Below are positions 1-48,874 of a stretch of 48,874 nt of DNA, one piece after another. The notes below the pieces were generated by a model. That model ran no database searches, was not told the DNA's origin, and saw only the letters and a list, made by a program, of their open reading frames with translations. The position numbers were made by a program, and so were the translations under genes. The stretch comes from an uncultured bacterium. Lineage in GTDB: Bacteria; Patescibacteriota; Andersenbacteria; UBA10190; CAIZMI01. Position 1 is the first letter of the stretch. Every line of letters begins with the position of its first letter. Where the stretch lies: NCBI GenBank assembly GCA_903934015.1, contig CAIZMI010000018.1:1-48874 (forward strand), written 5' to 3'.

Positions 1-122
1 CTCGCCACATGCGAGAAAAACATGCTCCGGCGTTCAACTCCCACATGCGAGGCAAGCAGTTGCCTCGCACATCTCTCACGCAATAAAAACAGCCGGCATA
101 AAGCCGGCCATTTTTATTGGTG
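1..122. repeat. 122-bp direct repeat copy A (multi-hairpin, ends in bidirectional terminator-like stem)
   Basis: Near-identical to 1202-1323 (about 3 differences). Contains TGCGAGGCAA-GCAG-TTGCCTCGCA and AATAAAAA..GCCGGC-ATAAA-GCCGGC..TTTTTATT. Confidence 0.9.
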
Positions 123-276
123 GAGAAAGCATGTCTATTTTGGAACTCGATTATGCAGGAAACCGGCGTGTTTTGGAGGATAATTAACGAAAAAATAACT
201 GGTGATTAAATTCTGGTTTGACGCTTTGAAATTTCAACCTTAAATACCAGTTTTTCTTTTTGAAAAATGTGCAATT

Positions 277-924
277 TCAGTTAGCCCCGGCTAAAAATAC
301 AAAATAAAACACAAGAACAATTATTATGGTTATATTTGTTATTATTTGAGCAATAAAAAGAATCCGAAATCTATTTTTGATTATCCTAAGACATACCACC
401 GGCACCAAAAACGCCAGAATAATCGCTGTGATTGTAATTATTACATTTTTCAAGAACGACGTTGCAATTAGGATGAATAAACCATAGATGACTGGCGACA
501 ACAATATTCCCATAACTACCTGAAACACCTTTCGCGCCATAGAATAAGTATGATAAGAATTTATTTCAGGAATATGTGTTGTTTCCCGCAGATACTTATT
601 AAAGAATTTATTACAAAAAATATAAAATATTAGGGTTGCAAATATAACAATCAGAAAGAAACCCACTTCCACAGCAACTAGAAAAAAACTATTAGATTGC
701 TTTATTGCAAGAATGAAAAAAACCACAACCAAAGAAAATGCAAACGAAATTCCAAATGAAACCACTGAGTAGACGATTGCTTTCCCTTTGTTTGCCGTTT
801 CATATTTAGACCAGGTATTCCTTGCAAATACTAAATTATACTGCCAAACAAAGGCAATAAATGGTAGAACACATGCAATAATAATCAGGAGTAAGGGTAT
901 GAGTACAAGAGCAATTATTCCCAT
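277..924 (-). CDS. hypothetical multi-pass membrane protein
   Basis: 215-aa ORF with several long hydrophobic segments. Confidence 0.7.
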   Translation of the reverse strand: MGIIALVLIPLLLIIIACVLPFIAFVWQYNLVFARNTWSKYETANKGKAIVYSVVSFGISFAFSLVVVFFILAIKQSNSFFLVAVEVGFFLIVIFATLIFYIFCNKFFNKYLRETTHIPEINSYHTYSMARKVFQVVMGILLSPVIYGLFILIATSFLKNVIITITAIILAFLVPVVCLRIIKNRFRILFIAQIITNITIIIVLVFYFVFLAGAN

Positions 925-1201
925 ATTGTGTCAATTATAATACAGCCCCATACATCATAAATTCCACCAATGAAATAACAACAAAAAAAAGTGCTACCGA
1001 AACTACTCCCGCGATTGCTCCGTGAACAATACCGATAAACTGCGGTGATAAGTATCTTTTTGTATCCATTTAATTCATTATAACAGTTTCTATTTTTCAC
1101 AACAAACAAAAAAAATGGTTGCAAACCTGCAGATCGCAGGAATTAACCTTAACTAAAATTTTCTTCCGAAAAATCGGCCTGGCCACCGCCTCGCCGTTTT
1201 T

Positions 1202-1323
1202 CTCGCCGAATGCGAGAAAAACATGCTCCGGCGTTCAACTCCCACATGCGAGGCAGGCAGTTGCCTCGCACATCTCTCACGCAATAAAAACAGCCGGCAT
1301 AAAGCCGGCCATTTTTATTGGTG
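1202..1323. repeat. 122-bp direct repeat copy B
   Basis: Same sequence as 1-122. Preceded by CTGGCCACCGCCTC box and GTTTTTCTCGC-CGAAT-GCGAGAAAAAC stem. Confidence 0.9.
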
Positions 1324-1404
1324 AATAACATGGTGGGAATTCCACTCACCCGCAAAAACCCGCTCGCTTTGCTCGAAGGATTTTTGCTCCTTCGCGGCCA
1401 CGGC

Positions 1405-1438
1405 GTTTTAAAACATGAAGCAGTTCATGTTTTAAAAC
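1405..1438. repeat. perfect inverted repeat (15-bp stem, 4-nt loop)
   Basis: GTTTTAAAACATGAA-GCAG-TTCATGTTTTAAAAC. Confidence 0.9.
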
Positions 1439-1527
1439 TTCAGTTCAACTCCCACACGCAAGATGGCGGGAATTGGCCTCGGCTAAAGTTTTCTTTAGAA
1501 ATTTTGTCTGATCATGCCCTCGCGGTT

Positions 1528-1797
1528 TTATGTGACTGGCAATTTATATTCGCCACTTATTAATTTTTCCTTTTTCTTTCTAGTCCACCCCTTCACCTGT
1601 ATTTCTCTTTTTCTAGCAGTAGATTGATCTAGTATTTTATCCGATGTATATACCAAAACAAACGGCCCTTGATTAACGGCCATTCTCGAACCTCTACCGT
1701 TGTTATGATCCTCGATTCGTCGATTTGGTTCAGTTGTTATACCAACGTAATAACGACCCGTTCTTGCTTTGGCGATATATAAGTACCAATCAGACAC
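1528..1797 (-). CDS. GIY-YIG nuclease family protein (YhbQ-like)
   Basis: 89 aa: WYLYIAKARTGRYYVGITTEPNRRIEDHNNGRGS matches the GIY-YIG fold signature. Confidence 0.88.
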   Translation of the reverse strand: MSDWYLYIAKARTGRYYVGITTEPNRRIEDHNNGRGSRMAVNQGPFVLVYTSDKILDQSTARKREIQVKGWTRKKKEKLISGEYKLPVT

Positions 1798-1953
1798 AAG
1801 TCAATTATAACAAATAGCTCTTCGACTCGTTTCGCTCTGACGAAACTCGCTCAGAGTTCTTCGATTCAAAGTGCAAAAATACTTCACACGCTTGTGAAGT
1901 ATTTTTGGGTTTACTCTGAGTGAGTCCCGCCAAAGGCGGGACGAATCGAAGAG

Positions 1954-2350
1954 TGGAGATGGTGGGAGTTGAACCCACGTCCAATGAGACGCGATAGACT
2001 TATTCTACAAGTTTAGTCTTCCATTATTTTGACGATCTTGAGATAACTGGAAAACAAAGAATCCCAATAACCGTTTGGCAGTGCAAGAGTCGAATTAGTT
2101 TCTGCTAAAGCAAACTAATCCCTAGCCCTTAAATGACACCGGAACAATTCCCCAGGGCAGAGAAAATCCGATGGCTTCCGTTATTAAGCGAAAGCTGGTG
2201 CAAATGAAGGCGCGATCACCGAAGCGAAAGCGTTCTTCACCTGCGTAAAGACGTTTGCATGTCTTGAATGCAGAATGATATTTACGAGCGCATCCTGCGC
2301 GCTCGACTTGCTAAGAATATTTTGACCCACTGTCGATGCCTGGCATCCCC
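1954..2350 (-). ncRNA. ssrA: transfer-messenger RNA (tmRNA)
   Basis: Acceptor GGGGATG pairs with CATCTCC; T-arm GTGGGTTCAACTCCCAC; tag ORF ANVFTQVKNAFASVIAPSFAPAFA followed by TAA TAA (2258-2184). Confidence 0.95.
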
Positions 2351-2386
2351 AAGTTGCTGGTCGTTTTGTGAATGATCAGTGGCGAA

Positions 2387-2415
2387 ATTGTACTCTTTTT
2401 TAAGGCTTTTGTCAA
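2387..2415 (-). promoter_or_regulatory. sigma70-type promoter of tmRNA
   Basis: TTGACA - 17 nt - TACAAT on the minus strand, about 35-45 nt upstream of the mature tmRNA 5' end. Confidence 0.75.
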
Positions 2416-2442
2416 CGTTCAAAAAACACAACTCCCCTGCAT

Positions 2443-2471
2443 TTGACATGAACATTTAATTACATTATAGT
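2443..2471 (+). promoter_or_regulatory. sigma70-type promoter
   Basis: TTGACA - 17 nt - TATAGT upstream of the 2516 CDS. Confidence 0.75.
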
Positions 2472-2515
2472 TTGTAGTCAGCTTGTTTCTTTCACCACCC
2501 TCTGTGAGGACAAAT

Positions 2516-2815
2516 ATGAAGCCAAAAATTTTGATCGAATTCCACGGAATTGAAAACTACGAGGACGTAGTGGCCCACAAGATACGGCCAGGATTTACAC
2601 AGCTTCTGCGTGAACACCGCGATTTTTTTCCCGTAGGTATCGACGTTGACGTCGAATTCTTCCTGAACCCAGTGGAGCGAATTACCATCAGTGGCACTCG
2701 TTCGCCAAGACAATTCCTACGTCTTGTCTGTCGTGCATTCAACGGGCATCGACTGATTGTCGAGATGCTCGAGAGTCTAAATCTTGAGGTTCAGGTACTA
2801 CACCTGGATACCTAG
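2516..2815 (+). CDS. hypothetical protein
   Basis: MKPKILIEFHGIENYEDVV...; GAGGA upstream; promoter before and terminator after. Start trimmed from the ORF track. Confidence 0.7.
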   Translation: MKPKILIEFHGIENYEDVVAHKIRPGFTQLLREHRDFFPVGIDVDVEFFLNPVERITISGTRSPRQFLRLVCRAFNGHRLIVEMLESLNLEVQVLHLDT

Positions 2816-2858
2816 AAGGAACCCCAAGGATCGTCTCTGCGATGACCCTACCCATCCT

Positions 2859-2884
2859 GCCCACAGAAACCTGTGGGCTTTTTT
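2859..2884 (+). terminator. intrinsic terminator
   Basis: GCCCACAG-AAAC-CTGTGGGC-TTTTTT. Confidence 0.85.
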
Positions 2885-2889
2885 ATTTA

Positions 2890-2918
2890 TTGACAAACTA
2901 CTTCTATGTGACTATATT
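2890..2918 (+). promoter_or_regulatory. sigma70-type promoter
   Basis: TTGACA - 17 nt - TATATT. Confidence 0.65.
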
Positions 2919-3012
2919 GTCACCCGTTGTTCCTTTTCAAAGCGTCGTTTAGAAAATTGCGAAATTCTTTACGACCCACCATTTTTCGCAAAAAAGCATG
3001 AGGTTTCCAATC

Positions 3013-3645
3013 ATGACGAGAGTGTTTGATACAGCAGGCTTCAAGAAAGCAATCAAGGACAACGCGCAACGACTCTTAGTCGATGATGATGTTCTTAATC
3101 AACTTCCCATCCTTTGGCTTCAACTCAACAGACAAAAGATCCGCAGACCAAGCCAAACGTTACTAAGACTTTTGCAATCCGCGGTACATGAACCAATCAG
3201 TGACGATGCGAATACGGCAACTTTTACTAACAACGAGATAAGGTTTTTTGTGCGCATCGAAGGTACAAACTATCGTATCACTGAAATCGAAAGCGCGCGT
3301 GCTAAACCTCTTCCTCACCAAGACCTGTCCGAAATGAATATTAATCGGGTAGGTTTCCCGGACCATCTCGTGCATCAGTTTGTCATCGATTTTTGGACTT
3401 GCTACAAAAAAAATCCGAGGAACGTGATAAGAGAAGCGCGCCGACTACTTGCGGATACCAGAAGGTACCGCGTATGGGTCAGAAGAAAGACGAGTCCAAC
3501 AAGTCACAAAGTTTCACAATTAGGAAAAGGAAAATACCTATATTTTCGGTCCGATCTTTGGAATTTTGTGATCATGAAACAAGACAACAAATTCGTAGTA
3601 ATTCTGGTTTCGCCGGTTTTCGATGATATCAATCAGATACCTTAA
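3013..3645 (+). CDS. hypothetical protein
   Basis: ORF MTRVFDTAGFKKAIKDNAQRLL...; promoter upstream, terminator (CCGTC..GACGG-TTTTT near 3680-3700) downstream. Confidence 0.6.
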   Translation: MTRVFDTAGFKKAIKDNAQRLLVDDDVLNQLPILWLQLNRQKIRRPSQTLLRLLQSAVHEPISDDANTATFTNNEIRFFVRIEGTNYRITEIESARAKPLPHQDLSEMNINRVGFPDHLVHQFVIDFWTCYKKNPRNVIREARRLLADTRRYRVWVRRKTSPTSHKVSQLGKGKYLYFRSDLWNFVIMKQDNKFVVILVSPVFDDINQIP

Positions 3646-3787
3646 GGCCAAAGAAAGCCATCACAACCGTCTTTTCATGAGACGGCTTTTTATTTGCAAA
3701 ACAAAACACTGCATGCTACACAATGACTGGTGGTTATGCATATTTTACTTACCACGCCGGAGGGCTTTCCCATTAACGGTGTTTCTC

Positions 3788-4077
3788 ATGTTGAATCTTG
3801 AGAACGTCGGTAAACGATTCAATAGTAAAAATTCGCTTCACGTTTTGGACAACATATCATTAACCGTTAAACCGGGAGAGTTTGTATGCATTATCGGACC
3901 CAGCGGTTGCGGGAAAACTATTCTACTTCACAGTGGTACTAAGAGTTTGGTCGTGTATTAGCTGGTATCATCACGATTGCCGTTATTGGCATTCTTGTTG
4001 AACAACTAGTTTTTAATCCCCTTGAAAAGTTAACGGTACAACGTTGGGGTATGGCTGATACCGCGGACAACCTTTAG
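3788..4077 (+). pseudogene. fused remnant of a NitT/TauT-type ABC transporter (ATPase N-terminus + permease C-terminus)
   Basis: MLNLENVGKRF..VLDNISLTVKPGEFVCIIGPSGCGKT (Walker A), then truncated; from 3943 in another frame EFGRVLAGIITIAVIGILVEQLVFNPLEKLTVQRWGMADTADNL*. Confidence 0.8.
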
Positions 4078-4193
4078 AGTCAAAAATAATTTTACCCCCC
4101 CCTCCCTCTTGAAATAAATCAAATTATCTTTTACATTGCTGTAACAGAAACAAAAAGTATGTTCTATAATTCAGAAACAAAAGGAGTCAATCC

Positions 4194-4511
4194 ATGTCCA
4201 AGAGAGCAAAAGCACTGAAAAAACAGCAACGAATGGCAGAAAAAAAGGCTCACGGGCGAAACCACCAGAGACATATTCGATACGGTAAATTTGCGACTAC
4301 CGCAGATTCCACCCCACCGAGCACCAACGGCGAACCAGCACATTCCGGCAAAACAAATGGACGCTTCTCGAAAACAGGACAGACAAAAGCCCAAAAGAAC
4401 CGCCTTGGCAAAGGAAAACCCGCCGAAGGACATGCCGCCTCTTATGGCTCAAGAACAACCCGTTCCACTCTTGGAAGCACAAGTTTCTTTGGGGGGGGCT
4501 GGCGGTTTTAG
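4194..4511 (+). CDS. hypothetical small basic protein
   Basis: MSKRAKALKKQQRMAEKKAHGRNHQRHIRYGKF...; AGGAG upstream; terminator-like stem after 4530. Confidence 0.55.
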   Translation: MSKRAKALKKQQRMAEKKAHGRNHQRHIRYGKFATTADSTPPSTNGEPAHSGKTNGRFSKTGQTKAQKNRLGKGKPAEGHAASYGSRTTRSTLGSTSFFGGGWRF

Positions 4512-4610
4512 TACCATCACGCCAACGTAACCGCGCCGGCGTTTTTTTTATTTGACACCTTGCTTGAAATAATATTAGGTTATAATCCTAATCAATTTTT
4601 ATAAAAAACC

Positions 4611-4730
4611 ATGTGTGATAATTGCAAAAAAGACGAAAAAGAAGTGAAAGACGCAACACCAGCCGACCACGAATGTAAGTGTGGTCAGCACGAAGAAAAA
4701 AAGTGCGACTGCGAGTGTTGCGAGAAATAA
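4611..4730 (+). CDS. metallothionein-like Cys-rich small protein (39 aa)
   Basis: MCDNCKKDEKEVKDATPADHECKCGQHEEKKCDCECCEK*; 8 Cys and 2 His; followed directly by a strong terminator. Confidence 0.7.
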   Translation: MCDNCKKDEKEVKDATPADHECKCGQHEEKKCDCECCEK

Positions 4731-4737
4731 TCACGAT

Positions 4738-4770
4738 AAAAACCGGCTTTATGGCCGGTTTTTTGCATCC
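4738..4770 (+). terminator. intrinsic terminator
   Basis: AAAACCGGC-TTTAT-GGCCGGTTTTTT. Confidence 0.85.
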
Positions 4771-4802
4771 GACAAAAAACTGAACGGATAAAAAAATTTG
4801 AA

Positions 4803-5187
4803 TAACTACTCACCCGCCTGAAAGTTCGTCATCGCGAGCCTTCGGCCATTGTTTGTTTTGCCGTCTGGCGGAGGACCGACGCGTCAATCTCATAGAGATT
4901 TTGAATCGGGAGATTGCTTCGGCCCTGAAAGGCCTCGCAAAGACGTCGTTTATTCGAGTACTTTCAGATATCAGACGGATGATGAGTTTACAAGTTTATG
5001 TACGCGCTCACAGGTTAAGGAAAGAAACAAATCGTCGCGTTCACTCCCGAAGTGGTGCCGAGGCACTTCTTCGGGAGTGGTAGAAGGTTTGCGTCGACGC
5101 GAACCGTCGTCCACGTCGGAGGAAGTGCAAGCATGCACCACCTCCGACGTGATTACTGCGAAAAAACCTTAACCTGTGAGTAGTTGC
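4803..5187. mobile_element. MITE-like multi-hairpin element
   Basis: Outer inverted ends AACTACTCAC; CTCACAGGTTAAGG / CCTTAACCTGTGAG stem enclosing two long stems; end sequence recurs at about 16389. Confidence 0.5.
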
Positions 5188-5279
5188 AAATTTGACCATT
5201 GACAAAATTAACAAATTACTCCACAATACACAGTCGGTTGTTGTTTGAATTAAGACTATTTCAACGGGAGTATCTTGAG

Positions 5280-5726
5280 ATGGAAAATAGTAAAGGTAAC
5301 GGTATCAGTTTCTTCACATTAATCATTGTCGGATTAGTTGTGATGATTATTGTTTCCACAAGTTCTGACCAATACAAACGCTTCACAAGCCCGCTTGCCG
5401 GCAAAAAAGTGTACACGGCAAAAACAGGTGAAAGGCTCGCAGGCATAAACGCCAATGTCGTCCTCATTCCACGAAAAAGCGACGACCCAAAACCGGGATT
5501 CTGGCTCTCCAACGGCAAAGAAGAAATCTGGAAGCGTTGCGAGTGGTCGGATTACGAATCACCCGTGAAAAGCCAACCCGAAGGCGGAAAAGAAGCTAAA
5601 CAGCCTCAAAAACACACCTTCGGAAAGTTGCGCCTCGAAAAAGGTTGGGGGGACTGCTACATCTACGTCACGGACTTGGTTGTCGAAAAAGACAATACAG
5701 TAACGATCAAGTACTGCGTGGAATAA
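5280..5726 (+). CDS. hypothetical single-TM protein
   Basis: MENSKGNGISFFTLIIVGLVVMIIVSTSSDQ...; GGGAG upstream; terminator-like stem near 5760-5790. Confidence 0.65.
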   Translation: MENSKGNGISFFTLIIVGLVVMIIVSTSSDQYKRFTSPLAGKKVYTAKTGERLAGINANVVLIPRKSDDPKPGFWLSNGKEEIWKRCEWSDYESPVKSQPEGGKEAKQPQKHTFGKLRLEKGWGDCYIYVTDLVVEKDNTVTIKYCVE

Positions 5727-6199
5727 GCATTGTTCCAGTAGTCTAAAAATATCCTGTCCCCGCTTCCTCACCGAAGCGGTTTTTTAATATCACCACAATT
5801 TTTATAATCCCAATTGACACTTTTTCACCCATTGGAATACACTTCTTTTTATCGCACATTGAAAACTTGGAGAGGGACGGAAAAAGCCTGTGGGCACACA
5901 TCTCTATTCCGCAGTATGGAGAAGCGCGCTTAACAGGAATACCCGTCAGGAGCAACGATCCCAATAACGACGGACCAACAAGAAAAGCCATTCTTATCCA
6001 CAAAGATCACACCCACTTTCGCGTGAAATAAGAAAGGTTTTTCTAGGCTTGCCACGTCGGCAGGATCCCACAATTTCGCTCCGCCAAGGTTATTCGCCCC
6101 TCTCTTTTAAACAATCGACTCTCGTTCCAACGAGAGTTTTTTATTAAAAAAAAGCTGGTACTTAAACCAGCGGAGTCATACCAGCGAACGGTATTTGTC

Positions 6200-6766
6200 T
6201 CACAACATGGTGCGAGTCAGATCCTGGAAGACGGGGATATCCTTCGTACCGCGTTTGATGTCAGTGAAAATGACTATGGCATCACCAGTGAAATCGCGCA
6301 CAGCGGTACCGATCGGGCAGGCATCAGAATTCCCACGGTTATTGAACGCACGTGCGACCCGATTAGTATCCTCACGTGCCCAATCAAACCCGAGTTCCGG
6401 CAACTCCTCGCCCTGATGTTCACGAATCGCGAAGTTACAGCCACAGTGCCCTACCACAATCAGATTTTTGACCGGAAAATGAAGAAGTTTGATACGCAGG
6501 TTCTCGACCAGAGTTGCGAAGTACCCCGGTTGCCTTTCATGGTGAGCAAATGCCGCTGCACCACCAGCAATCGATATCAACTGCCAGTCACGCTTGAATC
6601 TACCCAGACGCAAGCGGTGACTATAGTAATCGAATTGCGCCTCAGAGAAGCGACTGTCGAAGCAGTCCACAACCAACGTCTCGACAACAACCTTGTGACG
6701 AATCCTGGAAATCGGATGTAGCGAGTGATAAAACCGACCAACATTAACTGACGTCAGCCACAACAT
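6200..6766 (-). CDS. carbonic-anhydrase-like protein (beta-CA fold)
   Basis: VVDCFDSRF ... ISIAGGAAAF ... VVGHCGCNF, resembling the C-x-D-x-R and H-x-x-C zinc motifs of beta-CA. Confidence 0.7.
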   Translation of the reverse strand: MLWLTSVNVGRFYHSLHPISRIRHKVVVETLVVDCFDSRFSEAQFDYYSHRLRLGRFKRDWQLISIAGGAAAFAHHERQPGYFATLVENLRIKLLHFPVKNLIVVGHCGCNFAIREHQGEELPELGFDWAREDTNRVARAFNNRGNSDACPIGTAVRDFTGDAIVIFTDIKRGTKDIPVFQDLTRTML

Positions 6767-6991
6767 ACAGCCTCCTTGTATTGAGTAAACGGACCACGAA
6801 GAATTTTACCAAATGAACATTAGTAAATTTTATAACTATGAGTAGATTCGTCAACAGCGTTTGACAGTAGTTTTCATATCTATTTTCGAGGCGCCCCTTC
6901 TAAGGGCTCGATTTGCAATATTTATAGGACATACCACAGAGCGGTCCCGAGGTGGCGCTCGGGGACGATTTTGCGAACTACGCAAAATCGT

Positions 6992-7020
6992 TTGACACAA
7001 TTTTTTATTACCGATATAAA
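6992..7020 (+). promoter_or_regulatory. sigma70-type promoter of leader module 1
   Basis: TTGACA - 17 nt - TATAAA; predicted +1 about 7027-7028. Confidence 0.7.
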
Positions 7021-7027
7021 TACATAC

Positions 7028-7132
7028 ATGCAAACTTTTGGAAAAAGTTATACACAGTGGATGACCTGCAAAACAAACTTACGTTTGGCAGTTGTTTTTA
7101 TTAAGCATCTTATCCAAACTTCCAGGAGTTAA
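7028..7132 (+). CDS. leader-peptide-like sORF 1 (34 aa)
   Basis: MQTFGKSYTQWMTCKTNLRLAVVFIKHLIQTSRS*; paralog of 7239-7358; starts at the predicted TSS. Confidence 0.6.
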   Translation: MQTFGKSYTQWMTCKTNLRLAVVFIKHLIQTSRS

Positions 7133-7170
7133 ACTAATCACTTTATAAGCAGTCGCACACTTGATTAATA

Positions 7171-7200
7171 AACCTCCTGGGCAAAATCCGGGAGGTTTTC
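7171..7200 (+). terminator. intrinsic terminator 1 (attenuator)
   Basis: AACCTCCTGG-GCAAAAT-CCGGGAGGTTTT. Confidence 0.75.
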
Positions 7201-7238
7201 GTTAAACATTAAGAATTTATTAATAGAAAGATCAAATC

Positions 7239-7358
7239 ATGAAAAATTTTAGCCTTACAACTTGCTATTGGATGACCCGCAAAACAACCGTGCGTTTGGC
7301 AGTCTTATTTATTAAGCACGTCATGCGCACCAACCCGGGAGTTAACCTATCCACATAG
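7239..7358 (+). CDS. leader-peptide-like sORF 2 (39 aa)
   Basis: MKNFSLTTCYWMTRKTTVRLAVLFIKHVMRTNPGVNLST*; W-M-T-x-K-T-x-[LV]-R-L-A-V-x-F-I-K-H shared with sORF 1. Confidence 0.6.
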   Translation: MKNFSLTTCYWMTRKTTVRLAVLFIKHVMRTNPGVNLST

Positions 7359-7387
7359 CAAGAATGTAAGCATAAATGGATTTCGTT

Positions 7388-7420
7388 AAACCTCCCGAGG
7401 TATTCCCCGGGAGGTTTTTT
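7388..7420 (+). terminator. intrinsic terminator 2 (attenuator)
   Basis: AACCTCCCGAGG-TATT-CCCCGGGAGGTTTTTT. Confidence 0.8.
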
Positions 7421-7517
7421 AGAAAAGTTAGGTGATTGGCGCGAAGCAAAAAAAATTCCGCCAGCAACTTAGCTGGAAGCAGTAGTGTCCTTTTCACAAT
7501 TGAGGAGTTAGAAAGCA

Positions 7518-9353
7518 ATGTTACGAATGACAAGTTCCCTCGCCGCCCTCTTTCAAGTACCTCGCCTGTACATCACAGTCCGCGGCCAAACCCGATCCGA
7601 AGCAGTGCTTGCCCAAATCACCACTCGACTAACCAAGAAGCTCGTCGGGAGTGAAACGACATCCTTCCAATCCACCTTCCTCGAAGGTCAGGAGGCACTT
7701 CCGCAAGAATGTCTGGTCCTGAAAGACGCGGCTGCGGTGCAGGCTCTATTTGAAAGCGGTGTTTCCCGTGATTCCGTGGTTGCCGTATTTGACCAAGAAG
7801 GCCGCGAAGATCACTACCACACTTTCACAACCTGCCTACGTGCCAACAACGACATGCCCAAATGGGCTAGCGGTTGCCACTGGGGCATCGCAGTTTTTCC
7901 TGGTTGCGTCGGAGACCACTTCCAGCGTAATTGCGGTGAACAAGCAGCGGCGCACTTTAACCGCAATTTCGTCAAGAATTTGCTCAGGGGGCAATTCCCC
8001 TGGGGAAAAATCCGCAGCAGTGAAAATCCCCCTGTGAATGTTGGCATCCCAGCACGAGTACGCGAAACCCTGACACGACTCAACGCTGGACCAAATCTTG
8101 CAGCAGCAATTGCTGACCAAGCATGTGCCGCTGAACTTCCTACCGGGTCGTACATCAGTTGGTATCGTGTGTCTCACGACCCAATCGAATGCGATCTGCA
8201 ACAGATGCTGCGGGCGGTCGACGCCATGGCAGCATTTGAACCAGTCTGCAACCTGCTGGCTTCATCCGACACCGATGTACAGTCAATACTCATGGCCGGC
8301 GTCGATGTCGACCCGGCAGTACGCGACGTGTATCTTATTCCAAAGTCTAACCAATTTTCTGTCCGACGACCCGACTTCCACTTTACCGGTGCGTCACATG
8401 TGTTTGCATCGGAGAACGACGAAATGCCTGGCGGAATGGCGGAACTGGCTTTCCTGGATCTGGTCTACGGACTTAATCAGGAACGCTGGAAAGCTTGCTT
8501 CGACTGGCTGACCAAGGACGGTCGTTTACTGTTCCTCGTTTCGCATGTCTGGAGCAAGTGCTACACCACCGAGATCCTGTGGCTTACTCAGTACTTGCAA
8601 GGGCTCGGTTACGACGTGGGCATGATGACCACAGAAAACATGGACGCCTTAACCGTCAAAAGTGATGGTGTCTATGACGAGACCGGTCGGATTGGCACTA
8701 TCTGGCGCCAATTCCCTATCTTTGAAGCAAGAGGCAAACTCGTCGATCTGGTTCTGGCTAGCCACGAAGGCAAAGTCCGAATGGTTCCCGAGTTCGCCCA
8801 CTACGGCAACAAAGTGTGGTTCTCGATCTTCCGAAGCCACAACGCGTTTTTCCGTGACCACTTGGACGATGCGACGTTTCGATTGCTCGACAAACTTCTT
8901 CCCGATTCTCACTTGGTGCGAAGTCGGGAGAACTTTCCCTTTTCGGTCGAAGGCACCGCGATCGATTCGCTTGCGGCGCTTTGCGCCTTGCCTCCTGCGG
9001 TTCGCGACGGACTTGTCATGAAACTCTCAGGAGCAAACACATTGACCGCCCGGTCATATGGCGTGATCATGGGCCACGGATTGACCCAAAAAACCTGGAG
9101 TGAGTGGGTTGATGAACGGATTCGTCTCGAACAACCCTTCATCGTGCAACGCCGGCTGGAAACCGGAACGATCGATCTGCCGGTGGTAAACACCAGTCGC
9201 GACGTCGGGGAACTTTTCCGATGTCGAGTCCTGCTGCGCCCGTGGCACATGGGCGGTCAGCTGGTCTCGGTGCACGCTTGCGCCGTCCCCAGTTCGACCT
9301 TGCGTGTACACGGTCGTGTGGATATGTGTGTGCCACCAATCCTGCTGGTCTAG
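7518..9353 (+). CDS. hypothetical protein with ATP-grasp-like C-terminal region
   Basis: 611-aa ORF, GAGGAG upstream; C-terminus VMKLSGANTLTARSYGVIMGHGLTQKTWSEWVDERIRLEQPFIVQRRLE resembles circularly permuted ATP-grasp proteins. Confidence 0.7.
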   Translation: MLRMTSSLAALFQVPRLYITVRGQTRSEAVLAQITTRLTKKLVGSETTSFQSTFLEGQEALPQECLVLKDAAAVQALFESGVSRDSVVAVFDQEGREDHYHTFTTCLRANNDMPKWASGCHWGIAVFPGCVGDHFQRNCGEQAAAHFNRNFVKNLLRGQFPWGKIRSSENPPVNVGIPARVRETLTRLNAGPNLAAAIADQACAAELPTGSYISWYRVSHDPIECDLQQMLRAVDAMAAFEPVCNLLASSDTDVQSILMAGVDVDPAVRDVYLIPKSNQFSVRRPDFHFTGASHVFASENDEMPGGMAELAFLDLVYGLNQERWKACFDWLTKDGRLLFLVSHVWSKCYTTEILWLTQYLQGLGYDVGMMTTENMDALTVKSDGVYDETGRIGTIWRQFPIFEARGKLVDLVLASHEGKVRMVPEFAHYGNKVWFSIFRSHNAFFRDHLDDATFRLLDKLLPDSHLVRSRENFPFSVEGTAIDSLAALCALPPAVRDGLVMKLSGANTLTARSYGVIMGHGLTQKTWSEWVDERIRLEQPFIVQRRLETGTIDLPVVNTSRDVGELFRCRVLLRPWHMGGQLVSVHACAVPSSTLRVHGRVDMCVPPILLV

Positions 9354-9365
9354 AACTCCTCAGCA

Positions 9366-9414
9366 ATTGCGGCCGAGATGACAAAATTCGTCTCTCGGTC
9401 GCAATCCTTTTTTT
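9366..9414 (+). terminator. intrinsic terminator
   Basis: ATTGCGGCCGAGA..TCTCGGTCGCAAT then T-run. Confidence 0.8.
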
Positions 9415-9466
9415 ACATCTAACCCAACAATGTTGGGATGAAATTTATTATTTTTAATTAATTATT

Positions 9467-10519
9467 ATGTCAAAAAATCAATCAGCAAAGAAAAGATATT
9501 TTGAATATGGTTTTTCAACCGGTTATTTGCCGTCTGGAAAAACTAATTCAATTGCGGATGTTAGTGGTGTCACTATTGGGCACATCTCAAAAATCGAAGG
9601 CACTGATGTACGAACCGGCGTGACAGTGATCGATCCGGGAGTAAATAATCTTTTTCAGGAAAAAATTCCCGCTGCTTTTTATGTGGCGAACGGTGCCGGA
9701 AAAGTCGCTGGGGTCACACAAGTGGAAGAATACGGAACAATTGAGGCTCCTATTGCTCTCACCAACACGCATGCAGTTGGATCAGTGATGCGCGGAATTA
9801 TTGACCTTGTAATTAAACAAAACCCTGATTTAAAACCAACGGATAGTATTAACGCGGTTGTTGGTGAAGTCAACGATGGCTATCTCAGCAATATTCACAA
9901 AAATGTCATAGAACCTGAAGATGTAAATAGGGCGTATGCAGCGCGTTCTGGGGATGTGGCAATTGGTAGCGTCGGTGCGGGCACGGGCACCCGCTGTTTT
10001 TACTGGAAGGGTGGAATTGGTACGTCCTCGCGCATTGTTTCTTTGGATGGCCAAAAATATACTATCGGCGTTTTAGTTCAAACAAATTTTGGCGGTTCCC
10101 TTAATTTAGCGGGAATCCCTTTTGGAAAATTAGTCGGAAAATCCGATTTCACTTTTGAAGAAATTATTCCGGATGGCTCTTGCGTAATTGTTGTCGCGAC
10201 AAATGCACCATTCACCGCGCGACAACTAAAAAGATTGGCTAAAAGGGCAATTATTGGCCTGACAAATACCGGCTCGGTTGTTGCAACCTATAGTGGCGAC
10301 TACGTCATTTCATTTTCTACAAATCGCGACGGAATTGAGGGGGTAACTCCACGACAAAAATTAATCCCGGATACAAGTTTGAACAATTTCTTTTTGGCAA
10401 CAGTAGAAGCAACAGAAGAAAGTATTTTTGATGCGCTTTTTGCTGCCGAAACAATGCGTGGCAAAGACGGTAATGTGCGCAATGCTTTTCCCATTGAAGA
10501 ATCTCTTAAATATTTATAG
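9467..10519 (+). CDS. P1 family peptidase (DmpA/L-aminopeptidase-D-esterase family)
   Basis: SIADVSGVTIGH, GVTVIDPG, APIALTNTHAVGSV, GSVGAGTGTRCFYWKGGIGTSSR. Confidence 0.9.
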   Translation: MSKNQSAKKRYFEYGFSTGYLPSGKTNSIADVSGVTIGHISKIEGTDVRTGVTVIDPGVNNLFQEKIPAAFYVANGAGKVAGVTQVEEYGTIEAPIALTNTHAVGSVMRGIIDLVIKQNPDLKPTDSINAVVGEVNDGYLSNIHKNVIEPEDVNRAYAARSGDVAIGSVGAGTGTRCFYWKGGIGTSSRIVSLDGQKYTIGVLVQTNFGGSLNLAGIPFGKLVGKSDFTFEEIIPDGSCVIVVATNAPFTARQLKRLAKRAIIGLTNTGSVVATYSGDYVISFSTNRDGIEGVTPRQKLIPDTSLNNFFLATVEATEESIFDALFAAETMRGKDGNVRNAFPIEESLKYL

Positions 10520-10526
10520 TAGTTTT

Positions 10527-11276
10527 ATGCAATTAAGTGACACAAAAAATATTATCGGAATCGTTGGCGGATTAGGACCGCTTGCCGGTGTATTGCTACA
10601 AAAATATATTATTGAAGCTACACCGGCAAATCGAGATCAAGACCACTTTTCAGTAATTACATACACAAATCCGCAAATTCCGGATCGTACAACTTCCCTT
10701 TTGGGACCCAAAAAAGGGCTGGATTTTGCCGAGGAAATAATAAAAACAATCGGTATCTTAGAGCAAGCCGGTGCATCGATTATTGGAATTCCGTGCAATA
10801 CCGCACACGCAAGATACGAGATAATTCAAAACGCATGCAACATCCCAGTTGTAAACATGGTGAAAGAAGTAGTCCGGTTATTTGATACCGAAAATGGTAG
10901 TAACATCGGTCTACTTGCGACCGATGGAACGATTGCCAGCGATGTGTACCAAAAATCTTCGTTAAATACAAAATGGATTATCCCAAACAAGCTAGAACAA
11001 GCGCTTGTTATGGATACGATTTACAGCATCAAAGCGGGACGCAAACCCCACATCGAAGCTATCATTAATATTTGCAATAACCTATTGTTCCGAGGTGCCG
11101 ACAGAATAATTTTAGGCTGTACTGAACTTTCAATTATCCAAGATGCATTGATCAAAGCAAAACTACCGCTACTTGATTCGTTGCGAATTTTGGCAAAAAT
11201 TCTAATTAATCAAACTGCCCAACAAGCCACGACGTCTAAAATTTTCACCCAAAAAACTCTTCAAGTCGCGACATGA
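10527..11276 (+). CDS. aspartate/glutamate racemase family protein
   Basis: IGIVGGLGPLAGVLLQ, IGIPCNTAHARYE, IILGCTELSII. Start trimmed to MQLSDTK. Confidence 0.88.
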   Translation: MQLSDTKNIIGIVGGLGPLAGVLLQKYIIEATPANRDQDHFSVITYTNPQIPDRTTSLLGPKKGLDFAEEIIKTIGILEQAGASIIGIPCNTAHARYEIIQNACNIPVVNMVKEVVRLFDTENGSNIGLLATDGTIASDVYQKSSLNTKWIIPNKLEQALVMDTIYSIKAGRKPHIEAIINICNNLLFRGADRIILGCTELSIIQDALIKAKLPLLDSLRILAKILINQTAQQATTSKIFTQKTLQVAT

Positions 11277-12264
11277 TTTTTTTGTAGGGGGTCGGCGCAA
11301 AAAGCTTGCAATCACAAAGAATAGACTCAAATTCCACGGCAACTTGTTTGTTTAATTCAAAATCAGAAATTATACAGTTAAACTCTCCCAGAGTATCAAA
11401 GGAATTTTTTTTAAGATTGGCCGACCCAATGCAGGATTTAATATTGTTATCCCCTGTCGCAAGCACCTCCTTAACATGAATCATCTTTTTATAAAGATAA
11501 ATTGTAACGCCCTCATTACGTGAAAAAGCGGTAAGTGTTCGCATGTTGGCGTTTTGATAAATATTGGCGCAAGCCGGAATAATCAACTGAATTTTAGCTC
11601 CATGATCCAATGCTTTTTGCAAAAGAGCCCCACCACGACGATCAATGTACGGCGTTACGACTTTATAGTTATCAAAACTCTTATCTTTAAAAAGTTCGGC
11701 TAGAGCCGGCTCCACTTCAAATATTTTTCTCGATGGTTCGTTCGCGGCAATTTTAATCGGCGATGTTTCGCTGGTTTTTGCATTCTTGCCAAGTGTGAAT
11801 CGATCATAAACGACATTGCCGATTTCCAAATCTTTAAAAACAACCAAAACATCTTTCCAATCACTAAAACGATCTCCAAGATTCATGCTCCCAAAAATAA
11901 GCGTTGAAAGTTTATTACCACGTTTAAACAAATAATATTTTTTATGATTAGGAAAAAAACCTTTACTTCTGGAAACATTGCTAGGATATTTTGTCTCAAG
12001 AGCAGCAAGTTCATCAATAAATGTCTTCGTTTTCTCAACAAAACGAGCGAATCTCACTACATAAGAACGATCAATATCAAAAATAACAAAAGCGCCCCGT
12101 TGCACCGCTTTTTCAATTTCACCCAAAACACGCTCACTGGAAAGGCCTGGCTCCCAAATATAAAGACTAAAAACAATCTGGTCGCCTTCGCCACAATCCA
12201 TTATCTCCCGACAGATTACTTCAACAGACTCGTTATAAGTAGTAACCAAATTAAGCATATTCAA
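11245..12264 (-). CDS. phospholipase D-like domain protein
   Basis: NHKKYYLFKRGNKLSTLIFGSMNLGDRF and HVKEVLATGDNNIKSCIGSANLKKNSFDTLGEFN, two HKD-like halves. Confidence 0.8.
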   Translation of the reverse strand: MNMLNLVTTYNESVEVICREIMDCGEGDQIVFSLYIWEPGLSSERVLGEIEKAVQRGAFVIFDIDRSYVVRFARFVEKTKTFIDELAALETKYPSNVSRSKGFFPNHKKYYLFKRGNKLSTLIFGSMNLGDRFSDWKDVLVVFKDLEIGNVVYDRFTLGKNAKTSETSPIKIAANEPSRKIFEVEPALAELFKDKSFDNYKVVTPYIDRRGGALLQKALDHGAKIQLIIPACANIYQNANMRTLTAFSRNEGVTIYLYKKMIHVKEVLATGDNNIKSCIGSANLKKNSFDTLGEFNCIISDFELNKQVAVEFESILCDCKLFAPTPYKKIMSRLEEFFG

Positions 12265-12273
12265 CCATTATAC

Positions 12274-13029
12274 TTACTTAGTATATCCCGTAAAAAACTC
12301 AATCTTTATATTTTCGGATTTTACACCAAGTTTTAACATCTCTTCCTTGGTTGCTTTCACCATCTCGGGCAAACCAACAATATAATAAATTGGGACCATA
12401 ACATCTTTTACATATTTTGAAACCATTGAGGCAGTAATTCTGCCTCGTTCGCCCGCCCAAGTTTTATCATCATCCGACAATTGTGACATTGTTGGAATAA
12501 ACAAAAATTTATCACTTTTTATTCCACGTAATAATTCAAGAAATGCGGTATTTTGCGGTGTTTTGTTGCCATAAAAAAGAGTGATCGGTCTCGGCCAACC
12601 ATTGTTTTGTTGATCCAAAATCATACCCAAAAATGGTGCTATCCCAATTCCACCGGCAAGAAAAACAATTGGGTGGTTATCATTGTTCAAAATAAAATTT
12701 CCAATCGGTCCATCAACCACTAACTCTTCTCCAACCGCCATATTGTTAATTGTTTGTTTAAAATCCGATTGACTGACACGCATTGAAATCAATAAGTAAT
12801 CTTGGTATGGAGCAGACGCTAAAGACATTGGATGAGTCGCTTCCCGACCCCCCTTCTCCGATAATTGCGGAACATGAAGTAGAACATATTGCCCTGCGCA
12901 ATATGTAAAACCATTCGGTTTTTCCAAATACAAACCTAGCGTCCCTTCGGCAATTTCTTTTTTTTCAATAATTTTTACACTTGCCCGAATCCGATTTGAA
13001 GGGGCTTGAGACGCATTTTCCTGTATCAT
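12274..13029 (-). CDS. FAD-dependent oxidoreductase (ferredoxin-NADP reductase-like)
   Basis: FLAGGIGIAPFLGMI, FYGNKTPQNTAFLELL, YYIVGLPEMVKATKEEML. Confidence 0.88.
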   Translation of the reverse strand: MIQENASQAPSNRIRASVKIIEKKEIAEGTLGLYLEKPNGFTYCAGQYVLLHVPQLSEKGGREATHPMSLASAPYQDYLLISMRVSQSDFKQTINNMAVGEELVVDGPIGNFILNNDNHPIVFLAGGIGIAPFLGMILDQQNNGWPRPITLFYGNKTPQNTAFLELLRGIKSDKFLFIPTMSQLSDDDKTWAGERGRITASMVSKYVKDVMVPIYYIVGLPEMVKATKEEMLKLGVKSENIKIEFFTGYTK

Positions 13030-13167
13030 TGGGTATATTACTGTTTAGCATAGCACAGACTTGAAGCAAATTATCACGCAAAAATGACTGCTTAATTTTA
13101 TAAAGAAAATTGCAAATTCATTCCGACTAGAAACCAGCTTCAATAAAGACTACTATACTATCTATAC

Positions 13168-13749
13168 ATGTTGCATCTCGATATAAGCCAATGGCTGTTA
13201 AATTATCGCTATTTGATCCTCTTTCCCCTTATCGTCATTGAGGGGCCAATCACAGTTGTAACGGCTGGCGTACTTGCTTCAGTTGGTCTATTAAATTTTT
13301 TCATTGTTTATTTTGTCGCCATTGTCGGTGATTTAGTGGGAGACTCTCTCTATTATGCAGCAGGTCGATTTGGCCGAAAACGCCTCGACCGTTGGGGTCG
13401 GTTTATCGGCCTACCCAAAGAGCGCCTTGAAAAGATGGAGGTCCATTTTAATGCGCATGGCGGCAAAACTCTAATTGCCGGAAAATTATCCCACGCCATT
13501 GGCGCCATCGTTCTTGTTACGGCAGGAATTGCCCGTGTTCCTTTTAAAAAATTTATTTTTTATAATCTTTGGGCAACATTACCGAAGTCTTTAGTATTAC
13601 TTCTGATTGGTTATTATTTTGGCAATACCTTTATTCACCTGCAAAGGTATTTTGATTTTGCTTGGTTGGGCGCCCTAGCTGCAGCCATTTTATTCGTGGT
13701 GGTATATCTTTTTTTACGGAAAACTGGTAAAAAACTGGAAGAAGACTAA
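13168..13749 (+). CDS. DedA family protein
   Basis: VIEGPITVVTAGVLASVG, VGDLVGDSLYYAAGRFGRK. Confidence 0.88.
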   Translation: MLHLDISQWLLNYRYLILFPLIVIEGPITVVTAGVLASVGLLNFFIVYFVAIVGDLVGDSLYYAAGRFGRKRLDRWGRFIGLPKERLEKMEVHFNAHGGKTLIAGKLSHAIGAIVLVTAGIARVPFKKFIFYNLWATLPKSLVLLLIGYYFGNTFIHLQRYFDFAWLGALAAAILFVVVYLFLRKTGKKLEED

Positions 13750-13760
13750 CAACCACACCC

Positions 13761-14930
13761 ATGAAGATAATAATAGGAACAGATAACTACTTTCCCAACG
13801 TTAATGGGGCATCAATCTTTTCCCAACGTCTAGCCCATTATTTACAAAAACACGGCCACGAAATTCTCGTGATTGCTCCCGGGCGTCAATTAACAACCAA
13901 ACAAACGTTAGTAAACGGAGTTAATGTATTTGGCTTGGGTTCCGTACCAATTTTTGTTTATAAAGATTTTCGCTGGACACCATCATTTGTCGGTTATTAC
14001 GATATGACGAAGGTCGTGAAACAATTTAAACCTGATATTATTCATATTCAAGATCATTTCTATATTGGCGCCAGTTTAGTAAAAATTGCAAAGAAACTTA
14101 ATATCCCCTCTGTTGGAACAAACCATTTTATGCCTGAGAATCTAACACACTATCTCCACTTACCAGAAACAGGAGAAAAAGTTGTCACTAATATGGGATG
14201 GCGTCATTTTTGCAGTATCTATGGACTTTTAGATGTTGTAACAACGCCAACAAAAACTGCGTCAAAACTGCTGGATAACGTCGGATTAAATAAACCTGTC
14301 ATTGCGGTTTCCTGCGGTATCGACCGAGAAAAATTTAAACCCACTGTTAACGGTGATCCATTACGAGAAAAATACAAACTTCCAAAAGTGCCAACATTGT
14401 TATATGTAGGTCGCCTCGACAAAGAAAAAAAGGTTGATTATCTCTTGGAAGCTTTTGCAGACGCAATCAAAAATGTGAGTGGACATTTTATTATCGCAGG
14501 CAAAGGCGCAGAAACAAAGAACTTAAAAGAACAGATTGTAAAATTAGGACTTACAACAAAGGTCACTTTTACGGGTTTTGTGGAAGAAGCAGATCTACCA
14601 GCCCTCTACCGAACAGCGGATTGTTTTATTATTTCCGGAATTGCCGAACTACAAAGTATTGTCACAATGGAAGCAATGGCGTCTGGCCTACCGGTAATTG
14701 CAGTAAATGCAATGGCCTTACCAGAACTTGTTCATCACGAAAACAATGGCTACCTCTTTGAGCTAAATGATACCCAAAAACTTTCACAATACATACAAAA
14801 CATCTTAAGCAATGGCGCTTTACGACAAAAAATGTCCCAAAATAGCTTAGAAATCATCAAGAAACACGATATCAATAATACAATTAACCAATATGAGACC
14901 ATTTACACAAATCTTAAAAATACGAGTTAA
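13761..14930 (+). CDS. glycosyltransferase family 4
   Basis: DNYFPNVNGASIFSQRLA, LLYVGRLDKEKKVDYLLEAF, EAMASGLPVIAVNAMALPELV. Confidence 0.92.
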   Translation: MKIIIGTDNYFPNVNGASIFSQRLAHYLQKHGHEILVIAPGRQLTTKQTLVNGVNVFGLGSVPIFVYKDFRWTPSFVGYYDMTKVVKQFKPDIIHIQDHFYIGASLVKIAKKLNIPSVGTNHFMPENLTHYLHLPETGEKVVTNMGWRHFCSIYGLLDVVTTPTKTASKLLDNVGLNKPVIAVSCGIDREKFKPTVNGDPLREKYKLPKVPTLLYVGRLDKEKKVDYLLEAFADAIKNVSGHFIIAGKGAETKNLKEQIVKLGLTTKVTFTGFVEEADLPALYRTADCFIISGIAELQSIVTMEAMASGLPVIAVNAMALPELVHHENNGYLFELNDTQKLSQYIQNILSNGALRQKMSQNSLEIIKKHDINNTINQYETIYTNLKNTS

Positions 14931-15591
14931 GCATCTCATCCGGAAACAATTGGATTTTTGGCGTTTACCCCAACTCGTTTCATCAACTGCCTTGGGGATT
15001 ATTATGCTCGGCGCGAGTTTGACGATCAACTATAGTGCGGGCCTGTATACAAACTCAATTACGAATAATCCCGTACAAGACATTATCTTGGATAATATTC
15101 CGGTATTCCGCACCGGATTTATTTTTGTTTACGGCGCGCTTGCTATGTGGTTTTTCGTCATGATTATTTTAATCTTAAATCCCAGATACCTCCCTTTTGC
15201 TTTAAAAAGCATTGCGTTACTCGTAACAATAAGATCCATTTTTACTATCATGACCCACCTTGGACCATACCCAAACATGACAACATGGCCACAAAACAAC
15301 CTCCTTGAAAAATTCAGTTTCGGAGCCGATTTTTTCTTCTCCGGCCACACCGCTTTTCCTTTCTTAATTTCCCTAATCCTTTGGCACAAAAAAATATTTC
15401 GTTGGATTTTTATTGTTTTATCACTTTTTTTTGCCACAAGCGTTTTGTCGGGCCATTTACACTACTCAATTGATGTGTTTGCCGCCTTTTTTATTACCTA
15501 CAGTGTATTTATTCTTGGTTGCCGATTATTTACTGATGAATACGAAATAATGTACGGAAAAAAACCAAAGTTTACACTCGGTCATGACTAG
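14893..15591 (+). CDS. PAP2 / sphingomyelin synthase-like phosphatase
   Basis: FFSGHTAFPFLISLILW, SGHLHYSIDVFAAFF; overlaps upstream CDS by 38 bp. Confidence 0.8.
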   Translation: MRPFTQILKIRVKHLIRKQLDFWRLPQLVSSTALGIIMLGASLTINYSAGLYTNSITNNPVQDIILDNIPVFRTGFIFVYGALAMWFFVMIILILNPRYLPFALKSIALLVTIRSIFTIMTHLGPYPNMTTWPQNNLLEKFSFGADFFFSGHTAFPFLISLILWHKKIFRWIFIVLSLFFATSVLSGHLHYSIDVFAAFFITYSVFILGCRLFTDEYEIMYGKKPKFTLGHD

Positions 15592-15612
15592 AAAAGAATG
15601 AAAATTTTATTT

Positions 15613-16296
15613 TTATTTTTTGGCAACCATTGCCACGATTTTAGGATTCCTTAGCTCCCGAATTGCATCTACTGCAATCCAACGAGCAGTACGCGAATCC
15701 AGTTTACTGATTTCCTCAGCTAACGCGATGGCTTTTAATCTAAGCGCGCTGTTGCGTTTACCAATCTGACGCAATGCCCAATTTACCGCCTTACACACAT
15801 ATTTACGATCATCGGTAGCATATTTTTTCATTAAAGGAAAAAATTTCACAAACTTATCATTCATTGCGTTTTTATCATGCACAGCCAACCACGCAAGTAA
15901 CGCGAAGCTGGCACGCCTAACAAACTCATCATTGCTTTTCATCCATTGTTTAACTTTTTTAAATGCAAAAGGCGTCTTGTCAAACAGTGACCCACAAGCC
16001 GTATCGCACAAATCCCATGTTTCAAAATCGGATGCCCAGTCATCCATTTGCTGTTCGCTAATAACACTGGGGTCCTCAACAAATACAGCCAATATCCGCG
16101 CCTCATGAATCTCTGATTTCCATAATTGCTGGGCCAAAACATGATTTTTTCCAATTTTCTTAGCCAACTTACGCATTATTGGCAATGAAACACCAAGAAC
16201 CATAATTGATGGTTTAATACCAAAACGCGCCATCCCTTGAACGTTTTTGCTACTACCTCGTGTCTCAAGAAAAGCGATTATATCTGATATTTTCAT
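15613..16296 (-). CDS. DNA alkylation repair protein (AlkD-like HEAT)
   Basis: SEIHEARILAVFVEDP, WDLCDTACGSLFDKTP, FVRRASFALLAWLAVHDK. Confidence 0.88.
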   Translation of the reverse strand: MKISDIIAFLETRGSSKNVQGMARFGIKPSIMVLGVSLPIMRKLAKKIGKNHVLAQQLWKSEIHEARILAVFVEDPSVISEQQMDDWASDFETWDLCDTACGSLFDKTPFAFKKVKQWMKSNDEFVRRASFALLAWLAVHDKNAMNDKFVKFFPLMKKYATDDRKYVCKAVNWALRQIGKRNSALRLKAIALAEEISKLDSRTARWIAVDAIRELRNPKIVAMVAKK

Positions 16297-16435
16297 GGTT
16301 TGATTGTACCGCCACTTAGACAAAAATGGCCATCACTCCGCCACCGAAAAACGCCTTGTAACCCGCAATTGATCATGATCAAGCAATCGTAACTGCTCAC
16401 CCGCTTGAAAGTTCGTGTTTATTATCAAATTACTT

Positions 16436-16530
16436 GAATAACCACCACCCCCGTAAAAACGGGGGTCCATGCGCTATTGTTATGACGTGGATTCCCGCTC
16501 AAGCGGGAATGGATGACTTAGAGAGGTTTT
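16436..16530. repeat. intergenic palindromic repeats
   Basis: CCCCCGTAAAAACGGGGG and ATTCCCGCTCAAGCGGGAAT. Confidence 0.7.
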
Positions 16531-16583
16531 TATGCATAACTGGTACCAACTTTCATTTAAGTGAGGAGTTACAAGCAATCACC

Positions 16584-16611
16584 TTGCAAAAAGTCGAATT
16601 ATTGTTATAAT
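16584..16611 (+). promoter_or_regulatory. sigma70-type promoter of infC
   Basis: TTGCAA - 16 nt - TATAAT; predicted +1 about 16618. Confidence 0.6.
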
Positions 16612-16619
16612 GCAGATTA

Positions 16620-17210
16620 ATCACTATTAAAAGTACTCCAATTTCACCATCATACTCAGACCGTTTACGAGTTAACAATGCGATCCGCGCCCACGTTGTG
16701 CGCTTAATCGACGCCGAAGGAAAACAAGTTGGCGTAATTGATACAAAAGAAGCTCTTCGACAATCAAGATTAGTAGGTTTGGATTTAGTTGAAATCTCCC
16801 CCGCAACAAGACCACCGGTATGCAAAATTATGGATTTTGGGAAATTCCAATACGAACAAGCCAAAAAAGAACGTGAACAAAAAAAGGGTAAGAAAAAAAC
16901 GGACATCAAAGGAATCAGGATCGGATTTAAAACCGGTGATCATGATCAAGACTTGAAGCGTAAACACACCGATGACTTTCTAAGAGATGGCGACAAAGTA
17001 CGTGTTGAAATTGTACTAAGGGGTCGTGAGAAAGCTCACAAACCGCTGGCTCGCACTATCATAGAGACTTTCTTAAGAAAGATTACGGTTCCCCACAAGC
17101 AAGAGGAAAATATTGCCCCTCACCCAAACGGTTTCTCTGTGACACTTGCACCCATCTCGAATAAAGAGCAGACTAAGACAGAATCAGAAGTCCAGAGCAA
17201 GGCCAATTGA
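16620..17210 (+). CDS. infC: translation initiation factor IF-3 (non-AUG start at ATC 16620 or ATT 16626)
   Basis: In-frame upstream sequence STPISPSYSDRLRVNNAIRAHVVRLIDAEGKQVGV restores the canonical IF-3 N-terminus; GTG 16698 would truncate it; in-frame stop at 16608. Confidence 0.85.
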   Translation: MTIKSTPISPSYSDRLRVNNAIRAHVVRLIDAEGKQVGVIDTKEALRQSRLVGLDLVEISPATRPPVCKIMDFGKFQYEQAKKEREQKKGKKKTDIKGIRIGFKTGDHDQDLKRKHTDDFLRDGDKVRVEIVLRGREKAHKPLARTIIETFLRKITVPHKQEENIAPHPNGFSVTLAPISNKEQTKTESEVQSKAN

Positions 17211-17243
17211 CGAAAAATACATTATTCCGTAAGCTTATCAATC

Positions 17244-17468
17244 ATGGTTAAACAAAAGACCCGAAAGGCGGCAGCCAAGCGTTTTAGCTTTAGCAAAGCT
17301 GGTAAAGTTATGCGTCGTCGCACAATGCATGGCCATTTTAACGTCGGTCGCTCAAAAAAGACCCTCATGGCACGTCGACGTGATCAAGAGATCGACGGTA
17401 CCGACCGTAAGCGCCTAACTCGCCTAATGCCATTCAATTCCCCGGTTAATCCAAAAAATAATAACTAG
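17244..17468 (+). CDS. rpmI: 50S ribosomal protein L35
   Basis: KTRKAAAKRFSFSKAGKVMRRR..HFNVGRSKK, directly after infC. Confidence 0.93.
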   Translation: MVKQKTRKAAAKRFSFSKAGKVMRRRTMHGHFNVGRSKKTLMARRRDQEIDGTDRKRLTRLMPFNSPVNPKNNN

Positions 17469-17486
17469 CATTAAACTAATTCCCCC

Positions 17487-17846
17487 ATGCCAAGAGTAAA
17501 ACGAGGTACAATTCACGCCAAAAGACGCCGTAATATCCTACGTCAAACCAAGGGTTTCTTTCATCGTCGCAAGACACATCTAAGAGAAGCAAGACAGGCA
17601 TTAACTAAGGCTGGTCAATACGCTTACGCCCACCGACGCAAAAAGAAAGGCGATTTCCGCAGACTCTGGAATGTGCAACTTTCAGCCGCATTAAAAACAG
17701 AAGGAATTTCTTACAGCAAATTCATTAATGTTGCTAAGTTACAAAACATTGCGTTAAACCGAAAAATGCTTGTTCTGTTGGCACAAGAAAAACCCACTGT
17801 CTTTAAACAAGTTGTAGACGAGGCTAAAAAAACTCTAGCCAGTTAA
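17487..17846 (+). CDS. rplT: 50S ribosomal protein L20
   Basis: MPRVKRGTIHAKRRRNILRQTKGFFHRRKTHLREARQAL. Confidence 0.96.
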   Translation: MPRVKRGTIHAKRRRNILRQTKGFFHRRKTHLREARQALTKAGQYAYAHRRKKKGDFRRLWNVQLSAALKTEGISYSKFINVAKLQNIALNRKMLVLLAQEKPTVFKQVVDEAKKTLAS

Positions 17847-17854
17847 TAACTACT

Positions 17855-17908
17855 CTATCTCATAAAACAAAACTCCTGCTCTAGCGGGAGTTTTGTTTTA
17901 TGAGATAG
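17855..17908. terminator. long bidirectional terminator
   Basis: CTATCTCATAAAACAAAACTCCTGC-TCTA-GCGGGAGTTTTGTTTTATGAGATAG (25-bp stem). Confidence 0.9.
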
Positions 17909-18287
17909 TCAACCGATGATTTCGAAACAAAAAAACCATAATAAATAATAAGCCTACCAATATACCAATCGAATCAATGCTAATATCAAAAAAATTACCA
18001 GACCTCCCTGGAATGAATGTTTGATGTACTTCATCGGTAAATGCATATGCCAAAGAAGCCAACGCAGACATAACAACATTAAACAATTCATTTCGACTTT
18101 TATTTTTATAAAAATTATAAAACATGCATACCAGCACAAAATATTCCGAAACATGAGCAATTTTCCTGATAAAATAATCTTCTTTCAGCCCACTAGAAAA
18201 ACTTGGTATGCTAGAAAACACAAATATCACCACACACCATAAAATCAGACTGATTAGATCAATATTTTTTCTTAACATATCAATCAT
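17898..18287 (-). CDS. VanZ family protein
   Basis: FVFSSIPSFSSG, RKIAHVSEYFVL, YAFTDEVHQTFIPGRSGNFFDISIDSIGILVG. Confidence 0.9.
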   Translation of the reverse strand: MIDMLRKNIDLISLILWCVVIFVFSSIPSFSSGLKEDYFIRKIAHVSEYFVLVCMFYNFYKNKSRNELFNVVMSALASLAYAFTDEVHQTFIPGRSGNFFDISIDSIGILVGLLFIMVFLFRNHRLTIS

Positions 18288-18295
18288 CAGGTTTA

Positions 18296-18412
18296 TTATT
18301 TAAAAGCTTGATACACGCTTGTTGCCATTTGCGGTGCATAAAATTGACTCATAATAGCCAGAGTCAGCACCACAAAAACCATCAGGACAATGAAATTAAT
18401 TATCTTATTCAT
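18296..18412 (-). CDS. small single-TM protein (38 aa)
   Basis: MNKIINFIVLMVFVVLTLAIMSQFYAPQMATSVYQAFK*; between prsW-like and vanZ-like genes, same strand; below ORF-track cutoff. Confidence 0.55.
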   Translation of the reverse strand: MNKIINFIVLMVFVVLTLAIMSQFYAPQMATSVYQAFK

Positions 18413-18438
18413 AAAAATTGCATTATTATAAAATATAA

Positions 18439-19437
18439 TTATAATTCTTGATTTGGCAAAAAAGGTATTTTGCGAATATTAGATTTTCGGTGAAATTGAA
18501 CACCGCAGACATCACACTTCTTCTGAAGACCGTCAATTGGTACGTAACAATTTGGGCATGACTTCATAGACGGCAAAATCTCTACGATTATATTTCCTGA
18601 ATTAGAAATAAATACTTTCTTACTGGCTATGGGATATTTTAGGCGTTGGCCATTTAAAACATATACATGAAAAAGTCTATCATCGTGCCACCAGTACCAA
18701 AAAATTACTAAAGGAATAACCAATAAAATCACATTATAAAATGCCAACTGAATAGCTAGAAGAAAATTAAAGAATCCGTGCATTAACCATGGATACAAAA
18801 AAGCTTTTCCGCTAAATGACTTCTTCTCCGTTACATTAAATCTTGCTTTCGCCAATTGATACCCCATAATTCCACCAAATGACATATGACCAACTGTTGA
18901 AATAAGAAATCTTAGAAAAAAGACAATAACGAGTGTGTCAAATTCCAACCCTTGAAACAACTTAAGGAAATAGAACGTATTTTCCAAAAAAGCAAAACCA
19001 AGTCCTGTGGCAATCCCAAACTGCACGCCATCGATTACTTGGTCCATATCATATGTACGCCAAATCAAACGTCGCATCAAAAGATACTTTGTTCCCTCTT
19101 CAATTAGTGCCACTACTCCAAATGAAACGCCTCCAGCAAATAAAACCTGAATAATACTCCCCATAGAAACATTTTCAGAAAAAAAGAGATCCGCTGTAGC
19201 CGGAGAAATATATTCCCATGCCAAATAAACCCCTTTTTCCAAAATTACGGAAATTATGACCGCAATGACACCAATAGAAAAAAAACGAAACATCGATGTG
19301 CCGGAAACACTCGGCTGTTTTTGGCGAACGTAATAAAACCAAAGCATGATCACCACTGGCAACAGGCTGAGTAACCCAGCGATAATCGCAATCGCTACCA
19401 TATCGGAACTGGCAAATGAACCAACATTATTATCCAT
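18439..19437 (-). CDS. PrsW family intramembrane metalloprotease with C-terminal zinc ribbon
   Basis: VALIEEGTKYLLMRRL, GFAFLENTFYF; C-terminal CPNCYVPIDGLQKKCDVC. Confidence 0.85.
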   Translation of the reverse strand: MDNNVGSFASSDMVAIAIIAGLLSLLPVVIMLWFYYVRQKQPSVSGTSMFRFFSIGVIAVIISVILEKGVYLAWEYISPATADLFFSENVSMGSIIQVLFAGGVSFGVVALIEEGTKYLLMRRLIWRTYDMDQVIDGVQFGIATGLGFAFLENTFYFLKLFQGLEFDTLVIVFFLRFLISTVGHMSFGGIMGYQLAKARFNVTEKKSFSGKAFLYPWLMHGFFNFLLAIQLAFYNVILLVIPLVIFWYWWHDDRLFHVYVLNGQRLKYPIASKKVFISNSGNIIVEILPSMKSCPNCYVPIDGLQKKCDVCGVQFHRKSNIRKIPFLPNQEL

Positions 19438-19638
19438 TGATATAGTTTAGCATAAGGGCTTGGGAATTAATAAACGCTTCAAGATTATGTTCAATGCTCC
19501 TCAAAGACAACTGTCTTTGATTGAAAAGACGTTGCATTTAGAAATGGATTGAACATTGAGCATAAAATGAAGTATTTATCAATTATCAAACCCCAAACCT
19601 CTTCCTTTTCCCCCAAATTTAGTTTATGTTGATTTTCT

Positions 19639-19947
19639 ATGGCAACCGACCAGGAAATTAGAAAAGCATTAAAAGACGTTAAAGACCCCGAATTGGGCTA
19701 CAATATCGTTGATTTGGGTTTAATCTACGAGATCATCACCGATAAGCTAAACAACATAACTATCCGTTATTCACTTACTTCCCCCGCCTGCCCAGAAGGA
19801 GCAACGATCGAAAAAAACATGCGCGACCGACTGCGTCTAATTGATGGAATCAAGGAGATTAAAACAGAGTTAACTTTCACGCCAGCCTGGACAATGGAAA
19901 AAATGTCCGAAGAACTAAGAGCCGAATTCGGTCTTCTGGGAATTTAA
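19639..19947 (+). CDS. DUF59/MIP18-like iron-sulfur assembly protein (SufT-type)
   Basis: IRKALKDVKDPELGYNIVDLGLIYEI, SLTSPACPEGATIEKNM. Confidence 0.9.
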   Translation: MATDQEIRKALKDVKDPELGYNIVDLGLIYEIITDKLNNITIRYSLTSPACPEGATIEKNMRDRLRLIDGIKEIKTELTFTPAWTMEKMSEELRAEFGLLGI

Positions 19948-19963
19948 TGAACGAATGCACTAC

Positions 19964-20002
19964 TCCCTCCCTTTCTGCGAAAGGGAGGGTTGGGGTGGGT
20001 TA
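19964..20002. repeat. CCCTCCCTT..AAGGGAGGGTTGGGGTGGGTT repeat, copy 1
   Basis: Palindromic core plus GGTTGGGGTGGGTT tail; copies at 20429, 20531, 30468. Confidence 0.85.
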
Positions 20003-20410
20003 AGCGTTAGACGGTAATTTACCACTCGTTATATTTTTGAGCTCGCTCCCTCTCGTATCAATCTGACAAAGTAAATCAAGATAAACTCCGTCCAGATTAT
20101 TCATGATATCGGTATTACAATACCTGATTACTTTCAGACCAAGCTGCGTCAATATCGCCGTTCTTTCGGCATCTTTGTCGTTGCCCGCATCATGGGTATC
20201 GCCATCAATTTCAATTACCAGTTTAAGTTCTGCGCAATAAAAATCCACAATAAATTTGCCGATAGGTTTTTGTCTCAAAAATTTATTATTATTTAATTTT
20301 CTATTACTTAAGATCCGGCCCCATATCACACGTTCCGGACAAGTGGCATCCTTTCTCAATTTCCTAGCTTTTTGTTTTAAATCACGTCGCAAATCAAAAT
20401 CACCATTCAT
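20000..20410 (-). CDS. DUF559 domain (Vsr-like) endonuclease
   Basis: ARKLRKDATCPERVIWGRILSNRKLNNNKFLRQKPIGKFIVDFYCAELKLVIEIDGDTH..RTAILTQLGLKVIRYCNTDI. Confidence 0.93.
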   Translation of the reverse strand: MNGDFDLRRDLKQKARKLRKDATCPERVIWGRILSNRKLNNNKFLRQKPIGKFIVDFYCAELKLVIEIDGDTHDAGNDKDAERTAILTQLGLKVIRYCNTDIMNNLDGVYLDLLCQIDTRGSELKNITSGKLPSNA

Positions 20411-20428
20411 AACTTCATTATACGACGA

Positions 20429-20470
20429 AACCCACCCACGCCCTCCCTTTTTGCGAAAATGGAGGGAAAC
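20429..20470. repeat. CCCTCCCTT repeat, copy 2 (inverted)
   Basis: AACCCACCCACGCCCTCCCTTTTTGCGAAAATGGAGGGA. Confidence 0.85.
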
Positions 20471-20530
20471 GGACAAGACATCTTGGACCACTTCCCTCAA
20501 ACGAAAGAGCAGAAATGAACTTACGCACGA

Positions 20531-20570
20531 TTCCCTCCCTTTTTGAAAAAGGGAGGGTTGGGGTGGGTTT
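20531..20570. repeat. CCCTCCCTT repeat, copy 3
   Basis: TTCCCTCCCTTTTTGAAAAAGGGAGGGTTGGGGTGGGTTT, adjacent to the tRNA 3' end. Confidence 0.85.
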
Positions 20571-20572
20571 AC

Positions 20573-20648
20573 TGGTGTCCCCGGCAGGATTCGAACCTGC
20601 GACCTTCAGCTTCGGAGGCTGACGCTCTATCCACTGCGCTACGGAGAC
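20573..20648 (-). tRNA. tRNA-Arg(CCG), CCA encoded
   Basis: GTCTCCG acceptor, anticodon arm TCAGC-CTCCGAA-GCTGA, T-arm GCAGGTTCGAATCCTGC, 3' ACCA. Confidence 0.95.
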
Positions 20649-20680
20649 TTATAATCTTTCTTCCCTGCCGGCGGCAGGAT

Positions 20681-20980
20681 TCGGCCTCGCCTCTCGGAGT
20701 ACTTATGTACTCCTCGGGCTGGCCACCGCCTCATATTGCCTGCGGGCAATACTCCGGCGCTGAAAAACCGTTAAGGGTTTTCGGCCTCGCCTCTCGGAGT
20801 ACTGATGTACTCCTCGGGCTGGCCACCGCCTCATATTGTCTGCGGACAATACTCCGGCGCTGAAAAACCGTTAAAGGTTTTCGGCCTCGCCTCTCGGAGT
20901 ACTGATGTACTCCTCGGGCTGGCCACCGCCTCATATTGTCTGCGGACAATACTCCGGCGCTGAAAAACCGTTAAAGGTTT
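20681..20980. repeat. three tandem 100-bp multi-hairpin repeats
   Basis: Units begin at 20681, 20781, 20881 with TCGGCCTCGCCTCTCGGAGTAC; stems GGAGTAC/GTACTCC and ATTGYC/GRCAAT. Confidence 0.95.
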
Positions 20981-20985
20981 TTCAG

Positions 20986-21040
20986 CCTGCGACCTTTGAG
21001 CCTTAAGAGGCTGACGCTCTATCCACTGCGCTACGGAGAC
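20986..21040 (-). pseudogene. tRNA-like 5' fragment (D-arm through T-stem 5' strand)
   Basis: GTCTCCGTAGCGCAGTGGATAGAGCGTCAGCCT identical to the 5' part of tRNA-Arg(CCG), then CTTAAGGCTCAAAGGTCGCAGG. Confidence 0.8.
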
Positions 21041-21100
21041 TAGTCGGCTGTTGCCATACTACCCTCATCAATAGATCTCAAGCAATATCTCTAGATGCAA

Positions 21101-22807
21101 CTATTGTACTTCTTCCCAGGAGATGGTTTCGTATTGATCTGATGTCAGAGGAAAGCTTGGTGGAGCGCAATATAGCATATGTGAATCGTAATTAATATTT
21201 CTTATATCATATCCAGAACAATAGTCAGTGCCACTACAAAACCAAGAAAAACCATAGCGAGTATTAGACGCGATCATTCCATAAAGAGTAACCGAGTTAC
21301 GCAAAGAAGTTGGGCCACAATCATTTTTTTTATAGTAATAGCGGCCAACACGACCATATTGCGCAATCAGAGCAGCATCTATGCGTAAATCATTATTGCT
21401 CACAAGACCAATATTGATATTTTTCTGAGCAATTAAACCAATCACATCAGCCCCACCGACTGACCCATCAGAAGAACACGGTACATAAATCGCATCAAGC
21501 ATCGCAGCCGGTGAAGCTGATGGTGATACAGTTGGTGTGGAAATTGGTGTAGCACTTGGTGAAGCTGATGGTGATACAGTTGGTGTGGAAATTGGTGTAG
21601 CACTTGGTGAAGCTGATGGTGTTGCAGCAAAGGCATTAGAAAAAAGCGATTTAAAAATTTGGGCAACTGGAGTTGGTGATGGTGAAACACTCATACCGTA
21701 ATTTGTATAAGTTAGATTATCATTAATTATTATGCTTGCACGAGTAGACTCAACATCAGGAAACCGCGCCGCAGCAATAGTCACCCTGGAATTATTAATC
21801 GTACCGTCAACCCATGCGTCATCTTCCACAAAAATTAAACCATTGGCAGGTATAGAAGAATTTCTTAATAGGGACTCCGTGGTTATCGTCCAAGTACCCC
21901 AACCATTCTCATTGTTTGAGCAACCATGTGGTGGTGACTTAAGTGCAGTTACCTTATAAATATCAACTGTATTATTGTTTTTAAGGACAAGATGATATCC
22001 CTTTTTTCCAGATGGCTCCAAATAAATACCCGAAGCCACTGCTGTTGTTTTCATAACCTGCAAATCCGGAGTAAGGCCTGCAAAATCAACAGCCGGAACT
22101 GACAGTTGCCGCCCAGCAACAAAAACATCTGGCCTGCTGGGTATTGCGGGAAGTGGTAATGGTGACGCGGGAACCGTCGGATCAGCCGGTGACACATGCG
22201 TATGCACACCAAAAGAGGTGTCCTTTGGAGCATCCGGATCAACATATGATCTTTTCGAGCTAGAAACAATATTGTGCGCCAAGCCATCAAATCTAATTCC
22301 ACCATTGGAGTGAATCGGACCAAATATTTCTGTTCCTTCACCAAAACGCACTTCACTATTGGAGGCGACCGCAAACTTAGCCATTGTTGGAATTGCCATC
22401 ATTGTTCGTATCTGTCGTTCTGTTGAAGTGTCACCCGCAACTTGACCGGAGGATTTTATTGTCGTTACTGTCGAACCTAAACTTGGGGCAGTTACCTCGA
22501 GACTAAATTGACCAAGAACGTCACCGTTTTTATCCGCAAACTCATGAACATATGGACCGGCAACGCCCGTGCCATCCTGATAATCCGTTTTTGCGTGCGC
22601 CAAATGCCAGCGGTAGTAATCGTTCCCTGCTTCAGCGATTTGTAGTGCCTGTTCTTTTCTCACGGCCTGGCGCGTTAGTTTTAAATTTAAACTCGCCCAT
22701 GAAAGAAGCGCAGCAACAACAATTATCGCAATGCAACCAAATACCAGTGCCGGTATAATTATTTGACCACTAGAGGCAAAGCGCCTGTTTTTTTGAAATA
22801 TGACCAT
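21101..22807 (-). CDS. pilus-assembly (PilX-like) protein with Ser/Pro/Thr-rich repeats
   Basis: N-terminal hydrophobic segment SGQIIIPALVFGCIAIIVVAALLSWASLN, SASPSATPISTPTVSP repeats; in pilus operon. Confidence 0.7.
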   Translation of the reverse strand: MVIFQKNRRFASSGQIIIPALVFGCIAIIVVAALLSWASLNLKLTRQAVRKEQALQIAEAGNDYYRWHLAHAKTDYQDGTGVAGPYVHEFADKNGDVLGQFSLEVTAPSLGSTVTTIKSSGQVAGDTSTERQIRTMMAIPTMAKFAVASNSEVRFGEGTEIFGPIHSNGGIRFDGLAHNIVSSSKRSYVDPDAPKDTSFGVHTHVSPADPTVPASPLPLPAIPSRPDVFVAGRQLSVPAVDFAGLTPDLQVMKTTAVASGIYLEPSGKKGYHLVLKNNNTVDIYKVTALKSPPHGCSNNENGWGTWTITTESLLRNSSIPANGLIFVEDDAWVDGTINNSRVTIAAARFPDVESTRASIIINDNLTYTNYGMSVSPSPTPVAQIFKSLFSNAFAATPSASPSATPISTPTVSPSASPSATPISTPTVSPSASPAAMLDAIYVPCSSDGSVGGADVIGLIAQKNINIGLVSNNDLRIDAALIAQYGRVGRYYYKKNDCGPTSLRNSVTLYGMIASNTRYGFSWFCSGTDYCSGYDIRNINYDSHMLYCAPPSFPLTSDQYETISWEEVQ

Positions 22808-22808
22808 A

Positions 22809-23429
22809 TTATAAATTGTCTTTAACATTTCTTAGCGCCACCTGTGTTGTTAACGTGATGCGGTCCTGATTTGAATTTCCTGCCCCAATCAGCAATGTTA
22901 ATTTTACCAGCCTTATGGCAGTAATATCTAATGGCTGTGAAAGAGCCGCTGTTTGTCCATCATAACTACGATTGTAGTATTGAAAAATTGGAGTCCCGAC
23001 ATCATTGTATATGCCATGTACGACTACTGAAAATTTTTCATTTGCCGGAAGATATGTTTGCGGATTACCGGTTGGAACAATCACACCCTTTTTAAGATCC
23101 GTGCCATCAAGATAATACCGAATCCGCTCAGCAAGGCCATCCTGATTAATATCACGAAAAAAAATCATACTATTATTCGTGGCACTTTCGATCGCGTAGG
23201 CCCCGGTTCCGGAAGACGTCACAGACCGTACTTCCGAAGAAAATTTCTGCATCGTTCGTCTCGCTTCGTCTTGAATAATGTTGGTATTATAGAAAAAACG
23301 ACCATAAGTAAACACGTTTACTTGTAGCCTTGTAAGAGGAATCAGAATAATTAAAATAACTCCAATTGTTACCATTATCTCCATTAATGTGTAACCGCTA
23401 TTTTTTTGCGGGGAATTAACTATTTTCAT
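22809..23429 (-). CDS. type IV prepilin/pseudopilin (PulJ-like)
   Basis: NSGYTLMEIMVTIGVILIILIPLTRLQ prepilin N-terminus. Confidence 0.85.
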   Translation of the reverse strand: MKIVNSPQKNSGYTLMEIMVTIGVILIILIPLTRLQVNVFTYGRFFYNTNIIQDEARRTMQKFSSEVRSVTSSGTGAYAIESATNNSMIFFRDINQDGLAERIRYYLDGTDLKKGVIVPTGNPQTYLPANEKFSVVVHGIYNDVGTPIFQYYNRSYDGQTAALSQPLDITAIRLVKLTLLIGAGNSNQDRITLTTQVALRNVKDNL

Positions 23430-24778
23430 TTGGCCAAAGTTATGTTTACTCCTTGCCACGAATTACTCACCTCGACATCTCCCTCGAACGGTAAATATCC
23501 ATCAGCCGAAACAACAATATGATAGATTGCCGGCTCTAAGCCGAGATACAAAGTTCGATCGGTTGGTGCGCAACCTAGAGAAGCAGTAACAGGCAGTAAA
23601 TCTTTTGTCACAACAACACTGGCGTTTGGAATAATTAATCCCGTAACAACATCTTTAACGTCAACTAGAATACTATATGTAGGATCCGCGCCATCTGCCC
23701 TAATCACGATCACTTCTTTTTGTTCCGAACCGGACAATAAATTAATCGGCAAATCAGCAAAATATCTAATATACCCTAATACTCCCGCCACCGGTTCTAA
23801 TGTATAATTTCCCCACTCCATATCAGGCAAAACCAGCTCCCCATTACTACCAACAGTAATTACTTCGGAATATTTTGGAGTATCCGGTTCAGTACCGATT
23901 AATTTTGCGCCAGTCAGCGTAAAACCAGTACCCGAAAGACCATTACAACTTTCATCTATCGCGGAAATTGTGAGAGAACCAACCTTATCAATTGAAAAAC
24001 TTACCTGAGTCGCTTGCTTGGCAATAACAGTTGCGTTTGTTTTTACGGGATGCGGATTGGCAATAGTTGTCGGATATGTTTGTTCTGAAGAGTACCCTTC
24101 CTTGGTAACGGTAATTTCGTAAGCTTCTACACCAGGCGGAACATCAATCAAAGAAAACTCCCCGGCATTATTAGTAGTTTCATCAATATCAATCGCGGGG
24201 TTTACTTGTGAATTTATTATATGCACATTCGCAGCCACGACAGGCAACCCGTTCGCGTCAAACACTCTTACAAAAACAGCACCGTTGTTTGATGTAAGCT
24301 CCATGGATCTCGGCGCCACATAGGATGCGATAAAAAATGGTTCAAATTTCTTGCAAGCACTACAAGACACATCTAATTGCACCAATTTATAATCAGCCGG
24401 ACTTAAGTCATTAGGGGTTCCCCCTATCGTCCCGTCAAAAGCATCATCAATATTTCTAATAGTTGTTGCTACTGAATATGTAATACCTGAACGGGTCAGT
24501 GTTTGAGTACGAGGAATTTTCCCGGCCGGCACGCCATTAACAATACCAACGTCGGCATATGGCAAATTGCGAATTATTTCTAACTGTTCATTTGCCAAGG
24601 CAATTCCCGCGATTTTTTGTTTTGTCGTTCCAATCAATACGTAAACGGCACTATATGTTTGATAGACACCAACGGCAATAACAATAAAAACCGTGACACC
24701 AATCAGTGTTTCCAATAACGAGAAACCAAAGTTTTTTGATTTGTTTTCTTGATTATCGTGCAAGACTTGTTTATGCAT
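23426..24778 (-). CDS. type IV prepilin with carboxypeptidase-regulatory-like repeats
   Basis: NFGFSLLETLIGVTVFIVIAVGVYQTYS; GVEAYEITVTKEGYSSEQTYPTT, AIYHIVVSADGYLPFEGDVEV. Confidence 0.85.
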   Translation of the reverse strand: MHKQVLHDNQENKSKNFGFSLLETLIGVTVFIVIAVGVYQTYSAVYVLIGTTKQKIAGIALANEQLEIIRNLPYADVGIVNGVPAGKIPRTQTLTRSGITYSVATTIRNIDDAFDGTIGGTPNDLSPADYKLVQLDVSCSACKKFEPFFIASYVAPRSMELTSNNGAVFVRVFDANGLPVVAANVHIINSQVNPAIDIDETTNNAGEFSLIDVPPGVEAYEITVTKEGYSSEQTYPTTIANPHPVKTNATVIAKQATQVSFSIDKVGSLTISAIDESCNGLSGTGFTLTGAKLIGTEPDTPKYSEVITVGSNGELVLPDMEWGNYTLEPVAGVLGYIRYFADLPINLLSGSEQKEVIVIRADGADPTYSILVDVKDVVTGLIIPNASVVVTKDLLPVTASLGCAPTDRTLYLGLEPAIYHIVVSADGYLPFEGDVEVSNSWQGVNITLAK

Positions 24779-24786
24779 ACGCAGTC

Positions 24787-25086
24787 TTAATTCCTATTAC
24801 CAGGCACTGGCGATATCGCCGTAATTGGTTTGCTGTTCGGCACATTCTGTATTACACGTTCCCTTTGTCTGGAAATAAAGTAGTTCATTCCATCTTTATC
24901 TAATAATGGCATTTTAGTATCAACCCCTGATGTGTCGTTAAGTCGTTCAGTCTCATAATTTAACAAGAAGTAATAACCTCCAACCAAAATAACCGCCACT
25001 ACCAAGCAAACAAGCGCCCCAACAACCATAATAAAAAAGTTTGAACCAGCAGATCTTTTATTTATTTCATTAAATTTAATCTTCAT
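24787..25086 (-). CDS. small membrane protein of the pilus operon
   Basis: 99 aa, single TM; overlaps 25083 CDS by 4 bp. Confidence 0.7.
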   Translation of the reverse strand: MKIKFNEINKRSAGSNFFIMVVGALVCLVVAVILVGGYYFLLNYETERLNDTSGVDTKMPLLDKDGMNYFISRQRERVIQNVPNSKPITAISPVPGNRN

Positions 25087-25640
25087 TCTTTTGATGCAAT
25101 ATCAATAATAATTGTACCAAGCGTCCCATCCGCCAACATCTTGCCGTCCGGCGTGGCTACCTGTGCGGATACCACTCTTAATAAATAAGGGAGTTTGTTT
25201 ACTTCTTTTATAAAACTAATCACCGAACTCAGACCACCAGCAATATTTAATTTATATCTGATACTCGGCGTTGTGTATTTTACCTCACCGGAAACATCCC
25301 GCTGAGTTACCACCTCAACCGTTTGCGTAACTTGCGTTCTCACAGCCAATTCATCTAGAGCCTGAACAAAATAGGCAATATTTTGCTTAGTAGGTCGTAC
25401 TTCAAAAAGTAATACTCTTTCATTCTTAGTGGAATTATAATCATCCGTTAATCTACGATAACGCTTACCCGTTACCGGATCAGACAAATCCAATATTTCA
25501 TTTTTTACACCAATAATGTTATTTATAATGATATGCCCAAAAACCAATAGGCCTGAAGTTGCTATAATTCCCAAAATTGAAACCACTGCCCCAATTCGCA
25601 AGACATTATTGGATAAAATTAGTTTCGTTTTATTTGTCAT
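25083..25640 (-). CDS. PilO-like pilus assembly protein
   Basis: One N-terminal TM then coiled/ferredoxin-like region; position after PilM-N. Confidence 0.6.
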   Translation of the reverse strand: MTNKTKLILSNNVLRIGAVVSILGIIATSGLLVFGHIIINNIIGVKNEILDLSDPVTGKRYRRLTDDYNSTKNERVLLFEVRPTKQNIAYFVQALDELAVRTQVTQTVEVVTQRDVSGEVKYTTPSIRYKLNIAGGLSSVISFIKEVNKLPYLLRVVSAQVATPDGKMLADGTLGTIIIDIASKE

Positions 25641-25774
25641 GATTTTGTTGCATCCCCATTATACCAACCAACCAAATACTCTGTCTTAATCGATTGTCGG
25701 TGCTTGAGATAAAAAAATAAACATCTTATCGCTTCTTTTGCTTGAATATTATTTTTTGCAGTATCAATAAACAT
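25637..25774 (-). CDS. small ORF between pilM-N and pilO-like genes (45 aa)
   Basis: MFIDTAKNNIQAKEAIRCLFFYLKHRQSIKTEYLVGWYNGDATKS*; ATGA overlap with the next start. Confidence 0.5.
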   Translation of the reverse strand: MFIDTAKNNIQAKEAIRCLFFYLKHRQSIKTEYLVGWYNGDATKS

Positions 25775-25785
25775 GACGTTTTGTA

Positions 25786-27480
25786 TTACTTGGCATATTC
25801 ATCATGAGTTACCTTGACTTTTAAGGTAACAATAAAAGAAGAATTCGTCGCGCGATCGATATTTGTTAACGGCGAATCAATCTCAACAACATCAGAACGC
25901 GCTCTCAATATTTTTTCGAAATTCAGTATCTCAGAACGAGTAGATGCCACCCCGCTAATTTGTACAATCGCCGGATCTCCAACTTTTGTCGGACTAAGCG
26001 CTTTTAAATCCTCAATTTTTATTCCCACCGGAGCAGTGCGCGTCAAATCATCAACAAGAAAAATAATGTCAGCTCTTAAGCTGTCGAAACTTTTAAGCAA
26101 GACTATTTCATCATTGGCCAATTTTGTCTCATTTTTAAATCGATCAAACTCATCAGCCGGAAAAGTACTAGAAAATACTTTCTTTTCAAATTCAACCAAT
26201 GAATTTCGATGTTCAATGTTCGTAAACCAATAAGAAGCCCCGACAGTGATTAAAAAGATAATTAATGCAATAAACATACTACAAATAGAATAGAACAACT
26301 GAAATGACCAATATTCATATTGGGTTCGAGTATCTTGTGGCAAAAGATTCAAACCAGAACTGACAATTTTTGATTTTGTTCCACGAATAGCCAATCCTAC
26401 GGTACTGGCAAAGGATTCCTTACGTTTAGTAAAATCATCCTTATCAGCAACACTGTAAGCATCAGAATATACCAAATCCTTATTGACAAATGGATCACCT
26501 GGAGTAACCAAATAACCTGTATTGTTACGCATATAATCGATAAAATCTGCAGCCAATGCCGTCCCTCCTGAAACAATTAATTGCTTAACCGGACGACCGG
26601 TGTGTTGTTCGTGAAACTTTGCCGCCTTAGAAACCTCAGAAACAAAAAGCCTTAACTGATTTTCCATAATATTTTTATTTTCTCCGAAAGGAGCAAATAC
26701 GCCCTTTGCAATTTTTTGATTTTCTGCCTCTTCAAATGATACTTTAAGATTTTCCGCAATTATCTGAGTAATATGCGAACCGCCAATGGGAACACTCACG
26801 TAACCATGCACCATCTCTCGCTCAATAATTGTTATAGTTGAAGACCATGCGCCGACATCTAGAATAATAATTGGATCATCACAGGGTTTCATTAAGCTTC
26901 TAATTAAAGCAAGTGAATCCAATTCAAACACAACTGGTTTTAACCCGATTTCCGAAAGTATACTCATGTAATTATTAACCATCGTTTTCGGAGCAGCTGT
27001 AAAAATGACGTGATGACCATTTTCCCGTGACCGATGAAAACGAATATCGGTATACATATCATTTATTTTTATTGGCAACTCACTCTCCGCCTCAAACGGA
27101 AGAGCAGCAATAACCTGCTTCTCCGAAAGTGCCACCGGAAATTCAAAAGGCCTCAGATACACCGAGGCTTCGGGAAAAGAAGAAACAATATATTTTGTTA
27201 TTATTGGTCGTGGCCGTGCCTTTGATAAAAGCTCCTGAATTGTTTTTTTTAGTAATTCAGAATTTTTAACTTCACCACGATAGATAACATTCGGAGGCAA
27301 ATCGATAATACTGTGAGACTGCATAATAAACTTCCCATTTTTAAAACTAATCTCCACCGCCTTAATGGAAGCATCCGAAAAATCTAAACCAAACGCGTGT
27401 TTGATAGGAAAATAATTGACCGTTTTTTTTGGTTTAGGTGAAACGATTGGACCTTCTTTCTTTTTTCGGAAAAATAAATT
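25786..27480 (-). CDS. PilM-PilN fusion protein
   Basis: HAFGLDFSDASIKAVEIS..ILDVGAWSSTITII..IVSGGTALAADFIDYM (PilM), then GLNLLPQDTR..TM..FEKILRARSDVVEI (PilN-like). Confidence 0.85.
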   Translation of the reverse strand, partial: NLFFRKKKEGPIVSPKPKKTVNYFPIKHAFGLDFSDASIKAVEISFKNGKFIMQSHSIIDLPPNVIYRGEVKNSELLKKTIQELLSKARPRPIITKYIVSSFPEASVYLRPFEFPVALSEKQVIAALPFEAESELPIKINDMYTDIRFHRSRENGHHVIFTAAPKTMVNNYMSILSEIGLKPVVFELDSLALIRSLMKPCDDPIIILDVGAWSSTITIIEREMVHGYVSVPIGGSHITQIIAENLKVSFEEAENQKIAKGVFAPFGENKNIMENQLRLFVSEVSKAAKFHEQHTGRPVKQLIVSGGTALAADFIDYMRNNTGYLVTPGDPFVNKDLVYSDAYSVADKDDFTKRKESFASTVGLAIRGTKSKIVSSGLNLLPQDTRTQYEYWSFQLFYSICSMFIALIIFLITVGASYWFTNIEHRNSLVEFEKKVFSSTFPADEFDRFKNETKLANDEIVLLKSFDSLRADIIFLVDDLTRTAPVGIKIEDLKALSPTKVGDPAIVQISGVASTRSEILNFEKILRARSDVVEIDSPLTNIDRATNSSFIVTLKVKVTHDEYAK

Positions 27481-27496
27481 CATATAGACAAGACCA

Positions 27497-28711
27497 TTAA
27501 ACAATCGACTGTGACATCTGATAAATTGGCATCAAAACCGCGAACACAATACCGCCAACAACAATACCAACTGTAACCAACATGATCGGTTCAATTAACT
27601 GGGCCATATTTTTTGTCGCCTTATTCACTTCTCCCTCATAAAACTTCGCTAAATACATTAATACGTCGCCAAGTTTTCCCGACTCTTCACCAACTTCAAT
27701 CATATCCACTTCCATTGGTGGAAAAAGCTTGTGATAAGGTCGAATAATCGAACTGAATTGTTCTCCGCGTTTAACACCGGCAATTGCCACCTTAATTGCT
27801 TCCTTATAACGAATGTTTCCTAAAACGTCCGACGTAATAGCAAGCGCGTCGATAATGGGAATACCCGAATGAACCAATGAACTCATTGCGCGATTCATGC
27901 GGGCCAAATTAACCATTTTCACAATTTTTCCGAAAACCGGTACGACCAACATAAAATAATGCAGATACGGCCGTAACGGTTTACTCCTCAAGACAAGCAA
28001 CCCCAAAACAGCAAGAACGAGACCGGCAGGAACAACAATCAAGATATAGCTGGTTAAAAAATTAGAAACCGCCAGAAATATTTTTGTTGGCAATGGCAAT
28101 TCCATATCAAATGATTCAACAATAGTAGTCATTTGTGGCAACACCATCACCGACATTAAAACACCAACAACAATCATGACGGAAAAAATTAAAGCCGGAT
28201 AAGTAAGCGCTCCTTTTACCCGAGAAAGTAAATTCCTATCATGCTCAAGTTGTGTGGCTAACTGATCAAGGCTTTCTGCCAACGCACCGCCCGCTTCTCC
28301 CCATTGCACCATGGCCACATAACGTTTTGTAAAAACTGTTGGGTGCTTACCTAACGATGAAGCCAACGATTCACCCTTTCGTACAGATGTCAAAACATCT
28401 TGCGTCACTTTTTTCAAATATTTAGATGCGGTTTGACGAGAAATTATATCCAACGACCGATCAACAGTAACACCTGAACGTAACAATAAAGCCAAATGAC
28501 GAGTAAGCATCACCCTTTCCAGCGCACCAACCTTATTCATAAAACCTGAGATTCGAGCAAGAATCGAAGGTTTTCCACTTGCCGGTTTTACGCCGGTAAT
28601 TAGCAAACCATCAGTCCGCAGACGCTGAACAGCTTCGCGCATACTATAAGCCTCAACCGTCCCATGGAGGGTTTTCCCTTTATTATCAGAAGCGGTATAT
28701 TCGAAAATCAT
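27497..28711 (-). CDS. pilC: type II secretion system F family protein (PilC)
   Basis: LTRHLALLLRSGVTVDRSLDII, GIPIIDALAITSDVLGN, EVGEESGKLGDVLMYLAKFYEGEV. Confidence 0.93.
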   Translation of the reverse strand: MIFEYTASDNKGKTLHGTVEAYSMREAVQRLRTDGLLITGVKPASGKPSILARISGFMNKVGALERVMLTRHLALLLRSGVTVDRSLDIISRQTASKYLKKVTQDVLTSVRKGESLASSLGKHPTVFTKRYVAMVQWGEAGGALAESLDQLATQLEHDRNLLSRVKGALTYPALIFSVMIVVGVLMSVMVLPQMTTIVESFDMELPLPTKIFLAVSNFLTSYILIVVPAGLVLAVLGLLVLRSKPLRPYLHYFMLVVPVFGKIVKMVNLARMNRAMSSLVHSGIPIIDALAITSDVLGNIRYKEAIKVAIAGVKRGEQFSSIIRPYHKLFPPMEVDMIEVGEESGKLGDVLMYLAKFYEGEVNKATKNMAQLIEPIMLVTVGIVVGGIVFAVLMPIYQMSQSIV

Positions 28712-28712
28712 A

Positions 28713-30404
28713 TTAATCCTGCGCCACACGCATTACCTCATCAAAAGTTGTCACACCCTGAAACACTTTGGCCGCCCCATCTTCCAACATAGTAGTCATG
28801 CCTTTGGCGCGCGCCACTTTTTTAATTTCTTCCCCTGAAGCCTTTTCCGAAACCAGCCGTTTAATATCTTCATCCATTACCAAAATTTCGTATACTCCAA
28901 CACGTCCTTTAAATCCAGAACCATTACAGACAGGACAACCTTTACCCTGAAAAACACGCGATCTTTTTTTTACATCCGCCTGAACAACACTATTCGCCGG
29001 CAACATTTTACTCATCATTTCACGCTGATTCTCCGGAAAAGGCACACTCATCAGGCACTGCTGACAAATTCTACGCACAAGACGCTGACCAATTGCAACG
29101 TTTACGGAACTGGCAACCAAAAATGGTTCAACACCCATATCCAGAAGGCGTGGCAATGTTGTCGGCGCGTCATTAGTGTGCAAAGTAGATAACACCAAAT
29201 GGCCGGTAAGAGCGGCATTAACCGCGATTGCCGCTGTTTCGGCATCACGAATTTCACCAACCATTACAATATCCGGATCTTGCCGTAAAATTGAGCGAAG
29301 ACCGTCCGCAAAAGTAAGATTCGTCTGCGCATTAATTTGCACCTGATTTACGCCGTCCATCAGATATTCCACAGGATCCTCAATTGTCGTAATATTTACT
29401 TCCCGCGTATTAAGAGTTTTAAGAATAGCATAAAGAGTTGTTGTTTTTCCGGACCCCGTCGGGCCAGTCGACAAAATCATACCATGCGGTCGCATAATGG
29501 CTTCACGCATTTTTTTATAATCTTCCTTTCCAAATCCCAAATCCTCTAACGTGTAGCGACTTCCTTTTTTTGAAAGCAACCGCATAACAATTTTTTCTCC
29601 ATAAACAGTCGGTAACACGCTAACGCGAACATCCAACTCTTCCTCGCCGACATCGATACGAATTTTGCCGTCCTGCGCGGCAAAATGCTCGTCTGTTCGA
29701 AGTCTCGCCAACACCTTTACGCGCGCCACAATCAGTTTATAAATTTCTTTGGTAATCGGTACCACATCTTGCAATACGCCATCAACACGAAAACGCACCG
29801 CCACTTCTTTATCAAACGGCTCAAAATGAATATCAGATGTCACTGTTTGGTATGCATATTTAATAATCGTATCGACAATACGAATAATCGGTACCTCTTC
29901 CATTGTTGAATTATCGGCTTTCTTACCTGCTTCCTTAACGTCCTTACGCAACATTTCTTCAAACTCTTCATTTATGCCTCGCTGGTAATAACGCAAGGCT
30001 TCGCTAATCGCTCTATCGGTGGTAAGCGCGACCTCAATCGGTGTTTCAATACTGCGTGAAATGGCATTAATTGTTTCTGGATCTTGCGGTTCAACTGTTG
30101 CCAAAAACGCCTTCCCATCACGCAAATCATACAAAACTAACCGTTTGTGACGAGCAAGAGTCTCAGGAACTTTTCGAACGATATTATTATCAAGAATCTT
30201 CTCCCGCAAATTCACAAACGGCATACCGTAAGAATCCGCGATTAAAACACCAAGTTTTAAATCATCCACAAACCCTTGATCAACAACATACTCCTGCAAC
30301 GGTCTGTGTGATCGTTTTGCCTGTTCAACCGCCGCCTCAAAAGTCGGGGCATCAATAATGCCGTTAGCGATAAGTATTTGCTTTAACTGTTCATCGGCAA
30401 TCAT
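28713..30404 (-). CDS. pilB: type IV pilus assembly ATPase (PilB/GspE family)
   Basis: GMILSTGPTGSGKTTTLYAIL, TIEDPVEYLMDGVNQVQIN, RQDPDIVMVGEIRDAETA. Confidence 0.95.
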   Translation of the reverse strand: MIADEQLKQILIANGIIDAPTFEAAVEQAKRSHRPLQEYVVDQGFVDDLKLGVLIADSYGMPFVNLREKILDNNIVRKVPETLARHKRLVLYDLRDGKAFLATVEPQDPETINAISRSIETPIEVALTTDRAISEALRYYQRGINEEFEEMLRKDVKEAGKKADNSTMEEVPIIRIVDTIIKYAYQTVTSDIHFEPFDKEVAVRFRVDGVLQDVVPITKEIYKLIVARVKVLARLRTDEHFAAQDGKIRIDVGEEELDVRVSVLPTVYGEKIVMRLLSKKGSRYTLEDLGFGKEDYKKMREAIMRPHGMILSTGPTGSGKTTTLYAILKTLNTREVNITTIEDPVEYLMDGVNQVQINAQTNLTFADGLRSILRQDPDIVMVGEIRDAETAAIAVNAALTGHLVLSTLHTNDAPTTLPRLLDMGVEPFLVASSVNVAIGQRLVRRICQQCLMSVPFPENQREMMSKMLPANSVVQADVKKRSRVFQGKGCPVCNGSGFKGRVGVYEILVMDEDIKRLVSEKASGEEIKKVARAKGMTTMLEDGAAKVFQGVTTFDEVMRVAQD

Positions 30405-30467
30405 TGTTTGTGTCTTCTACATCTTACAACAAAACTCCTCTACAAAGAAGTCTGTCTGCGCACAGCT

Positions 30468-30503
30468 TCCCTCCCTTCCTCAAGGGAGGGCGAGGGTGGG
30501 TTT
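30468..30503. repeat. CCCTCCCTT repeat, copy 4
   Basis: TTCCCTCCCTTCCTCAAGGGAGGGCGAGGGTGGGTT. Confidence 0.8.
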
Positions 30504-30510
30504 TATCCGT

Positions 30511-31464
30511 CTATTTACCTATTACCGACCCCGTACCGATTGGAAAAGTTTCACCTTTAACCGTCTCTAAGCCAAAAGTTTTTCCGGAAATTTGATGATA
30601 TGGAATCCGCATCTGCAAAATTGGCAAAAATGGTTTTACATCATTCCCTAAAAATTCGCGATATTCCGGCTCCACACTAACAATCACCTGTGTTTTTCCA
30701 TCATTCAGTTCCAGCGGAAATTTCACCCCCTTCGGCGCATTTGCTACAAAGTCCTCACCGGGCACAGACCAACTAGTCTTTTTTCCACCAAAATACGATT
30801 TCTCATCAGCTTTGTTTGCATCACTAAACATTCCGAGGAAAAATTTTCCGCTTTTATCGGTCACAACAAATACACCATATTTCCAACCAGCCGGTAATTT
30901 TGCCAAATTCAACCCCGACACAACACCGTTTGCATCTTTTGTAAACCAAAGACCGGCAACACCTTTGCTCTTTGTCAAAGTTGGATTGGCCAACAAGGCC
31001 ACTTGATCACCCTTGATTTCCGGTAATACCGCCTTTAATTCAACACTAGTTTCTTTAAAACTTCCCTGTAAAACGATACGTTCACTACGTTCTGAAACAG
31101 GACTATCTCCTTTTTCCACAGCAACAAGCAATGTCGCGCCAGAACGTGGCACATCCAAAAGTGACAAGGCTGTAAAGGGATCTCCGGCCAATGTGACCAA
31201 CGACCCGCCATCCATAACCTTAAAATAACCTATCGGCTGTTCGCCACCTTCAAGATTTCTAAGCCAAATTTCATAATGATCTCCTTTATTGCTTGGCAAC
31301 TTATCCAATTGCAAACTCAAATCCGCAATCGGACCACTGCTAACACCCTGTCCAATTTCATTTTTAACCTTTTCCGGCATTAAAAAATATCCAAAAATCG
31401 CCCCAACCACCAAGATCGGTATAACTGCCCCAACCCAACCGCCTTTTGTAAATACTCGTGCCAT
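30511..31464 (-). CDS. hypothetical membrane-anchored protein
   Basis: 317 aa, N-terminal TM; LPSNKGDHYEIWLRNLEGGEQPIGYFKV loosely resembles anti-sigma (RskA-like) C-terminal domains. Confidence 0.65.
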   Translation of the reverse strand: MARVFTKGGWVGAVIPILVVGAIFGYFLMPEKVKNEIGQGVSSGPIADLSLQLDKLPSNKGDHYEIWLRNLEGGEQPIGYFKVMDGGSLVTLAGDPFTALSLLDVPRSGATLLVAVEKGDSPVSERSERIVLQGSFKETSVELKAVLPEIKGDQVALLANPTLTKSKGVAGLWFTKDANGVVSGLNLAKLPAGWKYGVFVVTDKSGKFFLGMFSDANKADEKSYFGGKKTSWSVPGEDFVANAPKGVKFPLELNDGKTQVIVSVEPEYREFLGNDVKPFLPILQMRIPYHQISGKTFGLETVKGETFPIGTGSVIGK

Positions 31465-31534
31465 ATAACCCCCGTTAATAGTCTATAGTCTCATTATACC
31501 GAACCAAAAGGAATATATACAGAGACAACAGATT

Positions 31535-31571
31535 AAAAAATCGTCGGATCACTCAGAACCGACGATTTTTT
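31535..31571. terminator. bidirectional terminator
   Basis: AAAAAATCGTCGG-ATCACTCAGAA-CCGACGATTTTTT. Confidence 0.88.
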
Positions 31572-31605
31572 CATGACTTCTTTTTTCATTCCGCGACACT
31601 TCGAT

Positions 31606-32748
31606 TCACTTCCCGTTTTGCGGCAAAGAAGCGAAAACGTCTTGATCCTGGTGAATGGCGCGTTCAACGGCCGACAAGTCGACATTGTTGAGACCAACAC
31701 CGGCCGCCAGTTTTGCCCAAACGTGTGGCGCGGCAAACCGGGCGGCATGTCCCAAGAATTTAACCTCTGTGAGCATGTCACCATCACCCTGTGGAACAAA
31801 CAAGTCGGCAATGTTGTCCGATCCCAGACGTACCGGAACCTTTTGGAAACACAGATCCAATACGCGAGCGATGGAATTGTGTGTCGGAGCAGGAACGGGG
31901 CGCAGTTGGCGCATCGAGATCGCTGCCGTGGGGCAAACGATCACACCAACCTTGTGTTTCTTCAGCTTGTCGACCAGCGCCTGAAAGCGTTCGTCGGAGT
32001 AAGCAGAAGGAGAGATCATGTGGATAACCCACACAGTAGGACCAACATGGCCGGGAATCTTGGGACTCTCGATCCAATCCAGTCCTTCGAGCAAGACTTC
32101 CGTGCCACGCTCGTTTGGATCATTGGCTTGGTCCAGATGGAGATGCACCTCCTTTTGGAGACGGCAACCCAGTTCCATCACCCGTTGAATGTGTGCACGA
32201 AAGCCAATCTTGCCGTCACGGTTGAGCTCGCTCACGAAATCATCCTTTTCGGGCAACGCCGACAGATAGTCTGTCTGCTGCGCCGCCTGCTGGAAGATTT
32301 CCCAACGGTCGGTTCCATCCTTGAAACCGAAAATTGGATTTGGCGCGATTCGAATTTCGATGCGCCCGGCGAATTTGCGCTTCAGTTTCAGCGCAATTTC
32401 AATCGCCCGCAGACCAACCCCGGTGGTGGCATCAATACACGTATCCACTCGCCGCGTGCCACAACCGATCAGGCGTTCGAGGGTGTGTGACATCCTCGAC
32501 ATCATCTTTTTGGGCCGATACGCTTCCCCCCGATGAAGATCACCAACCACGTTTTGCTTCACACGGAGTGGCAAGAGACTGGCTTCCAACGGAGACGTGT
32601 GGATGTGATCCAAGAAGAGTGCGTCGAGCGTGTCTGCTCGATCAAGATGCGCATGCGCGTTGAAAAATCCGCCGACGGCCATCACCTCCTGTAAGAGTAG
32701 TTTGTCGTAATCCGCCAAGAAACGTTGCGTACGTGAATACCTAGACAT
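31606..32748 (-). CDS. amidohydrolase family protein (cytosine/adenosine deaminase-like)
   Basis: NAHAHLDRAD, EVHLHLDQAND, VIHMISPSAYSDERF, VRLGSDNIADLF. Confidence 0.85.
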   Translation of the reverse strand: MSRYSRTQRFLADYDKLLLQEVMAVGGFFNAHAHLDRADTLDALFLDHIHTSPLEASLLPLRVKQNVVGDLHRGEAYRPKKMMSRMSHTLERLIGCGTRRVDTCIDATTGVGLRAIEIALKLKRKFAGRIEIRIAPNPIFGFKDGTDRWEIFQQAAQQTDYLSALPEKDDFVSELNRDGKIGFRAHIQRVMELGCRLQKEVHLHLDQANDPNERGTEVLLEGLDWIESPKIPGHVGPTVWVIHMISPSAYSDERFQALVDKLKKHKVGVIVCPTAAISMRQLRPVPAPTHNSIARVLDLCFQKVPVRLGSDNIADLFVPQGDGDMLTEVKFLGHAARFAAPHVWAKLAAGVGLNNVDLSAVERAIHQDQDVFASLPQNGK

Positions 32749-32912
32749 GACAAATGCCCCTTTCCATGAAAAAAGAAAGTTTTTAAAGAAAACCCTTATC
32801 CAATCTACTCGCTATAATTGGTGATGTCAAAATTAAAAAATTTACTACATTTTTTATCGATGAGCAATCGCTTCGACACTGAAGTGCTTCGCAAAACTAC
32901 TTTTCGTCTAAT

Positions 32913-34433
32913 TTATTTTAAAATCATACTCACCCCCGTCATGCTGAACGGTTTTTCAATTTGCATCATTTCTAAAATAGTTGGCGTGATGTCGGCCAAG
33001 TTTCCGTCGTTTCTTAATTCTTTAATTGTTTTATCGGTAATAATCAACGGCACTTGATTGGTGGTGTGAGCAGTGTGCGGAACACCCGTTTCCGTATCTA
33101 CCATTCTTTCCGCATTACCATGATCAGCTGTTACAAGCATTACGCCACCGCACTCTTCAACTTTATCGGCAACGCGCTTTAACACTTCATCAACCGTGAC
33201 AATTGCTTTCAATATTGCATCCTTTTTCCCTGTGTGACCGACCATATCCGCGTTGGCAAAATTCACAACAATGAAACCGGTTCCCAAATTTATTTGCTCA
33301 ACAACTTTTTCCGCTACTTCTTTGGCACGCATTTCCGGCGCCAAATCGTGGGTTGGAACATCTTTTCTGCTTTCAACCAAAACATGAGCTTCCAAGTTAT
33401 GCGGTTCTTCTTGCCCACCATTAAAGAAATAAGTGACGTGCGCATATTTTTCTGTTTCGGCAATGTGGGCCTGCGAAATACCCTGGCGGGAAATTTCCGC
33501 GGCCAAAGTTGTTTCGATATTCTCCGGCGGAAATGCTACATGACAATCAAAACTCGCATCATATCTGGTCATTGTGACCAAACAAAGATTTTTCGTTTTA
33601 ACGTGTTCCAATAGACGCTCGGTTAACATGCGAGCGCGATCGGCGCGGAAATTGAAAAAGAAAACACCGTCGTTGTTTTGAATACTTTCCGGATCGCCTT
33701 TTTCGTTCAGAAAAACGATCGGCTCCAAGTGTTCGTCTCCAATTCCTTTTTGATGATATTCTTTTATTACTTCGGATGCCTTCTTGTGTTGATGCACATT
33801 TCCCTTGCCATGAAACATGGCATGTTCCGCTTTCGCCACCCGATCCCAATTACTATCACGATCCATCGCGTAAAAACGCCCGGTCACGGTGGCAATTATT
33901 CCCAACCCGATGTGTTCAATTTCTTGTTCTAGCATTTCAAGAAATTCATGCGCACTCTGCGGAGGCATATCGCGTCCATCGGTAACAGCATGAATCACAA
34001 CTTTTTTGATCCCTCTTTCTTTCGCTGTTTTCAAAAAGGCATGCAAATGATCCTGATGACTGTGCACACCACCCGGACTAACCAATCCGATCACGTGCAA
34101 GACAGAATCATTATTTATTACATGATCAAAAAGTGTTGTTAGTGCTGGCTGATTGTCCCAGGTTTTACCTTTAATAGCTTTTGAGATGCGGACCAAATCG
34201 GCCGCTAAAACACGTCCGGCCCCCATCGTCATGTGGCCGATTTCGCTGTTGCCCATTTGCCCCACCGGCAAGCCGACATATTCTTCACTGGCATTGATTG
34301 TCGTATGCGGGTATTCATTCCACAAGCGATCAAAACAGGGCGTTGGAGCCAAGTGAATGGCGTTATGTTCTTGCTTCGGATCGATTCCCCAACCATCGAG
34401 GATGACCAGTACTACTTGTCGTAAATTTGGCAT
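32913..34433 (-). CDS. gpmI: 2,3-bisphosphoglycerate-independent phosphoglycerate mutase
   Basis: VVLVILDGWGIDP, GNSEIGHMTMGAGRV, HAVTDGRDMPP, VTADHGNAERMVD. Confidence 0.96.
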   Translation of the reverse strand: MPNLRQVVLVILDGWGIDPKQEHNAIHLAPTPCFDRLWNEYPHTTINASEEYVGLPVGQMGNSEIGHMTMGAGRVLAADLVRISKAIKGKTWDNQPALTTLFDHVINNDSVLHVIGLVSPGGVHSHQDHLHAFLKTAKERGIKKVVIHAVTDGRDMPPQSAHEFLEMLEQEIEHIGLGIIATVTGRFYAMDRDSNWDRVAKAEHAMFHGKGNVHQHKKASEVIKEYHQKGIGDEHLEPIVFLNEKGDPESIQNNDGVFFFNFRADRARMLTERLLEHVKTKNLCLVTMTRYDASFDCHVAFPPENIETTLAAEISRQGISQAHIAETEKYAHVTYFFNGGQEEPHNLEAHVLVESRKDVPTHDLAPEMRAKEVAEKVVEQINLGTGFIVVNFANADMVGHTGKKDAILKAIVTVDEVLKRVADKVEECGGVMLVTADHGNAERMVDTETGVPHTAHTTNQVPLIITDKTIKELRNDGNLADITPTILEMMQIEKPFSMTGVSMILK

Positions 34434-34773
34434 AAGTGAAGATATTATCGACGAAAAATGCAGTTTGGACAATATGAATGCTTGTTGGGTGCGACACGTT
34501 TCATCGGACAAATAGCTAAGCATGGCAACAAAACCAAGAGTCATACGCAATAATGAATTAATAGGCGTCACGTCTTATAAAGGAATTGCGAGGCTTTTCA
34601 AAGCCGAAGCAATCTCTTTGGTGTTTTTATGAGAGCTTGCCACGCCTCGCCCATTTCAAAAAATGGTCGATGGCTCGCAAAGACGCTACTTTACGTTGTT
34701 CGTTTTTTACCCACTATTGCGTATGATCCAAACCAATCCTCGCCTTCCCTTGAATAAGGGAGAGAACACGACT

Positions 34774-36036
34774 TTAATCGTTCGAAATTTTTACCCTTAG
34801 TGACTTCATCCAATACCGAACGGCCATCATATTGGGAAGAATTGACCAGAGATAGCGCAAGTCAGCTAATTGTTTTACCACCCACGCGAGGAGCCCTGAA
34901 AATTGAAATGGTCCGATACGCGCCAAGGCAAATTTTCCTCCGACAGCAATCAATAATGGTCTATGGTTAGAAAAATACGACATAAGTGGTCGTTCTTCCA
35001 AACGACGAATTATGTTTTCTGCTACGACTTCCGCTTGTTGTAATGCCGCCCATGCCACGTCCGGTGCGACTTTTCCAGTTATTGGATCAATAAAGTACGT
35101 ACAATCGCCTGCCACAAAGATATTCGTACTGCCGGAAACAACAAGATTTTTGTCGGTAACCAAACCACCAGTTGTATTCAATGGAAAATTTGATCTTAAC
35201 AACACATCATTTACGCGCGTCCCCGCCAACCAAACAGTCGTAAATGTTGGAATAATAACGCCCCCGGCAATTTCCACACCATCGGAATGTACCGTCACAA
35301 CTTTTGTGTGAGCTCGCATCTGCACACCCAACTTCCGCAATCGCTCATGCCCTATATTACGCAACATCCCCGGACACGCATGAAGAACGTAATCCGTTTC
35401 TTCGCATAAAATAATTTTGGGAATATCACTAGCTACACGGTGCAACCGACAAAGTTTTTTTACAAACAACGCCAATTCGGACGCGTACTCAACTCCTGTC
35501 GGCCCACCTCCAGCAATAACGAATGTAAATGCTTTTTGTTGTGCCATAAGCGAAGCAACACGATATCGTAAAAATAAAGAAATGATATGTTTTCGAAGTG
35601 CCACCGCGTCATCTAAACCACGCAGTGTAAACGCATGATTATTAGCACCCGGAGTATCGCTTGTTTGCGCTTGTGATCCAAGCGAAATAATCATAAAATC
35701 CGGCGTCTCTGTATGCCCATCCGTTAAATAAAACTTGCCTGTTTTTGATTCGATTCCACTAATTACTCCCTGCATAAAATTCACTGATGTTCCATCAAAA
35801 ATTTTAGCGTAAGGAGCGGTGGCAACATCGGTAAGAACGCGTCCAACGGCTTCCAATTCCCAAGGTACAAAAGCATTAGCAATTTCATATAAAACAGGCG
35901 CGTTGATGTGGTATGGATGACGATCAATAAGATTAATCTCCAAATCCTTTCCCGAATCAGAAAGAAGATGAGCAACGCGTATCCCCGCGAAACCACCACC
36001 TAAAATATAGACTTTTTTTGTTTGTGTTTGTTCCAC
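34774..36036 (-). CDS. type II NADH dehydrogenase-like FAD oxidoreductase
   Basis: VYILGGGFAGIRVAHLL, TFVIAGGGPTGVEYASELA, FVAGDCTYFIDPITGKVAPDVAWAALQQAEVVAENI. Confidence 0.92.
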   Translation of the reverse strand: MEQTQTKKVYILGGGFAGIRVAHLLSDSGKDLEINLIDRHPYHINAPVLYEIANAFVPWELEAVGRVLTDVATAPYAKIFDGTSVNFMQGVISGIESKTGKFYLTDGHTETPDFMIISLGSQAQTSDTPGANNHAFTLRGLDDAVALRKHIISLFLRYRVASLMAQQKAFTFVIAGGGPTGVEYASELALFVKKLCRLHRVASDIPKIILCEETDYVLHACPGMLRNIGHERLRKLGVQMRAHTKVVTVHSDGVEIAGGVIIPTFTTVWLAGTRVNDVLLRSNFPLNTTGGLVTDKNLVVSGSTNIFVAGDCTYFIDPITGKVAPDVAWAALQQAEVVAENIIRRLEERPLMSYFSNHRPLLIAVGGKFALARIGPFQFSGLLAWVVKQLADLRYLWSILPNMMAVRYWMKSLRVKISND

Positions 36037-36124
36037 GGATTTATTATAGCAAACTTCAAATGAGACAGCGAAGAAGCATCCGATATTGTAAAAAATATCA
36101 GACTGTGATTGTCCACCATTTTTC

Positions 36125-36235
36125 CATGGTTCGCTTCACGCGAGAAAACGACGAATGCACAATGTGCCTCCCTCTATTGAATACGTTTAGAACTTTGAAC
36201 TGGGGGAAAATACAAGAAAATCTGCTAAAACTCGG
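36125..36235. repeat. CTCCCTCTATTGAATACGTTTAGAAC repeat, copy a
   Basis: CGCGAGAAAACGACGAAT..ATTGAATACGTTTAGAACTTTGAACTGGGGGAAAATAC; shared with 36937 and 44217. Confidence 0.85.
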
Positions 36236-36357
36236 TTCAACTTTTGAGCTTAATATTTTGGCATGCCAAAGGTTGACAAAAACAGAATAGAATAGTAGTA
36301 TGCACTGTTCTGCTTTGAAGTGGTGTTCTTTCCCAGTTTCCAATTTTGGATGATCCC

Positions 36358-36723
36358 ATGAGACTTTTCAGAGTCAAAACCCGCTTTCTCGGTAAGGACT
36401 TGGACAAAACGGTGTTGCTTGGATATCTCGTCGCAATGACCGATGACGAGGTTTTTGAGGAAATCAGCAAGCAACATTGTTCCGGCGCATGGGCAGGCAA
36501 CAAAGAGGGGTACGAAGGCGATCCCGACGAGCTGGCCTATATCGATACCAAGAAACAAGAAATCGTCGAAGCCCGAGGTGACTTTGACCAAGAAAATGAC
36601 GGAGAATTCTACGACAAGAAATACGGCTGGGAAGATCTCGGCGAAGTGTCCGAGGAAGACATCGCCACCCTGAAGAGGCTCGGTATTCTTGGAATCAAGA
36701 CAGCCCCCGCACAAGAGGATTGA
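36358..36723 (+). CDS. hypothetical acidic protein
   Basis: MRLFRVKTRFLGKDLDKTVLLGYLVAMTDDEVFEE...; terminator (AAGACCG..CGGTCTTTTTT) near 36815-36846. Confidence 0.65.
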   Translation: MRLFRVKTRFLGKDLDKTVLLGYLVAMTDDEVFEEISKQHCSGAWAGNKEGYEGDPDELAYIDTKKQEIVEARGDFDQENDGEFYDKKYGWEDLGEVSEEDIATLKRLGILGIKTAPAQED

Positions 36724-36936
36724 GCCCGTAGAGCCACGGGAAAATCCTCGCCCCGCATCGCGGAAGAGACTCGCGTGTCGTAACGCGACCGACCGAGATC
36801 GTTGCTCATTCAGAAGACCGTTTGGTTCAACCCAGCGGTCTTTTTTCTTGATTGTTAATTTGCGACTCTGAAGCGTCGCGCCGAAGCGCGGAAACGCCCG
36901 TAAATTTTCCCCCCAATTCGTCGGGCGTGTCCCGCG

Positions 36937-37035
36937 TCGCGCGAGAAAACGCCGAACGTACGATGTGGCTCCCCCCATTGAATACGTTTAGAACTTTGGA
37001 TTGGGGGAAAATACGAGCGGAATTACAAAAGTTCA
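36937..37035. repeat. CTCCCTCTATTGAATACGTTTAGAAC repeat, copy b
   Basis: CGCGAGAAAACGCCGAAC..ATTGAATACGTTTAGAACTTTGGATTGGGGGAAAATACG. Confidence 0.85.
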
Positions 37036-37106
37036 ATCTTCAAAACCTATCAGCATTTATCTCAAACAATCGTGCAATAATATAGGAACTGCTCTAACAT
37101 GACCGC

Positions 37107-37895
37107 ATGGAACCACAAATACCATCTTTTGAAGATACCAGGTACAACAGACAACTTATGATGCCGGAATGGGGAGCAAAACGACAAGATTTGCTTAAAA
37201 GTGCTCGCGTAGCAGTTATTGGCGCAGGTGGAGTAAAATCCACCCTTCTTATGGCACTCGTGGCAGGAGGCGTCGGAAATATTCGCATTATTGAATTCGA
37301 CCACCTCGAATTATCCAATCTTAATCGTCAAATATTGTACCGAACATCAGGCATTGGACAATCAAAGGGGCAACTTGCAATTGCAACGCTAAAAGACCTG
37401 AACCCGGAAATCAATCTAGAATTAATCGAAGACAAGATTTCAGAGTACAACATATCCGACCTGCTTAACAGTTGGGATTTTATTGTCGAAGGCGGCGATT
37501 CCCCCGCAGGTCGAAATCTTGTAAATGACTATTGTCTTCAAACAAAAAAACCTTTTGTACACACATCGGCACAATATAACTATGGATATGCTTTTTCTGT
37601 TGTACCAGAGTGGCAGACAGCGTGTTTCGCGTGTTACTTTCCAAATGACCACACGAGAGAAATTAATACTGGCCCCGTCCCAGTGAGCGTGTTGGCAACC
37701 TCAATTGCCGGTAGTCTTGGCGCAGCCGAAATATTCAAATGGTTTTTGGGATACAAAAACAACCTAATAATCAATAAAAAATTATGTTTTAGTTCACTTT
37801 TATTAAGCGGTGAATTCCAATATGAAGAAACCCAGTGCAATCCACATTGTGAAGTTTGCTCCAAATATTACACAAAAAAGTTTGAAGGGGGGTGA
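37107..37895 (+). CDS. ThiF/MoeB family E1-like adenylyltransferase
   Basis: RYNRQLMMPEWG, VAVIGAGGVKSTLLMALVAGGVGNIRIIEFDHLELSNLNRQILY, CFACYF and HCEVC zinc pairs. Confidence 0.92.
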   Translation: MEPQIPSFEDTRYNRQLMMPEWGAKRQDLLKSARVAVIGAGGVKSTLLMALVAGGVGNIRIIEFDHLELSNLNRQILYRTSGIGQSKGQLAIATLKDLNPEINLELIEDKISEYNISDLLNSWDFIVEGGDSPAGRNLVNDYCLQTKKPFVHTSAQYNYGYAFSVVPEWQTACFACYFPNDHTREINTGPVPVSVLATSIAGSLGAAEIFKWFLGYKNNLIINKKLCFSSLLLSGEFQYEETQCNPHCEVCSKYYTKKFEGG

Positions 37896-37900
37896 TCAAA

Positions 37901-38071
37901 ATGCAAACGATTAAATTACGAGGTCTTGCAGAGGGAATTCTTGGCGCTTCTAGCGTACAAGCCATAAACATGGAAGAAGTCTTTGCAAACCACTCAGCAT
38001 TGGCAGCTGTTCGACAAAAACTTGAAATTAAAAAAAATTGTATCAGCGGTTTTGCGGCATGTGACGGTTGA
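37901..38071 (+). CDS. 56-aa small protein, candidate substrate of the adjacent ThiF-like enzyme
   Basis: SD GGGGGGTGA, ATG at 37901, MQTIKLRGLAEGILGASSVQAINMEEVFANHSALAAVRQKLEIKKNCISGFAACDG*; terminator at about 38090-38122. Confidence 0.7.
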   Translation: MQTIKLRGLAEGILGASSVQAINMEEVFANHSALAAVRQKLEIKKNCISGFAACDG

Positions 38072-38206
38072 ACAAAATTTTTTTTGATTTTTACAACCCC
38101 TGCTGAAATTGGCGGGGTTGTAATTTTATCACTTGGCAAATAATACAACTACCACCTTATCTATAAACGCATAAATTCTTTACCCAATCGAATACTAAGG
38201 AGAACA

Positions 38207-38916
38207 CATGACTTCGACTTTTCCGAGTTATAGTCTTGAAGAATCCGTCGAAAACCATCATCTTTTTTTGAGGGAAAACAATTACGAAGTCTGCGTTTCG
38301 CGCTACCGTTTAGTGGGTTAGGCCATGTTGCAGCAAATGCCCACCTTCTGGAGCGAAGTCCAAAATCGGACCGAATCACGTTATATGCGCCACCAAGTGA
38401 CACAACATAATGTTGCGAAATGTTGCGCCACCCGCGCATAAGTGCGCATAAGATGTATTACAAAGCAGTTATCCCTTGGGCAAAAAAAAATACAAGAATA
38501 CTTCCCTCCCGAAGTTCTCACGTTGGCAGATAACCTGAATATACCAATAATCTTGAATTTGCCTTCGGTGATCACAACTTGTCTCGACGACCTTCTGAAT
38601 CTTATCAAATCGTTTCCCCACCTACGTATCGTCATCGCACAACTCGGATCTTCTAAACAGGTTATTCCGGAACTTCAAGAAGCATTCGAAAAAGTTGCCA
38701 AGTTCGAAACTGTCAGAATGGACACCGCAATGAATCCAACCGCTGAAGTGGTCAGGTTGGCACTTTCAACATTCGGCCACGAACGAGTGATGTAACGAAC
38801 ATTGCCAGTATAAACATTTGGCCACCAACGTTGTTCATGCACTCTGGCAATCGCTTAGAGCAATCAAAGACGCGATTGCAATCATTCACAGTCACGCGCA
38901 AGAGAGCGTTAAATAA
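38207..38916 (+). pseudogene. degraded ORF containing an amidohydrolase-2-like fragment
   Basis: NIPIILNLPSVITTCLDDLLNLIKSFPHLRIVIAQLG..TVRMDTAMNPTAEVVRLALSTFGHERVM* lacks the usual downstream FGSD; flanking frames broken by stops. Confidence 0.5.
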
Positions 38917-38964
38917 AAAATATTCTTTCACAACGCAAAACCGTTCTTTGGTTTCTACCCCCCC

Positions 38965-38988
38965 CCGCAACTACTTGCGGTTTTTTTA
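38965..38988 (+). terminator. intrinsic terminator
   Basis: CCGCAA-CTAC-TTGCGG-TTTTTTT. Confidence 0.8.
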
Positions 38989-38996
38989 TTAATTAT

Positions 38997-39446
38997 TTAT
39001 TCGCGGATCCTTTTGGCCAACGCTGCCAACTTTTCATCATCGGCACGTTTATGATCGTGGGAAGAAATATATCCCTCATATTGCTCAAAATATTTATCAA
39101 CATTGGATTTTATCGGTTTCCATTCTGCAATTTTAGTTCCGTGCATTGGAAAAAGTTTGGCATGAATATGATCAACCCCAAATCCTTCAAAAATCATCCC
39201 AGTACGCCCAGCGTCTTCCAATTTACTATCAAGCAATAAAGCTACTTTTTTTGCAGCCAACACCAGGCCAACTAAAACCTCTTCTGGCAAAACAAAAGCA
39301 TATGAAGAAAAGTGCTCTTTAGTGATTACCACTGAAAATCCTTCCGTGTTTGGAAAGATAGAAAGAAAGGCAATATGTTTTTCATCTTCCCAAATTTTAT
39401 GACAAGGCGCCTCTCCTTTTGCAATCTTACAAAATATACATTCCAT
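38997..39446 (-). CDS. HIT family (histidine triad) protein
   Basis: CIFCKIAKGEAPCHKIWEDEKHIAFLSIFPNTEGFSVVITKEHF, GVDHIHAKLFPMH. Confidence 0.92.
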   Translation of the reverse strand: MECIFCKIAKGEAPCHKIWEDEKHIAFLSIFPNTEGFSVVITKEHFSSYAFVLPEEVLVGLVLAAKKVALLLDSKLEDAGRTGMIFEGFGVDHIHAKLFPMHGTKIAEWKPIKSNVDKYFEQYEGYISSHDHKRADDEKLAALAKRIRE

Positions 39447-39477
39447 ATCCTACAATATACATACATTTTGAATAAAA

Positions 39478-39505
39478 AAAAGGCTGTAGCAATTGCTACA
39501 GCCCG
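39478..39505 (-). terminator. intrinsic terminator of aspS
   Basis: GGCTGTAGCAATTGCTACAGCC palindrome followed by T8 on minus strand. Confidence 0.85.
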
Positions 39506-39532
39506 GAGTTACTTCGACAAAGAACTGACTAA

Positions 39533-40831
39533 TCAGGGCGCGAGCCGTGTCGGACCGCGATAGAGGAACGTGACCTCTCGTACGTTTTTGATCCCAAGCA
39601 GGACCATCAGCATTCGCGTGAGTCCGAAACCGAAGCCACCGTGAGGGGGACAACCGTAGCGGAAACAGTCCAAGTAATACTTGATGGGATCAAGCGTAAG
39701 ACCTTTCTCCTGCGCCTGCTGGATGAGAACATCATACCGGTGCTCTCGCTGTGCACCCGTCGTTACCTCCAACCCCTTCCATAAAAGATCGAAGCTTTTC
39801 GTGGTCACACCATCAGGATGACGCATGTGGTAAAACGGCCGCACAGAAATCGGATAATCCGTCACAAACACGAAATCGTGTCCGGTTTGCTCTTTGATGT
39901 GAGAACAAAGCAACCGCTCGCCCTCCGGATCAAGGTCCCCCTTGGTCTCAGCGGAAAGCACGTGACCACGCTTCGCAAGGATTTCATAAGCTTCCGTCAT
40001 CGTGACTCGTGGAAACGGAACCGACGGTACCTCCACCTCAACACCGAACGTCTCGGCAATTGCCGGGCCGTGTTTGCATTTAATGGACTGCAGAACATAT
40101 TGGATCCAACGCTCTTCGAACTGCATCACATTTTCGTGCGATTCGACCCACGAAATTTCCACGTCGACACTTGTGAACTCGGTGTCATGACGAGAGGTAA
40201 AAGATGGGTTAGCCCGAAAAACCGGTCCTACCTCAAACACGCGATCAAAACCGGCCGCCATTGCCATTTGTTTGTAAAACTGAGGCGATTGCGCGAGGTA
40301 AGCTTTCCCGCCAAAATACTCGACTGTGAAAAGCTCCGCCCCGGACTCACTCGCACTTCCCATAAACTTCGGCGAATGCAGTTCAATGAAACCATGCTCC
40401 GTCCAGTATCGACGCATCGCATGTTCCGCCGAGGTCTGTACCTGAAAGACCAAGTTATTTCTCGGCCGTCGCAGGTCAAGGAAACGCCAGTCCAATCGCA
40501 GATCCAATCCAGAGTCCTCCGAAACGGGAAGTTGCTGAGGAGCCGGATTCACGACTGAAAGTTGATGAACGAGAATTTCCAACTGACCAAGTTTCACCCT
40601 GTCGTTCGCGATAACCCGGCCCGTGATCTCTACCGCCGACTCGGGCGTCAACGAAGAGATACGACTACTCAAATCATCACCCTTCTTTTCGCGAACAACC
40701 TGCACGCAACCGGTATGGTCGCGTACGACCACAAATTGCATCTTCTTCTGATCGCGAATGCTTTGCACCCATCCCTTAACAACGATATCCTCGCCAACTG
40801 CGCGAGCGAGATTACAAACCAGAGTACGCAT
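39533..40831 (-). CDS. aspS: aspartate--tRNA ligase (archaeal/nondiscriminating type)
   Basis: VKGWVQSIRDQKKMQFVVVRDHTGCVQVV, FRANPSFTSRHDTEFTSVDVEISWV, GCPPHGGFGFGLTRMLMVLLG. Confidence 0.9.
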   Translation of the reverse strand: MRTLVCNLARAVGEDIVVKGWVQSIRDQKKMQFVVVRDHTGCVQVVREKKGDDLSSRISSLTPESAVEITGRVIANDRVKLGQLEILVHQLSVVNPAPQQLPVSEDSGLDLRLDWRFLDLRRPRNNLVFQVQTSAEHAMRRYWTEHGFIELHSPKFMGSASESGAELFTVEYFGGKAYLAQSPQFYKQMAMAAGFDRVFEVGPVFRANPSFTSRHDTEFTSVDVEISWVESHENVMQFEERWIQYVLQSIKCKHGPAIAETFGVEVEVPSVPFPRVTMTEAYEILAKRGHVLSAETKGDLDPEGERLLCSHIKEQTGHDFVFVTDYPISVRPFYHMRHPDGVTTKSFDLLWKGLEVTTGAQREHRYDVLIQQAQEKGLTLDPIKYYLDCFRYGCPPHGGFGFGLTRMLMVLLGIKNVREVTFLYRGPTRLAP

Positions 40832-40927
40832 TGAAGTTCTCCTTCGTTTCAAGAAACAACATCAACATCCTTCACCACAAGGCAAAGGACACATCCTGCC
40901 ACAAGGCAAAATGCTCACCGAGGTGAT

Positions 40928-42316
40928 TTATGGATAGACCTTGCGTCGAAAAGTTCGCGGGAAAGGAATGGTATCACGAACATGTGGAACATCGAGCAAC
41001 CAACGAATGAGCCGCTCGACGCCAATTCCAAAACCTCCGTGCGGTACGCAACCAAATTCCCGCAATTGTCGAACCCAATCGTAACGAGTGTCACCGGTTT
41101 TGCCTTTTTCCGCCATGCGCTCTTCAATTTCAGCAAGATCGGCAGACTTTTCCGCGATGCCAAGCAGTTCTCCGTAACCATTCGTGGCAATTAGATCGGC
41201 TGTCATTGTAACGCGTGGATCGTCCTTATCGATCACGTACGGAAAGGGCTCAACCTTTCGCGGAATACCTGTGATCCAAAAAGGTGAAGCAAACTGCTTC
41301 GACAAAGCCGCTTCTTCCAATGAACCCATACTTGTTCCGAATTCGAACGGAATACCAAGTTGATTCAAGCGTCGAACAGCATCGACATAACTGATCCGTG
41401 GAAATGGTACCGACAATCCGTCGACACACATCCTTGTTCCCAGCACCTGTTCAATATCGACGCATTCATCAGCGCAAAAACCAACAACCGAACTAATCAA
41501 GTCCTCAACAATCAAAAACAGATCCTCGAGATTAACCCAAGCAAGTTCACCTTTGATATGCCAATACTCCATGAGATGACGCTTGCTTCTGGTTTCCTCT
41601 GCCCGAAAACTCGGACCGATGTTGTACACCTTCTCGAAAGCATGAACGGCACTCTCAAGATAGAACCCAACACATTGTGTGAGGAAAATGTTTTCACCGT
41701 TCACTTCTAGAGACATCGCATTCCGATCTTCATAAAGCGGAGCTGCTGTAAGAATGGGCGCCGTGATTTCGATAAACCCTTTTCGACGAAACCACTCATG
41801 GATTGCCCCCATCATCCGATGACGAAATAGCAAGATTGTCGCGACTTTTTCGTTTCGAATATAGAGGTGACGATTCCGCAACAAGTGATCAGCCAACCGT
41901 TCATCCGTAACATCAATGACGCTATGCGGTCTCGGACTAAAATCTGCCGGAGCGTTTCCAATAATGTCCAAAGAAGAAAGATGGAGTTCTAGCCCACTGG
42001 GACCGCACTGCAGATTTCCAACCGCCCTGACCGATGATTCCACTGACAATGTTTTGGCTGTAGAAAAAACCTTCGCGCCAGCCTGACTCGCATTCGTTTT
42101 CCTTACAGCAACGGCTAAAGATGATCCTGTATCACAAGACGCATCGGAGCCCTCCCCACTTTTTGCAACCGCCTGAATCGTACCTGTCGAGTCACAGAGA
42201 TCAAGAAAAACAATCTGCCCAAGATCCCTACGCGACTTCACCCAAGAAAGCAATTCGACCTCAACCCCCTCACGCCTTCTGCCGCGAAGTAGGTCTTTTA
42301 CGTAGGTCGTCTTCAT
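40928..42316 (-). CDS. asnS: asparagine--tRNA ligase
   Basis: FIEITAPILTAAPLYEDRNAMSLEVNGENIFLTQCVGFYLESAVHAFEKVYNIGPSFRAEETRSKRHLMEYWHIKGELAW, GCVPHGGFGIGVERLIRWLLDVPHVRDTIPFPRT. Confidence 0.9.
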   Translation of the reverse strand: MKTTYVKDLLRGRRREGVEVELLSWVKSRRDLGQIVFLDLCDSTGTIQAVAKSGEGSDASCDTGSSLAVAVRKTNASQAGAKVFSTAKTLSVESSVRAVGNLQCGPSGLELHLSSLDIIGNAPADFSPRPHSVIDVTDERLADHLLRNRHLYIRNEKVATILLFRHRMMGAIHEWFRRKGFIEITAPILTAAPLYEDRNAMSLEVNGENIFLTQCVGFYLESAVHAFEKVYNIGPSFRAEETRSKRHLMEYWHIKGELAWVNLEDLFLIVEDLISSVVGFCADECVDIEQVLGTRMCVDGLSVPFPRISYVDAVRRLNQLGIPFEFGTSMGSLEEAALSKQFASPFWITGIPRKVEPFPYVIDKDDPRVTMTADLIATNGYGELLGIAEKSADLAEIEERMAEKGKTGDTRYDWVRQLREFGCVPHGGFGIGVERLIRWLLDVPHVRDTIPFPRTFRRKVYP

Positions 42317-42522
42317 GACTTTTCTCCGTATTTAGTTGACAACGAACGTATTCCCACCACCAGGCAGAAATATACTCTCCCAATCACAAGACCAGAAGAA
42401 CATTTATTCTTCGCACAACTATCATATTTAGTCAAATTTTTTCGGTTCTGTTTTTAAATACTTTCTAAACTCAATACCCTGAATAGGGATACTAAAATAC
42501 GCTATCATTAGGAATAATCTTC

Positions 42523-42620
42523 TGTGGCTCCGCGGGTCGGTGGACTACCGAACCAGAATCACAAGCATGCAAAAGAGAATTGTATGTTTACCCCACCCCT
42601 GACTACACTATTGTTTTTTA
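42523..42620. repeat. GGCTCCGNGRGTCGGTGG..CTACCGAACCAGAA repeat, copy 1
   Basis: Shared with 45258-45352, including ACCCCACCCCTGACTACACTATTGTTTT. Confidence 0.88.
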
Positions 42621-42681
42621 AAAAAAATACCGACCTATTCACCGGTCGGTTTAACTTACTAATGATCTCATTCCTGCCGGG

Positions 42682-42963
42682 TCATTCGTTGTCGCGGTCA
42701 TTGGGACGATAATTCACAAAAACAACACCTTCTTGCACATTCGGTGCGGCTTCGCCGATAAATTTCGCCGTTACTCTCGGCGAACTGATCCATTCACCGA
42801 AGCGACATTCAGGCAACGACGGCGGACCATCGTCTTTATGATCAGGTGACGAGGCATATCTCGCCGCAAGTTCTCGTGCTCGATCCTCACCATTGCAAGC
42901 AACAACGAAACCACAGTATTCACCCCGACAGGCGTCTTTGCGCCGTAAAATGAACAATTGCAT
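42682..42963 (-). CDS. hypothetical protein
   Basis: 93-aa ORF MQLFILRRKDACRGEYCGFVV...; own terminator (ACCGACC..GGTCGGT) at about 42625-42652. Confidence 0.6.
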   Translation of the reverse strand: MQLFILRRKDACRGEYCGFVVACNGEDRARELAARYASSPDHKDDGPPSLPECRFGEWISSPRVTAKFIGEAAPNVQEGVVFVNYRPNDRDNE

Positions 42964-43097
42964 GGCAGTATCCCCTTCGTAAAGATGGTTCTAATCCCAA
43001 AAAACAGACGACTCATAACAATAATCTGATTAATTGTTTTTGTCAACATCGTTGGGTAATGTGCACACACATATGGCGGTTTCTCTAAGATGGGAGA

Positions 43098-44054
43098 ATG
43101 AGCGTAAATATGGCAAAAACAATTAAAGAAGAAAGACTAAGGTGGGTCCTGCCGATTGTTAATAAGGAGATAAAGCTTTGTGATGCCGCAAAGGTGTGTC
43201 CGTATGGCAAAAGAAGTCTGGAAAGATGGGTGGCGATATTTAAAGAACATGGAGAAGAAGCACTGGAACCAAAATCAACAAGACCAAAAACATCACCAAA
43301 GGAGACACCGATCAGGATTAAGGAGGAAATTGTTTCACTCAGAAAAAAGACAAAGGTCTGTGCAAAGAAGCTGTATTGGGAACTTCGGGATCAAGGACTA
43401 CCCGTCAAAGAGCGGACGATCGGCAAAATTCTCAAACAAGAGAATCTGACTCGCAGATATCGAGTGAAGAAAGTTAAGTATAAGTATCTTAAAGCCCTTC
43501 TTAAGCCAGGAGAGCTAGTTGAGATCGATGTGAAGTATGTGCCGGGAAGAGTGGCAGGCAGGCGCTATTTCCAATATACAGCGATTGATTGTGCTTCCCG
43601 GTGGAGGTATCTGGCTGTGTATGATAATGAAACCAATTATCATTCCGTCTTGTTTCTGAACGAAGTAATTAAGCGATTCCCTTATCAGATTAAAGCAATC
43701 AAAACGGACAACGGAGCTATTTTCACCAACCACTATCAAACATACAAAAGAAGTGATTTCTCTGTTAAAACACTCCACGCACTTGATCAATTCTGTGCGG
43801 AAAACAACATCATTCATTATCTGATTGATCCAGGAAAACCAGCACAAAACGGAAAAGTTGAACGCAGTCACCGTTCGGATCAAGAAACATTCTATGACCG
43901 AAATACGTTTTATTCTTTCTCTGATTTGCAAATCAAACTGCTACTATGGAATATTGAATATAACAACTTGAGACACTGCGGTTTAAGCGGGATCAGCCCG
44001 AATCAATACCTCGCTAATTATTTAATAGCGAATCCGCCAAATGTCATTGCCTAA
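43098..44054 (+). mobile_element. IS481-type DDE transposase/integrase
   Basis: N-terminal HTH (KLCDAAKVCPYGKRSLERWVAIFKEHGEEAL), catalytic region LVEIDVKYVP, AIKTDNGAIFTNH, DPGKPAQNGKVERSHRSDQETFY. Confidence 0.92.
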
Positions 44055-44166
44055 AACAGTTGTATCTGGTTCGAAACCCCGATTTCGGTATACAAAAATA
44101 ACTGCTAACTATAGCGATTATTTCAGATGCTCCCCTGAAGCAGAACAAAGTTCGCTTCAGGGGTAA

Positions 44167-44220
44167 GCCATGAAGTGCAAAAAATTCGGCTTTTGGCCGA
44201 ATTTTTTTCTACTTCATGGC
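44167..44220. repeat. 54-nt long hairpin repeat, copy 1
   Basis: GCCATGAAGTGCAAAAAATTCGGC-TTTT-GGCCGAATTTTTTTCTACTTCATGGC; also at 46071-46124. Confidence 0.92.
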
Positions 44221-44286
44221 TCCCTCTATTGAATACGTTTAGAACTGTTGATTGGGGGAAAATTCGCGCGGAAATGACAAAATTAG
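44217..44286. repeat. CTCCCTCTATTGAATACGTTTAGAAC repeat, copy c
   Basis: CTCCCTCTATTGAATACGTTTAGAACTGTTGATTGGGGGAAAATTCGCGCGGAAATGACAAAATT. Confidence 0.85.
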
Positions 44287-44402
44287 CATTACTTTATAAT
44301 TTTCAAACTTAATAAAAAAGAGCCCTATGCAATTTATTCGCACGGGCTCGGAAAAACGGCGGCTCCACCTGACACACCCACGAACGCAAGTTGGTGTTGG
44401 CA

Positions 44403-44960
44403 TTATGGGCGGAAGACGAGCTGGCTACGCTCCCAGGAAATGCAGGCGAATGCCTTGTCAACGGTTGCGGTGGGATACTTTTCTTCCATTCGCTTCCGCA
44501 TCTGGTCCGCCTCAACCAGTTCGATTCCATCGAGTGGACCGTAGGGCTTATCGTCCCACGCCTTCGCGTTGCGCACGAACAAAGTTGTGATGCCTCGCCT
44601 CTTGCAGACGTCTTCCAGATCGCGCCGGAAACGAGCAGCCAAAACGCGGGAGCGGGCTTCATCCTTAATGATGTCGCATCGTTCTACGCCCACGGAGTAC
44701 TTGATCTCCGGTCGGCAGCACATGCACTTGAAAAGAAACGCCGCCGTCGACGCTGCTTCGTCGGTAGTGTTAAACACCAACCACCAGCGATGTCCTTTGC
44801 CACTTCGGCTGTTGAGCAACAAACCGAACTCAGGCATCAGAGATGAGGACAGAATGGTCATGCCGTCGTTTCCGTGGTCAAGCTGATCGGCTTCAAGAGG
44901 CACTTCCTGGGCTGTCTGGGACAGCACGTCCCGTAACAATGCATCACTATTCTCGGCCAT
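44403..44960 (-). CDS. hypothetical protein
   Basis: MAENSDALLRDVLSQTAQEVP...; GGAGGAG SD; terminator GAGCCCG..GGGCTC-TTTTTT at about 44318-44347. Confidence 0.65.
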   Translation of the reverse strand: MAENSDALLRDVLSQTAQEVPLEADQLDHGNDGMTILSSSLMPEFGLLLNSRSGKGHRWWLVFNTTDEAASTAAFLFKCMCCRPEIKYSVGVERCDIIKDEARSRVLAARFRRDLEDVCKRRGITTLFVRNAKAWDDKPYGPLDGIELVEADQMRKRMEEKYPTATVDKAFACISWERSQLVFRP

Positions 44961-45054
44961 AAAAGTCTCCTCCTTCTGGAAAAGGACTAAGGTACATTCC
45001 AAAACACGAAGTAACAGCATACTCCAAAACCACACACGTGTCAAGTTCATAGTT

Positions 45055-45140
45055 AGTACGCGCTCACAGGTCAAGGAAGAACCATCGCGTCCGATCACGG
45101 AACGGAGCAACCTTGCTCCGTTCCGTGATCGGTGTTGATT
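45055..45140. repeat. hairpin element related to 4999-5070
   Basis: GTACGCGCTCACAGGTCAAGGAA box, then perfect CCGATCACGGAACGGAGCAA / TTGCTCCGTTCCGTGATCGG stem. Confidence 0.75.
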
Positions 45141-45257
45141 AGCGTCACAAACACGGATCAACAACGCCGAAGCGATCGACATGTCTATTTCCTCAACCCG
45201 TGAGGGGTTACCATAGTTAAATGTTGGAGAATTTTTGACCAAATTATTCTTTTGTAT

Positions 45258-45352
45258 TGTGGTTGCTCCGAGAGTCGGTGGTCTACCGAACCAGAACCGT
45301 GCTTATAAAGAAGAATGTTTGGTTACCCCACCCCTGACTACACTATTGTTTT
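45258..45352. repeat. GGCTCCGNGRGTCGGTGG repeat, copy 2
   Basis: Matches 42523-42620. Confidence 0.88.
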
Positions 45353-45453
45353 GCCTGAAACACCTTATCCAACACTCGTTTCAAGAATGCAATACTACTA
45401 TCGTCTTTATAGTAAACACGAAGCATTTTTTCAATTTGTTTACGCTCTAACCC

Positions 45454-45933
45454 CTACGCAATTAAGGATTCAAACTGTCTTGAAAATGCATACTCTTCAA
45501 CTTTATTGTTGGGATAAGTATCGCCTTGAATATCAACAAAAGCCGGCTCTTCTGAATCTTGTTGGTAGACTTTTGGATCATTCAGATATCTAAGACAATG
45601 AGCAAGCTCATGTGAAAGCCAATTAATTTCATCATTGCCTTTCCAATATTCTTGTTTTACGAGTACGACATTATTCTCAGCTGATGATTCAGATGGTTGA
45701 TTCTTTTCCCAAAGCACATCGGGAACAACCGCCACCGTCAAAGCGTACACTCTTTCATCGTTTAAAACGCGCAATTGATTTTGAAAGCGAAGTGGAACCT
45801 CGCTTGCATTCAATAAGCTAATTTGTTCGATTCCTTCGTTTCCTTGCTCTAGAAAATACTTTTTTAGGAACTCAATAGGCAATGAACTCTCGTCCGATTC
45901 ATCAGGCTGTACTCCTGGAGCACGTTCATTCAT
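45454..45933 (-). CDS. putative zinc metallopeptidase-like protein (HExxH)
   Basis: INWLSHELAHCLRYLNDP contains HELAH. Confidence 0.6.
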   Translation of the reverse strand: MNERAPGVQPDESDESSLPIEFLKKYFLEQGNEGIEQISLLNASEVPLRFQNQLRVLNDERVYALTVAVVPDVLWEKNQPSESSAENNVVLVKQEYWKGNDEINWLSHELAHCLRYLNDPKVYQQDSEEPAFVDIQGDTYPNNKVEEYAFSRQFESLIA

Positions 45934-45993
45934 GTCTTAATAATAAATGAGTTGTCTAGCTTGGTCTATCGGTTCGACAACCGACTTCCCTCC

Positions 45994-46028
45994 CCAAAAA
46001 TACCGCCATGATTAGCGGTATTTTTTGT
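45994..46028. terminator. bidirectional terminator
   Basis: AAAATACCGC-CATGATTA-GCGGTATTTTTT. Confidence 0.82.
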
Positions 46029-46070
46029 TAGCTCCCCCGAAGTAGATGCCACGGCATCACTTCAGGGTTC

Positions 46071-46124
46071 GCCATGAAGTGCAAAAAATTCGGCTTTTGG
46101 CCGAATTTTTTTCTACTTCATGGC
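46071..46124. repeat. 54-nt long hairpin repeat, copy 2
   Basis: Same sequence as 44167-44220. Confidence 0.92.
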
Positions 46125-46157
46125 TCCCGCAATCGGACTCGAACTGTTTTTTCCTTT

Positions 46158-46376
46158 TTACCCCACAATCGGAAAAACTTGTTTTCCGTCGTCATCATAG
46201 ATGTAGATTGCCAACGTTGGACAAGCTTTGGCAGATTCCAGGATGGCATTATCGTCCGCGCCTTTAGGGTTTGTCACAACCGCCTTCATTTCATCATCAA
46301 GAACATAAACATCCGGCGCCACGGCCAAACACGCTCCGGCACCGATACATAAATCTCTTTTTACTTCAATTCGCAT
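46158..46376 (-). CDS. ferredoxin (single-cluster type)
   Basis: MRIEVKRDLCIGAGACLAVAPDVYVLDDE...SAKACPTLAIYIYD. Confidence 0.9.
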   Translation of the reverse strand: MRIEVKRDLCIGAGACLAVAPDVYVLDDEMKAVVTNPKGADDNAILESAKACPTLAIYIYDDDGKQVFPIVG

Positions 46377-46485
46377 GGAAAATATTTTTTAAAAATACGA
46401 CGGAGATTGCTTCCCCACTTCGCTCTGATGAGCTACGCGGGGCACGACGATCCGCCTACGGGCGACCTCGCAAAGACTAACGACT

Positions 46486-46647
46486 CTAACCGGAACTATT
46501 CTCGTTTTCGGGTTCAGTGATCCAATTCCAAAGGGAAACAATAAACCCACTACAAAAGTACCATATTGCGTATGGAATAATCCAAACAAAGAGTGTTTTC
46601 TCGATGATTGGCGCAAATATGTCGTCGATATCAACCAATTTGGCCAT
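46486..46647 (-). CDS. small membrane protein (53 aa)
   Basis: MAKLVDIDDIFAPIIEKTLFVWIIPYAIWYFCSGFIVSLWNWITEPENENSSG*; below ORF-track cutoff. Confidence 0.5.
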   Translation of the reverse strand: MAKLVDIDDIFAPIIEKTLFVWIIPYAIWYFCSGFIVSLWNWITEPENENSSG

Positions 46648-46763
46648 CGATACTATGCTTTCTTTGACTGTTTACCATTTACCGATAATGTAGCTGAAAA
46701 TCACTCCTTGTCAATGGCGACTGACATATTTGTAATATAATAATAACCTAACCTTTGTTGGAT

Positions 46764-48293
46764 TTATTTATTGGGCAATTCATGAATTGCCCCTACACGC
46801 TTCAAATCACGAAGGAAACGAAGCAAAAGCCTGGTAGCCGAACCGGATGCGCCAACGGGGTTAACCGGATTTACTTGCTGTTCTGAATAAGCCGGACCGG
46901 CAATATCCAAATGAATCCACGGTGTTTTTTCAACAAAAGCTTCCAAAAATAACGCGGCTGTTATTGCACCACCCCAACGCTTTAAGGAAGTATTTCGAAT
47001 ATCCGCGATGGCGCTTTTTATCAACGAACGATAATCATCAATAAGAGGCATTGGCCAAACCTGCTCCCCTTCTTTTTGTGCGGCGATCATTAATTGCTCT
47101 GCCAATTCTTGGTCATTGGAAAATAGTCCAGAAACTTCTTCACCCAAAGCCACAACACATGCACCGGTAAGAGTAGCAATATCTATCAGATAATCCGGTT
47201 TTTCTTTCAATGCTTCTGAAATAGAATCAGCGAGCGTGAGTCGCCCTTCAGCATCCGTGTTTCTGATTTCCACCGTCTTACCTGATTGTGTTTCTATTAC
47301 ATCGCCTGGTTTTATCGCCGAGCCGGAAGGCATATTTTCACACGCTGCTATATAACCATGCACGATCGCTTGTGGTTTTGTTTTCTCTAAAACGGAGAAC
47401 ACGCCCAAAACCGCAGCTGCGCCAGCCATATCACACTTCATTGTTTCCATGCTGTCAGACGGCTTGATGCTCAATCCGCCGGAATCAAAAGTAACACCCT
47501 TACCAACCAACGCAATTTTTACCAGCTCCTCCGATTCTGTTTTTTTCTCAGGCTGATAAACAAGATGAATGAAATACGGTTCATGTGTCGACCCTTGGGC
47601 AACCGCCAAGAAAGCACCCATTTTTCTCAACTCACATTCCTTTTGATCAAAAATTTCAACTTTAACGCTTCCCTTTGAAACATCAGCAATTTGTTGTGCA
47701 ATGGTAACCAAATCTGTCGGACGACTATTCTTGGCAGGCTCATTTACCAAATTACGCGCCAAAATTGTTGCATCACAATAAATTTTACCGGTTTTAATAC
47801 CACGCGTCGTTGATACGGCCATTCCTTTTCCAACCAGGAAGTCGACGGAAAGAATACTCCTTTGATCATTAATTTTGATTTGTTGCGTCTGGTATTTTGC
47901 AAACTGGTAACCACCTAATTCAACACCTTCCACCGCAGCAACACCTGTTTCAAACCCCTCTTTAAATATTTCCGGCACAATCACCGTTATTTCTCTGACG
48001 GCAATTGTTTTAGCAAATTGTACAGCCGCCGCAACTCCACGACGAAAAGTATCAATCGCGGGACGATCGCCTAATCCAAAACAAAACACCGACCGCAATT
48101 TATCGTTTACGGGATATTGAATAATTTGCGTTTCATTTGTCTCACCGGTGGCGGAAAATTTTGTCAGCATCTGTTGCACAAATGCTTTATCTTTTCCAAC
48201 CAAACCAAGATTATCTTTTTTCCAAAATAGAACGACTAATTCTGTGCGAGGCAAAACTGAATTTTTTTCTTTTACGTTGTATTGAGTAGGCAT
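46764..48293 (-). CDS. pepA: leucyl aminopeptidase (M17)
   Basis: VGKGVTFDSGGLSIKPSDSMETMKCDMAGAAAVLG, NTDAEGRLTLADS, WIHLDIAGPAYSE. Confidence 0.95.
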   Translation of the reverse strand: MPTQYNVKEKNSVLPRTELVVLFWKKDNLGLVGKDKAFVQQMLTKFSATGETNETQIIQYPVNDKLRSVFCFGLGDRPAIDTFRRGVAAAVQFAKTIAVREITVIVPEIFKEGFETGVAAVEGVELGGYQFAKYQTQQIKINDQRSILSVDFLVGKGMAVSTTRGIKTGKIYCDATILARNLVNEPAKNSRPTDLVTIAQQIADVSKGSVKVEIFDQKECELRKMGAFLAVAQGSTHEPYFIHLVYQPEKKTESEELVKIALVGKGVTFDSGGLSIKPSDSMETMKCDMAGAAAVLGVFSVLEKTKPQAIVHGYIAACENMPSGSAIKPGDVIETQSGKTVEIRNTDAEGRLTLADSISEALKEKPDYLIDIATLTGACVVALGEEVSGLFSNDQELAEQLMIAAQKEGEQVWPMPLIDDYRSLIKSAIADIRNTSLKRWGGAITAALFLEAFVEKTPWIHLDIAGPAYSEQQVNPVNPVGASGSATRLLLRFLRDLKRVGAIHELPNK

Positions 48294-48403
48294 AATTATA
48301 GTTAAATATAGTGGAGGCAAAAGAAAATAACAAGGACAAAAAACAGACCCCCAAGGAGATCTGCTGACCAATTCCGACCCTGCGAAGCCGCCTTGTCACC
48401 GCG

Positions 48404-48619
48404 CTACGGTTGACACCCGACTTTTTCTCCAACGTAGTTGTACTCTTTATGTGTTAGGGGAGGCGGTTTCGGCTTCCGTCGGATGAGAATCAGCGAGACA
48501 AAAAAGAAGCAACTCCCGACAAGCGCAGTAGCAAGCGCACTGATCCACCACTGCCGCACCACGAGGAGTAAAACGATCAAAAAAGTAAAGGAACATACGA
48601 GACGCAAACACGTAGGCAT
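48404..48619 (-). CDS. hypothetical small membrane protein
   Basis: MPTCLRLVCSFTFLIVLLLVVRQWWISALATALVGSCFFFVSLILIRRKPK..; GGGGGAAA upstream. Confidence 0.55.
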   Translation of the reverse strand: MPTCLRLVCSFTFLIVLLLVVRQWWISALATALVGSCFFFVSLILIRRKPKPPPLTHKEYNYVGEKVGCQP

Positions 48620-48757
48620 GGTATTTCCCCCATGAAGGTCCCGACTTTTGACACGTTTGACAAATATCAAAAATATAATTTAATAATTCGCTTGTATTAG
48701 GGAAATACTTATTTTTTGGTAGGTGAAAAACCGTACTACTGACCTTTCCATATTAGC

Positions 48758-48874
48758 TTAATATAACCCGCTCGCCTCAAGGAATCCACGCAGGAGCGTC
48801 TCGTCTCTTAATTTCTGCTTGGCGTGATAAAGCGCTTTGCCGATCACTTTCAAGTCAGGGATAAGATTCCCGAG
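48758..48874 (-). CDS. 3' end of a CDS truncated by the window edge
   Basis: Open frame ...LGNLIPDLKVIGKALYHAKQKLRDETLLRGFLEASGLY*. Confidence 0.4.
   Translation of the reverse strand, partial: LGNLIPDLKVIGKALYHAKQKLRDETLLRGFLEASGLY

Follow-up and report, generated by a model that had tools for sequence, protein, structure and literature searches.

In B. subtilis vmlR, a uORF has been proven to lie inside an anti-antiterminator, and when a drug stalls the ribosome, the antiterminator can form (PMC9226507). The leader analysed here has a predicted layout of the same kind: a uORF inside an anti-antiterminator is followed by an antiterminator and an intrinsic terminator, and a stalled ribosome would give read-through (PMC9226507). 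The vmlR uORF is single, has an SD sequence and senses known antibiotics on behalf of an ABCF resistance gene, whereas here the first uORF is predicted to be leaderless and the module is doubled. We consider it likely that this leader consists of two ribosome-mediated transcription attenuators in series, working in the manner of vmlR.

Other uORF-containing leaders resemble it in part. Control of tnaC is Rho-dependent, and the present leader differs from it in having intrinsic terminators and a predicted three-way RNA switch. The likeness to TnaC of the tnaCAB operon would lie in the nascent peptide, whose ligand-dependent stall controls operon transcription (PMC8429421, PMC3902921). The ilvB-II motif, or ilvBNC uORF, of Corynebacterium is also a conserved uORF in a transcription attenuator, present once per genome at a fixed place 5' of its operon; its 15-17 aa are enriched in the regulating branched-chain amino acids, whereas here there is no such clear enrichment and there are no runs (PMC10272879). 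In the toiL uORF of E. coli topAI, stalls at various sites open a repressive hairpin formed with the uORF sequence, as proposed here, but what toiL controls is a ribosome-binding site and Rho rather than an intrinsic terminator (PMC12121999). Within the limited coverage of our search of the open literature, we found no report of attenuators in bacteria of this group.

Organization of the leader

We analysed a 48,874-nt stretch of DNA (the window). It is contig C18, one of the 64 contigs of a 1.34-Mb genome that is probably of the Patescibacteria/CPR type; the other genomes of the phylum that we compared are mostly 0.5-2 Mb. The leader and the operon behind it, operon B, are arranged as follows.

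6992-6997 (-35) and 7015-7020 (-10), + strand: sigma-70 promoter TTGACA-N17-TATAAA, 7 nt 5' of the ATG at 7028; leaderless start predicted; kept in the congener G001
7028-7205, + strand: module 1 (uORF1, anti-arm or segment 2, terminator 1)
7028-7132, + strand: uORF1, ATG 7028, TAA 7130-7132, 34 aa MQTFGKSYTQWMTCKTNLRLAVVFIKHLIQTSRS; no SD sequence
7033-7048, + strand: segment 1 of module 1, predicted partner of segment 2 (anti-antiterminator)
7120-7129, + strand: segment 2 (anti-arm) of module 1, TTCCAGGAGT; CCAGGAG (7122-7128) is complementary to CTCCTGG (7174-7180)
7170-7199, + strand: intrinsic terminator 1 (segments 3:4)
7239-7421, + strand: module 2 (uORF2, anti-arm or segment 2, terminator 2)
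7239-7358, + strand: uORF2, ATG 7239, TAG 7356-7358, 39 aa MKNFSLTTCYWMTRKTTVRLAVLFIKHVMRTNPGVNLST; no SD sequence and no promoter of its own
7254-7279, + strand: segment 1 of module 2; its predicted pairing with 7336-7371 encloses the uORF core and the anti-arm
7333-7342, + strand: segment 2 (anti-arm) of module 2, ACCCGGGAGT; CGGGAG (7336-7341) is complementary to CTCCCG (7392-7397)
7388-7420, + strand: intrinsic terminator 2 (segments 3:4)
7421-7517, + strand: leader tail kept in G001; it contains a small hairpin, CCAGC-N6-GCTGG (7461-7476), and the structural gene's RBS
7518-9353, + strand: 611-aa family B protein; the same leader type precedes its homologs in G314 and G386
9467-10519, + strand: operon B gene 2, peptidase family S58 (DmpA/P1 type), E 1.7e-102; order kept in G314
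10518-11276, + strand: operon B gene 3, Asp/Glu/cysteate-racemase-like; order kept in G314

Re-checking the modules, ORFs, anti-arms, terminators and promoter returned the coordinates of the initial annotation throughout. Its promoter call, with +1 predicted at the first ATG, was confirmed as well, the chance p for such quality and distance being 0.001. No other segment of the leader pairs as well with the terminator 5' arm as the anti-arm does (shuffle p 0.034 for module 1 and 0.010 for module 2), and the same test gives p 0.005 and 0.001 for the modules of G001. Both whole modules fold better than all 200 of their shuffles, with z scores of -3.6 (module 1) and -6.6 (module 2). The anti-arm of module 1 has a predicted upstream pairing probability of 0.98 (shuffle p 0.007), while module 2 forms 33 long-range pairs against 10.3 ± 7.1 in shuffles (p 0.007).

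The first 91 columns of the alignment of the two modules are free of indels, with several indels beyond; their terminator arms resemble each other; and a BLOSUM test of the uORF1 and uORF2 peptides gives p 0.005 over the whole and 0.04 over the core. The enrichment of differences at third codon positions reported previously is present, but only slight (10, 7 and 12 by codon position; 4, 2 and 7 in the core).

Positions 6966-6990 form a perfect 10-bp inverted repeat, CGATTTTGCG-AACTA-CGCAAAATCG, abutting the -35 box; because G001 lacks it, this repeat is perhaps a species-specific operator or upstream terminator. Inside uORF1, positions 7048-7056 (TTATACACA) match the DnaA-box consensus perfectly, probably by chance, and the match is kept in G001. 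A block resembling GTTCGTTTCACA recurs in the leader tails of G001, G004 and G009.

Model for attenuation

How might such a leader work? The position of the promoter, the ORFs, anti-arms and terminators, their conservation and the architecture that they share can be read from the sequences compared; around them we propose a model of translation, stalling, switching and signal. RNA polymerase would start at or within one nt of the first AUG, and ribosomes would therefore load on a leaderless uORF. Each module could adopt three competing structures: 1:2, the anti-antiterminator, a long helix of the 5' part of the uORF with the anti-arm region; 2:3, the antiterminator, of the anti-arm with the terminator 5' arm; and 3:4, the intrinsic terminator. 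The terminator would win, and the operon would be off, whenever no ribosome is present or a ribosome translates unhindered as far as the stop codon, which lies within segment 2 or just beyond it. A ribosome halted inside the uORF would break 1:2 and free segment 2, so that 2:3 could form and transcription read through. In the window modules, the last shared core residues, I25-K26-H27, end 13-15 nt before segment 2, approximately the reach of the ribosome's leading edge, and by this geometry segment 2 would stay uncovered if the ribosome stalled at that point. Doubling the module in series would tighten the control.

Some features count against the attenuator reading. In the second modules of the tandem leaders (window and G012) we found neither a promoter nor an SD sequence, which leaves initiation of uORF2 unexplained. 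In addition, segment 1 could re-pair behind the ribosome in late stalls.

A common architecture across genomes

Is this arrangement confined to one locus? Tracing two protein families, family B and the family A described below, yielded 12 modules in nine genomes, common in layout and mostly unlike in sequence. Upstream of each homolog comes a promoter, then an ATG ORF running through a segment that resembles the terminator 3' arm, then a terminator and the gene. The short ORF lies between promoter and terminator in 12 of 12 modules, has 26-43 codons with the anti-arm near its end, and stops 20-38 nt before the terminator. For each of the nine first modules, the best among the promoters within 80 nt has its -10 box 7-11 nt 5' of the ATG (p ≤0.008 each), and an SD sequence was found in none of the nine. 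The G012 leader is also tandem, with two modules in series. An anti-arm of CCNGGAGTTAA type recurs across modules, and conservation in the alignment of all 12 falls mainly in segment 2 and the terminator. uORF2 and G012 module 1 have Y10, W11/12 and I25-K26-H27 in register.

Whether homologs of the 7518 protein lack the modules had been raised as a test of the tandem transcription attenuator. Both other full-length homologs found, in G314 and G386, carry a module directly upstream, with promoter, ATG ORF, anti-arm and terminator, and support the proposal.

Antiterminator and intrinsic terminator are mutually exclusive, sharing segment 3. Anti-arm shuffle p values range from 0.001 to 0.52 over the modules; beyond those of the window, six others have p ≤0.056 and the rest are weak; single-module tests of the anti-arm are weak in G004, G009, G008, G345 and the second module of G012. 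A long 1:2 helix of the ORF 5' part with the anti-arm region appears in every module body fold, with 12-34 long-range pairs. Single-module tests of 1:2 mostly give p 0.05-0.4; over nine little-related modules, an anti-antiterminator overlapping the uORF has Fisher p values of 0.0008 (long-range pairs) and 0.001 (anti-arm sequestered), which are rough because these modules share some ancestry and are not fully independent. Most modules are more strongly structured than their synonymous recodings.

The peptide-core pattern gave chance matches only in 85k species genomes and viral contigs and no match in plasmids and phages. A covariance model of the genus modules, run on 380 genomes, found outside the genus only terminator look-alikes aligned mainly at the terminator. 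A 381-kb scan for further copies of the architecture returned only already-known ones that looked right, and it was not sensitive, since its filter missed several true modules.

What would halt the ribosome? The uORF peptides are basic and, in the frame of the ORF only, nearly free of D and E, which may be an indirect sign that the uORFs are translated: these residues take 4/317 codons in frame 0 versus 10/308 in frame 1 and 27/308 in frame 2, and stop-free shuffles contain 13.3 ± 3.0, with 0/400 as low as frame 0. A classical amino-acid starvation attenuator of the trp/his type, in which scarce charged tRNA halts the ribosome over segment 1, would use the same three-way RNA logic. The candidates are Tyr, whose TAT codon occurs at positions 8-12 in seven of nine little-related uORFs; Trp, found in eight of the nine and enriched 2.4-fold (p 0.013); and His. 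However, the TAT and Trp patterns were picked post hoc, after inspection of the uORFs, and each uORF holds 1-2 Tyr and 1-2 Trp codons without runs, where a cluster of end-product codons would be expected. Nor does any library match mark operons A or B as amino-acid biosynthesis genes. Because the uORFs lack codon runs, a starvation signal becomes less likely, and we regard this explanation as unlikely. In our attenuator model, the ribosome would probably be halted not by plain starvation but by a nascent-chain/ligand effect or an inhibitor: the peptides are rich in basic and poor in acidic residues, and no uORF repeats a single regulatory amino acid in a run.

The leader could also be read as a tandem ligand-binding riboswitch, whose folded body would be an aptamer sequestering the anti-arm, with the ORFs incidental. 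Module bodies minus terminators fold with z scores from -0.5 to -5.0, and the strong folding of the window's module 2 (-5.0), the tandem arrangement and the near-invariant core between congeners would all suit an aptamer. Yet Rfam at the gathering threshold matched only tmRNA and tRNA in the window, with no meaningful sub-threshold match at a relaxed one; no covariance model of a T-box or any described riboswitch reached its gathering score, and neither module was matched. The initial annotation had not recognised the leader as a known riboswitch either. Body sequences are mostly unlike across genomes, and the 12-module alignment contains no invariant aptamer core. An aptamer would also leave unexplained the ATG at the predicted +1, the frame that stays open across the anti-arm in every module, and the frame-specific scarcity of D and E. 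We therefore judge a riboswitch quite unlikely. A pure aptamer was an early idea of ours, abandoned once unrelated sequences with the same ORF layout appeared. An arrest peptide and an aptamer were first offered as mechanisms; comparison across genomes speaks more for control by the ribosome than for an aptamer alone. The leader is real and conserved, and it is probably a translation-coupled tandem attenuator.

Retention of the leader and replacement of the operon

The same-genus comparison involves one genome, G001, which keeps both modules in the same order. A stretch of about 520 nt, beginning at the promoter and ending just 5' of the structural gene's start codon, is 88.4% identical at the nucleotide level. 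The leader is thereby better conserved than most flanking genes, whose DNA identities between window and G001 are 69.6% (PLD), 66.4% (FNR), 79.6% (VTT) and, as the exception, 87.9% (GIY-YIG). A search by sequence detected the leader neither in G002, a genome of the same family, nor in 57 other relatives. A reading without regulation would make the two terminators the end of a short RNA gene (an sRNA or its remnant) 5' of the operon, with the anti-arm as a by-product of duplication. It would fit the similar terminator arms of both modules but is very improbable, given that homologs from other families of the phylum are preceded by the same layout in unrelated sequence and that leader conservation exceeds that of most flanking genes.

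Our first idea, that conservation of the core was purely that of a peptide, was abandoned. All module 2 differences between window and G001 change an amino acid, so the RNA is probably constrained too, and a 1-nt insertion in module 1 of G001 shifts the frame of the last few uORF1 codons. Both observations count against the attenuator reading; as far as these two sequences tell, the peptides of modules 1 and 2 are not classically conserved between congeners.

Behind the shared leader stand different operons. The window has the family B protein (611 aa) there, followed by the S58 peptidase and the Asp/Glu racemase, whereas G001 has the family A protein (457 aa), which is unrelated, with an M24 peptidase and a cupin; neither genome contains the family of the other. 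Because the surrounding gene order is otherwise shared, one operon has evidently been replaced behind a retained leader. The suggestion that the leader controls 7518-9353 is supported in so far as the same leader type lies 5' of the G314 and G386 homologs, but the leader is not tied to this gene, a near-identical one preceding a non-homologous operon in G001.

The neighbourhood of the leader appears to be fast-evolving. Carbonic-anhydrase-like proteins (window 6200-6766, - strand; L013 10852-11538, + strand) are syntenic and only 32% identical, and other rapidly changing neighbours show 27-30% identity, against 88% for the leader. In G001 an ECF-type sigma factor gene (L013 10190-10762, - strand) lies just upstream of the leader on the same strand; no counterpart is present at that place in the window.

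Protein families behind the leaders

Family B matches no Pfam, NCBIfam or PDB profile, and the predicted fold of the 611-aa protein, at pLDDT 33, is not usable; the earlier description of the 7518 gene as ATP-grasp-like is thus unsupported. Its homologs are in G314 and G386, and the S58 and racemase genes adjoin in G314. A short ORF in G008 (contig C12; L071 4758-5240, - strand) resembles part of family B (29% over 88 aa) and is possibly a fragment of it; the region upstream has no clear attenuator.

Family A, which has no Pfam or PDB profile match, is present in G004, G008, G009 and G012 (same order) and, distantly, in G345. Its operon with the M24 and cupin genes is retained among homologs, with varying gene order. 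No relatives of family A or B were found in viral contigs. A distant family A homolog (28%) on the Massilia forsythiae plasmid NZ_CP051686.1 (L077 4800-5990) adjoins two NRPS genes, with a 2OG-Fe(II) oxygenase nearby, and this setting suggests that family A acts in small-molecule synthesis.

Implications

More tentatively, the leaders may represent a new group of basic, acid-poor arrest peptides that are translated from leaderless uORFs, sense one small molecule and, through partly tandem transcription attenuation, regulate two operons that are unrelated and interchangeable in a reduced-genome phylum. A probable translation-coupled switch with a predicted leaderless start recurs over distant families of this small-genome phylum and is doubled in the leaders of two lineages. 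Why would a leader sequence be retained while the operon behind it was exchanged for another? That the leader is shared suggests a common signal for two operons that are not related, and identifying that signal would therefore give a first functional handle on both.
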